Shown here: positions 1-43,105 of the stretch, piece by piece | Position numbering within the stretch: position 1 is the first letter of the stretch | Layout: each line of letters begins with the position of its first letter | Virus record (IMG/VR): IMGVR_UViG_3300046004_001408 | Span: 1 to 43,105 of that record | DNA length: 43,105 nt | Reading direction: 5' to 3' (one strand) | Origin: a virus | Program-made: the position numbers and the translations under genes | Notes under the pieces: model-generated | Told to the model about the DNA's origin: nothing | What the model saw: the letters and a program-made list of their open reading frames with translations, nothing else | Databases searched by the model: none

Positions 1-3000
1 GATTAAGCTTACTGAATAAAAATGGTATTGAAATAAGTCCAGAAAAAATTGAAGGTTTACTTAAAGGTCAACTAGGAGATGCCAATTGGCTTAATTCATA
101 TTTAGAAGGATATCTTTATAATAATGATGCTGTTATTGCAGGTCTAGCTCTTTATGTAAAGAATGGTCTTAATGATGTAATGATAAAATCTCAAGCTAAA
201 TTCAATGAGTTTGCTGAAGATTTAAAACCTGATTTAGAAAAGATTGGTTTTAATCCATCTAACATAGGTGAATTAGGTCAATTAGTTGGTGATATGGATG
301 TTGTTGGTAAACTTGATGAAAATGGTAATGTGGTTGAGACTCAGGTTTGGACACTACTAAATAGATTCAAAGGATACCGGTTAAAAGAAACCCAACTCAA
401 TGATGAAAAAAATAAAGCTGAGCAGGCTTTTGCTGAAAGTAATTCAGAAGAAAACAGATTAAGATATCTTGAAGCACACAGAAACTTGAAGAAGTTTAAG
501 CGTGACTATATGCATGATGAATACATTTCAGAAGTATATGAAGCAGAAGATCTTTTAGGAGTAGATCAGATTGGTAAAGAAGCTGCTTATCAAAGACAAG
601 TTGCGCTAGATGCAATCAATAGTGCTTCAGAAAAAATGGTAAAAGAAGATGATACCAAAGAAGCTGAAGAGGAAATGAAACTTGCACTAAGAGCATACCG
701 TCAGTTGTTTTCTATGACCTATTTAAATGGTCAACCTAAAAATGCTGAGGATAAAGCTATTGCTGAAAGATTAACTGAACACCGAGACAGAACAAGACAA
801 TATTATGAGTGGAAATTAAGAAAAGGTTCTTTTGAAAAAGCTTTAGCCACATATGAAGCTGAATTAGAATTAGCAAAATATCCTAGAGGTAGTGAAAAAT
901 TCAATATGCTTAGACAGGCATGGATTGAAAAAAATACTAGAAGAACAATTTCCAATGATTACTATGAAAAGCGTAACAAACTTATTCAAAGGAAAAAGGA
1001 AATTTTATCTAAGCTTCCAGATAGTATTCAAAAAGATATTGATAACACAAGTATTACTGAAACCATATTAGATCTTACAGCTGGATTTAGAGATGAGAAT
1101 AATGAGGTTCAAGCAAATGAGCTTGATCCATCTGTGTTAAAGAAAGTAAAGGAACTTGAATTAGCTTCTTTAGAAAAGAACAAGAACTATGTGCGCAAAT
1201 CAGGACTTACTCCAGAACAGCATGCGCAACTCTCTAGATTATTTGAACTAAAAAATGAGAGAGATTTAAATGATTTGGAAAGAGAAGAAATGTTCAGATT
1301 GATTAAGGTCAGAAATGATTTTGGTCTTAATGAATATGAAATGGCAGAACTTGATTCTATTAATTTAGAACTTGAGGAACTTACAGACTATTCAGCTAGT
1401 GAATATTATGTAGATATCATGGATACTCTTCTTAAAAAAGTAGATGCCACTCCTCTAAAAGAAGCTACCGGCTCTAATACAGTCACTAAACAAACTGCGG
1501 ATGCATTACTTGACCCAGCAATAACAGATAAGTTATTTGGGCAGAGTGAAGAGTTTGATACATGGTTTAAAGCTAACCATATAGAGACTGAATACTTTGA
1601 TAGAGTAACTGGGAAGAAAGTAAAATCTTATAGAAGGCTAAGAGTTTGGAGTGCAAGTGCACCTAAAGATGAACGTTTCCTTGAGACCACAGAACTTAAA
1701 GATGAATTTGGTAATGTAACTGACGTTATACCAGGTATTCCTAAGATGGAGTTCTACAGCCGCAATATTAAGAAGGAATACAAAACCGGATATAATGCTG
1801 CTACAGATAGAGTTGAAAAGATAATTGGAGTGCATATTAATAACCGCGGAGAATGGTTACCAAAAAGTATTGAAGATGGTGCTGTAGATGGAACATACAT
1901 CAATGAGAAATATGAACAAATGCGTAATGAAAAACCAGATCTTTTCAAAGTTCTGGAAAAACTTACCAAGCATCATTTAAAAAACCAAGAGGGGGCTGCA
2001 TATAAATCCAAGCTTTATTTAGATTTTCCAAGATTTTCTAAATCAAGACTTGAAGTATTTCAAAGTAGTAATCCTATAACAACTCTTGTAAAAAGAATTA
2101 AAGGTTTCTTTGGTGGTTATGCTGATGACTTTGAAGATGGTCTAAATAGTAAAGATCAATGGAATCTTGTTAAAGCAGATATGTTTGATGATGAAATTGC
2201 AAGTGTTCCAATACGCGGTCTTTATGATTTGGATATAAGTGATGTATCTACAGATATCACAAAAGGAATGATGCAGTACATGTTCTCAATTGAAACTCAA
2301 AAACAATTGATTGAGATGAGTCCATTAGCTAGATCTATCCAAGATGTATTGAATGACCCTGACAACAAAGTAAAAGATTTAGAAAAAGTAAATAAATGGA
2401 ATCTAGTAAATAGAGGTATAGTAACTTATTTAAACAAAGATGGAATGAAAGTTAGACAGCGTGCTGTTACTAACTTTATTGAAAGAGAATTTGAAGGAAA
2501 GAACTTATCTGGTTTTGGATCTGATGTACCTTGGTTACAAAATGCTTCCAATGCAATGTTTAAAGCAGCATCATTCCAATTCTTTGCATTGAATATTCCT
2601 TCCGCATTAAAGAATAGTTTTGGTGCCAAGTTTCAATCAATGATTGAGGCAGCCGCAGGAAAATATTACAATGTAGGAGATTGGACAAAAGGAAATGCTT
2701 GGTCTTATAAAGCTATGACTGATATGAGCTTACCAAGTAATCTATATGCTAAAGGAGCAAAAAGTTTAACTCAGCAGTTGATTGATATTTATGATCCGGT
2801 TCAAGGAAGATTTGAAGAAAAGTTTGGTGATTCAATGTCAAGATCTGCTCTTAAAGATGCGGTTAGTGGTTCATGGTTGTATAGTTTCCGTAAATGGGTA
2901 GAACTTCAAGCAACTCTCCAAATCTTTGGTGGAATGATGTATCATAAAAAAGTTAAGATCTTTGAAGGAACTCCTCAAGAAAAAGAGATTAATATGATTG

Positions 3001-3947
3001 ATGCTTGGGAAACTAAAGATGGTAAGATCCAATTAAAAGAAGGAGTTAATCCTGAAGAAGGAATTACATATGATGCTGAAGGTAAAATAGTTATAGGTAA
3101 GAATTTCAAAGCTTATAAAAATAAGATCCAACAGGTGATGAATAATCTTCAAGGAGCTTACTCACAGTTTGATCAACCCGAAGCCCAAAGATATTTGGCA
3201 TTCAGATATATTAGTTTCTTGCGTAAATACTTGACACCAATGCTTATCAATAGATGGGGACATGCTGGAAGTATTTTTAATGGTACAGTTAGACCGCGTT
3301 TAAATGCAGGTCTTGGTGAAGGACATACTGGATACTATATCACTACTTTGAAAGTGTTAAAGGAAACTGTAAAAGAGATGGGTAAGAATTTACCTTTTAT
3401 GCAAGCTGATGAAAAAGCAGCAGTGCTTAGAACATTAACTGAAGTAATTGGACTTATAGTACTTTACTTTGGAGCAAATGCTTTGTTTGGTTATGATCCA
3501 GATGATGAAGACCGCTACAAAAAGTTACGTGCTAAGTCAGGTCCACTTCCGCTATTTGGTACAGATGACAGCAATGAGGCATTTAATCCTGGCGGATGGG
3601 CGGAAAATCACATGTTGTTATTGATGATGAATGTGAGAGCTGAGAACCAGCAGTTCATTCCATTACCTGGTTTGGGATTAAAGGAGTACGCTTCAATGAT
3701 GGATCTTAAATCAGTTGCTTTTGGTCCAACTGTTAGTTCATACATTGACATACTAGATAATCTCTTAAAACTAGCTACGGGAGATGAGAGAGCATACTAT
3801 GCTAAAGATGCTGGACCATACCGTTGGCAAAAAGAAGGAGATCCAAAGATTATAAACATGTTCAGTAAAATGATTGGTCTTACGGGATCATCATTATCAC
3901 CTGATGTTGCAATCAAGAACTTAAATAGTGTTCAAGCACGGAAATAA
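1..3947 (+). CDS. 3' part of a giant phage protein, probably virion-associated
   Basis: The frame is open from base 3 to the TAA at 3945-3947 with no start required inside the window, so this is the C-terminal 1314 codons of a longer gene. The first ATG seen, at 180, lies mid-protein. Roughly the first 400 residues after it are charged, helical and probably coiled coil. The middle is mixed. The last third has hydrophobic stretches, including one near bases 3425-3490 (LIVLYFGANALFG). No enzyme motif was recognised. It is the only large plus-strand gene and converges on the replication block, as the giant virion genes of crAss-like phages do. Those ejected or RNA-polymerase-associated proteins are the nearest parallel by size and position. 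The function is inferred from context only. Confidence 0.6.
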   Translation, partial: LSLLNKNGIEISPEKIEGLLKGQLGDANWLNSYLEGYLYNNDAVIAGLALYVKNGLNDVMIKSQAKFNEFAEDLKPDLEKIGFNPSNIGELGQLVGDMDVVGKLDENGNVVETQVWTLLNRFKGYRLKETQLNDEKNKAEQAFAESNSEENRLRYLEAHRNLKKFKRDYMHDEYISEVYEAEDLLGVDQIGKEAAYQRQVALDAINSASEKMVKEDDTKEAEEEMKLALRAYRQLFSMTYLNGQPKNAEDKAIAERLTEHRDRTRQYYEWKLRKGSFEKALATYEAELELAKYPRGSEKFNMLRQAWIEKNTRRTISNDYYEKRNKLIQRKKEILSKLPDSIQKDIDNTSITETILDLTAGFRDENNEVQANELDPSVLKKVKELELASLEKNKNYVRKSGLTPEQHAQLSRLFELKNERDLNDLEREEMFRLIKVRNDFGLNEYEMAELDSINLELEELTDYSASEYYVDIMDTLLKKVDATPLKEATGSNTVTKQTADALLDPAITDKLFGQSEEFDTWFKANHIETEYFDRVTGKKVKSYRRLRVWSASAPKDERFLETTELKDEFGNVTDVIPGIPKMEFYSRNIKKEYKTGYNAATDRVEKIIGVHINNRGEWLPKSIEDGAVDGTYINEKYEQMRNEKPDLFKVLEKLTKHHLKNQEGAAYKSKLYLDFPRFSKSRLEVFQSSNPITTLVKRIKGFFGGYADDFEDGLNSKDQWNLVKADMFDDEIASVPIRGLYDLDISDVSTDITKGMMQYMFSIETQKQLIEMSPLARSIQDVLNDPDNKVKDLEKVNKWNLVNRGIVTYLNKDGMKVRQRAVTNFIEREFEGKNLSGFGSDVPWLQNASNAMFKAASFQFFALNIPSALKNSFGAKFQSMIEAAAGKYYNVGDWTKGNAWSYKAMTDMSLPSNLYAKGAKSLTQQLIDIYDPVQGRFEEKFGDSMSRSALKDAVSGSWLYSFRKWVELQATLQIFGGMMYHKKVKIFEGTPQEKEINMIDAWETKDGKIQLKEGVNPEEGITYDAEGKIVIGKNFKAYKNKIQQVMNNLQGAYSQFDQPEAQRYLAFRYISFLRKYLTPMLINRWGHAGSIFNGTVRPRLNAGLGEGHTGYYITTLKVLKETVKEMGKNLPFMQADEKAAVLRTLTEVIGLIVLYFGANALFGYDPDDEDRYKKLRAKSGPLPLFGTDDSNEAFNPGGWAENHMLLLMMNVRAENQQFIPLPGLGLKEYASMMDLKSVAFGPTVSSYIDILDNLLKLATGDERAYYAKDAGPYRWQKEGDPKIINMFSKMIGLTGSSLSPDVAIKNLNSVQARK

Positions 3948-3965
3948 AAATGGCACAATTCCGGG

Positions 3966-4008
3966 AGAAAAAAAGGGGAAAGCAAATGCTCTCCTCTTTT
4001 TTTATTTT
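3966..4008. terminator. Bidirectional intrinsic terminator between convergent blocks
   Basis: Seven A at 3968-3974 plus GGGG pair with CCTC plus seven T at 3993-4003. An inner AGC/GCT stem closes on an AAAT loop. The A-tract and T-tract on opposite sides make it usable from both strands. It ends the giant plus-strand gene and overlaps the stop codon of the first minus-strand gene. Confidence 0.85.
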
Positions 4009-4253
4009 AATAATTCTGTTACAGCTATCTTAACTTGATTTACCTTATTGATATCTGTGATTTTTAAATCAAAAATATCATTTGGATAAACATACCAACC
4101 ATCCGCTTTACCTTCATTATCACCACAACTTGTGAAATCTATCAGATGTCCAAGATAAAGATGATAATAGTAATAATCTTTAGTATTGTCACTAATGTGT
4201 TTTGGAACATCTACTTTTTTAAACCCTGCTTCTACTAACTCCTGCTCTGACAT
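4002..4253 (-). CDS. Small hypothetical protein (83 aa)
   Basis: Not recognised. It is the last gene of the minus-strand block, with its stop inside the bidirectional terminator. ATG at 4253 is chosen over an in-frame TTG at 4262 because almost all neighbours use ATG. It overlaps the upstream gene by 35 bases. The protein is acidic, aromatic-rich in the middle (DYYYYHLY) and has no membrane segment or cysteine cluster. Confidence 0.7.
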   Translation of the reverse strand: MSEQELVEAGFKKVDVPKHISDNTKDYYYYHLYLGHLIDFTSCGDNEGKADGWYVYPNDIFDLKITDINKVNQVKIAVTELLK

Positions 4254-4473
4254 TTTCTTCAATTAAGGTTACCACAGCTATGCTTACTACATCTAAATTA
4301 ATGCGTAACCATCTCTGTGCTTTTTTGACATCTTCTTCTGTGTGGTGTTTCTCTTTCAATAGTTGAAAGCGTGCACCTTGAGGACCCGTAACCCACCAGT
4401 GATACAGCATGTCTGAATCTGCATCACCGGTGGCTCCGTTAGGGTTAAACTCTTTTAGAGTCATCTTCTCCAT
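4219..4473 (-). CDS. Small hypothetical protein (84 aa)
   Basis: Not recognised. ATG at 4473 follows the ligase stop by one base (TAAcATG), the coupling pattern common in this block, which supports the start. The middle is a helical basic/acidic segment (EEDVKKAQRWL) followed by a hydrophobic strand (VVSIAVVTLIEE). The last 10 residues are rich in Ser and Arg. Confidence 0.7.
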   Translation of the reverse strand: MEKMTLKEFNPNGATGDADSDMLYHWWVTGPQGARFQLLKEKHHTEEDVKKAQRWLRINLDVVSIAVVTLIEENVRAGVSRSRV

Positions 4474-4474
4474 G

Positions 4475-5551
4475 TTACTCAGTTTCTGTACCCTGTTTCA
4501 ACTTGAGTTGAGTTATGACACAATCTTTATATTCCATGTCTTCTCTTTCACCAAGTAATACTGGTTGAAACAATGAGCCGCCAGGAAAATAATAAAGGTA
4601 TCTAACTTCAACAATAGCACCTACTTTAGGAACTTGTTGATTAGGATATACTGTTGTATTACCAACCTCAATGATACTCTCTGGATGATTCATATCATAG
4701 ACACCCAATGAAATTGATCTTTTGTTCTCATTAATTCCTATAACAACACATGATGCTGTAGCATGGAATTTAAACTTCAGCTGATCCCCACCTGAGTTTG
4801 GTCTACCTGGTACATACGGAGATCTGATATTCTTGAATACAATACCTTCAGCATTTTCCATTCTCAGCTTTTCCAATAAAGCAATCTTCTCTGCTCTAGT
4901 CCATGCTGTTGGAGCAACTAGTAAATGACCTGTGTTATGTCTACAAGTTTCTTTAAGCATAGCATATCTTAAATGATAACTAGCTTTAGGTAACTCTGGA
5001 ATAATACAATCAAAAAGCATAACTGTATCACCAAGAGCTTCACCATCCCAAGTAAAGTCAGAGGCTTTTAAACCGTTCTCTATAAGATCAATTGTGTCTT
5101 GAGGTAATTGGACAGTTAATCCTTTACGGTTGGTGCCAATGGCTTTACCGTCTCTCTTGAGCACACCGCGTCTGACTCCGTCATACTTTTCTTGTGCACA
5201 CCAGTCATCACTATTGAGGTATTTCTCAAGATCTGATTCCTCAATTTCATTTAAGAGCTGAGGTAGGAAATCTGTTTGCCGTGCTTCAGTATGATTAACC
5301 ACAGTTGGATTACCACCGTTGTTAACTTCCTTATAACCCTTACTCATCTTCTCATGAATAAGTTTATTATAAATAAGTTCAGCTTTTTCTACAGTTACTG
5401 GAACTGGTGTTTTGCTTCCAGTAGCTAGGGTATTACCTCTTCTACCATATGCAAAGTTTACAACATATCCATCTCCTGATTCTTGGATGGATGCTTGATA
5501 AATTTTATCTGATGACCCTTCTGTATAAGAGAGTTCAATTGTTTTAGTCAT
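4475..5551 (-). CDS. ATP-dependent DNA ligase with N-terminal WGR-like domain
   Basis: It seals nicks in DNA using ATP, forming a lysyl-AMP intermediate. Residues 1 to about 75 look like a WGR domain: YGRRG at 35-39 replaces the usual WGR core. The nucleotidyltransferase core follows. The adenylation motif EKYDGVR has Lys122, DGEAL is at 169-173, EGIVFK is motif IV at 235-240, and LKFKF is motif V at 258-262. An OB-fold-like C-terminus follows (VVIGINE, VEVRYLYYF). At 358 aa it is a compact phage-type ligase. WGR domains bind DNA ends or ADP-ribose-related proteins in other families, so here it may target breaks. It lies at the 3' end of the replication block, apart from the polymerase. The family call is firm and the WGR call fairly firm. 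Confidence 0.93.
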   Translation of the reverse strand: MTKTIELSYTEGSSDKIYQASIQESGDGYVVNFAYGRRGNTLATGSKTPVPVTVEKAELIYNKLIHEKMSKGYKEVNNGGNPTVVNHTEARQTDFLPQLLNEIEESDLEKYLNSDDWCAQEKYDGVRRGVLKRDGKAIGTNRKGLTVQLPQDTIDLIENGLKASDFTWDGEALGDTVMLFDCIIPELPKASYHLRYAMLKETCRHNTGHLLVAPTAWTRAEKIALLEKLRMENAEGIVFKNIRSPYVPGRPNSGGDQLKFKFHATASCVVIGINENKRSISLGVYDMNHPESIIEVGNTTVYPNQQVPKVGAIVEVRYLYYFPGGSLFQPVLLGEREDMEYKDCVITQLKLKQGTETE

Positions 5552-5553
5552 AC

Positions 5554-5811
5554 TTAAGATTTAATAGAGTTGATAGCTTTTTTGATATCCGTAAAGATTG
5601 TATAATATTCCATACTTAAATCTCCACTTGCTTTTGGTTGACCAACTAGTCTAAAGTCTACCTCAATTTTACCATTTCTGTTAGTAAATGAGGTTACTCT
5701 TGCTTGCATTACTTTACCACCAATTACTTTTTTAAAAGCATATTTTGAATGTACTGCAAATATCTTACTCCCTATTGTTAGGGTGTTTATATTAATTTTG
5801 TATGCTGCCAT
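5554..5811 (-). CDS. Small hypothetical protein, beta-rich (85 aa)
   Basis: Not recognised. It starts with ATG at 5811 and ends two bases before the ligase start, so it is translationally adjacent. The alternating hydrophobic pattern (KIFAVHSKYAF, QARVTSFTNRNGKIEVDFRL) suggests a small beta barrel, perhaps SH3- or KOW-like. The protein is basic and a nucleic-acid role is possible, but that is only inference. Confidence 0.7.
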   Translation of the reverse strand: MAAYKININTLTIGSKIFAVHSKYAFKKVIGGKVMQARVTSFTNRNGKIEVDFRLVGQPKASGDLSMEYYTIFTDIKKAINSIKS

Positions 5812-5820
5812 ATTAATGGT

Positions 5821-6447
5821 TTATCGGATCAAACCTGCTTCATTAAGTAACATAAGCACATCGGCTTGTGTAGGTTTTTGATAAAGCTTTGAATGATCTT
5901 GGTTTAATAAATCTGTATTTGTCCAACAGTATGGTATGTAGTTAGGATCTTCTTTTCCTTCATACACCAACCAGGCTGTTACTCTATCTGTAGAACATGC
6001 TACAGTATGTATTGTGTCAGCAGAAAGAAATTCTTGTCCACCTTCAGAAATTAAAATTCTTTTGGTAGTTTCAAGAAATGATTTTCCTACATATTCAAAT
6101 CCTAATCTTCCTTCAGTGATTTGTGAATGATAAATATATTTGTCAAACTCTGTTCCGGTATCACTTTCTTTTACATTCCAATTAGTAAGATGACCTCTTG
6201 TTACTTGTAATGTAAGATCACAATGATGAGGGTGAAATGATAAGGACATTAGGTTTGTAGTAAAGCGTGTATTTTTGTATAGCGTATTTCCAGGCATTGC
6301 TACATACAGTCTAATGGTTTTTTCTGGATGATCAAGAAGCATTATAGAATGTAAGCCATCAACGTGGCAGTTCAGTAATGATTTTTCAGTGATCTCTTCT
6401 AAGTGATTTTTAATAAGATTTTCAATAAATGTATTTATTAGAATCAT
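5821..6447 (-). CDS. Hypothetical phage protein (208 aa)
   Basis: Not assigned to a family with known function. It is a soluble mixed alpha/beta protein. It has a His-rich strand (FHPHHCDLTL, residues about 70-79) and a second His/Cys stretch (DTIHTVACSTDR). ATG 6447 overlaps the stop of the upstream 63-aa gene as ATGA, supporting the start and coupling. Confidence 0.72.
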   Translation of the reverse strand: MILINTFIENLIKNHLEEITEKSLLNCHVDGLHSIMLLDHPEKTIRLYVAMPGNTLYKNTRFTTNLMSLSFHPHHCDLTLQVTRGHLTNWNVKESDTGTEFDKYIYHSQITEGRLGFEYVGKSFLETTKRILISEGGQEFLSADTIHTVACSTDRVTAWLVYEGKEDPNYIPYCWTNTDLLNQDHSKLYQKPTQADVLMLLNEAGLIR

Positions 6448-6635
6448 TCAGTTTTTTCTTTTACTATTTTTAGCGCCTCCTCTCTATCAGAGGCATGAAA
6501 TGGTCCAACTACTTGTTCACAGAAAGGACTCTCTTGAGCCTCTCTTAGATCTCTATGATCAAAGTATCTTTTAGCTTGTAATGTACCAGACGTGTGGAGA
6601 TAACCCCAAAAGAGATGTTTAGTGTGATTTTCCAT
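6444..6635 (-). CDS. Small conserved-type phage protein (63 aa)
   Basis: It has no known function. The core HLFWGYLHTSGTLQAKRYF followed by ESPF and GPF is a compact one-domain protein. The same NL/HL-x-WGY core is present in the truncated ORF at 7091-7249, so the two are likely paralogues. It overlaps the 3' end of the GIY-YIG gene by 17 bases and the next gene by 4 (ATGA). Confidence 0.72.
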   Translation of the reverse strand: MENHTKHLFWGYLHTSGTLQAKRYFDHRDLREAQESPFCEQVVGPFHASDREEALKIVKEKTE

Positions 6636-7131
6636 TGTTGTTAGTTTTAAACCAGATTAAGGTTGTTGTGTTTCTTCTATACCCTTGCATAATATTCATC
6701 ATATAACCATAATTTAAATTAAGAAGTTTGCAAGCTTGGGTTAAAGAGTCATAAACAATATTAGTTTTTGTGTCTATAACCTTTTTAGCTTGACCGCTGT
6801 TTTTACTTAGTTTTGATTTATGTTCATCACTTAATTTCCCAGCTTGACCGGGACATTTAGTTAGAATACAATTTAAATGTTTATTAGATGTAGAAACATA
6901 AAGCTCTTGATAATATCTTTCTCTTTCATTGAGATTAGTAACATCACATTCTTCTAAAATCTCAAACGTATGATTTATAAATCCATACTTTAATATAGAA
7001 TTATAAATTTTAGGTTGTTGTTTAATATTTCTACATAACCTGTAATCAGCTTTTCTTCTTTTAATATCAATAGTTTGACCTATATAGATCTTACCTGTTG
7101 GTGAAGTTATTTTGTATATTATACCTTTCAT
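6619..7131 (-). CDS. GIY-YIG homing-type endonuclease with NUMOD-like repeats
   Basis: The N-terminal GIY-YIG nuclease domain (about 1-85) shows the paired motif GIIYKI...KIYIGQT, the catalytic-type Arg in DIKRRK and the Glu in NERERYY. The linker LSDEHKSKLSKNSGQ resembles NUMOD3. The C-terminal KKVIDTKTNIVYDSL...ACKLLNL resembles the NUMOD1 helix-turn-helix DNA-binding module. Such free-standing enzymes cut unoccupied alleles and spread themselves. ATG 7131 is used rather than an upstream TTG at 7146. It sits on top of the 3' end of a disrupted small gene. No room remains for a group I intron, so it is a free-standing insert. Confidence 0.9.
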   Translation of the reverse strand: MKGIIYKITSPTGKIYIGQTIDIKRRKADYRLCRNIKQQPKIYNSILKYGFINHTFEILEECDVTNLNERERYYQELYVSTSNKHLNCILTKCPGQAGKLSDEHKSKLSKNSGQAKKVIDTKTNIVYDSLTQACKLLNLNYGYMMNIMQGYRRNTTTLIWFKTNNNGKSH

Positions 7132-7249
7132 GGTGTGAATATACAAAAAACTTTTTATAACCCCACCATAAATTTTTGGGTTGAGATACTTCTTGTGTTA
7201 CTTCTTTTTTGATCTCATCCTCTTGCTTAGCAGCATCCCACCATTCCAT
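7091..7249 (-). pseudogene. 5' remnant of a small WGY-family gene cut by the GIY-YIG insertion
   Basis: ATG 7249 follows the upstream stop by one base, the normal coupling of this block, so the start looks genuine. The first 33 codons read well (MEWWDAAKQEDEIKKEV, then NLWWGYKK). After that the frame runs into the antisense-like start of the endonuclease gene and stops at 7091 with a different composition. NLWWGY matches HLFWGY of the 63-aa gene at 6444-6635. I infer that the endonuclease replaced the original 3' half. The alternative is an intact 52-aa gene with an odd tail. Confidence 0.5.
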
Positions 7250-7250
7250 A

Positions 7251-7619
7251 TTATTCTGATTTAGATTCTACAATTTCAATTAGCTTCTCAAGACAAGCAA
7301 GTTCTGCTTCTTCATAAGTATAAAAGTCTTCATTATACAGGTTACCTAATTGTTGACTAGGTTTTTGAATATGCCATTGCCAAGACTCTTGACTTATAGA
7401 TGTAATAGTAGAGTGTAATTGATATTTTTCTCTAAACCATTTGAATGCTTGTGTATAGCTTGGTCTTGATACACAATTAAGGAATGAGCTATTAAAATCC
7501 CAACCTGTAATGTCATTGTGCAATTTTGGTTTACCATCTTCATAGTAAGTAAGTACACGTTCTTTAAAGCCTATTGCTTTTAGTTTTTCAGCTACTACAA
7601 CTGATGTATAGTTTTCCAT
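7251..7619 (-). CDS. Hypothetical protein typical of Bacteroidota phages (122 aa)
   Basis: It has no known function. The layout AEKLKAIGF, then YTQAFKWFREKYQL, a strand-rich middle, and a helical end (YEEAELACLEKLIEIVES) matches a small family I recall from Bacteroidota mobile elements and phages. That recall is not verified here. It is the first gene after a 157-base non-coding gap, so it may head a transcript. Confidence 0.75.
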   Translation of the reverse strand: MENYTSVVVAEKLKAIGFKERVLTYYEDGKPKLHNDITGWDFNSSFLNCVSRPSYTQAFKWFREKYQLHSTITSISQESWQWHIQKPSQQLGNLYNEDFYTYEEAELACLEKLIEIVESKSE

Positions 7620-7776
7620 CTTATTCTGATTTAAAGGTTAATAAATGTGCGTTTTCTCAATGCAAGGAAAGTATGAAAACCATACACGTCATAGAAACTA
7701 CAACACCTTAATACGCTGACATACTTCTTCTTCACTTTTTATGCATTAAGGTATTGACACAACTATTTATTTTTTT
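7620..7776 (-). promoter_or_regulatory. 157-base intergenic region with two inverted repeats
   Basis: No gene is visible. GTATG-aaaac-CATAC at 7671-7685 is a perfect 5+5 inverted repeat. Arms at 7701-7715 and 7742-7756 share 12 of 15 positions as an imperfect inverted repeat around CATTAAGGTATTG. Together they could be operator sites or a leader structure for the 122-aa gene. No perfect TAnnTTTG promoter element was found, so the promoter itself is uncertain. Confidence 0.45.
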
Positions 7777-8640
7777 CTAAAAAATGTATCTTACTGTATT
7801 CCAAGGTAATATTTGGTCATGTAAAGATTTGAATTGGTTTATGTATTCTGATTTAAGATTGTATTTATACCTAAGATTTTTACCACCATACTGAGAAACT
7901 TTAAACTCTTGAATGTTTGGATTCCAAATCAACTCTTCACCGGGTAACTTATCTTCTAAATTACTCAAGTGCTTTTCTAAGTTGTGAGTTAAAAAAATTA
8001 CTTCTGATTTTACAGAATCATTATTCCAGCCGTGTTCAGTAGCAAACTTGTTTACTTCTTCAAATAGTTTAGCGTATTCATGAAGCCATCCTTCAGTTAC
8101 TATTACAGGACTAAAGTTCAGATGAACTTCATATCCTGCTTTTATAAAAGCTTGAACTGCATTAAGTCTATCAGAGATTGGACTTGTGTTTTGTTCAAGA
8201 GAATCAGCATATATTTGAGGCATTAAACTAAAACGTATTCTTATTTTACCTTTGGGATCATACTCAAGTAGCTTTTCATTTACATACTTAGTAGCAAATG
8301 AACCCATTGCTATTGGATGTGTCTTAAAGAAATCAAATATGTATAACCAGTTATGATACTTTGCATGTAAAGCAAAGTCTTCATTACAAGAGATATCATA
8401 AGTAATAAATTCAGGATGTGTTTGATTTGGTTTATCTACATCAGTAAAGTAAGCGTGGTTGTTTATTGCTGTTAAGATATCTCCAGTATTAGTAGCTACA
8501 CTTAAACCTGTTTTAACATGTCTTTTCATGTAACAGTAAGTGCAGTTGTACAGACAACCATACCCAAAGCTTGGGCTTATGAAATCTGTACTTCTACCAC
8601 TGGCTCTGATCAACATTGATTTTCTAACTACCTTCTTCAC
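7777..8640 (-). CDS. Radical SAM protein, spore photoproduct lyase-like
   Basis: The cluster motif is C29-x3-C33-x2-C36 (GCLYNCTYCYMKR), which binds a 4Fe-4S cluster and S-adenosylmethionine. The spacing and overall order resemble spore photoproduct lyase, which reverses a thymine dimer by radical chemistry. TYDISCNEDF places Cys85 where that family has its hydrogen-donor Cys, about 45-50 residues after the cluster. This supports a true lyase-like enzyme but is not proof. The GTG start at 8640 keeps the family-like N-terminus VVRKS. ATG 8616 is the alternative and would avoid the 17-base overlap with the upstream gene. A role in DNA photodamage repair is inferred. Confidence 0.8.
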   Translation of the reverse strand: MKKVVRKSMLIRASGRSTDFISPSFGYGCLYNCTYCYMKRHVKTGLSVATNTGDILTAINNHAYFTDVDKPNQTHPEFITYDISCNEDFALHAKYHNWLYIFDFFKTHPIAMGSFATKYVNEKLLEYDPKGKIRIRFSLMPQIYADSLEQNTSPISDRLNAVQAFIKAGYEVHLNFSPVIVTEGWLHEYAKLFEEVNKFATEHGWNNDSVKSEVIFLTHNLEKHLSNLEDKLPGEELIWNPNIQEFKVSQYGGKNLRYKYNLKSEYINQFKSLHDQILPWNTVRYIF

Positions 8641-8914
8641 TCTCTAAAAGAGGATTATAAAATTGACATTTTTTAACCCAGATAGGATCAAAGTCTATAG
8701 GCCACATAGCCCAGCCATTATCTACACCATGTTGGTCTAGTTCAATAGCTTTATTTCCTTCATCATCTTGTAGAGAAATGGCTCCCATGGCATAACCAGT
8801 TTTTAGCATTTCTAAGTCACTACCTTCTGCTATTGTAGAAAGAGCATTACATGATGAATGTGCACTTCCAGGGACTGTTCCCCGGAAAGTGCATTTATAG
8901 CAATCGTGTTTCAT
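8624..8914 (-). CDS. Small Cys-containing protein, possible metal binder (96 aa)
   Basis: DCYKCTFRGTVPGSAHSSC gives Cys5, Cys8, His19 and Cys22, and VKKC adds a fourth Cys near residue 83. That is a plausible zinc or iron site. A Trp-rich acidic stretch (GWAMWPIDFDPIWV) lies before the last Cys. It overlaps the radical SAM gene by 17 bases, so the two are probably translated together. The function is unknown, but metal handling or a partner role for the radical SAM enzyme can be imagined. Confidence 0.72.
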   Translation of the reverse strand: MKHDCYKCTFRGTVPGSAHSSCNALSTIAEGSDLEMLKTGYAMGAISLQDDEGNKAIELDQHGVDNGWAMWPIDFDPIWVKKCQFYNPLLESEEGS

Positions 8915-9077
8915 TTTGATTTTGAATTAAATCTTGCACTACTTGTTTGGCAAGATAAGGTGAACACTTGTATTGTTTTCTGACATACATTTCTAGAGCT
9001 TTTGGAATAGTCTCACTGTAATCTTTTTTCTTTGCCCGCATTATGTCAACAATCAGAGCTTTTCTAATTGAGGCCAT
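8895..9077 (-). CDS. Small basic helical protein (60 aa)
   Basis: ATG 9077 (MASIRKALIVDIM) is preferred to the longer reading from 9104. It overlaps the HNH gene by only 14 bases. The protein is helical and positively charged (MRAKKKDYSE, MYVRKQYKC). It is not recognised. Confidence 0.6.
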   Translation of the reverse strand: MASIRKALIVDIMRAKKKDYSETIPKALEMYVRKQYKCSPYLAKQVVQDLIQNQNETRLL

Positions 9078-9450
9078 CTTTCTTCTGGCGTGCTTCAACT
9101 GCATTACGCTGCATCAATTCACCTCTGCTTATAGCTTCTAGATTGTCTAGAGCATCATTTCTTTTGTCACCATCTTTATGGTATATGACATAACCTTTTG
9201 GAATTGAGCCATGAGCTTCCTCATAAATCATTCTAGGTTTTCTTTTTCTTTCATTAGTTGCTGTCCATACATGAGTACAGTCATTTTCTGGAACCTGTTC
9301 TCCGCCTTTCCAAGATGGATGATTTTCACCAGTGTGTTCTTCACCAGCTTTAAATTCTGTTTCTGGAGATAAATGAATCCCTTTTTTATTTTTATTCCAT
9401 GGATTCAATCCTCTAAGAAATTGTCCTAATCTGTTTCTATTTTCACTCAT
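9064..9450 (-). CDS. HNH endonuclease, homing type
   Basis: The C-terminal half carries an HNH_3-type beta-beta-alpha-metal core: HGSIPKGYVIYHKDGDKRND, then LDNLEAIS. His/Asp at HKDGD and the Asn in LDNLE are the expected metal and catalytic positions. A basic N-terminus probably contacts DNA. ATG 9450 is used; the TTG at 9459 is unlikely. Like the GIY-YIG gene it sits among tiny overlapping genes, fitting a selfish insert. It could instead be a general nicking enzyme. Confidence 0.87.
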   Translation of the reverse strand: MSENRNRLGQFLRGLNPWNKNKKGIHLSPETEFKAGEEHTGENHPSWKGGEQVPENDCTHVWTATNERKRKPRMIYEEAHGSIPKGYVIYHKDGDKRNDALDNLEAISRGELMQRNAVEARQKKDGLN

Positions 9451-9688
9451 TGCTAACAAGTTTATTGCTTAATACTATACTTCCAATAGGTGCTCCAAAC
9501 TTGGTCACCTGTTCTTGTGACATAACAAGAGTTCCTGTAATGTCTCCGCCTTTAGAGAGAGCCTCTAATGCAGCTTTATCCATGTCATCTTCATGAGACA
9601 ATATTAAAAGTAATTGTCCATTTTTTCTAATCTCTGCTTTCATTTCTTTTGGATTGAAGGTTAATGATTTGAAGTAAAAGTTTCTCAT
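9443..9688 (-). CDS. Small hypothetical protein (81 aa)
   Basis: Not recognised. The first half is beta-like (FYFKSLTFNPKEMKAEI) and the second half has mixed helix and strand. ATG 9688 lies inside the 3' end of the coiled-coil gene, a 62-base overlap. That is long for this block, so a later start is possible, although no better ATG is evident. Confidence 0.6.
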   Translation of the reverse strand: MRNFYFKSLTFNPKEMKAEIRKNGQLLLILSHEDDMDKAALEALSKGGDITGTLVMSQEQVTKFGAPIGSIVLSNKLVSNE

Positions 9689-9941
9689 TTTTTCTTTTGA
9701 GATCTTTTATTCTGTTGTCTTTATCAATATTGAGCTCTTTTAGTTTTTTGTTTTTCAAAATAAGAGCGCCAATTTGTTCAGTCTTCATTAGATGGTGCAT
9801 CTCATCAAGTTCAGCTCTTGTCATACCAAGCTCAAGCTGAAGTGTCTTAACTCTTTTAGAGAGTTCACTAGACCTATGTGCTTCCCAAAGTAATTTCTCT
9901 GAATCATTCTTGGGATGTAAACTTAATAGTGGTTCTTCCAT
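9627..9941 (-). CDS. Coiled-coil protein (104 aa)
   Basis: Residues about 25-100 form one long charged heptad-rich helix (LSKRVKTLQLEL ... NRIKDLKRKNEKLLLQIINL). No enzymatic motif was seen. ATG 9941 overlaps the preceding micro-gene's stop as TAATG. A scaffold or oligomerisation role is possible, but the function is unknown. Confidence 0.7.
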   Translation of the reverse strand: MEEPLLSLHPKNDSEKLLWEAHRSSELSKRVKTLQLELGMTRAELDEMHHLMKTEQIGALILKNKKLKELNIDKDNRIKDLKRKNEKLLLQIINLQSKRNESRD

Positions 9942-10036
9942 TAGTATAGTAAATAAAGTAATACTGCATAAAAACCTATTCCCGCAAAGAAATAGATTAT
10001 TTCAGATATTGTTGGTGGAAATTTCATATGTTTCAT
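9941..10036 (-). CDS. 31-aa single-pass membrane microprotein
   Basis: This short ORF fills the 91-base gap between two coupled genes. Its ATG (10036) overlaps the upstream stop as ATGA, and its TAA overlaps the downstream ATG as TAATG, so both ends show coupling. After the basic start MKHMKF a hydrophobic stretch of about 18 residues follows (IIYFFAGIGFYAVLLYLLY). It is probably an inner-membrane peptide. A role in host takeover or lysis timing is speculative. Confidence 0.65.
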   Translation of the reverse strand: MKHMKFPPTISEIIYFFAGIGFYAVLLYLLY

Positions 10037-10275
10037 TTTAATCTTCTTAACCATTTTAAATATTCTTCATGTGTTAACTCTTTACAAAAGGTTCTTAACC
10101 AACTTCTGGTTACTGTTCTCCACTTAAGTTCAGGAGCTTCTCTTACTAAGAGAGGATGATTAAACTGCCAATTAAATAATTGATCAGAGTCAGGTGTGTT
10201 TGTTACGTCAACAACAATAAGTTTATACTCTTCAGTGAGTTCAGTAAAGTGCACAAAATATCTTTCATCTTTCAT
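10033..10275 (-). CDS. Small hypothetical protein (80 aa)
   Basis: Not recognised. The N-terminal strands (YFVHFTELTEEYKLIVVDV) are followed by a Trp/Arg-rich basic helix region (WRTVTRSWLRTF, KWLRRLK) that could bind nucleic acid. It overlaps both neighbours by a few bases. Confidence 0.7.
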   Translation of the reverse strand: MKDERYFVHFTELTEEYKLIVVDVTNTPDSDQLFNWQFNHPLLVREAPELKWRTVTRSWLRTFCKELTHEEYLKWLRRLK

Positions 10276-10453
10276 CTTTTAATTGTTGATTAATAAATGC
10301 TTGCGCTCCTTTTTCTGTATCCCATCTCCAAATATGCTGAAATAATTTTGCTGGCCCCGCAGGTGCTCTGCAATATTTCCATCTTCTCCAGATGTTTTTT
10401 TTATACATCACATTATATCCTGAAAAACGGTCTTTTACAATTTTGTAGTCCAT
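10265..10453 (-). CDS. Small basic protein (62 aa)
   Basis: Very basic and aromatic (MYKKNIWRRWKYCRAP, HIWRWDTEKGAQAFI). The ending GAQAFINQQL is typical of small phage proteins of unknown function. The start overlaps the preceding stop as TAATG. Not recognised. Confidence 0.68.
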   Translation of the reverse strand: MDYKIVKDRFSGYNVMYKKNIWRRWKYCRAPAGPAKLFQHIWRWDTEKGAQAFINQQLKDER

Positions 10454-10671
10454 TACTTTATCTTTTCATGTTCTTTCATAGACATAAGCAACTCTACTTC
10501 TTGTGTTGCGTATAGATTAAATTCTAATCCAGAATCTGTTATACAAAGGGATAGTGTACCATCCATGTAAAGAAAATTAAATTCTTCATTTAACTTTCCA
10601 TTTACTTCCAATCCTTCCATTCTTACACGAGAATAACGGGGAAGTTCATATACTTTAAGTTTATTTGCCAT
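10453..10671 (-). CDS. Small hypothetical protein, beta-rich (72 aa)
   Basis: Alternating polar and hydrophobic residues (LKVYELPRYSRVRM, FNFLYMDGTLSLCITD) suggest a small beta sandwich. TAATG junctions occur at both ends, so it is one of a run of tightly coupled small genes downstream of the glucosaminidase. Not recognised. Confidence 0.7.
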   Translation of the reverse strand: MANKLKVYELPRYSRVRMEGLEVNGKLNEEFNFLYMDGTLSLCITDSGLEFNLYATQEVELLMSMKEHEKIK

Positions 10672-11252
10672 TATAAATCATTGAGATAATCAGTAGAAAT
10701 ACCAAATCCTTTGTAGTCTCTGATAATTTTCTGAAGTTTTTGTGGATATTTTTCATCACGCGCATAGCCTCTAAGATAAGCATAATATTGATTTCTTGTT
10801 TTAACTTTTCTAGCAAATACAGCTTGCATATAAGCATAATCAAGAACAGCCATTTTCCAATTTTTGAATTTGGCATGTCCTCTATTTACTCCTATTGAAG
10901 TTGTGTTACGTTGTTTGGCAACCTTCATTCCAAAAGGATTGTTATTTTCATGCCAGATATCAGAATTAAATTTTCCTTTCTTACTTGATTCTTGTATAGC
11001 TTGAGCTATTACAATATCTGGATATCTAATTCCACAATCAATTATAAATTGTTTGAATGCTTTAAAGCTAAATGGTTCTTCACCAGTGTATACCTCAAGG
11101 AATACTGGTGGAACTTCATACTGAGTTTCAAATTTTTTCTCACTCTTTTGCATTGATAAAAATATCACCGCGCATAAAATAAGTAAGATGTAAGGATATA
11201 CTCTTACAGGTTTTGACTTCATAGTCTTTTTATCATACCAATATAGATTCAT
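10671..11252 (-). CDS. Membrane-anchored glucosaminidase (GH73-like), probable lysis or muralytic enzyme
   Basis: It cleaves peptidoglycan glycan strands. A basic N-terminus is followed by one hydrophobic segment (about 19-34, VYPYILLILCAVIFL) acting as a signal anchor, so the enzyme faces the periplasm. The glucosaminidase domain covers about 65-190. AQAIQESSKKG has the expected catalytic Glu88, and NNNPFGMK and YARDEKYPQKLQKII are family hallmarks. Its anchor suggests export by the host Sec system, like a SAR or anchored endolysin. It is the first coding gene after the non-coding RNA region and its terminator. No holin was clearly identified, although small membrane proteins occur nearby and at 37.8 kb. 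Confidence 0.88.
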   Translation of the reverse strand: MNLYWYDKKTMKSKPVRVYPYILLILCAVIFLSMQKSEKKFETQYEVPPVFLEVYTGEEPFSFKAFKQFIIDCGIRYPDIVIAQAIQESSKKGKFNSDIWHENNNPFGMKVAKQRNTTSIGVNRGHAKFKNWKMAVLDYAYMQAVFARKVKTRNQYYAYLRGYARDEKYPQKLQKIIRDYKGFGISTDYLNDL

Positions 11253-11270
11253 AATAAAAGTTTAAAAAGT

Positions 11271-11295
11271 TAATAAAAGCCCCGATGCCTCGGGG
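11271..11295 (-). terminator. Intrinsic terminator ending the 11.3-11.6 kb non-coding stretch
   Basis: On the minus strand CCCCGA-ggca-TCGGGG (six base pairs) is followed by C and TTTTATT. It lies 19 bases upstream of the glucosaminidase start, so it ends the RNA upstream of that gene. Confidence 0.8.
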
Positions 11296-11560
11296 TCAGG
11301 GATACCTAAAGGACTTAATTGATTTGTTTAGCACCCCTCTTACCAGGGATCTGTCAGGCACCTGCTGCTGTATGGATAATTACTTCCAAAAGTTTACTGC
11401 TGACATTCATAAGAGTAGGGTCTAGCTGAGAATCATTACTATTGTATAGACCTAGCAAAGCTCATTCTATAGTTATCATGCCTTCCTTTCTCAAGGGAAC
11501 AACAATTCCAACATTACTGCTGGTATCTTTATACAATTTCTCTGGTTAAACCAATTGAAT
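11271..11560 (-). ncRNA. Candidate structured non-coding RNA of unknown class
   Basis: This is the largest gene-free stretch (11253-11590) and no coding frame was found. Minus-strand pairing: GATACC (11522-11527) with GGTATC (11301-11306) closes the domain; GGTCTA with TAGACC around 11410-11455; TTCC(C)TT-GAGA-AAGGAA near 11478-11500; ATCCCT-GGTAAG-AGGGGT near 11333-11352; then the terminator hairpin. The motif CAGCAGTAA-n-TTGGAA occurs twice (11506-11522 and 11384-11402). TATAAA at 11528-11533 could be a -10 box, but then GATACC would precede the start, so read-through from the 123-aa gene is equally possible. It matched no RNA class I know. Confidence 0.5.
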
Positions 11561-11590
11561 TGTAATGGATCAATGTTTAGCCATTTTCTT

Positions 11591-11962
11591 TTACTTGAGC
11601 ATTTTTTCTAGCTCTTCAACAGACTTCCCTGCTAGCTCACCTTCTTTCTTATCTTGAATAAGACGCATGATCTTAGCATTGTGTTCCTTGATTTCAGCTG
11701 CATTTGCTAATTCTTCTTGATCTTCTACTTTAGATTGAAGTATTTCCAATGCTATTTCAAAGCGGAGTTTTGCTACCTTATCTTTAACAGATCTCTTTAC
11801 TACAAAAGATTTCTTTCCAGAATGTTTATGTTCCTCTTCTAGAGAAACAGCCAGGGTATCTAAATCAGTGATTGATAGATCCCATAATTGTTCAACTGTC
11901 AACAATCCTTTGGATGTGTTGAATCTCAGTTTTTCTTTACTTGCTTGTTTAAAATTATCCAT
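11591..11962 (-). CDS. Hypothetical phage protein paired with the 721-aa gene (123 aa)
   Basis: The pattern RFNTSKGLLTVEQLWDL at the start and LAGKSVEELEKMLK at the end recurs in several phage groups in my memory, but no function is established. It is helical and acidic/basic mixed, probably a small adaptor or scaffold. It starts three bases after the 721-aa gene ends, so it is co-translated with it. It is followed by the 338-base non-coding stretch. Confidence 0.72.
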   Translation of the reverse strand: MDNFKQASKEKLRFNTSKGLLTVEQLWDLSITDLDTLAVSLEEEHKHSGKKSFVVKRSVKDKVAKLRFEIALEILQSKVEDQEELANAAEIKEHNAKIMRLIQDKKEGELAGKSVEELEKMLK

Positions 11963-11965
11963 TTC

Positions 11966-14131
11966 TTAATTGAATTTAATTTTGATTACACGTTTAAAAT
12001 TACCACTCAGTTTGACAATTAACTCATCTTTAACTGTGGCATTGAAACCTAGACCTGATAACTGTTTATCAGCAGGCTCAATCATATTAGAAGCTCCAAG
12101 TACTTCCAAGACTTTTCTATGTTCCAGCAATTCTGGAATAAGATTCTCATTGTGGAAACTTCTAATGGAGTTTGGACATTTACATCCATCTAGCATGAAG
12201 AAGTAGTGTTTGTTTCCAACAGCTTTTCCATCCCAATGATTAGGGGATAAGCACATTAGGTTTACTTTGTGGAACTGATTAGTCTCAAGTCCATAAAGAT
12301 CTTTCACCATCTCATTCATAGGTGGGATTTTATGCTCAATTGTAAACTGTCCTTTTTTCAAAGTGACTTCAGCAATTGTGATCCACTCATGATGTTTTGT
12401 TGCAGGGTATTCATACTGGAATACATTTCCTTGGAAAGCAATTTCTGCTTTACCTCTACCACCAGTTCTTCTGAATTGCCAGTTGTGAATCTTACAAATA
12501 TAAACACCATCAGGCATTTTACTTAATGTAGGAAAGGTAATATTTTCTACAGGAATATATCCAATTGGAGCTTGAGAAGTATAGTCTACATCCTGTTTTC
12601 CTCCTGATAGACCATCTGTTCTACTATTCCAACCTACTCTTCTACCTGTACCGTATGTCTCATGCTTACTAGAATCAGCTCTGTGAGTATTACCAGGCAT
12701 GAATACATGAAGATCCATTAAAGATTGATTAGGTTCTATCTCATTCCAAGAATGCGTGAATCTAAATACACCATCTGTTCTACCACCTTTGGCTTCAACC
12801 ATCTCAGCAAGTTGTGATTTACCAGCAAGATTACCATTGAATGTCCAAGAGTAATTGTTTGGCCATTTGAATATTGGTTTACTGTCTGGAATATTTGCAG
12901 TAGTTAATGATACCATGTTACCCTCATGAGAGTTAGTAAGGAATGCTTCAACTTGAGTACATCCAGGAAGGATATCCTTCATGAACTTATCAATTGAAAC
13001 TTCTTCCACACCATCAAACTCATTTCTCTTATGACGAGAAGCTGTGGGTTTTACATTATCAAACATTGATACTGCTTTGATTTCCCCTTTACCAGAGTTT
13101 AGATGTAGAATCTCAGATGCTTTTATATCATCTATGTTAGCAAACCTTCTGTCAAAAGCTTCAATGTAACCATTGTCTTCTACAAATTTCTTTGCTTCCA
13201 ATTTTTGCTTCTCAGTAATAGGAGCTGTAGCTTTCATATAATTAGCCGGATCAACTCTCTTATTCCATGACTGACAAGCTTTATTAAGTTCTTCTCCTTG
13301 AGCAAGCTCAGAACAAAGAACACCAATAAGCTCATTTCTGAACTTAGCAAAAGGAAGTTTATGACTTGTTACCCAACACCAATTATCTTTTTGTTGTGCA
13401 TTTAAGTTATCATAAGCTAACTTGAATGGAATCATCTGGTCAATCTTGTAGAGGTGTGTCTGCCCATCAAGAAGAGATCCTTGATTAATCAGATCTTTTA
13501 CAAGATTGAAAGTATCCAAAGATATTTCATCCATTGCTCTTTTGAAAACATTCTTGTCATCTCTATATTTAGCCATGATAGCTTCAACAGATGCTCCTGT
13601 TTGATCAACAAATTCTTTTGCAAGATCAAGATGGAAGTGGTTAAAAGTTCTGATTTCTCCTTCTTTTACCACACCAAACTTCTCAGCTTCTTCTTTGGTG
13701 TACATTTTTTCATTTCTTCCAACACCTAATCTGAATACCTGATTTGTTTTCTTACAAGACTCATAAGGTAGAGACTGAAGTTCATTGAATGTTTCAAAGA
13801 ATACTTCAGCAACTGGTGCTGTTATTAAAGCTTTAGATAATACCTTTGCGGTCTTCTCAAATTCACCAGTGATATCAACATCAAACATTGTTATAATGTT
13901 GAAGTCATCATCAATAGCAACTATGTTACCGTATCTACGGACAAAGTTTTTACAATGATTACAGTTGTGAGAAGAGCTTTCTGGATCTCTAAAGATTGGA
14001 TTATTTTCTGGACTAAAAGAGTTTATGTATAAATCCCATACCTGGTTTCCAGTTAAGCTACTTCTGTATAGCTTTCCTGATTTTGACATCTCAGCAAATT
14101 TTGCTTGGATTTTTTCATTGAATTGTTTCAT
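11966..14131 (-). CDS. Conserved large phage protein with C-terminal beta-sandwich-like domain (721 aa)
   Basis: No function is assigned. The N-terminal third includes CNHCKNFVRRYG (about residues 57-68), a possible half zinc site, followed by an acidic strand-rich section. The region about 430-610 has beta-sandwich features: FTHSWNEIEPNQ, SLMDLHVFMPGNTH, GGKQDVDYT, GVYICKIHNW and a final strand set. This recalls YfaP/DUF2135-like domains. The gene is insulated: a hairpin terminator lies 32 bases upstream and the coding pair is followed by a terminated RNA region. Size and insulation suggest an abundant protein. The resemblance is weak and the role open. Confidence 0.75.
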   Translation of the reverse strand: MKQFNEKIQAKFAEMSKSGKLYRSSLTGNQVWDLYINSFSPENNPIFRDPESSSHNCNHCKNFVRRYGNIVAIDDDFNIITMFDVDITGEFEKTAKVLSKALITAPVAEVFFETFNELQSLPYESCKKTNQVFRLGVGRNEKMYTKEEAEKFGVVKEGEIRTFNHFHLDLAKEFVDQTGASVEAIMAKYRDDKNVFKRAMDEISLDTFNLVKDLINQGSLLDGQTHLYKIDQMIPFKLAYDNLNAQQKDNWCWVTSHKLPFAKFRNELIGVLCSELAQGEELNKACQSWNKRVDPANYMKATAPITEKQKLEAKKFVEDNGYIEAFDRRFANIDDIKASEILHLNSGKGEIKAVSMFDNVKPTASRHKRNEFDGVEEVSIDKFMKDILPGCTQVEAFLTNSHEGNMVSLTTANIPDSKPIFKWPNNYSWTFNGNLAGKSQLAEMVEAKGGRTDGVFRFTHSWNEIEPNQSLMDLHVFMPGNTHRADSSKHETYGTGRRVGWNSRTDGLSGGKQDVDYTSQAPIGYIPVENITFPTLSKMPDGVYICKIHNWQFRRTGGRGKAEIAFQGNVFQYEYPATKHHEWITIAEVTLKKGQFTIEHKIPPMNEMVKDLYGLETNQFHKVNLMCLSPNHWDGKAVGNKHYFFMLDGCKCPNSIRSFHNENLIPELLEHRKVLEVLGASNMIEPADKQLSGLGFNATVKDELIVKLSGNFKRVIKIKFN

Positions 14132-14160
14132 CTTTAATACTACTTTATTTCGTGATTAAA

Positions 14161-14194
14161 CTAAAAACCCATGATACATTTTGTACCATGGGTT
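14161..14194 (-). terminator. Intrinsic terminator upstream of the 721-aa gene
   Basis: On the minus strand arms 14183-14194 and 14166-14177 form 12 pairs with one G-U (AACCCATGGTAC / GTATCATGGGTT), loop AAAAT, then a T-rich run. It ends transcripts from the 111-aa gene and its upstream operon. Confidence 0.85.
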
Positions 14195-14215
14195 GTTATT
14201 CTGATTTTTTTTGAG

Positions 14216-14548
14216 TTATTCTTCTCTTTTTCTTGAAAGGAATTTAGCAAGTAAGTCTCCCATGTCAGGTCCATTTCTTTTGGTATTCATGTCATTAACA
14301 ACATAAGCCATATAAACAAGTTCATTAACATGCTTACAGTTTTTAGCTATTTCAACAAACGTATCAGTGATTGTAGCGTGATTTCTGTAGGCATGAGCTG
14401 TCATCTTGATTAGCTCATCAAATCTTTCTTTACTAATACCCAATGTTTCACCAATTTCATTTGATTCATCATTGATAATTAACACATCAAATCCTTTTTC
14501 TGAAGCAGGATAAGTTTTTTTCTTTTTAAACGGATTGCTAAGTTTCAT
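14216..14548 (-). CDS. Hypothetical protein (110 aa)
   Basis: ATG 14548 (MKLSNPFKKKKTYP) follows the upstream stop by one base and is preferred to a longer reading that would start at 14608. The very basic start is followed by a helical body. It is the last gene before a terminator. Not recognised. Confidence 0.7.
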   Translation of the reverse strand: MKLSNPFKKKKTYPASEKGFDVLIINDESNEIGETLGISKERFDELIKMTAHAYRNHATITDTFVEIAKNCKHVNELVYMAYVVNDMNTKRNGPDMGDLLAKFLSRKREE

Positions 14549-14549
14549 A

Positions 14550-14906
14550 TTATTGAGCTTTGTCTGGATTATCTTTGACCCATTTTCTATAAGACATTGT
14601 TTCTGCAACAGGCTGATAAGCTCTTAGCATTACATAATGAAATAAAGATACAGGTGTCATAATTGATAACCAGATGATTAAAAAATTGATATAACCATTT
14701 GTTGTTACAACTGGGATATCTGGATTAAGAATACCTAAAGTAATCAAACAAATATAATGTCCCAAACAATAGGGACAAAATATTAGCTCTTCTAATTTAG
14801 GATGAATTTTTGCTACTAATTCTCTTAACCAAGAGAATATACTTGTGACTGAAATAGTAAAAGATACTGATGCCACAAAAAAGCTGAGAACTAAAAAGTG
14901 ACTCAT
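14550..14906 (-). CDS. Membrane protein, DUF1360-like (118 aa)
   Basis: Three hydrophobic segments: about 3-24, 42-60 and 72-98. EELIFCPYCLGHYICL between them resembles the FCPxCxG motif of DUF1360 membrane proteins. It is probably in the inner membrane. ATG 14906 overlaps the upstream stop as ATGA. The function is unknown. Confidence 0.72.
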   Translation of the reverse strand: MSHFLVLSFFVASVSFTISVTSIFSWLRELVAKIHPKLEELIFCPYCLGHYICLITLGILNPDIPVVTTNGYINFLIIWLSIMTPVSLFHYVMLRAYQPVAETMSYRKWVKDNPDKAQ

Positions 14907-15151
14907 ACTTTTCTGTCATTTTTCTCACGGTCATGGACATAGTCCCCATCTTTGAATTTTGAATTAATGGGTACTTCTCTTTCTATGTTTTCATAGTTTC
15001 CACCGCAACCACAACCAATCACAAGTTTTAACTTGACAATCCTTGTTGTTGCAACAGGTGTTTTCTGAATTTCTTCCAACTCCTCTAATAATTTACTTGA
15101 TGATTTTGATTTAGAAGATTCATCATCTCCTGTTAACATTTGTTGATTCAT
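14903..15151 (-). CDS. Small Ser-rich protein with GCGCGG motif (82 aa)
   Basis: The N-terminal Ser/Lys/Glu-rich part (SSKSKSSSKLLEELEE) is probably disordered. IGCGCGGNYENI near residues 45-56 has two close Cys. Not recognised. It lies three bases after the AAA+ gene and overlaps the membrane-protein gene by 4 bases. Confidence 0.68.
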   Translation of the reverse strand: MNQQMLTGDDESSKSKSSSKLLEELEEIQKTPVATTRIVKLKLVIGCGCGGNYENIEREVPINSKFKDGDYVHDREKNDRKV

Positions 15152-15154
15152 GTT

Positions 15155-16264
15155 TTAAAATTCAAAGTGTTCAATTACTTCCTCAATATCATTGATAATG
15201 AGACCTTTCTTTTCCTTCTTGTCATTAACAAAACGTCTAATTGCTTTGTTTACAGACTGTGTTACTACTGAAGATATTAAAGCTCCACTAGCAGTACGCT
15301 CAATTTCAGGGTTCTTAAATAAACTTTCTGATGCAGATTTAGCTAACTCTAATGAGCAACCTGATACTAAAGTTTTGTTTAAATACAAATGAAAAATCTT
15401 TTCAGCATCTTCAACAGTAGGTCTTGTGATCTCTACTTTAAGATCAATACGCCCTGGTCTCTGAATTGCTGGATCAATTTGCTTTGGATGGTTGGTTGCC
15501 AAAATAACAAATGGGCTACCTTCAGCAAATCCATCCATCTCTGCAAGGAATGTAGGTACTATAGTAGAATCTACATCTGAAGAGACACGGCTACCTCTTG
15601 TAGGGACAATTGCTTCTGCTTCATCAATGAATACCACAGATCTTTGTTTTGTCTTTTTCCAGTGCTCTCTACAAGAGTCAAAGATAGATTTGATATTAGC
15701 TTCTGCAGCTCCTACATATTGACTTAAGAGTTCACCACCTTTAAGATAAACAAAAGCTTTAGGATCTATTTTATTACCACCTTTTAGAATACTAGTAGCA
15801 ATAGCTTTTGCAATTAATGTTTTACCACATCCTGGAGGTCCGTATAACATCATTCCTTTGATTGTAGGAACATTAAATTCTGCAAACAGCTTTGCATTTT
15901 GTAAAGGAAATTCAATTGATTCTCTGATTCTTTCAACTTGAGATTCTATACCTGCGATATCTTCCCAGTGTACTGGTTCAAACTCAGGCATTTCTTGAAT
16001 CTTATTTAATTCTTCCGGTAATTTTTGTTCAATCATGACAATGTCATCACTCTCTACAACAATTACTGTATCTCCGCTCTCATAGAAAAGATTGTGCATA
16101 GAAGGTAATAAGGTTACTTTGCTTCCAATCACAACACGGTATAAACCATTTGTTGATGGTCCTGCTTCTACAATACCGATTGTTTTTTTGGCAGCCGCCA
16201 TAGCCTTTTTTAATAAAGCTTCTAGCTTTTCAGCTTTTTCTTGATAAGTTTGTTTTTCAGACAT
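15155..16264 (-). CDS. AAA+ ATPase of the proteasomal/Cdc48 type (Mpa/ARC/PAN-like)
   Basis: A hexameric ATP-driven unfoldase by family. Residues 1-28 form a coiled coil, about 30-80 an OB-like domain (GLYRVVIGSKVTLLP, DTVIVVESDDIVMIE), and 95-280 the AAA core. DIAGIESQVERIRESIEFPL is typical of proteasomal ATPases. Walker A is GPPGCGKT (142-149), Walker B FIDEAEA (212-218), pore loop SQYVGAAEAN, sensor ATN and Arg fingers RPGRID. This coiled coil-OB-AAA order matches Mpa/ARC and Rpt subunits. The last residues HFEF lack a clear HbYX docking tail and no 20S-like subunit gene is in the window. It may therefore remodel proteins directly or use another protease. Confidence 0.9.
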   Translation of the reverse strand: MSEKQTYQEKAEKLEALLKKAMAAAKKTIGIVEAGPSTNGLYRVVIGSKVTLLPSMHNLFYESGDTVIVVESDDIVMIEQKLPEELNKIQEMPEFEPVHWEDIAGIESQVERIRESIEFPLQNAKLFAEFNVPTIKGMMLYGPPGCGKTLIAKAIATSILKGGNKIDPKAFVYLKGGELLSQYVGAAEANIKSIFDSCREHWKKTKQRSVVFIDEAEAIVPTRGSRVSSDVDSTIVPTFLAEMDGFAEGSPFVILATNHPKQIDPAIQRPGRIDLKVEITRPTVEDAEKIFHLYLNKTLVSGCSLELAKSASESLFKNPEIERTASGALISSVVTQSVNKAIRRFVNDKKEKKGLIINDIEEVIEHFEF

Positions 16265-16284
16265 GTTTTATTCTTAAAGTGTTT

Positions 16285-16626
16285 TTAAATTTCTACAAGT
16301 TTATACTTAGATAAGTCTATACCTTGTCTTGTTAATGCGGTTATGTTTGCTAATACAGCACCATCCCCTTTAGCCAATTGTTCTCCAATTATTTGGATTC
16401 CCATCATGAAATCTGCAGAAGTCATTTCTTCTGCTTTCCACATTTGAGTTTTGTTTTTACTATTAGCACGGCTCATTGCATGAATAGCTTCTCTAACTTT
16501 TACTTTAACATTTCCTTGATCATAGATTGTGTCTTTTAACTCAAGAGAACAGTTTAATACAACTTGCATTGCTGACAGCATTACAACATATGTTATTGCT
16601 TCTTGAGGAATTTTCTCTTCTTCCAT
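16285..16626 (-). CDS. Hypothetical helical protein (113 aa)
   Basis: Not recognised. Mostly helical with an N-terminal acidic start and a hydrophobic helix (ITYVVMLSAMQVVLNC). It starts as TAATG on the MazG-like gene's stop and lies 20 bases before the AAA+ gene. It may therefore belong to the same expression unit. Confidence 0.72.
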   Translation of the reverse strand: MEEEKIPQEAITYVVMLSAMQVVLNCSLELKDTIYDQGNVKVKVREAIHAMSRANSKNKTQMWKAEEMTSADFMMGIQIIGEQLAKGDGAVLANITALTRQGIDLSKYKLVEI

Positions 16627-17012
16627 TACTTAAGAAATTTTTGTAAATCTGGTTTAAAATAGTCAGGGCCTTTTAAAAACTTACCATCTGCGCGAAGGAT
16701 TGGTTTACCATCTGCTCCTAATTTACTCATGTTACTCTTGTGTATTTCATCAAATACTTCTTCAATAACATGTTGCATCCCATGCAATAAGATTGTTCCG
16801 CAAAGAATGTATAGCTTATCACCTAACGCGTCTGCTATACCCACAAGAGATTCATTTTCACATGCTTCCTTGTACTCATCATTTTCTTCTTCCATTAAAG
16901 CATGTCTGAGTTCACTGATGTTTTTGTTAACATGTTGGGGAAAGGACGGAGTCTCTTGCCCAAAGGCTGTATGAAATTCCTTTACTGAATTTAACTGTTT
17001 TTCCATGGTCAT
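16626..17012 (-). CDS. MazG-like nucleoside triphosphate pyrophosphohydrolase
   Basis: All-alpha NTP pyrophosphohydrolase that hydrolyses (d)NTPs to monophosphates, in phages often to shape nucleotide pools or blunt ppGpp signalling. EEENDEYKEA supplies the ExxE metal site and IADALGDKLYILCG the second acidic pair. SNMSKLGADGKPI is a typical C-terminal element. Length 128 aa fits the family. ATG 17012 or 17006 could be the start. A hairpin sits just upstream, eight bases from the start. Confidence 0.85.
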   Translation of the reverse strand: MTMEKQLNSVKEFHTAFGQETPSFPQHVNKNISELRHALMEEENDEYKEACENESLVGIADALGDKLYILCGTILLHGMQHVIEEVFDEIHKSNMSKLGADGKPILRADGKFLKGPDYFKPDLQKFLK

Positions 17013-17020
17013 TTATTTGT

Positions 17021-17051
17021 AATAAACCCTCTCCGTAGAGAGGGGTTTATT
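17021..17051 (-). terminator. Hairpin between the DUF932 gene and the MazG-like gene
   Basis: AATAAACCC(C)TCTC-TACG-GAGAGGGTTTATT on the minus strand: 13 pairs with one bulge and a stable TACG tetraloop. The T run after it is short, so it may be a leaky terminator or a processing/stability element. Confidence 0.65.
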
Positions 17052-17054
17052 GGG

Positions 17055-19022
17055 TTAACTTAATAGGTCAATGTATTCTTTGTCAAGTTCAAGTGAACTA
17101 CCATCTTCTAGGGAAATCTCATACTTGTCACCTATTAACTTATAAGTGAAGTTTTGTGAGGCACCGAAGAGTTCTTCTAGCTCATTAGCAATGATTGATT
17201 TAATCACCGGATCTTCTGTTGATACAGGTATTTCTTCTGATTCAGTTATGATATCTTCTTTAACCTCAACAGTTGAAGCTATTTCTTCTATGTTATCTTC
17301 ATCAGGATTAAAATCAAAATCAAGTGGAGAAGTCTCTTTTTCCAAGGGTACTGTGGGTACCCTAACTTCATCAATTTTCTCTTGAATAGTCTCAAGGACT
17401 GCAGGCATTTCATCTAAAGAGTACTCACCTTCAATTTCAGACAAGTCTATTGTTGGTTCAGATTTTTCTTCTGTTTCATCAATAGCAAACTTGACTCTAT
17501 TAGGAGCAGTTTCAAGAACCTTTTCTTCATGATCAATACCAAATACCAACGCTTTTTCTTCAGCTTCTGCTAAATCCGCTATAGCTTTGTAGGTTTCAGG
17601 ATCCTTCTCCTTCATGTTTTCAGCAATTTTATGTATTGCTGCATCATGCTCTTCCTGTGCCTTCTTGACCATGTAAGGATCTTTTTCAATAGACTGTGGA
17701 GTATTCAATTTAATGAACTCTTCATCATTTAAGTGAGGAAATTCTTCTCTTAACTCAGCGTCAGTCATATCCTGTGCCTTCTTAGGATAGTGTCCTTCTT
17801 CAATTCTTTCCATGATTGCAGGAATAGGTGGATCACCTCCATATAAAGCTTGGAATTCTTCTTCAGACATTACTTCTCCAACATTTGGCCCTAGTTCTGG
17901 CCCTTTTACTTCTTCATGAACTACTTCTTCTGTATTCATAAGTCTGTTGAACTCTTCAAGATCAGTGATACCTTCTTCAGGTTTAGCTAAATCAAAGACT
18001 ACTGCTTTAGCAGATATCAAAGGTTCTGGTGCAATAGCTTCACTTTCCATAACAGGGTACTGAGCTTTTGTTAACTCATCTAGCTGCTCTTCAGTAACTG
18101 AATCACCATACTTTTCCAGGATTTCTTCCTTAGTAAGTAATTCCGTGTTTATCATAATGTCAGGAAGTTCACCTCCTCCTTCAACTTCAGCAATTTGTTT
18201 AAGAAGGTTTGTCTGATTTTCTGGTTGTCCATAGTTAGTCAATAAAGGATCCACTAATTCTAAGTTTAGATCTTCTTCCTCTTCTTCTTCAGCATCATAC
18301 GCATAGTTAACCAGGCTGAATTCATTCTTGAATACATAGTGGATATGAGTCTGTTGTTTTAACCAGTTTTTAGGATGTGCTCCTTTGATAACAACCATAA
18401 CATGATTGTAAAGAGTCCATAAACTAAGAGCTTCTGTTGTGTAAACATAAGTTGGTTTAAGATACTCTGCCTTAATTGCACTTAACTGCTGTGTAGAAAG
18501 TGCATTAGTGAAATACAATTTACCAAGCACAGAATAGTAATGATCTGGTGTTACCATGATATTTTTCATCTGCTCTTTATCACTCATAAGACTCTTAAAG
18601 TATTCATCAGCCTGATCAAGATGACCAGTGATAATTTCAAGAGCTTCTGAGTCAGCTGAACCTGTATGTTTACGGATCCAATTTGTCATTTCTTGTGACA
18701 TCATATAGGAAGAATTCAAATTATTACAAGCACCAATTCCACATTGGAATTTAGTTGACTTGTCATATGAATTCACCCAAGAGAATATCATTTTCATTTC
18801 CGGATCTTCTCCGTGTTGAATTATATGAGTTCCTCTTGCTACATCACAATTGTGGTTTGCGCGGTACTCACTCTCTAAAAGAGAGAATCCTCTATCTAGA
18901 AGACCTTGTTTTACATTCTCTATGATAAACTCATGAGAGATTACAGTATAAGTTTCTGTTGCTAATGGCAACGGTGTTTTCTTGAGTGTCTGTTCTGACA
19001 CTACACTAGTTGTTTTTGACAT
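17055..19022 (-). CDS. DUF932-like protein with long acidic C-terminal extension (655 aa)
   Basis: Residues about 20-245 resemble DUF932 phage/plasmid proteins: LLDRGFSLLESEYRANHN, then SLWTLYNHVMVVIKGAHPKN and WLKQQ. The function of that family is unknown; its genes lie near replication genes. From residue 246 (AEEEEEEDL) about 370 residues are acidic and probably disordered, with recurring short units of the form (T/S)xEE(I/L/F)xxxYG: LTKEEILEKYGDS, MSEEEFQALYGGD, MTDAELREEF. A small folded end (FTYKLIGDKYEISLEDG) closes it. The usual DUF932 protein is about 250-400 aa, so the extension is extra. It starts on the polymerase stop as TAATG. Confidence 0.78.
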   Translation of the reverse strand: MSKTTSVVSEQTLKKTPLPLATETYTVISHEFIIENVKQGLLDRGFSLLESEYRANHNCDVARGTHIIQHGEDPEMKMIFSWVNSYDKSTKFQCGIGACNNLNSSYMMSQEMTNWIRKHTGSADSEALEIITGHLDQADEYFKSLMSDKEQMKNIMVTPDHYYSVLGKLYFTNALSTQQLSAIKAEYLKPTYVYTTEALSLWTLYNHVMVVIKGAHPKNWLKQQTHIHYVFKNEFSLVNYAYDAEEEEEEDLNLELVDPLLTNYGQPENQTNLLKQIAEVEGGGELPDIMINTELLTKEEILEKYGDSVTEEQLDELTKAQYPVMESEAIAPEPLISAKAVVFDLAKPEEGITDLEEFNRLMNTEEVVHEEVKGPELGPNVGEVMSEEEFQALYGGDPPIPAIMERIEEGHYPKKAQDMTDAELREEFPHLNDEEFIKLNTPQSIEKDPYMVKKAQEEHDAAIHKIAENMKEKDPETYKAIADLAEAEEKALVFGIDHEEKVLETAPNRVKFAIDETEEKSEPTIDLSEIEGEYSLDEMPAVLETIQEKIDEVRVPTVPLEKETSPLDFDFNPDEDNIEEIASTVEVKEDIITESEEIPVSTEDPVIKSIIANELEELFGASQNFTYKLIGDKYEISLEDGSSLELDKEYIDLLS

Positions 19023-21013
19023 TAAAAATCAAGTTTTAATTGTTCACTAAATAAGTGAGGGATAATATTCTTCAGCTCTTTATTAATTGCTTGTAGATAA
19101 TATTTATCATTCACCCCATATTCTTCCCAGTCACGCTCTACATGTCTGTTATATACTGTTTGCATCCATCTTCCGGATTCAACTTGTATTTGTCTTCCGT
19201 CACCTTTATTGACTTTGATTATCTTACTTCCTGTAGTGGAAATATAATACCTGATGGTTTTCTGTATATCTTCTTCAATAACATATCCCATCTCAACGTA
19301 TCTCTGCTCAAATTTCCAATTACCTCTGATCTTTACACCTCCACAATAATCAAAGATGTCTCTGTTTTGTTTCAGATACTCTTCAGGTGGTGTTCCATTC
19401 ACAAAGTAGTGGAAGATAGCTTTCCTGATAATCAGGTAACTCTTGTTTTTATGTAAGGCTAGATCTTCAAACTCAAAGGCTCCCTTACATTTAATCTTGG
19501 CATAGTAGAACTTACCACCCTCTTCCTTCACCAGGCGGTGAGGATTAGTCTTCAGTTTCTTATACTCATCTTCAGTAACTTCCTTGTACTTATTGATTGC
19601 AATATAGTTGTTGACATCTCTGATCACCATCTTTTGATACTGATCATGTTCCAACTCTAAACTTGTTATCTTTTCCCATTTAGCACATATCTCAAGGTAG
19701 AGATCTTTGTATCTATCTGGGATGATCATTTCAAGTCCGTCAGTGTTTTGCATGAGCGGAATAGCCCCGGGGATTGCTTCAGCTAACATCTCATAGAGCA
19801 TAGCCAATGAGAGTTGACCGTTGATGGTAATTCTCATTGTAAATTCCGGGTCATACAAGAAACTATTCTCATCATTACTCAAACCATAAGTTGAGTTAAG
19901 AATAATCTTGTACACATAGTTTAGTGGATTGGATTTGGGTATTACTTTTCTTTCATCAAAGAACCATTCATACTGATCACAGAATGCTTCATTTGGAATA
20001 TGCTTTGGGGCCCATCTATTGCGTATTGCCAAGTTGGGATAGAAACTGGTGACATCTGATGTCATAATAGTCCAGCCTTCTTCAGCTACATACACATCAC
20101 TGCGCTTACAACCATGTATACCACCAAGAGCAAAGTGTGTCTCAACACCGCGGTAGTCTATAACCTGGTGAAAAGCATTCTTTGTTTCAGAGGGATTGAT
20201 AACAAGTTGTTTGAAGCTCTCATGAAGTTGTTGGAACTTGGGAGTTGTGAAGGAGATGGATGATAGTAATATATCTTTGACAGGTATAAGACCCCTATAG
20301 GTTCTCATCTGTCTTAGGTCATACTTTCTAATACCGGTTTTCTCTTCTAGGAAGTGTAGGAATAACTCTTTAGCTATTCTTGGCTCACTTGCACTGTAGA
20401 GATTAATACCATAAGTGTCAGTCAATGTTATGCGCAATCTGAGTTGATCAGTACTTAATACAAGAATCTTCTTTGTAGAAAGAACATCATTGATACAATA
20501 CCTAACAATTTCATTTTGCTCATCTTCTGTCTTGATTTCATACTCATGGTGTAATGGCATGTCCTGTACATTATACCAATCCATTCCTATCTGAATCCAT
20601 TTAAGACTGCTCATCTTGGCTTTGTTATCCCAGTGATTCATCTTAAATAAATCAATCTGCTTAATAGCCAATTGTTTCTCTGACCATTCTGCAAATTCAC
20701 CCATGTCTTTCCTGGCTATTACCTCTTGGGCTTTAGCGTGGATCTTTCTTGCAATACTTTCCCCATTTAATGCTCTTAACTTATCACGGTTAAGTAATAT
20801 GAATTGAGTTATTTGTGAATCAAATGCAAGACCATTAAAGGAGATGTGCCTCTCCCTGTATTTAATGTTCTCTAATAGGAAGTCACATAAGATGTCTATA
20901 TCATTCCTAAATTTAGTTATGATAAAGACTTTACTTTGATTTGTTTTATAATGACTAAATACTCCCACAAAACATGTCTTCATGGTTTCATAGTCCATCA
21001 CCCAATGATTCAT
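19022..21013 (-). CDS. Family B DNA polymerase with 3'-5' exonuclease
   Basis: Replicative polymerase. Exonuclease motifs: D7-x-E9 (MDYETM), N60...F64-D65 (SFNGLAFDS) and Y172-x3-D176 (YCINDVLST). Polymerase motifs: A is D320-VTSFYP, B is K369...NSTYG (373-377), and C is MQNTDG (422-426). Motif C has Asn423 where most family B enzymes have the first Asp of DTD; the second, Asp425, is kept. At 663 aa it is short, near the protein-primed and crAss-type size rather than T4 type. A primase and DnaB-type helicase in the same block argue for RNA priming. A terminator lies 40 bases upstream of the start. Confidence 0.95.
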   Translation of the reverse strand: MNHWVMDYETMKTCFVGVFSHYKTNQSKVFIITKFRNDIDILCDFLLENIKYRERHISFNGLAFDSQITQFILLNRDKLRALNGESIARKIHAKAQEVIARKDMGEFAEWSEKQLAIKQIDLFKMNHWDNKAKMSSLKWIQIGMDWYNVQDMPLHHEYEIKTEDEQNEIVRYCINDVLSTKKILVLSTDQLRLRITLTDTYGINLYSASEPRIAKELFLHFLEEKTGIRKYDLRQMRTYRGLIPVKDILLSSISFTTPKFQQLHESFKQLVINPSETKNAFHQVIDYRGVETHFALGGIHGCKRSDVYVAEEGWTIMTSDVTSFYPNLAIRNRWAPKHIPNEAFCDQYEWFFDERKVIPKSNPLNYVYKIILNSTYGLSNDENSFLYDPEFTMRITINGQLSLAMLYEMLAEAIPGAIPLMQNTDGLEMIIPDRYKDLYLEICAKWEKITSLELEHDQYQKMVIRDVNNYIAINKYKEVTEDEYKKLKTNPHRLVKEEGGKFYYAKIKCKGAFEFEDLALHKNKSYLIIRKAIFHYFVNGTPPEEYLKQNRDIFDYCGGVKIRGNWKFEQRYVEMGYVIEEDIQKTIRYYISTTGSKIIKVNKGDGRQIQVESGRWMQTVYNRHVERDWEEYGVNDKYYLQAINKELKNIIPHLFSEQLKLDF

Positions 21014-21051
21014 AATATATGTTCAGTTAAGCTGTTCCCCCGATTTAGTAC

Positions 21052-21080
21052 ATAAAAAAAGAGGACATAAGCCCTCTTCT
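21052..21080 (-). terminator. Intrinsic terminator after the 152-aa gene
   Basis: AAGAGGGC-TTAT-GTCCTCTT (21059-21078, minus strand, eight pairs with one G-U) followed by TTTTT. With the promoter at 21582-21612 it makes the 152-aa gene a single-gene unit and precedes the polymerase by about 40 bases. Confidence 0.88.
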
Positions 21081-21100
21081 AAAGAATTGATTTTTTGATA

Positions 21101-21559
21101 TTATTTCTTCATAGGAAGACCGTTCTCATCTACCAATCCAATTGTTTCTGGTTGGTACACTGCAGCTTTATCTTTATTTGCCATGAACTTCTCAAAATCA
21201 AAAGTCTCAGCATTAACTGCAAACATCTTAATGAATGCAATTTGCTCTTCTTTTTCAGTCAAGTAGTATTCTTGGTAAGTTTCAACTGTGCGTCTTTCTT
21301 CCTTAAATGGTTTACCGTTTGCTCTAGCTGCAGTTTTCATCATCATAACATCACCATTGTCATCTAACTTAGGTACATTATGAAAAGTTGATTTACTGTT
21401 CTTATTGATCACTACAAGCATTTCTAGACTTGGATCATAAATCACTTCTACAAACGGGCACTCCTCTGTTGTAGGTAGTAATTTAAATGTTGTTGCATCA
21501 TTCCAAAATGATGTAAATAATAGCATTGATGCCTCTGGCGTTACTGTTGGTTTTTTCAT
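21101..21559 (-). CDS. Hypothetical protein of a monocistronic unit (152 aa)
   Basis: Not recognised. The N-terminal half is beta-rich (FVEVIYDPSLEMLVVI) and the C-terminal half helical (YQEYYLTEKEEQIAFIKMF). It has its own Bacteroidota-type promoter (21582-21612) and its own strong terminator (21052-21080). That is the clearest single-gene transcription unit here and suggests high or specially timed expression, as for an abundant DNA- or RNA-binding protein. No function is proposed from sequence. Confidence 0.78.
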   Translation of the reverse strand: MKKPTVTPEASMLLFTSFWNDATTFKLLPTTEECPFVEVIYDPSLEMLVVINKNSKSTFHNVPKLDDNGDVMMMKTAARANGKPFKEERRTVETYQEYYLTEKEEQIAFIKMFAVNAETFDFEKFMANKDKAAVYQPETIGLVDENGLPMKK

Positions 21560-21566
21560 ACAAATT

Positions 21567-22172
21567 TTATTGATTACTAGACAAATGTAGATAATCTAAT
21601 CCAATATTCAAAGTAGCTGGTTGCTCTTTAAATGTTTCTTCATCAAGACTAGGAATTGAACACAATTCCCCTACCTCCTGTAAGAGTTTTTCCATCTTAT
21701 CAACATCATTATCTTCATCACACAATAGCTTGGCATATAATCCAAAATACTTATGTGGGTATAGATAACTTTCTACGTATGCTGTATGACTTCTATTTCC
21801 TCCAAAGAAGGTCATGATTCTAATTTTATACTCAGGATCTAATTGAGAGTATCTCCCATTCAAAACATTTCTAAAATCTTTAATATGTGGTGTATAATCA
21901 AATACATATGCACCACGGCTATCTTCAAGCTGTATGAAACTTTCAAATAACTCATTGCCTATTAGCTTGTTTTTCTCAAACTGTTTGAACTCATCATCTT
22001 CTCTTAAATGATAAATACAAATTAGTTTTCCATCTTCTGCGGAATACATTCCTTCCCAAGACATATAGGTTTCAATTGGTGTACTACTTACACCGCGTTT
22101 TATTTTAAGAGCCGGGTATAGAAACAACCGGCTCTTTTGGTAATAATCTTTATACAATGATGATATGCTCAT
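21567..22172 (-). CDS. Hypothetical protein (201 aa)
   Basis: Not recognised. A soluble mixed protein with several aromatic-rich strands (GAYVFDYTPHIKDF, YVESYLYPHKYFGLY) and an acidic helical end. It lies between a nuclease gene and the 152-aa gene. Its 3' end carries the promoter of the next gene. Confidence 0.73.
   Translation of the reverse strand: MSISSLYKDYYQKSRLFLYPALKIKRGVSSTPIETYMSWEGMYSAEDGKLICIYHLREDDEFKQFEKNKLIGNELFESFIQLEDSRGAYVFDYTPHIKDFRNVLNGRYSQLDPEYKIRIMTFFGGNRSHTAYVESYLYPHKYFGLYAKLLCDEDNDVDKMEKLLQEVGELCSIPSLDEETFKEQPATLNIGLDYLHLSSNQ
21582..21612 (-). promoter_or_regulatory. Bacteroidota-type promoter for the 152-aa gene
   Basis: On the minus strand TTTG (21612-21609), 19-base spacer, then TACATTTG (21589-21582), a perfect TAnnTTTG -7 element. 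The predicted start near 21577 leaves a leader of about 18 bases before ATG 21559. It lies inside the 3' end of the upstream 201-aa gene. Confidence 0.75.
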
Positions 22173-22184
22173 TTTTTTACAGAG

Positions 22185-23219
22185 TTAAAGTAAGACTTCA
22201 CCTGCAAGGAATTCATAAGGTAATGAGTACTCTCTGTTTGTATAATGATATGCAAACTGATCTAATGCTGTATGAGTATTTGCACTCCAAGTCATCATTG
22301 ATTCATCTGATACCCTAAATGGATAATATTGGTTGTATTTATCTACTACAATAAACCTTACCTCTATCTTCCATGTTTCATCAAGTACATCCTTTAAGAA
22401 ATCCGCTGCAAGCATTTTATAAATTGCCGCTTGAATCCAATACTTGTAGAAGTGAACTGATTCCTCAAATTCTGATATGGATTTACTTGTTGTCTTTAAG
22501 TCATTGACTCTTACTGTTTTATTAGCAATATCAACAACCATGTTATCAAGTATTCCATGGATACCAAATGGTAATCCTTCTGTATTCATCTTATGATATA
22601 ACTCATTGTATACACCATAATTTGGATCAGTACCTTCTAAATTTAATCCGAGCAACTCACAGATTTCCTTATTTGCTTTAAGAATTTCTGCAGTTGCCAT
22701 ACACTCTGCTAGCATGTTGGCATCTATAATTTGTCTATTTCCTTTCTTGAGCATAAACTGAAAGTATTCTTCTGATTTCTCATCAATAACTTTATTCAGT
22801 CTTTTCTCATCTCCAGTCAATTGATTTCCATCTTTGTCCGGCTTCTTATCATCTACTAATGCCTGGTGTAATTTCATCTCTTTTAAGATCTCAATTACCA
22901 CAGCACTGTAGTCTTTAAGCGTTTCTCCTGTACCCTCTTCCAAGTAGTGTGTAGCTAACACTCTGTTAATCACATCTCTTGTATTATCACTTGGGATACC
23001 TTCTGTTGCTAGTATGAAGTTGTCATCAAATGACCCATCATCTAACATCAAATAGTGAATGATCTTACCTTTACTAAAGTATTTCTCATCCTTAATTTCT
23101 TTTTGTTTTAGTACATAATCTTTATAGAATTGTACTGGTGAACTCAATAGCAAAGTTAATGAGGAGTAACTCACATTAAACTCTCTTGCATAAAACTCTG
23201 CCTCTAATACCTCTCTCAT
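22185..23219 (-). CDS. PD-(D/E)XK nuclease, Cas4/RecB-like
   Basis: Probable DNA exonuclease. SYSSLTLLLSSPVQFYKDYV and GKIIHYLML at the N-terminus match the start of RecB/Cas4/YqaJ-type nucleases, with the His of the GxxxH motif. The catalytic core is E205, GILD (Asp225), VNDLK (Asp240-x-Lys242) and Q263-x3-Y267. No Cys cluster for an iron-sulphur site was seen, unlike true Cas4. Together with the Sak4-like ATPase and SSB it could process ends for recombination. TAATG coupling joins it to the upstream 363-aa gene. Confidence 0.88.
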   Translation of the reverse strand: MREVLEAEFYAREFNVSYSSLTLLLSSPVQFYKDYVLKQKEIKDEKYFSKGKIIHYLMLDDGSFDDNFILATEGIPSDNTRDVINRVLATHYLEEGTGETLKDYSAVVIEILKEMKLHQALVDDKKPDKDGNQLTGDEKRLNKVIDEKSEEYFQFMLKKGNRQIIDANMLAECMATAEILKANKEICELLGLNLEGTDPNYGVYNELYHKMNTEGLPFGIHGILDNMVVDIANKTVRVNDLKTTSKSISEFEESVHFYKYWIQAAIYKMLAADFLKDVLDETWKIEVRFIVVDKYNQYYPFRVSDESMMTWSANTHTALDQFAYHYTNREYSLPYEFLAGEVLL

Positions 23220-24310
23220 TATAAATGATTTAGTTCTGGAATATCTATTTCATCTTGGTCATCAAAATCAACATCTTCATTGATTTTTAATCTGTTGTTG
23301 GTAAGAGTACCTTCATAGACTTGGTTTGAATTTGCTTCATTGTAGAAAGCTAAGAACTTATCTACATTATTCTTTGTGAATTGGTTGTGTTCTTTGAGTA
23401 CTTTGAATAACCCTTCAACTGATGTTGGTGTTATTGTACTTGACGTATTCATATCCTGTTTACTATAGTTAAAATAGTTCAACAAATATTTAAAGTTAAC
23501 ATGATCTACATTTCCGCGATCATACATTATTTGTCCTCTATTAACTAGCAACATGAATATAAACACTATACTCTTTGAGAAATTGGAATTGGCCATTATC
23601 TCCATGGCTAGGACTACATTGTCAGATTCATTAGTATCAATGAGTTTACATAATTCATTGTACTTGTGCATGTCAATAATAATTCCTTCTTCAGAGATGT
23701 ATCTTTGGACTTGCTTTTCTTCTATAAATCTGATGTTTGGATTCTCTAAGTAGAGTTGTTCTAGAGCTGATGATTCTATGACTGGATATTTATTTCCTAC
23801 GGTTCTACCGTGCCATTGACCAAGTTTTTTGTAGATTAATTCATTGTATAATCTTCTTGAACTTGTATCAGAAGTATAAATATACTTATTTGTTTTTGAT
23901 AATAGAACCAATTTATCTAAAACTTTTTGGGAAACATGTGCTTCATGTCCAGATTCAATTAGATTCTTCAATTCAGCAATAACATCTGAAATCTTTTGTC
24001 TGATCATCATTGTATATTTTAACTGTGACGTTTCCTTGTCATAGTTTTTAAACATAGAATACTCAGAGAAAATGATTGTGTTTGCCAATTCAATTTTGTT
24101 GGTGTTTCTTATCTTGTTGTCATCAGCAAATACTTTCACTTTAAACCTTGGAATTGAAACATCAGGCATGAAGAAATTGATGTCCTTCTTCCCTATCAGA
24201 TATTCTTTTTCAGCTATCTTACTTAAGCCATCTGGGGTAATGAGTTTTTGAAACCCAATATTTACATTTAGTGCGGCATCAACCGTGTATATTAAATGAT
24301 TATGGTACAT
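23219..24310 (-). CDS. Hypothetical protein (363 aa)
   Basis: Not recognised. Mixed N-terminal domain, a long helical middle (TMMIRQKISDVIAELKNLIES) and an acidic tail (EDVDFDDQDEIDIPEL). It lies between the MoxR-like ATPase and the nuclease, separated from the ATPase gene by a hairpin. The acidic tail recalls proteins that bind SSB partners or DNA mimics, but nothing specific supports that. Confidence 0.75.
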   Translation of the reverse strand: MYHNHLIYTVDAALNVNIGFQKLITPDGLSKIAEKEYLIGKKDINFFMPDVSIPRFKVKVFADDNKIRNTNKIELANTIIFSEYSMFKNYDKETSQLKYTMMIRQKISDVIAELKNLIESGHEAHVSQKVLDKLVLLSKTNKYIYTSDTSSRRLYNELIYKKLGQWHGRTVGNKYPVIESSALEQLYLENPNIRFIEEKQVQRYISEEGIIIDMHKYNELCKLIDTNESDNVVLAMEIMANSNFSKSIVFIFMLLVNRGQIMYDRGNVDHVNFKYLLNYFNYSKQDMNTSSTITPTSVEGLFKVLKEHNQFTKNNVDKFLAFYNEANSNQVYEGTLTNNRLKINEDVDFDDQDEIDIPELNHL

Positions 24311-24317
24311 ACCTTAT

Positions 24318-24345
24318 AATATTAAAGCCGGCTGTTACACCGGCT
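24318..24345 (-). terminator. Weak terminator-like hairpin after the MoxR-like gene
   Basis: AGCCGG-(8)-CCGGCT on the minus strand followed by TTAATATT. Six GC-rich pairs but no long T run. It sits 15 bases before the next ATG (24310). Confidence 0.6.
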
Positions 24346-24350
24346 ATTAA

Positions 24351-25700
24351 TTAAACAGTTAGCAACTTAGATACTTCAGTGTCAAATACAAGTCTTTGGA
24401 ACTTCTGTTTGTTTTCACCAATGAGTCTTTTTGCAATAATGTATTTGAGATCATAGTTAAAGACATCTTCATCTTTTATCAAGTGTGTGATTCTTTTCAG
24501 TATCTCTGGGGTGATTGCATTCTTTTCTGAATAAACCAGTGCAAAGTTTATTAAACGGTTGCAGAATACACTAGCAAGGTCTGCTCTGTAATTACCACCT
24601 TCTTCCCAAAGTAATGCCTTTAATTCAGCAACTACTTTTTCATCTTTCATTTCTAAAAGCATTTGTCTTGGAGTGATTAATTTATCCAACTTGTTTGCAA
24701 TAAACTGGCTGAATAATAAAGCAGGCTCAGGTCCAACGGTAGATTCACCAAGAGTTTGAATTAATCCTAATGAGGTATCAAAATCTTTAATAGAACTTAC
24801 TGAGTTGAAGAAGTTTGTAATACTTCTGGCATTAACACGCTGTGTAATAACCTCTGGATTCATCAACAAGAAGTTGATACATCTACCATCAATCTTATTT
24901 TTCTCAGCCCATTTAGCCCATGCTTCTACTTCAAACTTAAAGTCAACACTTGCAAACCGTGTCTTTTGTGCAACATCAATTGTGTTTACCAAGTAATCAC
25001 CGTTGTCAGGATTAGCTGATAACATGATGTGCCAGTTAGGTGGTAACTTCCAAGAGATATACTCTTGTCTGTCAATTAATTCCATAACTGCTTGTAAGAA
25101 GCGGGTGTCTGCGCGGTTCCAGTCATCTAGTAGGAAGATGCCGCCATTTGGCTTATCAGCAATCCACTCAGGTGGACAATAAGACATACGCTTATTGTTT
25201 TCACTATTTACAAAACGGTAACCCAGTTTTGAGTATTCCTCAATTGCATTCTCATCTACCCACACTGTTTCAACAACACCTTCCTCTGTAGGAACTTGGA
25301 TAGTTTTTGTTACAGGAACGGGTTTCTGAACAATTCTTGTTGTCACAATTCCCTGAGCATCTTTAACTTGCATTGGGAAATCTTTCATTACTGTTTCAGT
25401 AACTTCTTTGCTAATCATTCCTGCTCCTGTTCCTTTTTGCATTTTGAACTGGCGTACTGGATATCCAACAAGATCTCCTAATTCTTCAATTTGAGCAAGG
25501 TTTAACTTAACAAAATCTAAGTTATGTTCTTGAGCAATTTGGATAATACTACTTGTCTTACCTAGACCTGATTCACCAATTATTTCTACAGCAAGTGGTG
25601 TTTTACCATCTGCTTGAATAGCTTGATTATTTGATATTACGTGATCCATGAACTCTTTTAGCTGTTCACTATTTAATTGTACTTGATTTATTGTACTCAT
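24351..25700 (-). CDS. MoxR-like AAA+ ATPase
   Basis: ATP-driven chaperone by family. Walker A GESGLGKTS (42-50), Walker B GGIFLLDDWNRAD (185-197) and sensor 1 MLSANPDNGDY (226-236), followed by an Arg-containing region and a helical lid. An insert of about 90 residues between Walker A and B (about 90-180) is longer than in typical MoxR proteins. MoxR ATPases work with VWA-domain proteins on metal insertion or complex assembly. The next gene encodes exactly such a protein, one base away, which strongly supports the pairing. Confidence 0.88.
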   Translation of the reverse strand: MSTINQVQLNSEQLKEFMDHVISNNQAIQADGKTPLAVEIIGESGLGKTSSIIQIAQEHNLDFVKLNLAQIEELGDLVGYPVRQFKMQKGTGAGMISKEVTETVMKDFPMQVKDAQGIVTTRIVQKPVPVTKTIQVPTEEGVVETVWVDENAIEEYSKLGYRFVNSENNKRMSYCPPEWIADKPNGGIFLLDDWNRADTRFLQAVMELIDRQEYISWKLPPNWHIMLSANPDNGDYLVNTIDVAQKTRFASVDFKFEVEAWAKWAEKNKIDGRCINFLLMNPEVITQRVNARSITNFFNSVSSIKDFDTSLGLIQTLGESTVGPEPALLFSQFIANKLDKLITPRQMLLEMKDEKVVAELKALLWEEGGNYRADLASVFCNRLINFALVYSEKNAITPEILKRITHLIKDEDVFNYDLKYIIAKRLIGENKQKFQRLVFDTEVSKLLTV

Positions 25701-25701
25701 T

Positions 25702-26937
25702 TTAATTAATTTGTATTACTAATCCGGGCAAATTGTTGTTCATTTTTGATTCTGCAGATAGAATCCACAGGATGTCATTCTTACCATTCTTTGGTGGCGG
25801 AGCTTCTCCATCTGTAAAATACATAAGACAGCTGTATTTTCCGCGGTTCTCTTCAAAATAGTCTATTACTGGATTGAAATCAGTTCCTCCTCTACCGTGT
25901 ATTTCATAAGTAGCTTTAGGTGAAAACTTTTCAATCTTGGATATTGCTGCATCTGCATGTACTACAGTGATGTCAGCACCTGTTTTATGAATATGATTGA
26001 TTTGATTCATGAATTCCCTTAACTCACCATTGTTTACAGAACCTGATGTATCAATTGCTACAAGAACATGCTTGCGTTGTTTGATTTTAAGTCCAGGGTT
26101 TTCAGCATATCTTTTATTGTATTTTCTTCTTGATTTTTTAGTGTAAATTTTAGTTGACTTACCCGTAAACCTTTTAATATAACCTCTCCAATCAAATGCT
26201 GGTGGTTCAGTAAAGTTTAACATGTCTAGTAACTGACTAATTTCACTTGGAACAGTACCTCTTGATTTGGCTTGATTAGCTGCTTCATTCATTGCACGTA
26301 CTGCTTGGGCTTTTAAAACCTTTTGCGTGCCTTCATCTGCATCTTGTATCTCAGACCAATCGTGTGGTACTAAGGTTACGGATTGTCCATTTGGTAAATT
26401 AACTTTGAGACCGCCTTCAGGAATTCCTCCATTGGCAGCGGCTTCTTGTAAAGCTTTCATCATTGCTTGAATACTATCTGCGTCATCCTTATGAGCTTGC
26501 ATAAGTTTATCATAGTAGTACTTAGTACCTTTCTTTTCTTCCAGATTTAATTCTGGAAAACTACTAGGAAGTAATCCTCCTTCAGGAAGATACTCAGGGT
26601 CAATGTATTGATTAATCTCAATATCCATAGCCCAGTTAGCAATCTCTGCATATCTATTGTCTGGACCATTGAGATGCTTAAAATCTGTTACGTGACAGAA
26701 AGCAATGTGCATAAGCTCATGCTTTAAGAGACCTACTTTATGAATTGGAGTTAAGTTATTCCAAAAAGTAGGATTGATTTTTAGGTGATAATTCACATTT
26801 GTACGGCCTACACCTGCAGTTGGAATTCTTTCATCCCACTCTTTATTGAGGGATAACAAGAATAAACCATAGAAAGGTTCTTTAAACATAAGATCCTTTA
26901 CTGTTTTTGCAAGTGTTTCATTATTTAGCTTATTCAT
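25702..26937 (-). CDS. VWA-like protein with HExxH metallopeptidase-like domain
   Basis: N-terminal domain (about 1-130) with LKHELMHIAFCH: His73, Glu74 and His77 form a zinc-protease HExxH site, as in DUF2201-type putative metallopeptidases. A linker rich in Gly, Ala and Gln follows. The C-terminal VWA domain (about 285-411) has a complete MIDAS: D296-x-S298-x-S300, Thr352 in GRGGTDF and Asp376 in FTDGEAP. The stop is one base before the MoxR-like start, so the two are expressed together. By analogy with MoxR-VWA pairs the ATPase acts on a client held by the VWA domain. Here a protease-like site is built into the partner. Confidence 0.9.
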   Translation of the reverse strand: MNKLNNETLAKTVKDLMFKEPFYGLFLLSLNKEWDERIPTAGVGRTNVNYHLKINPTFWNNLTPIHKVGLLKHELMHIAFCHVTDFKHLNGPDNRYAEIANWAMDIEINQYIDPEYLPEGGLLPSSFPELNLEEKKGTKYYYDKLMQAHKDDADSIQAMMKALQEAAANGGIPEGGLKVNLPNGQSVTLVPHDWSEIQDADEGTQKVLKAQAVRAMNEAANQAKSRGTVPSEISQLLDMLNFTEPPAFDWRGYIKRFTGKSTKIYTKKSRRKYNKRYAENPGLKIKQRKHVLVAIDTSGSVNNGELREFMNQINHIHKTGADITVVHADAAISKIEKFSPKATYEIHGRGGTDFNPVIDYFEENRGKYSCLMYFTDGEAPPPKNGKNDILWILSAESKMNNNLPGLVIQIN

Positions 26938-27322
26938 TTGGTATCACTGTTGTTTCTATACTTTTTATCTTTTCATATCCTGATAAAATAATGAGATCCA
27001 TTATTTCTTTATTAGATTGATTTAAGATAAATTCAATACCTTCTTGTTTAGCTTCATCACTAATATCAGAAAATGTAATACCTATAACAATTTCTGAGTA
27101 CTTATTGTAATTGGTTATTCCAACCATTAAATTAGTACGGTGAGCATTTTCTTTCCATGTTGAATTGGTTATACCTTTATTCCTGTAAAGCATTGTCAAC
27201 CAAGGCAAATCATCTGGTACTACATTTTCTTCTATTATTGCTAACGCAAGGATTGCATCATCAATATCTGTGCTATTGAGCATTTTCAATAACTCAGAAT
27301 ATCTACTTTTAATTACACTCAT
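26930..27322 (-). CDS. Hypothetical protein (130 aa)
   Basis: Not recognised. Helical start (SELLKMLNSTDIDDAILALAII) and a central strand pair (IVIGITFSDISDEAK). It overlaps the VWA gene by eight bases and the 29-aa micro-gene by 14, so it is part of the same tightly coupled run. Confidence 0.72.
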   Translation of the reverse strand: MSVIKSRYSELLKMLNSTDIDDAILALAIIEENVVPDDLPWLTMLYRNKGITNSTWKENAHRTNLMVGITNYNKYSEIVIGITFSDISDEAKQEGIEFILNQSNKEIMDLIILSGYEKIKSIETTVIPNE

Positions 27323-27398
27323 GACTAAGGATTATGGTGTTGCCATATACATTCTCACAACCATGATCCCTTTCTACACACTTTCTCATCATAATCAT
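27309..27398 (-). CDS. 29-aa Cys/His microprotein
   Basis: ATG 27398 overlaps the RuvC-like gene's TGA as ATGA, and the TAA lies just inside the next gene. This is the same coupling as real neighbours, and it explains an otherwise empty 72-base gap. Cys7, His12, Cys14, His26 and Cys28 could bind a metal (RKCVERDHGCENVYGNT). Evidence is positional only. Confidence 0.5.
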   Translation of the reverse strand: MIMMRKCVERDHGCENVYGNTIILSHECN

Positions 27399-27886
27399 AA
27401 ATTGTTTCTTCGGGCCCATTCAGCCATTAATAATGCATCAACTAGCCCATCATGTGGCTTAGTTGCTCTTTCACCAAAGGTTAATTTTACTTGCGGGAAG
27501 ATTCTCTTCACTGCTACAAGTGCCATTGCCTTGGTGTCTCTTTTTCCTTTGGAGTTTTTGATCTCATCAACTCCAATGAACATATCTTTTTGCCATTGTT
27601 TGGCGGGTACTTTTGTATAAGTTAATCCAGCTGCAATACATCCTACTTCCACAGCACCGGATTGGTATCCCATAGAGAAGGCTGTTGATTTAGCTGTTCC
27701 AAAGATTACTCCTAGCTTTTCAAATACTGCTACAGCCTTTCCACCACGCGATAGAGCTGACATAAGTTCAGTAGGGTCTAGTGTATCTTTTATTACAGGC
27801 ATTGGTGTACAATAAATTGAACCATCTGCTTGGATGTAAGCTATAGCTCCCTTAAGACCTATGTCAATTCCTATGTATGTTTTCAT
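27395..27886 (-). CDS. RuvC-like Holliday junction resolvase
   Basis: RNase H-fold resolvase that cuts four-way junctions symmetrically. First-strand Asp8 in YIGIDIG, Glu56 in AVFEKLG, and the closing KPHDGLVDALLMAEW with Asp146 and Asp150 form the four-acid site. Length 163 aa is normal for RuvC. It overlaps the primase stop as ATGA and probably resolves recombination or replication intermediates before packaging. Confidence 0.92.
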   Translation of the reverse strand: MKTYIGIDIGLKGAIAYIQADGSIYCTPMPVIKDTLDPTELMSALSRGGKAVAVFEKLGVIFGTAKSTAFSMGYQSGAVEVGCIAAGLTYTKVPAKQWQKDMFIGVDEIKNSKGKRDTKAMALVAVKRIFPQVKLTFGERATKPHDGLVDALLMAEWARRNNL

Positions 27887-28881
27887 AACTGTTTTGCTTT
27901 TCCTGTTAATGCTTTTGTTAGGGTTGGATATAAAACTATCCGGGTATTAGATACTCCGTGGTCCCTAACAGAGTCTGAGAGATCTTTTTCTAGTTGTAGA
28001 TGAGCATAGGGAATACCATATAGCTCTTCATACTTTTTCATTGCTTTGAGACCAGCTTCATCATTGTCAAAGATGGTACAGATGTTTTGATACTTTGATT
28101 TGAGGAAATCTATGCGCTCTTTGGTGATAGTAACATTCTCGCTATCTGGAGCTATTGCTTCTGCATTACGGAATCCTAGTTTGGTAAAAGCCATTACATC
28201 TTTCAAGGAGCTACAGATTACTAGGTAGGGAACTTGATATGTTAGTTGTCCTGACCCTTGTATGTACTCTGCTACTTTAATGAATTTGTTTTCTTTTAGC
28301 ATTGGTTGGTATATCTTGTAGAGAGTCCCATCCTTTTTAAAGTATCCGTAGATACATGCTCCAGTAATAACTATCTCTTTGAGTTCACCGTTTTCTTGCT
28401 TACTTAATGTATAGCTAGTTAATGGTTTTACATTAAACTTTTCTAGTAGTGGACTTCCTATAAAGAATTTAGTCCAGTACCTTTTGTCATCTGTGTTCCA
28501 TCCTCTTGTAGAGTGAGCGGTAACTTCATATCTAGACTGCAGTGTAAAATCAATTACTTCAGGTTTTTTATTTTTGCTCAGGTAGTCATTGTAATCTATT
28601 AAGATTTTATGAGCTGCTTGACCATATGTTAAGTTAAACAGAAGCATTACTAAATCAACTGGAGATCCTTGATGACCACTGGCAAAATCTTTAAACTTGT
28701 AAGTCATTGTAACTACATCTACATATAAGCACATTGACGGAGTCTTTTCTTCTTTAAAGATAGACTTCATCTTAATGTCTTGCCCTTGTAACCTTTCTGG
28801 TAAACTGCTAATGTATGTTTCAAAAATCCATTCACTAGGTACAACTGTTACATCAGTAATAATATTTCTTGTTCTTAACAT
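27883..28881 (-). CDS. DnaG-like primase (TOPRIM)
   Basis: Makes RNA primers. The N-terminal part (about 30-110) matches the DnaG CHC2 region (FKDFASGHQGSPVDLVML, TYGQAAHKIL) but lacks the Cys/His zinc ligands. A TOPRIM domain follows: YLVICSSLKDVMAF with its conserved acidic partner region, then IFDNDEAGLKAM, the DxD-type metal site. 332 aa is short for DnaG, with no obvious C-terminal helicase-binding domain. A terminator lies only eight bases upstream of the start. Confidence 0.88.
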   Translation of the reverse strand: MLRTRNIITDVTVVPSEWIFETYISSLPERLQGQDIKMKSIFKEEKTPSMCLYVDVVTMTYKFKDFASGHQGSPVDLVMLLFNLTYGQAAHKILIDYNDYLSKNKKPEVIDFTLQSRYEVTAHSTRGWNTDDKRYWTKFFIGSPLLEKFNVKPLTSYTLSKQENGELKEIVITGACIYGYFKKDGTLYKIYQPMLKENKFIKVAEYIQGSGQLTYQVPYLVICSSLKDVMAFTKLGFRNAEAIAPDSENVTITKERIDFLKSKYQNICTIFDNDEAGLKAMKKYEELYGIPYAHLQLEKDLSDSVRDHGVSNTRIVLYPTLTKALTGKAKQL

Positions 28882-28888
28882 ACACTCA

Positions 28889-28919
28889 ATAAAAAAGGGA
28901 AGCTCCTAAGAGCCTCCCT
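28889..28919 (-). terminator. Strong intrinsic terminator between SSB-like and primase genes
   Basis: AGGGAGGCTC-TTAG-GAGCTTCCCT (ten pairs, one G-U, minus strand) followed by TTTTTT. The T run ends about ten bases before the primase ATG (28881), leaving no room for a promoter between them. Confidence 0.88.
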
Positions 28920-28939
28920 GGTTTCTGATTACTCAGTAA

Positions 28940-29683
28940 TTAAATATCAAAGTCACCAATCTCAGATGCTCCTGTAGATGGTGAAGAAGTATCTTCCATA
29001 ATGCTATCAGCTGCTGCTGACATGTCTTGAGTTGTCATGTCATCTTCAGTGTCAAAAGCTTTCACTGGAGTTGGTAGATCAATGTGTTGTGCTGGATCAA
29101 ACTTGGCAAGTTTAGATGGAACTGCTGTAAGAGATTCATAAGGAACTGCAAATCTTGTCCATTTAGGTAAATAACAATCATTTGCTGTATACCCATTTTG
29201 TTTAAGATATTGTCTTCCAGCAATACAATAGTTAATCATAACTCCTGCATATGGCTTCTCCGCATTGATTCCCTCTATAAGATCCTCAATGGTATCAAAT
29301 TTACCATCTTTACTTTCTAACCATTCTTGCTTACCCATTTCTTTCAATAGATTGGTAAGAGCTTTAATGATATCAGCATCTCTTTCAACAACAATACCTG
29401 TTTTAGTTTGACCATCCTTATATGGAAACTTGTTGAACTTTACTTTACCAACTTTACCTTTATGTCTCCCTAAAGATTCATTGTCTTTATCAAGAAAGAA
29501 TCCTTCAAAGTCAGGGCCTAAGTCAGGTCCCTCTAAATGTAGGACAAGGAAGTATCCCTTATCTGCTGCTAGAAAGCTTGGTTGGTCTAACTCAATCTTT
29601 GTTACCATTGCCATTGTGTTACCTGGTTCAATTAGTTTGCTTGATCCCCCAGTGCTAACATTTTTAGTGCTTAATCCACTCAT
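28940..29683 (-). CDS. Single-stranded DNA-binding protein-like, acidic tail
   Basis: Beta-rich body (about 15-190: YFLVLHLEGPDLGPDF, KTGIVVERDADIIKAL) and an acidic, disordered tail ending EIGDFDI. A hydrophobic/acidic tip like this is the hallmark of SSB proteins and of T7 gp2.5-type proteins, and recruits partners. It lies between the Sak4-like ATPase and the primase, the usual place for a phage SSB. It is followed by a strong terminator, as expected for an abundant protein. The fold call is inference; the tail is seen. Confidence 0.75.
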   Translation of the reverse strand: MSGLSTKNVSTGGSSKLIEPGNTMAMVTKIELDQPSFLAADKGYFLVLHLEGPDLGPDFEGFFLDKDNESLGRHKGKVGKVKFNKFPYKDGQTKTGIVVERDADIIKALTNLLKEMGKQEWLESKDGKFDTIEDLIEGINAEKPYAGVMINYCIAGRQYLKQNGYTANDCYLPKWTRFAVPYESLTAVPSKLAKFDPAQHIDLPTPVKAFDTEDDMTTQDMSAAADSIMEDTSSPSTGASEIGDFDI

Positions 29684-29700
29684 TGTATGTTTGTTTTAAA

Positions 29701-30474
29701 TTAATCAATGTAAATTTTTTCCCAGAATGTATTTAATACATCCCCATCTATTTCTGATATCTCAATCTCTGCATTCTTAAGATGATTTGGTCTAGCACCG
29801 CAAGAGATTTCATCTGTAGTTTTAAAACTCAAAATGTTTTTATTCCCTTTTCTGTACAGGTATCCAATTGCATCTGACTGAGATGAAATAATCCTTTTCA
29901 CTTTCCCTGTTAAGTCAAGATCAGATGAGTTAAACTCAGAGCCATTCTTCTCTAAAAGAGCCTCTCTCACGTGACCTATAAGGATCACTCTTGGAGCTAG
30001 GGTTTTAATGAATTCAATGATCTTTGATATAGCCTCACGCTGATATTGCCAACCTCCACCATTTGGTAATGATGTTACCGTACCGTACATAGCTTTCCCA
30101 CTATCGGGAGCATACTTACCGTCCGGTGTTTTCTTAAACCAGTTTTTACCCATAGGTGTTCTACTGTAAAGAACTTCTGCATATGGCATACATATAGTTT
30201 CCAATGCTGTTATTGTGTCAACTGCAATATACTTATAAGGATAATCTGCTTCCTTAATAGCTTTACCAATAGCTTTGATATCATCAACGCTTTTAGCTTT
30301 TACTTTTAATGCATCAACATAATCTGAACCATCCTCTAAGTCTATGATAAGGCAATCATCTAGCTGTGCTAAAAGACTTGTCTTACCTACTTTAGGCTTT
30401 GAGAAAATGATTAAATTCTTTGGACTCATATGAGTCGCTTTTACCCTTTGTGTAGGTAATGTAATTTCTGACAT
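29701..30474 (-). CDS. Sak4-like RecA-family ATPase (single-strand annealing/recombination)
   Basis: RecA-core NTPase of phages that promotes DNA annealing or exchange with the phage SSB. Walker A SKPKVGKTS (25-33), acidic strand DLEDGSDY, Walker B KYIAVDTITALE (81-92), a HVREA segment after VILIGH as in the Sak4 group, and a C-terminal strand set. No Rad51 N-terminal or DNA-binding extension was seen; 257 aa is typical. It lies next to the SSB-like gene, the known functional partner of Sak4. Confidence 0.88.
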   Translation of the reverse strand: MSEITLPTQRVKATHMSPKNLIIFSKPKVGKTSLLAQLDDCLIIDLEDGSDYVDALKVKAKSVDDIKAIGKAIKEADYPYKYIAVDTITALETICMPYAEVLYSRTPMGKNWFKKTPDGKYAPDSGKAMYGTVTSLPNGGGWQYQREAISKIIEFIKTLAPRVILIGHVREALLEKNGSEFNSSDLDLTGKVKRIISSQSDAIGYLYRKGNKNILSFKTTDEISCGARPNHLKNAEIEISEIDGDVLNTFWEKIYID

Positions 30475-30476
30475 TG

Positions 30477-31040
30477 TTATAACTTTGAGTTAATAACTTC
30501 ATTTAACCAGGCTTTTCTGCTCACTGGCTTACCAAGATGGATTGCTGCATAATCACGCATTGTCATCTCTGATAGAGGAAGATCCACTTCGGCATTAGGT
30601 AGTGCAGCATCTAATTCAGCTGCACTGAAAGATGCATCTTCAACTTCAAATGCAACTTCTCCTTCACCATTTGTAACTTCAATTAATTCATCAATTGGAA
30701 TCTCATATCTGATATCTCCAGTCACCGGATGTGGTGGTGTGGTAGCATACTCAGTTTCATAAAATGGATTGAACTTCCATTTGTATAACTTTCTTTGAGG
30801 ATCCTCTGATTCATAATCTCTACTTACAAATTCAGTATAGATATCTTCACCTCTACTGATTTCACTTGGGAAAAATGAAATAATTTTTTCCTTGGATTGT
30901 CCCATGTAGGCCATCTTAGGAAAGAATAAGGCATCAACTGCACCAATTGAAACAAAAAGTTCCTGATGTTTTACCCTTAAATCATTGATCTTTTCTTTGT
31001 TTGATCTAGCCACTGGCTCTTTCTTAGTTTTTAATTGCAT
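30477..31040 (-). CDS. Hypothetical protein in the recombination core (187 aa)
   Basis: Not recognised. Basic N-terminus, a Phe/Tyr-rich middle (FFPKMAYMGQSKEKIISFFP) and an acidic stretch (EVAFEVEDASFSAAELD) before a small helical C-terminus. It lies two bases before the Sak4-like gene and 11 after the helicase, so a replication or recombination role is likely from context only. Confidence 0.75.
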   Translation of the reverse strand: MQLKTKKEPVARSNKEKINDLRVKHQELFVSIGAVDALFFPKMAYMGQSKEKIISFFPSEISRGEDIYTEFVSRDYESEDPQRKLYKWKFNPFYETEYATTPPHPVTGDIRYEIPIDELIEVTNGEGEVAFEVEDASFSAAELDAALPNAEVDLPLSEMTMRDYAAIHLGKPVSRKAWLNEVINSKL

Positions 31041-31051
31041 ACTTACTTGAA

Positions 31052-32059
31052 TTATGGTTTACGTCCGGGAGTTGGCATTTCTTCCACCTCCATTGTCTTG
31101 AATTTAGCTCTAAAGAAACTCATTCTTGGATCACCATTCCTTACTTTCAAGAAGTGGAATACAAGTACTGTGTCATCATCAATGATATATTTCTCAGGCC
31201 CAAAGAATTTGATAAACCTTTTGGCTGGTCTATTAACACCGATAACCATGTCTGCATGCTGGAATAAAGCATCACCTCCAAATAAATCTGATTCTAGAAT
31301 GTAGTTTGCATACTGTCCTTCTTCAGCTCTGTCTGGATTTTCTACCTGTCTTCCTAATTGACTCAGTATAATGAATAGTATTGGATACTCTCTTTTAAGT
31401 CCAGTAAGTGCTTCTCCTAATGAGTATAGCATGTCAAGGAATGATTCCTTCTGCTCTCTTTTTACTAGAATGGAGTGATCCAATGTGATTACAGTTTTCT
31501 TATAGACTTTCTTTTGTTTGACTGTATCTGTTTCGTTGTCAACATAGTTTTCCATAACACTATGTGTTTCCATATAGTCTTTAACTATCTCTACTATTTG
31601 ATTGACTGTTTTGGATTGCTCAATTATGTCAACTGGAAATTTGATTTGTTCTCTTGCATGTACCTTAAGTTTTTCAAACTCCATGTCACTGACACCATCC
31701 GCTCCTTTGGCATGTAATTCCTTGTAGCTTTTATTAACTACTGAAGTGAATTCCCTTTTGGCATCTACCTTTGACATCATTTCAAATTGAAACTCAAGGC
31801 ATCTTATATTCTGTCCCGGATTGAGAGTGAATACATTTCTTATGATTTGTTTTTTGATTAGTGTTTTACCTGCTCCAGGTCTACCTCCTATGACTACCAT
31901 GGAATTCCATTCCAATCCGTCTAGTCCGGCATCATTTACTTTGGGCCAAGGAGTTTTACAACTTGAAAGTATTCCTTTTCTATACCCATCTATCTCTGCT
32001 AATGCATCAATATATCCCTGTCTTAAACTTGACCAAGGCTTTTTATCAAATAGTCTCAT
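31052..32059 (-). CDS. Replicative DnaB-type helicase (RecA-like domain)
   Basis: Unwinds the fork 5'-3' as a ring. Walker A VIGGRPGAGKT (56-66); LEFQFEMM is the DnaB H2 element. Walker B-like VITLDHS lies in the middle, H3/H4 is IILSQLGRQVENP, and a C-terminal Arg finger region follows (FHFLKVRNGDPR). Only about 35 residues precede the ATPase domain, so the primase-binding N-terminal domain of bacterial DnaB is missing. This resembles the shorter phage helicases. It pairs with the primase at 27.9 kb. Confidence 0.9.
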   Translation of the reverse strand: MRLFDKKPWSSLRQGYIDALAEIDGYRKGILSSCKTPWPKVNDAGLDGLEWNSMVVIGGRPGAGKTLIKKQIIRNVFTLNPGQNIRCLEFQFEMMSKVDAKREFTSVVNKSYKELHAKGADGVSDMEFEKLKVHAREQIKFPVDIIEQSKTVNQIVEIVKDYMETHSVMENYVDNETDTVKQKKVYKKTVITLDHSILVKREQKESFLDMLYSLGEALTGLKREYPILFIILSQLGRQVENPDRAEEGQYANYILESDLFGGDALFQHADMVIGVNRPAKRFIKFFGPEKYIIDDDTVLVFHFLKVRNGDPRMSFFRAKFKTMEVEEMPTPGRKP

Positions 32060-32080
32060 CTCTATATTTTCAGTAGGAAG

Positions 32081-32281
32081 TTATTCATTTTCATCTGACT
32101 TAACTCCATGTTTCTTCACCATGCTTATACTTACAAATATAAAGAAAAAATCTGATAATATGTATAGAACTTGCACAAAAAGAAACTGAAGGATTGTCAT
32201 TTCCATCAGGAATTTATTGACTATAATCCAGCCTAGGAAGAAGAGTAAGCTATTGAATATGTAACGGTGAATATGTGTCAT
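32081..32281 (-). CDS. Small membrane protein, two segments (66 aa)
   Basis: Two hydrophobic segments (about 8-25 and 32-52) and a basic/acidic tail (KKHGVKSDENE). ATG 32281 overlaps the upstream stop as ATGA. It is odd among replication genes; membrane tethering of the replication site or an unrelated lysis or exclusion role are both possible. Not recognised. Confidence 0.68.
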   Translation of the reverse strand: MTHIHRYIFNSLLFFLGWIIVNKFLMEMTILQFLFVQVLYILSDFFFIFVSISMVKKHGVKSDENE

Positions 32282-32898
32282 ACTACTTTACTTTCAAAAT
32301 GATTTCTCTTATTCTCATCTGCTCCATTGAGGATGTTCTCACAATAATTTGCTAGCTCTGACATGTACTCCTTACCTGCATTTTGTTTGCGGATAAAGTA
32401 CTGAGAGTTCTTAAGATACATCCATTTCTTGATCTCATATTCATTGACATACATTTTAGTTGCCTTATGAATAGTATCCCAAGAATAATCAAAGTTATCA
32501 TGAAACCATTTGAATGCTGGTTCTAGATTCTTTACTGCAGATCTAGCATATACACCACTAGGAAGTTTGATGTTAGGAAATAGTTCCCTATACAATTCAA
32601 TCTCTTTAGTATAGTCAGGTCCCATGCTTGCTTTATCAGCAACTTCCTTCCTTACTCTGAATAACTTTTCCACCTTCCCTATAAGAGTAAAGGCTTTGAG
32701 TGATAACTCTACACCACCTGTGTTATTTTTCAGTAGCCAATCTCCTATAAAGAGTTGTCTGAGTTCTTGGTCAATATTGATTTGATTAGATTTGATCTTG
32801 TCATGAATACAACATAAGAGATAGTACTGATTTGGTGTAAGCTTTTCTGCAAGTATTAAATCAAATACTTCTAGTTGTTTAAGATTGGGTTTCTTCAT
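32278..32898 (-). CDS. Possible helicase loader or replication organiser (206 aa)
   Basis: The N-terminal 1-80 looks like a winged helix (LEVFDLILAEKLTPNQYYLL). The C-terminal helical half ends with the aromatic/basic stretch IKKWMYLKNSQYFIRK, a pattern seen in phage helicase-loading proteins. It is immediately upstream of the helicase, with only a tiny gene between. No firm family match; the call rests on shape and position. Confidence 0.45.
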   Translation of the reverse strand: MKKPNLKQLEVFDLILAEKLTPNQYYLLCCIHDKIKSNQINIDQELRQLFIGDWLLKNNTGGVELSLKAFTLIGKVEKLFRVRKEVADKASMGPDYTKEIELYRELFPNIKLPSGVYARSAVKNLEPAFKWFHDNFDYSWDTIHKATKMYVNEYEIKKWMYLKNSQYFIRKQNAGKEYMSELANYCENILNGADENKRNHFESKVV

Positions 32899-33130
32899 CC
32901 TTAAGTTTGTGTCTTAAGTAACAAAAGGCTGGAATCTCTCCTGTATTCCAAAACATTTCAAATTCAGTTATGTTATATGTCTTACCATATATCTTTGAAA
33001 GTCTAATAAACTCTTCATCATCCAACCCATTTGGACTGACTAAATCATTCTCCCTACAATAATCTTTGAATGCATCATTGTTAAAGATGATGTGTATCAT
33101 TTGATTCTCTGCTAATAATTCTCTTTGCAT
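32879..33130 (-). CDS. Hypothetical small protein (83 aa)
   Basis: ATG 33130 overlaps the uracil-DNA glycosylase stop as TAATG. An in-frame ATG at 33136 is two codons earlier and equally possible. A small acidic protein, helical and strand mixed (IHIIFNNDAFKDYCREND). Not recognised. Confidence 0.7.
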   Translation of the reverse strand: MQRELLAENQMIHIIFNNDAFKDYCRENDLVSPNGLDDEEFIRLSKIYGKTYNITEFEMFWNTGEIPAFCYLRHKLKDEETQS

Positions 33131-33831
33131 TACCAATTTATTTTTATGTTAAAGTTCTTTGTTAGTATTCTATTTGTTTCACTGAATACACCTTTTGAAT
33201 CCCAGGCTTTCTGATGTGTATAAGCGGCTGATGCCGGGTGTGAACACTTTAAAACATAGTTCATGTCTTCATCAATGAGGTATGAAAACTCATCTGCTTT
33301 CTTACCCATGAAGATATAAACTAATCCTGTATTATTCATTGATAATGAATCCAATAAATAATTGGTGAAAGATTTCCACAATTCTACATGTGTTCCAATC
33401 TTTCCTACTTGAGTTGTTAAAGCGGTATTAAGCATAAGAACTCCTTGATTTGCCCAGACCACTAGGTCATTGACTGGTTCTGTTACAATACCTTCACCTG
33501 CTAAACCGGTGTAAATATATTTAAGACTTGGTTGAATTCCGCTTTTACTGCAGCTAAATGCTATTCCATCTGCTACATTTACTTGAGGGTACGGATCTTG
33601 CCCTACAAGAACTACTTTAAGAGAATCATAAGGACATTCCTCAAATGCTCTGAATAGATCTTTTACAATAGGTGTAAACTTATTACCACCTTGAGACTCC
33701 GTCAATAATCTGCTAAGGATATGATGAAACTCTTCACTTAATACAAAAGCTCTGAGTACTTTATCCCAACCAGATGCTTTAAGTTTATCATACAATTTTT
33801 GCTGTACATCTTTTAAGTTTATTTGATCCAT
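33130..33831 (-). CDS. ung: Uracil-DNA glycosylase, family 1
   Basis: Removes uracil from DNA. Motif A VVLVGQDPYP (73-82) contains the catalytic Asp79. The second active-site strand is LMLNTALT. Motif B CSHPASAAY (197-204) has His198 and the Leu-loop region that follows (HQKAW). 233 aa is normal. A UDG is common in crAss-like phages; uracil in phage DNA or dUTP pools may be the reason. Transcription starts away from the divergent plus-strand gene 26 bases off, with a shared palindromic promoter region. Confidence 0.95.
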   Translation of the reverse strand: MDQINLKDVQQKLYDKLKASGWDKVLRAFVLSEEFHHILSRLLTESQGGNKFTPIVKDLFRAFEECPYDSLKVVLVGQDPYPQVNVADGIAFSCSKSGIQPSLKYIYTGLAGEGIVTEPVNDLVVWANQGVLMLNTALTTQVGKIGTHVELWKSFTNYLLDSLSMNNTGLVYIFMGKKADEFSYLIDEDMNYVLKCSHPASAAYTHQKAWDSKGVFSETNRILTKNFNIKINW

Positions 33832-33853
33832 GTTACTAAATGTATTACATTTG
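33822..33853 (+). promoter_or_regulatory. Plus-strand Bacteroidota promoter, partly palindromic
   Basis: TTTG at 33822-33825, 20-base spacer, TACATTTG at 33846-33853. The predicted start near 33858 coincides with the ATG of the plus-strand gene. AAATGTA-T-TACATTT (33838-33852) is a perfect inverted repeat and offers TACATTTA to the opposite strand, one base off a -7 element for the UDG gene. Confidence 0.72.
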
Positions 33854-33857
33854 TTTT

Positions 33858-34169
33858 ATGAGTGATACTAAAAAAGTTAATTTACAAACTTTCCCAATTG
33901 GAAAGGAAGTAACTATTACAATAAATGCTGAGACTTACGCAAGGCTTTCTCAGTTTCTTGTTGAATTTTCAATTTCAAAAGATGTTGCTCAATTAGATGC
34001 AATGTTTAAACATCTTATGTCAAATGAACCAAAAAATAGATTTGAGTATCATGTTGCAACTCTTCTTTTTTTAGTTAGTGACATTGAAACTGCTGCTAAA
34101 GAACAGGGTATCATAGAACTTAAAGAGGTGGACCTTGCTGATTTATCTTCTCAGGAAAAACCTGAGTAA
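33858..34169 (+). CDS. Plus-strand gene inside the minus-strand block (103 aa)
   Basis: The only plus-strand gene between 4 and 43 kb with good support. It has its own consensus promoter, coding-like composition and a plausible soluble protein (VTITINAETYARLSQFLVEF, then a helical end). ATG 33858 is chosen over 33840 because the promoter would start transcription at or after 33858, giving a leaderless message. The 3' 50 bases overlap the end of the convergent NinB-like gene, so transcripts from both sides can pair. Function unknown. Confidence 0.75.
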   Translation: MSDTKKVNLQTFPIGKEVTITINAETYARLSQFLVEFSISKDVAQLDAMFKHLMSNEPKNRFEYHVATLLFLVSDIETAAKEQGIIELKEVDLADLSSQEKPE

Positions 34170-34554
34170 AGTTTACATTAACAAGTACTCCAATCTCAAT
34201 AATTGCCGAGATTGTTAAGCTTAGTTCTTCAACACTACAGTCTGCAAATGATTTACAAAATCCACCATCTGCATTTTCCCAACATAAGCCTGCATTCTTT
34301 TTAACTTGCTCTTTCATTTCTTCAAAAGAGTATCCTGTTTCAACTGATAATTCTCTTATACAGGCATGAATTTTTGCCAATTGACTATAAGTTCCAGTGT
34401 CTTTATTTGCATCAAAGAATATGTCAACTACTTGACCTTCTTCTAGATTCTTTACAAAAGCTGTGTGTTCGGCCTTACTTAAAAGGCTTTTATATACTAG
34501 CTTCCCATCTTTCTTGATGAGTTTCAAGCTTAGTACCATGTTTTTTTGACTCAT
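34120..34554 (-). CDS. NinB/Orf-like recombination protein candidate
   Basis: 144 aa with the layout of the lambda NinB (Orf) family: an N-terminal beta domain (MVLSLKLIKKDGKLVYKSLL), then a helix with YSQLAKIHACIRELSVETG corresponding to the family's DQNRKLWACLGDVS element, and a C-terminal helix FADCSVEELSLTISAI. NinB binds SSB-coated DNA and helps load recombination proteins. Similarity is by pattern only. The 3' end overlaps the plus-strand gene. Confidence 0.42.
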   Translation of the reverse strand: MSQKNMVLSLKLIKKDGKLVYKSLLSKAEHTAFVKNLEEGQVVDIFFDANKDTGTYSQLAKIHACIRELSVETGYSFEEMKEQVKKNAGLCWENADGGFCKSFADCSVEELSLTISAIIEIGVLVNVNFTQVFPEKINQQGPPL

Positions 34555-34556
34555 GT

Positions 34557-34838
34557 TTACTTGTTTAATGTTTCATTAAGTAAGTCTTCTACAGCATCCG
34601 CTGCCAATAATTCATCTGGATGTAATACTCTAAACCTTTCTGCAGAATAGTATTCATAAGGTAAGTTTAGACTCTTCAAGTCTATCTCCCTTAATTCAAC
34701 ACCAGTTCTATCTTTTTGTAGAGCCATTCTGACTACACGTATTACAGTGTACTCTTCTCCCGCAACAACGCGTGCTGATTCTGGGATTAATGCAGGTTGA
34801 TTTTTGTCATCAACACATATTACTTTTATTTCCAACAT
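34557..34838 (-). CDS. Hypothetical phage protein (93 aa)
   Basis: Beta-rich start (LEIKVICVDDKNQPALIP, EYTVIRVVRMAL), a YYSAERFRVL element and an acidic helical end. It lies three bases after the ClpS-like gene and two before the NinB-like gene. Not recognised beyond being a common small-phage-protein type. Confidence 0.72.
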   Translation of the reverse strand: MLEIKVICVDDKNQPALIPESARVVAGEEYTVIRVVRMALQKDRTGVELREIDLKSLNLPYEYYSAERFRVLHPDELLAADAVEDLLNETLNK

Positions 34839-34841
34839 GTC

Positions 34842-35111
34842 TTATTGTATTTCTGAATTTAATCCTGAGTCTAATAACGCCTGATTGATAGGGATTAGCT
34901 CATTAATTTCTCCTTGCTTAACAGCGCACTTACCATTATGATGAGTGATAAGTGCGCATTGTTCAGCTTGAAGTGGTGTATGTCTGCAATATTTAATTAA
35001 AGCAGCTATTACAAAATCAAAGTCATTGTGATCATCATTAAATAAAATGATGTTATGACCATTTGAAACAGCTCCTGTTTTTACTTCTTCTTTTGGTGAT
35101 ACTACAGTCAT
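34842..35111 (-). CDS. ClpS-like protease adaptor
   Basis: ClpS delivers N-degron substrates to the ClpA(C)P protease. HNIILFNDDHNDFDFVIAAL matches the ClpS signature (NDD, then an aromatic and VI-x-x-L). CRHTPLQAEQCALITHHNGKC aligns with the binding helix and second motif (AEQ, HxxGK, i.e. the His-containing substrate pocket). The N-terminal 17 residues are flexible, as in ClpS. 89 aa is slightly short for ClpS (about 105). A phage copy could redirect the host Clp machine to, or away from, chosen proteins. Confidence 0.88.
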   Translation of the reverse strand: MTVVSPKEEVKTGAVSNGHNIILFNDDHNDFDFVIAALIKYCRHTPLQAEQCALITHHNGKCAVKQGEINELIPINQALLDSGLNSEIQ

Positions 35112-35125
35112 GATATACTAATTTT

Positions 35126-36220
35126 TTATAACCAAGTTACTTTACTTTGGTCCAAATGACCAATAGCACTCTTAACCCAATCTTCATCTACTGTTCCAGC
35201 AAAACATAAGATATGCATTGCTGCAGTTTCAGTAGGGTTTAGTCTTAACAAACGTCCTAACTTCTGGGATGTTTTCCTGTTATTAGAATATGCATGCATG
35301 ACTATACTACTTCTTAGGTTAGGTACGTTTGCACCCTCACTAAGTTGTTCTACTGCAGATAGTACTTCAATAGTACCTTCTTTAAACATCTTCAGGTTCT
35401 TCTCAGAATCTGGATTGTTTGAGTGGTAACTATATTTACATAACTCTTCTGCTTGAGCCTGTGTATTTGCAAACACAATGGTCTTATGTTTTCTTCTTTT
35501 AAGGAGATCTTTAACATAATCCAATTTGCTTCTGAAGTCCATGAGAGCTCTCATCCGCATAATTCTTAAGATCTGTAGATCTTTTGCTGATGCAGCATTA
35601 TTAATTCTTCCGGTCCAGTAATCATAGACCTTCTCCTCTGAACTCATCCACTTTAAGTTACCGTCTTTGTCAGTTACTTTATGAGTTAATTCAGTGTTCA
35701 GACCTATTCTATGAACATAAATTTTGTAGTCATTGAGAATGTTATCATCAATAGCTGTATCAATTTTGTACTCATAGACCAATGGACAATACTTTCTACA
35801 CATTTCTCCTTTCTCACTTGATTTATGGATAGGATATGTACCAGTCATTCCCAATATTTTAGCCCCGTTTTGTGTTGCCATAAGCAACCAGAAAGAGTGC
35901 GTGTATTTCAATGAGTGACACTCATCTAGATAAACCACATCATAATCACTCCACATATGCTTATCTAATGAAAGATAAGTTGTGTAGTCAATTACTGATG
36001 ATAAGAAATCTAGATCATGTTTCTTTATCTCATCTTTCCAAGACTGTATGATTGAATTCTTTGGGGCCACAACCAGGAATCTTACTCCAGGGTGGTAATT
36101 TTTTGACATGTGTTTTAGTCCCAATAGTGTTTTACCAACACCCATGGAAATGTTTACTCCGGCAACTTGTAAAGGTAAAACCTTATCCAGCGCTTCCTGT
36201 TGAATCTGATCCTTGTTCAT
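35126..36220 (-). CDS. SF2 helicase (DEAD/DEAH-type)
   Basis: 364 aa from ATG 36220; a longer reading from 36322 would start at TTG. Motif I SMGVGKT (25-31), motif Ia VVAPKNSI, motif II DECH (99-102), motif III GMTGTY, and motif VI QKLGRLLRL near the C-terminus. The sequence around SWKDEIKKH and VLSAVEQLSEGANVPNL fits an SNF2/UvsW-like helicase. It may remodel forks or junctions. It overlaps the 92-aa gene by 38 bases and precedes the ClpS-like gene. Confidence 0.87.
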   Translation of the reverse strand: MNKDQIQQEALDKVLPLQVAGVNISMGVGKTLLGLKHMSKNYHPGVRFLVVAPKNSIIQSWKDEIKKHDLDFLSSVIDYTTYLSLDKHMWSDYDVVYLDECHSLKYTHSFWLLMATQNGAKILGMTGTYPIHKSSEKGEMCRKYCPLVYEYKIDTAIDDNILNDYKIYVHRIGLNTELTHKVTDKDGNLKWMSSEEKVYDYWTGRINNAASAKDLQILRIMRMRALMDFRSKLDYVKDLLKRRKHKTIVFANTQAQAEELCKYSYHSNNPDSEKNLKMFKEGTIEVLSAVEQLSEGANVPNLRSSIVMHAYSNNRKTSQKLGRLLRLNPTETAAMHILCFAGTVDEDWVKSAIGHLDQSKVTWL

Positions 36221-36461
36221 CTGCTTTTTGATTTGTAGCTTCCGCTTCCTTGAATGCATCAATGGCACCCATAGTCTCAGCGTAGTCTTTGTTAGACATG
36301 TCCCAGCCAAAATGTTGTTCAAAGTCTTTAATCAGCTCTTCTTTTATAAGGATAGCTGTTTTTAAAGTTCTATAGTTTGTTTGGGCAATAAATTTCACTG
36401 TATTTTTACCCCAATAAAAACCATTTTGGTAGTTAGGATTATCTTTATATTCTTGATTCAT
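36183..36461 (-). CDS. Hypothetical protein (92 aa)
   Basis: ATG 36461 overlaps the upstream gene's stop as ATGA. Helical with an acidic, Ser/Gly-rich disordered C-terminus (EQGSDSTGSAG). Not recognised. Confidence 0.7.
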   Translation of the reverse strand: MNQEYKDNPNYQNGFYWGKNTVKFIAQTNYRTLKTAILIKEELIKDFEQHFGWDMSNKDYAETMGAIDAFKEAEATNQKADEQGSDSTGSAG

Positions 36462-36784
36462 CTGTATACTTTTTCAGATTTAGGTATTCCTTTAGTGCCA
36501 TTAAAGCACTGCTTGCTATTTAAAGTAAAAGATCTGTTTACTACAGTCACATGTTGTTTTCCATATGTATCTGAAATAGTAATTATTGCACTTAGAATGG
36601 TTTTACAACCAAACTTATTGTCATTAATTGATCTTTTGAGAGTATTGTGTGTGAATTGATCATTGGGTATAAATACTGGAGCCATATCTATGTATGATAA
36701 GTTTCCTCCCCATAACTCCATTTGGACTGTACCATTTATAGTATAGCCCTTATGATCTAGTATGAGTTCTTTTGTTTTACTCAT
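36458..36784 (-). CDS. Hypothetical protein (108 aa)
   Basis: Beta-rich (ELILDHKGYTINGTVQMEL, TILSAIITISD) with a basic C-terminus. ATG 36784 lies eight bases into the overlap with the upstream gene. Not recognised. Confidence 0.7.
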   Translation of the reverse strand: MSKTKELILDHKGYTINGTVQMELWGGNLSYIDMAPVFIPNDQFTHNTLKRSINDNKFGCKTILSAIITISDTYGKQHVTVVNRSFTLNSKQCFNGTKGIPKSEKVYR

Positions 36785-36986
36785 GATTATTCATCTTTTC
36801 TGGATTAGGAATCTCTTCAATATCAGTTATGTAGTTATCAATACTTGGAAATTTAGAATCAATTATTTCTTTGAGTTTGTTTCTGACAGCTGTTTCAAAT
36901 TCAGGATCTGTGTCATCAAGTCTTGGATCTAATTCAACTGTGATACAAAATTCAAGAGTAACATCATACTTATTTTTATGAGCCAT
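36777..36986 (-). CDS. Small hypothetical protein (69 aa)
   Basis: ATG 36986 follows the upstream stop by one base; an earlier in-frame start at 37040 would overlap by 53 bases and is rejected. Strand-rich acidic protein (YDVTLEFCITVELDPRLDD) with a helix and an acidic end. Not recognised. Confidence 0.68.
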   Translation of the reverse strand: MAHKNKYDVTLEFCITVELDPRLDDTDPEFETAVRNKLKEIIDSKFPSIDNYITDIEEIPNPEKMNNHE

Positions 36987-36987
36987 A

Positions 36988-37365
36988 TTAATTGTTTTGG
37001 GTGGTGCTTGAACTATGTCCTCCACCATCGTGACTAGCATTTAATAACTTATCTGTAACTTCAGATGCTTCTATTAGAGACATTGCATTTTCTCCTGTTG
37101 ATGTACTTAAGAGTAAGAGCATGTTAGATGTAGCTGTAAGTTTCTCCATTCTTTCTGCTTCAGATTTAAAATGTATCTTCTTTGCCTTTAGAGTAAATTG
37201 ACCTGTGGCAGTATCAATATCAGCACATGAGTATGAAGGGCGTAGATGATTTAAATATTCAGCATGTCCTGGTGTATGTAATGTGATAGAGGCTGCTATG
37301 TCATACTTGATAAGGACCTCTTTGATTTCCTCCATTGCTTTCTTAAGCTTGGGTGAGTATTGCAT
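36988..37365 (-). CDS. Hypothetical protein (125 aa)
   Basis: Helix-strand layout (LKKAMEEIKEVLIKYDIAAS) with a His-rich Ser/Thr tail (SHDGGGHSSSTTQNN). It begins a coupled run of five genes ending at the SF2 helicase. A 99-base gap upstream may hold its promoter, but no perfect TAnnTTTG was found. Not recognised. Confidence 0.72.
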   Translation of the reverse strand: MQYSPKLKKAMEEIKEVLIKYDIAASITLHTPGHAEYLNHLRPSYSCADIDTATGQFTLKAKKIHFKSEAERMEKLTATSNMLLLLSTSTGENAMSLIEASEVTDKLLNASHDGGGHSSSTTQNN

Positions 37366-37464
37366 ATTGTTGGTTTTAAAATGTTTGTTATTAATGGGAG
37401 ATTGATGATAGTAATTAGAGATACCAATAACCTTTCTAACAAGGTATAAATATACTAAATTTAT

Positions 37465-37794
37465 TTATTCTATCCAAGTCCATAGTTTACAAGATGTATC
37501 TTTGAGGGATATCATTTTCTCCTCAGCTTCCAGTTCCTCTAAAAGATATACAGGTGTGGTTGGAAACTCTTCTTTATAATACTGTTCTTTCTTACTACCC
37601 ATACATATGGGTTCTGGTACATAGGATTCTTTTCTGAATTCTGCAATAAGTAGTTCAGCCTCTTCTACGGTAAGATAGAAGGCTGACACTAAATCTCCTT
37701 TAGTGCAGCCTATCAGTATCATACTTCTAATTCTGTAAAGCTTTTGTCCTCCGGTGGAAGACATCAGTCTTGACAGTTGTTTCTTTGGGTCCAT
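37465..37794 (-). CDS. Hypothetical protein with HTH-like region (109 aa)
   Basis: Residues 20-55 (YRIRSMILIGCTKGDLVSAF, TVEEAELLIAEFR) look like a helix-turn-helix or a compact helical domain. The C-terminal half is acidic. Start ATG 37794, three bases after the membrane protein. A regulator is possible but unproven. Confidence 0.6.
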   Translation of the reverse strand: MDPKKQLSRLMSSTGGQKLYRIRSMILIGCTKGDLVSAFYLTVEEAELLIAEFRKESYVPEPICMGSKKEQYYKEEFPTTPVYLLEELEAEEKMISLKDTSCKLWTWIE

Positions 37795-37797
37795 TCC

Positions 37798-38076
37798 CTA
37801 GTCTTTAGGTTCTCCTATAGTTTTCATAAAGTTATCCAAAGCATTTTTATTATCCTCTTCTATCCGGTCTAGCATTTGCTGAACCTTAGCTTTGTGTTGC
37901 TTTGCTTCTCTCATAGCGCTTATGGCCCATATGATAAGAGCTATAATCTGTATAAACAATAATACGGTACCAATAATATCAATGGCTACCTTATCAATCT
38001 CAAACAGTCTTAAGAAGTGTCCTGAGATTAATGCCCAAGGTATGAGCCCTATGAAGAATAGTATTCTATGTCCCAT
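37798..38076 (-). CDS. Two-segment membrane protein with coiled-coil tail (92 aa)
   Basis: Hydrophobic segments at about 5-20 and 31-54, then a basic/acidic helix (REAKQHKAKVQQMLDRIEED) facing the cytoplasm. Size and topology fit holin-like or spanin-associated proteins as well as any small membrane protein; there is no direct link to the glucosaminidase 27 kb away. Not recognised. Confidence 0.7.
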   Translation of the reverse strand: MGHRILFFIGLIPWALISGHFLRLFEIDKVAIDIIGTVLLFIQIIALIIWAISAMREAKQHKAKVQQMLDRIEEDNKNALDNFMKTIGEPKD

Positions 38077-38081
38077 GATGA

Positions 38082-38627
38082 TTAGTTTAAATTGTTAGTA
38101 ATTGTGTCTACCAGTTTACCATGAAACTCCTCATAGTTCTCTTTTAGAAGGTCTGTAAATCTTCCCTGATGGTTACCTGATTTCTTTTCAAGAGGAGTAT
38201 GTTCTCTAAGAATAAGATAAGGTTGTTCCTTATCGCGCATTAACTCCCATAGACTCATTGCTTCTGAGTCTGCAGTTTCAATCTGAGCATGTACTGCTTC
38301 TATTTTATCCGGTTGCTGACTTACAGTACCTTCAATATCAGGAGAACCTATATCTCTTTTAACAACCCATGCTTCAGTAATGATTGCAATAGCAATAGGC
38401 TTCTCTTGTTTAATTATAAACTTGATAGCTTGAATAAAAGGTTCTTTGTTTTGATCATCAAATACCTCATGTATGTTTGCTACAATACCAAATTGGTACT
38501 TACCATCCACTTGCTTTAATATAGCAAGACTTGGTTGTACACCACCTGTTTCACTCATTATAAATTCAGTAAGCTTATTAACTTCTTCTCTGAATGCAAT
38601 TATTTTGTCTCTAACTTCCTTTAACAT
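38082..38627 (-). CDS. Hypothetical protein (181 aa)
   Basis: Helical start, a central beta section (PIAIAIITEAWVVKRDI) and a charged C-terminal helix. No motif recognised. It begins 10 bases after the HNH gene's stop. Confidence 0.73.
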   Translation of the reverse strand: MLKEVRDKIIAFREEVNKLTEFIMSETGGVQPSLAILKQVDGKYQFGIVANIHEVFDDQNKEPFIQAIKFIIKQEKPIAIAIITEAWVVKRDIGSPDIEGTVSQQPDKIEAVHAQIETADSEAMSLWELMRDKEQPYLILREHTPLEKKSGNHQGRFTDLLKENYEEFHGKLVDTITNNLN

Positions 38628-38637
38628 AATAGTATTA

Positions 38638-39069
38638 TTAAATTGTTTTACTTACTCTCCACCCCTGCTCCGTTGCCTCTATGGGGTGTTCTTCAATCCA
38701 TTGATGACAAACTCTACATACAGACATCCACAACTGCTCATCCAGTAAGAGACTTCCAACTCTTCCTGCTTTGTGATGAACATCTGTGGATCTATGTGTA
38801 CATAAACCTGAAATATTTGCCTGGCACATTGGATGCTCAAGCATAAATATTACACGTTTGCCTGTGTATACTCTTTCTTCTTGTGATCTTTTGTGGGAAC
38901 GGGGCGCAATAGGTTTTTTATTCTTAGTTGGTTTACTATTTGAATCATTACTCTTGTGGCAACTCCAGCAATGCTTGCATAACCTATTACGTATCCCATC
39001 CACTACAACATTCTTCCATATAGGAAGTTGTTTACCACACCCATCACAGTGTTTCTTATTTGGGTTCAT
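38638..39069 (-). CDS. HNH endonuclease-like protein with zinc ribbon
   Basis: The N-terminal zinc ribbon has CDGCGKQLP and CKHCWSCHK (residues 8-11 and about 32-38). A basic linker (KPTKNKKPIAPRSHKRSQ) follows, then an HNH core: DVHHKAGRVGSLLLDEQLW and SVCRVCHQWIEEHP with the expected His pair and Cys. Proteins of this shape are frequent in Bacteroidota phages and may nick DNA or only bind it. It overlaps the next gene by 14 bases. Confidence 0.82.
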   Translation of the reverse strand: MNPNKKHCDGCGKQLPIWKNVVVDGIRNRLCKHCWSCHKSNDSNSKPTKNKKPIAPRSHKRSQEERVYTGKRVIFMLEHPMCQANISGLCTHRSTDVHHKAGRVGSLLLDEQLWMSVCRVCHQWIEEHPIEATEQGWRVSKTI

Positions 39070-39562
39070 CTGCCAAAGTTAATGTATAAAAATTCTTAGG
39101 TAAAATATTATCAGTGATAAGTCTTTCTACTAAGTTTACTTTATCTACACCTAAATCTTTAAAAGATATTTTGTTAATGAACTTGGCATCAGTATATGTA
39201 TGCTCCTCAATGAGTTCTTTTATGATGGGGCTATTGGGGAATAATATTGAAAGCATCATATTTGTTTTATGATTGACAAGTTCTTGCTTATAAGTGTTTA
39301 GTATTCTTTGAGCTCTAGTGTAAACTTTGATGATTCTTTTTTTCTTTTCTTCATGCATTACTGCAATTTCTTGGTCTTCATAGACTTTTAATCCAAACAA
39401 TGCTCTCTTATAGAGGAAGTTCTGATAACTATTGAAGGGATCTTTTTCAAAATCTGAATACCTTTTGCCTTTAAAGGCCGTACCTAGTTGCTGGAAATCA
39501 TGCAGCTTACCTGTGTACTCTATCCGGTCTCTTCTACCAGAGACAACATCTACTTTATTCAT
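39056..39562 (-). CDS. Hypothetical protein (168 aa)
   Basis: Mostly helical and basic (EEKKKRIIKVYTRAQRIL, YKQELVNHKTNMML). No motif recognised. A palindrome and a strong terminator lie upstream, so it may head a new transcript. Confidence 0.73.
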   Translation of the reverse strand: MNKVDVVSGRRDRIEYTGKLHDFQQLGTAFKGKRYSDFEKDPFNSYQNFLYKRALFGLKVYEDQEIAVMHEEKKKRIIKVYTRAQRILNTYKQELVNHKTNMMLSILFPNSPIIKELIEEHTYTDAKFINKISFKDLGVDKVNLVERLITDNILPKNFYTLTLADEPK

Positions 39563-39582
39563 TTAGTACATTTTTAATAGTT

Positions 39583-39598
39583 AATACTGGGGAGTATT
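39583..39598. repeat. Perfect palindrome, possible operator
   Basis: AATACT-GGGG-AGTATT, six base pairs around a four-base centre, between the terminator and the 168-aa gene start. It may be an operator or part of the leader hairpin. Confidence 0.45.
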
Positions 39599-39610
39599 TA
39601 TTTCAGAGCA

Positions 39611-39658
39611 AAAAAAAAGACCAACCAAAAGAAATTACTTTCTTCTGATTGGTCTTTT
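39611..39658 (-). terminator. Very strong intrinsic terminator after the 155-aa gene
   Basis: About 17-20 base pairs (AGACCAATCAGAAGAAA with TTTCTTTTGGTTGGTCT, two G-U), GTAA loop, then at least nine T on the minus strand. It is the strongest terminator in the window and marks the 155-aa gene as a separate unit. Confidence 0.93.
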
Positions 39659-39668
39659 GGTTTTAATA

Positions 39669-40136
39669 TTACATGCCAAATCCTGATGCCTCAGAATTTA
39701 CTGCACTCTTACGAGTTGCTGCATATGCTGCTTTGATCTCCTCACCATTGGTGTGTTCAATAGTAGAGTCAATTGCAGCTGCATCTGAACGGTATACATT
39801 TTTGCGGTAGATAGGTTCTGAACCTAACATACATACAATACCTGTATCACCAGCAATCTTAAGATCTTTTTCTGGTGCTTTAGGATTAAATGGAGTTGTC
39901 TTTTCTTCAACAACAATGCGTCCTGGTAATACAGTACCTGCTTCCCATCCAAAAGATGTAAGGTCTTCTGTTTTACCATAGATCAATGCTGAAAGCTTTG
40001 TGCTTTTTGCAAAGTTCTGATCATCAATCACTACACGTGACTGTTCTACGCGGATGAAACCCCATTCTGGGTTGTTAGCTGATTTGCTAATTACGTTTCC
40101 TGCTTTGTCTGCTGTTACTTTTACTTGAGAATTCAT
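39669..40136 (-). CDS. Hypothetical protein of an insulated unit (155 aa)
   Basis: Not recognised. Beta-rich (WGFIRVEQSRVVI, LSALIYGKTEDL) with a helical, Ala/Ser-rich C-terminus ending in GFGM. The gene is insulated: a 128-base leader with two strong hairpins before it and the strongest terminator of the window after it. This arrangement fits an abundant or tightly regulated product, perhaps a nucleic-acid-binding protein, but the sequence does not show which. Confidence 0.76.
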   Translation of the reverse strand: MNSQVKVTADKAGNVISKSANNPEWGFIRVEQSRVVIDDQNFAKSTKLSALIYGKTEDLTSFGWEAGTVLPGRIVVEEKTTPFNPKAPEKDLKIAGDTGIVCMLGSEPIYRKNVYRSDAAAIDSTIEHTNGEEIKAAYAATRKSAVNSEASGFGM

Positions 40137-40188
40137 GACTTAAAATTTAAACTGTTTATAAAATTGGTTTTTGGTCATAGAAAATTTA

Positions 40189-40252
40189 CATCATGTGGGT
40201 GACCTTACCACATAATGCATGTATAATAACTATCTGTTCCGGTTACAGATAG
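40189..40252 (-). promoter_or_regulatory. Two strong hairpins in the leader of the 155-aa gene
   Basis: Minus strand: CTATCTGT-aaccgga-ACAGATAG (eight pairs, 40230-40252) and CATTATGTGG-taaggtcac-CCACATGATG (ten pairs, one G-U, 40189-40217). Neither has a T run, so they are not simple terminators; they could be a leader sensor, a processing site or an operator. Confidence 0.6.
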
Positions 40253-40264
40253 ATTATGCCTTGA

Positions 40265-40564
40265 TTAATCTGTGAACATCTCCAGAAATTCTGAATCATC
40301 CTCATCTGGGATGTTATTGATGTCTATTTTGTTGAATTGGTTATCTCTTTCATCTAGTTCTTCTAAAGATAAGAACTCTATGCTGTCTGATGTTTCATTG
40401 TCTTCAGTGATTCTTGGTTTTTTGATAACTGAACCGTGCCAATTTGAGGTTGGAATTTTACCAACATTTAGAGCAACCAATGCTTGTATATCTTCATCTG
40501 TAAGAGTTAGATATTCCTCAATAGTGAGTGATACTACCTTACCGTTGGATAACTGATATAACAT
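40265..40564 (-). CDS. Acidic hypothetical protein (99 aa)
   Basis: MLYQLSNGKVVSLTIEEYL starts a small beta-helix domain, followed by a GKIPTSNWHGS turn and a strongly acidic disordered tail (DINNIPDEDDSEFLEMF). It has its own consensus promoter 15-20 bases upstream and a short leader. An acidic tail may mimic DNA or recruit a partner. Not recognised. Confidence 0.76.
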   Translation of the reverse strand: MLYQLSNGKVVSLTIEEYLTLTDEDIQALVALNVGKIPTSNWHGSVIKKPRITEDNETSDSIEFLSLEELDERDNQFNKIDINNIPDEDDSEFLEMFTD

Positions 40565-40582
40565 TTCTTAGATACATTGAAA

Positions 40583-40614
40583 CAAATATAAGATATTTAA
40601 TGTACCAATCAAAA
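40583..40614 (-). promoter_or_regulatory. Bacteroidota-type promoter for the 99-aa gene
   Basis: Minus strand TTTTG (40614-40610), 19-base spacer, TATATTTG (40590-40583), a perfect TAnnTTTG -7 element. The predicted start near 40579 leaves about 15 bases of leader. Confidence 0.78.
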
Positions 40615-40616
40615 TA

Positions 40617-41069
40617 TTATAAATTAACTAAAGATTTGAGATGCTTTCCTGATACATATGTTTCCTTAACGACATGATCTCCAGTATTATTCACATAACT
40701 GTATGTAATTCCATATGGTCTTGGTGAATAGACATCCACATCTATTATTTTTGCTTTGAAATAGTGCCTTCCTTCTTCATTGATTGCATATTTTTCTACC
40801 ACTGAAAGAGATCTATCAATCTCCCAGGTTGACAACGCAAAGTCTTGAACAAGGAGAGTCATTCCTAAACTGTATGATAACTTGACTGGTACACCTGATA
40901 TGTGTTTAACTAGAAGCTCTGTATAGTCAGAGTCATGCATAGAAAATATCTTTGAAATGAATTTGCTTAATGCTTCTTTGTTATGGAAACCACTCATTGT
41001 CTTCATTAACATTTCTGTTATCTCTTGTTCAGTGAGATTAACCGAGAATGCCTGTGTTGCTCTTGTCAT
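40617..41069 (-). CDS. Hypothetical protein (150 aa)
   Basis: Helical N-terminus (LTEQEITEMLMKTMS), then a beta section (LSYSLGMTLLVQDFALS, HYFKAKIIDVDVYS) that could be a small barrel. ATG 41069 lies inside the proposed 53-aa gene. Not recognised. Confidence 0.74.
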   Translation of the reverse strand: MTRATQAFSVNLTEQEITEMLMKTMSGFHNKEALSKFISKIFSMHDSDYTELLVKHISGVPVKLSYSLGMTLLVQDFALSTWEIDRSLSVVEKYAINEEGRHYFKAKIIDVDVYSPRPYGITYSYVNNTGDHVVKETYVSGKHLKSLVNL

Positions 41070-41199
41070 AACTTACTCTGAAATAGTCACCACTATCTGA
41101 TCTTTGAGCTGCAATCTGCTCATTGGGAGTATGAAATTCTTTCCCATCTTTAATATACATGAACATAATAATTTTCTGTTCTTCTTTTTCCTCTGACAT
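41038..41199 (-). CDS. Small acidic hypothetical protein (53 aa)
   Basis: MSEEKEEQKIIMFMYIKDGK starts a readable frame ending 32 bases inside the next gene. It fills most of the 243-base gap between the 150-aa and AAA+ genes. Composition is protein-like (FHTPNEQIAAQRSDSGDYF). Support is from codon composition and position only. Confidence 0.5.
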   Translation of the reverse strand: MSEEKEEQKIIMFMYIKDGKEFHTPNEQIAAQRSDSGDYFRVSYDKSNTGILG

Positions 41200-41227
41200 T
41201 TCTATTCGTTGAAGGGTTAATAATAGT

Positions 41228-41303
41228 GGTCATAGTAGGAACTGCCCCTACAACTATGTCCTTCTCAAGGAAGGTGCGTCTCTCATGTTTGCGCCATATG
41301 ACC
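41228..41303 (-). ncRNA. 76-base cloverleaf-like element (tRNA-like or pseudo-tRNA)
   Basis: On the minus strand a perfect 7-bp acceptor-like stem (GGTCATA / TATGACC) encloses exactly 76 bases. Immediately inside its 3' side is a perfect 5-bp stem with 7-base loop (GTAGG-ggcagtt-CCTAC), as in a tRNA T-arm. A 4-bp stem with 7-base loop (CCTT-CCTTGAG-AAGG) sits where the anticodon arm belongs, and a 3-bp stem (GCG/CGC) sits at the D-arm. The consensus T-loop (TTCGA), D-loop GG and U33 are missing, so a working tRNA is unlikely. An alternative fold is TCCTT-GAG-AAGGA. It could be a decayed tRNA, a tRNA-like processing site or a leader structure. Confidence 0.4.
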
Positions 41304-41312
41304 AACCTCTTC

Positions 41313-42698
41313 CTATACTAGATCAGAGACAATCTCTTTGATCTGCTCATAGTAAGCTTCATCATGCATAACTTCCTTCAAGGAGTTAGCAAGGTTTTGC
41401 TCTTTTGTAAGAGATGTATCTTTTGTTTTGGATAACTCCACTTGTCTCAAGTATGACTTGATGCACACCATGAAATGTGATGCTTTTACAATAGTATCCT
41501 TACGGATTACCATGTTAGACTTCACATTCTCAATGATTTCTGCCATGAATGCAGGAGCAATGTTGCTTTCTTCAACCAATTTGTATACAGGCTCAAAGTC
41601 TCCTTCAAGTGTAACCCCTTCACAGAAATGGTCAATGTACAACTTAGCTGTAGCAGCATTTAAGTATGTCATTGAGATGATTGATCCAATACGCTTTCCA
41701 CGTAGGAAGGTAGGCTCAATCAATTCAAGATGGTTTGTAGTAAACAAAGCAATCACGTTCATGTTCTTTGTATCACCACCATCTAAAGTGTTTAAGATAT
41801 CCTGCATTGCAGCATTTCTGTCACCTTTAGTAACTTGGTCAATGTCCTCAACAAAGACAATGATTCCGTTACCATTCTTGTCCAGAGTCTTAGACATTCT
41901 CAAAGTCTCAGCTAACAACTGAGGTGACTTCAAGTAAATGAATGACCAGTTATTCTGGATTGCTTGGTATGCAAGCTTGAAAGCAAGAAGTGTTTTACCG
42001 GTTCCGTATGGTCCCTCTAAAAGACAACCAAACTTCAATGGGATATTGTTCTTGATACAGTCTTTTGTATGTAAGATACGCGCATACAGCGGGCTCAAAG
42101 CATACTCTGTTTCTTCAGACAAGATCATCATTTCCTTGTTGATGTTCTTAAGATCCATGATTTGTGGCTGACCTTGTTCAATGTTTTCATTGATCTCAAA
42201 GGCTTGACTCTTATAGATGGAGTCAGTATTCAACAATTCATTTGTTCTGTCAATGATTTTATCAATCAAAGTTTGGAACATGAACTGACAAGTACCTTTA
42301 ACATGTAAGTATTTACCATCCATATTGTAACGGATGTCAATGTTTGCCTCTTCACCCATGTTAGGCAAATCAATTTTCCCATAAGGAATTTTCTTTCTTG
42401 TGCCGTCAGCCAACTTAATGTCAACAGTTTTGATAGAGCCATCTGCTGAAGGACCTCTCTCTGCTTTCACAGATGATGCACCAACATGCTCTTCAATTGC
42501 TCTGTACAACTGATAGATTCCATCATTCTTGAAACAAGGAACGGTGTAATCAAATGTTGTCATTTTCTTTGAGGTTTCAATCTCATTTTCAAGATAAACC
42601 AGGATCTCCGGATAAGTCTTTTGGCTTTTTGATAATTTGCCTAACTCTTCTTTCTTTTCTTTCTCCCAAGATGCTTGGGCTACTTCAATTTGTTGCAT
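41313..42698 (-). CDS. AAA+ ATPase, Cdc48/BCS1-like core
   Basis: 461 aa from ATG 42698; a longer reading from TTG 42746 is not favoured. Residues 1-200 form a helical and beta domain without recognised motifs. The AAA core has Walker A LEGPYGTGKT (227-236), Walker B IIVFVEDID (279-287), sensor 1 LFTTNHLE and the Arg region FLRGKRIG. A helical lid follows. Two other AAA+ families occur in this window, so this is a third type. It lies upstream of the cloverleaf-like element and the 53-aa gene. The client is unknown. Confidence 0.88.
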   Translation of the reverse strand: MQQIEVAQASWEKEKKEELGKLSKSQKTYPEILVYLENEIETSKKMTTFDYTVPCFKNDGIYQLYRAIEEHVGASSVKAERGPSADGSIKTVDIKLADGTRKKIPYGKIDLPNMGEEANIDIRYNMDGKYLHVKGTCQFMFQTLIDKIIDRTNELLNTDSIYKSQAFEINENIEQGQPQIMDLKNINKEMMILSEETEYALSPLYARILHTKDCIKNNIPLKFGCLLEGPYGTGKTLLAFKLAYQAIQNNWSFIYLKSPQLLAETLRMSKTLDKNGNGIIVFVEDIDQVTKGDRNAAMQDILNTLDGGDTKNMNVIALFTTNHLELIEPTFLRGKRIGSIISMTYLNAATAKLYIDHFCEGVTLEGDFEPVYKLVEESNIAPAFMAEIIENVKSNMVIRKDTIVKASHFMVCIKSYLRQVELSKTKDTSLTKEQNLANSLKEVMHDEAYYEQIKEIVSDLV

Positions 42699-42931
42699 AC
42701 TTTTCTTATTAAAATTTTTGTTTTCTCTTTTGACATTATGAGACAACCAAACTCTACCATATCAAATGTTCTCTTGAACATGACATCTTTGGTGAGTTGT
42801 ATACGGTCATACCCACTTTCAAAAGCTTCTTTAATTACGGAAAATGGAACTCTATTTTCCTTGTAGATGATCTCTTTTGATGATTCATCTAGTAGAATGG
42901 GAAGCCCATTATCACAGTACTCAATGATCAT
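42680..42931 (-). CDS. Hypothetical protein (83 aa)
   Basis: Mixed strand/helix with a basic C-terminal end (IRKVCNKLK). ATG 42931. It overlaps the AAA+ gene by 19 bases when that starts at 42698. Not recognised. Confidence 0.7.
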   Translation of the reverse strand: MIIEYCDNGLPILLDESSKEIIYKENRVPFSVIKEAFESGYDRIQLTKDVMFKRTFDMVEFGCLIMSKEKTKILIRKVCNKLK

Positions 42932-42941
42932 ACATTAGAAA

Positions 42942-43105
42942 TTATTTCTTGAGGTTGATCTCAAGAACGTAGTCACTATAACCATCTTTGTCTTCTACAA
43001 GATACTCAGGCTCACAACCATCACGGGTTGTGTCTTGGATAATATACTGGTTTTTTACGTCAAGACGGTGGTGAACAATCTCACCAATGGTAAATTCATG
43101 CTTTG
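42942..43105 (-). CDS. 3' end of a small gene running off the window (KOW/SH3-like?)
   Basis: The frame is open to the window edge and ends in TAA at 42942-42944, 11 bases before the next ATG. The 53 visible residues (FTIGEIVHHRLDVKNQYIIQ, then EPEYLVEDKDGYSDYVLEI) look like a small beta barrel of the SH3/KOW kind often found in tiny phage proteins. The start lies beyond the window. Confidence 0.68.
   Translation of the reverse strand, partial: KHEFTIGEIVHHRLDVKNQYIIQDTTRDGCEPEYLVEDKDGYSDYVLEINLKK

Follow-up and report, generated by a model that had tools for sequence, protein, structure and literature searches.

Gene organization around the 338-base gap

The window, by which we mean the whole stretch of DNA that was analysed (43,105 nucleotides), is a 43-kb virus record in which the genes around 11 kb lie on the minus strand. 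A 123-aa phrog_2018 gene and a gene for a glucosaminidase-type endolysin are separated by a gap (11590 to 11253 on the minus strand) and, since both flanking genes are on the minus strand, the RNA described below is read from that strand. The original prediction had reported a gene-free gap of 338 bases at 11253–11590, and these coordinates are exact; it is the largest of the 37 gaps in the window (median 21). Genes elsewhere had been described as packed with almost no spacing, which is mostly true; gaps of 288 nt (mostly occupied by a plus-strand ORF) and 243 nt also exist. The clear terminator that had been recognised in the gap corresponds to a clean intrinsic stem-loop (11295–11280 on the minus strand), situated 27 nt ahead of the endolysin start codon. 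The features at the locus are as follows.

11591–11962, minus strand: upstream gene, 123 aa, phrog_2018; its stop codon lies 7 nt 5' of helix P0
11328–11583, minus strand: structured RNA of 256 nt, conserved from P0 to the GCUAA tail, based on homology and covariation; limits taken from the conserved P0 and GGGUGCUAA
11280–11295, minus strand: intrinsic terminator stem-loop, CCCCGAGGCATCGGGG-CTTTT followed by CUUUUAUU; clean stem
10671–11252, minus strand: downstream gene, glucosaminidase-type endolysin

In the 243-nt gap we observed a cloverleaf-like fold (41215–41310, minus strand) with a GGUCAUA/UAUGACC closing stem and three arms, one of them with a CUUGA loop; it received no tRNA call by ARAGORN or Rfam, and its fold z-score was only −1.06.

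Signals in the single sequence

We examined the gap on its own for signs of structure. The internal hairpins that had been noticed are present, while the folding energy of the gap was no better than that of shuffles (z = −0.04 on the minus strand and −0.55 on the plus strand), and energy-based folding was dropped as evidence. Pairing between the 5' and 3' ends through GATACC and GGTATC, on which the original prediction had also relied, is at chance level: perfectly complementary 6-mers separated by 100 nt or more occur 6 times in the gap compared with 10.8 in shuffles, so this one is not special, and the pair probability of the closing helix was about 0.25. It also falls outside the conserved structure, because the CC of GATACC belongs to the 5' strand of hairpin 1. 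The repeated motif did not hold up as evidence either, as the longest exact direct repeat of 9 nt was matched in 19% of shuffles; by chance, the full gapped motif CAGCAGTAA-N2-8-TTGGAA would be expected zero times in the window, but it was picked out only once it had been noticed. Of its two copies, the first corresponds to the conserved hairpin 1 and the second lies in the non-conserved variable arm V3. The single-sequence case for an RNA would thus have been weak.

Homologous copies in other phages

A blastn search of the gap against phage and plasmid records gave no real match, and short matches in relatives of the window and in genome contigs were judged to be chance. One IMG/VR contig (L032) was reached through a 20-mer that it shares exactly with the gap. 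It belongs to a related phage, and its noncoding DNA matched the window at 76% over 132 nt (E 2e-18) and in a second collinear block. An 18-base core pattern, TTCTCAGCTNGNCCCTAC, was built from the window and L032 copies and retrieved 32 contigs from IMG/VR. All 32 were homologues (32/32): beyond the pattern itself, each has the same set of conserved blocks, on a single strand and with the order unchanged. Another copy (L049) was recovered by a second pattern, and the cultured crAss-like phage Cellulophaga phi14:2 was found at 2909–3205 by blastn with a consensus-like copy (L057); the phi14:2 copy extends from P0 through GGGUGCUAA over about 450 nt. The window RNA is homologous to 33 other phage loci.

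The RNA was absent from 17 IMG/VR relatives of the window compared by synteny, several of which carry tRNA genes at that place, and use of the endolysin as a search anchor provided no useful neighbour among the relatives. Searches in bacteria, suggestive only, gave no copy in 395 genomes of one phylum (21-mer, 1 mismatch) and none in 200 genomes of one family (searched under strict filters and with no positive control).

A covariance model of 14 sequences, from which the window and L032 were left out, recovered the window at 11554–11391 at a score of 60.3 bits (E about 1e-9, 292 kb searched), and also L032 (93.6 bits), L060 (75.1), L049 (51.3) and phi14:2 (42.1); none of the other relatives was reported at E<=1. 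The window copy keeps all the scored pairs. Taken with the model match, this indicates that the gap holds a true member, running from 11583 to 11328 on the minus strand and followed by the terminator. The original size estimate of 260–290 bases was about right, given a conserved RNA of 256 nt and about 304 nt up to the end of the terminator stem.

Conserved structure and covariation

The elements of the predicted structure in the window copy are listed from the 5' end of the RNA.

11566–11583, minus strand: P0 hairpin, UGG-CUAAACAUUGAU-CCA, with the invariant loop AACAUUGA
11527–11565, minus strand: P1 and variable arm V1 (UUACAAUUC ... GAAAUUGUAUAAAG), from unscored by-eye complementarity in group-1 sequences
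11508–11523, minus strand: hairpin 1, CCAGCA-GUAA-UGUUGG, with a GNRA tetraloop; double changes in 6/6 pairs, 98.7% of cells paired
11500–11506, minus strand: P2 5' strand, AUUGUUG, partner 11438–11444; double changes in 6/7 pairs
11483–11499, minus strand: P3 hairpin, UUCC-CUUGAGAAA-GGAA, directly continuing P2 (coaxial P2-P3); double changes in 3/4 pairs, 100% of cells paired
11488–11494, minus strand: 5' strand of the proposed pseudoknot PK1, UUGAGAA, in the P3 loop, partner 11426–11432
11445–11482, minus strand: variable arm V2, inside P2, differing in length and sequence among homologues
11438–11444, minus strand: P2 3' strand, CAAUAGU, covarying with 11500–11506
11434–11437, minus strand: junction AAUG, invariant
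11426–11432, minus strand: PK1 3' strand, UUCUCAG, invariant
11333–11421, minus strand: P5, ACCCU (11417–11421) with GGGGU (11333–11337), extended by CUCUUA/UAAGAG, around variable arm V3; 97.7% of cells paired

We counted base pairs in 26 distinct sequences for 29 pairs in five helices. Standard pairs occupied 99.1% of the cells, compared with 85.9% in shuffles and 37–45% when the partners were slid. Compensatory double changes were found in 16 out of the 29 pairs, with both sides changed in 83 cells compared with 17.3 in shuffles (0/500). Each of hairpin 1, P2 and P3 is established by covariation of its own, and RNAalifold recovered P0, hairpin 1, P2, P3 and P5 unaided from the L052 clade alone. 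The stems differ considerably between copies. P2 is represented elsewhere by UGUGUUG/CAACACA, CGUGUUG/CAACGCG, ACGUGAG/CUCACGU and CAUGCAG/CUGCAUG, while P0, whose stems were picked by hand, occurs as UGG/CCA, AGG/CCU, AGC/GCU and CUC/GAG. Homologues have GUAA or GUGA as the loop of hairpin 1, in agreement with GNRA, and P5 shows one clean A-U to G-C exchange, in L032. The arms V1, V2 and V3 vary freely in length, and P1/V1 is missing from the compact L052 clade.

The two PK1 strands are invariant and complementary in 26/26 rows, so covariation cannot speak on this pairing, and we consider the UUGAGAA:UUCUCAG pseudoknot likely. The invariance of UUCUCAG is partly selected, because it forms part of one capture pattern; it is also kept in L049 and phi14:2, both found by other means. 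A second pseudoknot is possible between AAUG and the CAUU of the P0 loop (11572–11575), both of which are invariant.

The original prediction of an undescribed structured RNA had named the lack of compensatory changes in homologues as what would speak against it, and the changes in 16 of the 29 pairs answer it strongly. It was right about the RNA, mostly for the wrong reasons. On this comparative evidence, the gap holds a real, uncatalogued RNA gene whose base pairs have co-evolved in about 27 distinct copies from several kinds of phages.

Several copies carry additional elements. L049 (1672–2084, minus strand) and phi14:2 (L081, 2909–3362, plus strand) have an extra domain closed by GUAGUU/AACUAC between CUCAGC and GACCCUAC, and the hairpin-1 arm is expanded in L060 and phi14:2. 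In a 120-kb clade (A4: L052, L055, L059, L064, L065, L068, L075 and L077), conservation runs beyond both edges of the core, a TTGACTACYAAGAA-like element upstream of it has a second copy downstream, and covariation is seen in a 3' hairpin (A4 columns 572–586). A conserved hairpin with a AACUGAUAA-like loop region lies directly 5' of the RNA (TAGCT...AGCTA in L053/L057, AACT...AGTT in L062). L067 and L072 have a similar element, within arm V3 in the former and downstream in the latter. Finally, L032 has a 783-nt noncoding stretch (1984–2766, minus strand) of which the RNA is the second half, and the roughly 400 nt upstream look like further structured RNA.

Carriers and genomic context

The carriers comprise Lightbulbvirus-like phages (the window and L032), the crAss-like phi14:2, the L052 clade (contigs of up to 123 kb) and phages with large tRNA arrays (L061 and L079). 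Exactly one copy was present in each of the 22 records searched (22/22). The RNA is absent from most Lightbulbvirus-like relatives of the window, though these are mostly fragment records, and would therefore be dispensable.

A tmRNA gene is located 14–58 nt downstream of the RNA in L050, L053 and L057, and likewise in L071 (near-identical). tRNA genes adjoin the RNA or lie within about 450 nt of it in L049, L061, L067, L072 and L073, and L079 is tRNA-rich. ARAGORN detected no tRNA near the window copy, and none was found in the stretches examined of the 120-kb clade. Several relatives of the window have tRNA genes after the phrog_2018 gene, in the very position taken by the RNA in the window; the site thus behaves as an island of small RNAs in the phage group of the window.

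Some further observations concern these neighbours. In L001–L004, L007 and L017, tRNA genes (Gln, Ile, Lys, Met and others) are found just downstream of the phrog_2018 homologue. Phage tmRNA genes were located in L050 (5226–5681), L053 (9030–9417), L057 (182–505), L061 (8855–9260), L063 (7885–8206) and L071 (8223–8678), and several of them have unusually long predicted tag peptides with VAA or LAA ends (e.g. ANAQIEANMNKVFSLLGEEVAVAA). The 12421-base L061 locus brings together GOLLD, a tmRNA, 22 tRNA genes and the new RNA in one region. In phi14:2 (L081, KC821624.1), three tiny antisense CDS (gp007–gp009) are annotated over or beside the RNA at 3106–3431; they are probably spurious.

No protein neighbour is common to all lineages, so the RNA is not the leader of one gene. 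Lineage by lineage, it is followed by tmRNA, tRNA, small unknown proteins or a lipoprotein, and the ORF after it in L070 has the opposite orientation. An endolysin homologue (L050_d2) lies downstream of both RNA and tmRNA in L050. In some copies the RNA starts about 2–16 nt past the upstream stop codon (a few nt in the window, L058, L060, L079 and phi14:2), which implies cotranscription and processing, whereas a divergent ORF lies upstream in the L054/L055/L064/L065/L068/L069/L080 group, implying that the RNA has a promoter of its own in that clade. A recognisable terminator stands behind few copies only; discrete 3' ends are thus not assured.

Possible role of the RNA

We regard it as probable that the locus encodes a stable, trans-acting phage RNA of a class outside Rfam, single-copy, about 150–450 nt long and carried by several phage lineages, some of them phages of Bacteroidota. 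Such an RNA would be cotranscribed with neighbouring genes (the upstream one in the window), would end at the terminator in the window copy, and would be released or trimmed by the processing that serves neighbouring tRNAs and tmRNA. It would fold into a compact core with a loop-to-3'-strand pseudoknot (PK1) and, as a stable RNA, act in trans in the infected cell. The most plausible role, suggested by gene context, would be a translation-related takeover, as for phage tRNA/tmRNA islands. The invariant AACAUUGA and AAUGAG, which fall outside the covarying helices, are the likeliest candidates for contact surfaces. A categorically new phage RNA machine with a new activity, such as a ribozyme or an RNA acting on host ribosomes or tRNAs with the phage tmRNA, shared by crAss-like and other phages, is conceivable, and we hold it to be doubtful.

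The varied downstream genes argue against a cis regulator, that is a riboswitch, attenuator or antitermination leader for the downstream gene (the endolysin in the window) that would act through the terminator. The short distance from terminator to endolysin start in the window and the endolysin homologue downstream in L050 are in its favour, but the downstream gene is different in almost every lineage and lies on the opposite strand in L070, few copies are followed by recognisable terminators, and no alternative pairing of the RNA with the terminator could be identified, which makes this explanation unlikely.

A ribozyme, self-cleaving or self-processing, for the trimming of polycistronic phage transcripts would suit a compact, probably pseudoknotted RNA of about 200 nt with invariant bases outside its covarying helices, a sharp 5' limit of conservation and a start a few nt past the upstream stop. 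No Rfam ribozyme family matches it, though, its flanks are diverged and clade-specific in several copies, and catalysis cannot be read from sequence; we consider this quite improbable.

The RNA often comes right after a gene and once right before a terminator, as would a protective 3'-UTR or processing structure that stabilises the upstream mRNA or marks operon ends. Yet its loops are invariant base by base, far exceeding the needs of a protective stem, and the upstream ORF of the L054 group is divergent, so that we give this explanation very little weight. Finally, a decayed protein gene or a degenerate tRNA/tmRNA, suggested by one protein-like minus-strand frame between stops and by the tRNA genes at the same site in relatives, is hardly credible and was rejected for the gene once the covariation was seen, as there are stops in all frames, conservation tracks base pairs with indels free in the arms, there is no tRNA/tmRNA score and tmRNA is a separate neighbour in L050, L053 and L057.

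The stable trans-acting RNA that we favour is smaller than GOLLD and ROOL, simple to make in vitro, strong in covariation and present in a cultured Cellulophaga phage (phi14:2), so its function, structure and essentiality are testable. Few structured RNA families from phages are known. Recognising this one would stop annotation of the locus as protein genes, as with the three small antisense CDS of phi14:2, and its frequent place next to phage tmRNA and tRNA genes offers a way into the study of their takeover of translation.

Comparison with known RNA families

In agreement with the original impression that it matches no known RNA class, Rfam 15 at permissive E-values gave no better-than-chance match for the window gap, the L032 locus or the L061 copy, and at gathering scores no family overlapped the RNA in further homologue loci. 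In particular, no group I or group II intron and no known ribozyme was matched by the window, L032 and L061 copies. We considered a likeness of AAAGAUA to a group I intron S element and dropped it, since hairpin 1 covaries as a local hairpin and Rfam gave no match. In the literature search, outside which most subscription papers lay, no described family matching the RNA was found.

tmRNA (RF00023) is a pseudoknotted stable RNA, as is predicted for the new RNA, and adjoins the latter in several phages, but it is a separate gene (14–58 nt downstream in L050, L053 and L057); ARAGORN found no tRNA or tmRNA in the window, Rfam found none at the RNA, and the RNA is without a tRNA-like acceptor/T arm. 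Bacteriophage T4 encodes the stable RNAs C and D, small noncoding RNAs with unassigned function in the phage tRNA operon. The tRNA-cluster setting is similar, but neither T4 nor its host is related to these phages. The phi29 pRNA is a structured phage RNA whose loops make specific contacts; it differs in that the new RNA has no Rfam match and no linked packaging ATPase gene was seen.

GOLLD and ROOL are phage RNAs often found near tRNA islands and their functions are poorly understood (PMC12286853). GOLLD (RF02032) is, like the new RNA, a noncoding phage RNA with a conserved core and less conserved arms. The tRNA-island setting is shared by the copies in L049, L061, L072, L073 and others, not by the window or the L052 clade. 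GOLLD is unlike the new RNA in being often >800 nt, compared with 150–450 nt, and in sequence and structure, with no RF02032 match in the window at gathering score nor in the gap at E<=5. Moreover, L061 carries a real GOLLD at 5021–5439 and the new RNA at 1416–1714, 3.3 kb apart, and therefore the new RNA is not GOLLD. ROOL is encoded in phages and prophages near tRNA islands and has multiple pseudoknots and no known protein partner (PMC12286853). It resembles the new RNA in that setting and in its pseudoknots (predicted in the new RNA), but it is much larger, and its Rfam model matched neither the window nor the homologues scanned. RNA-only homo-oligomers characterise such ornate RNAs as a kind, ROOL forming a homo-oligomeric cage. 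By gene context GOLLD and ROOL are the nearest kinds, and comparison of sequence and predicted fold finds them unrelated to the new RNA, which by every sequence and structure test is a new family within a known kind of phage structured RNAs.
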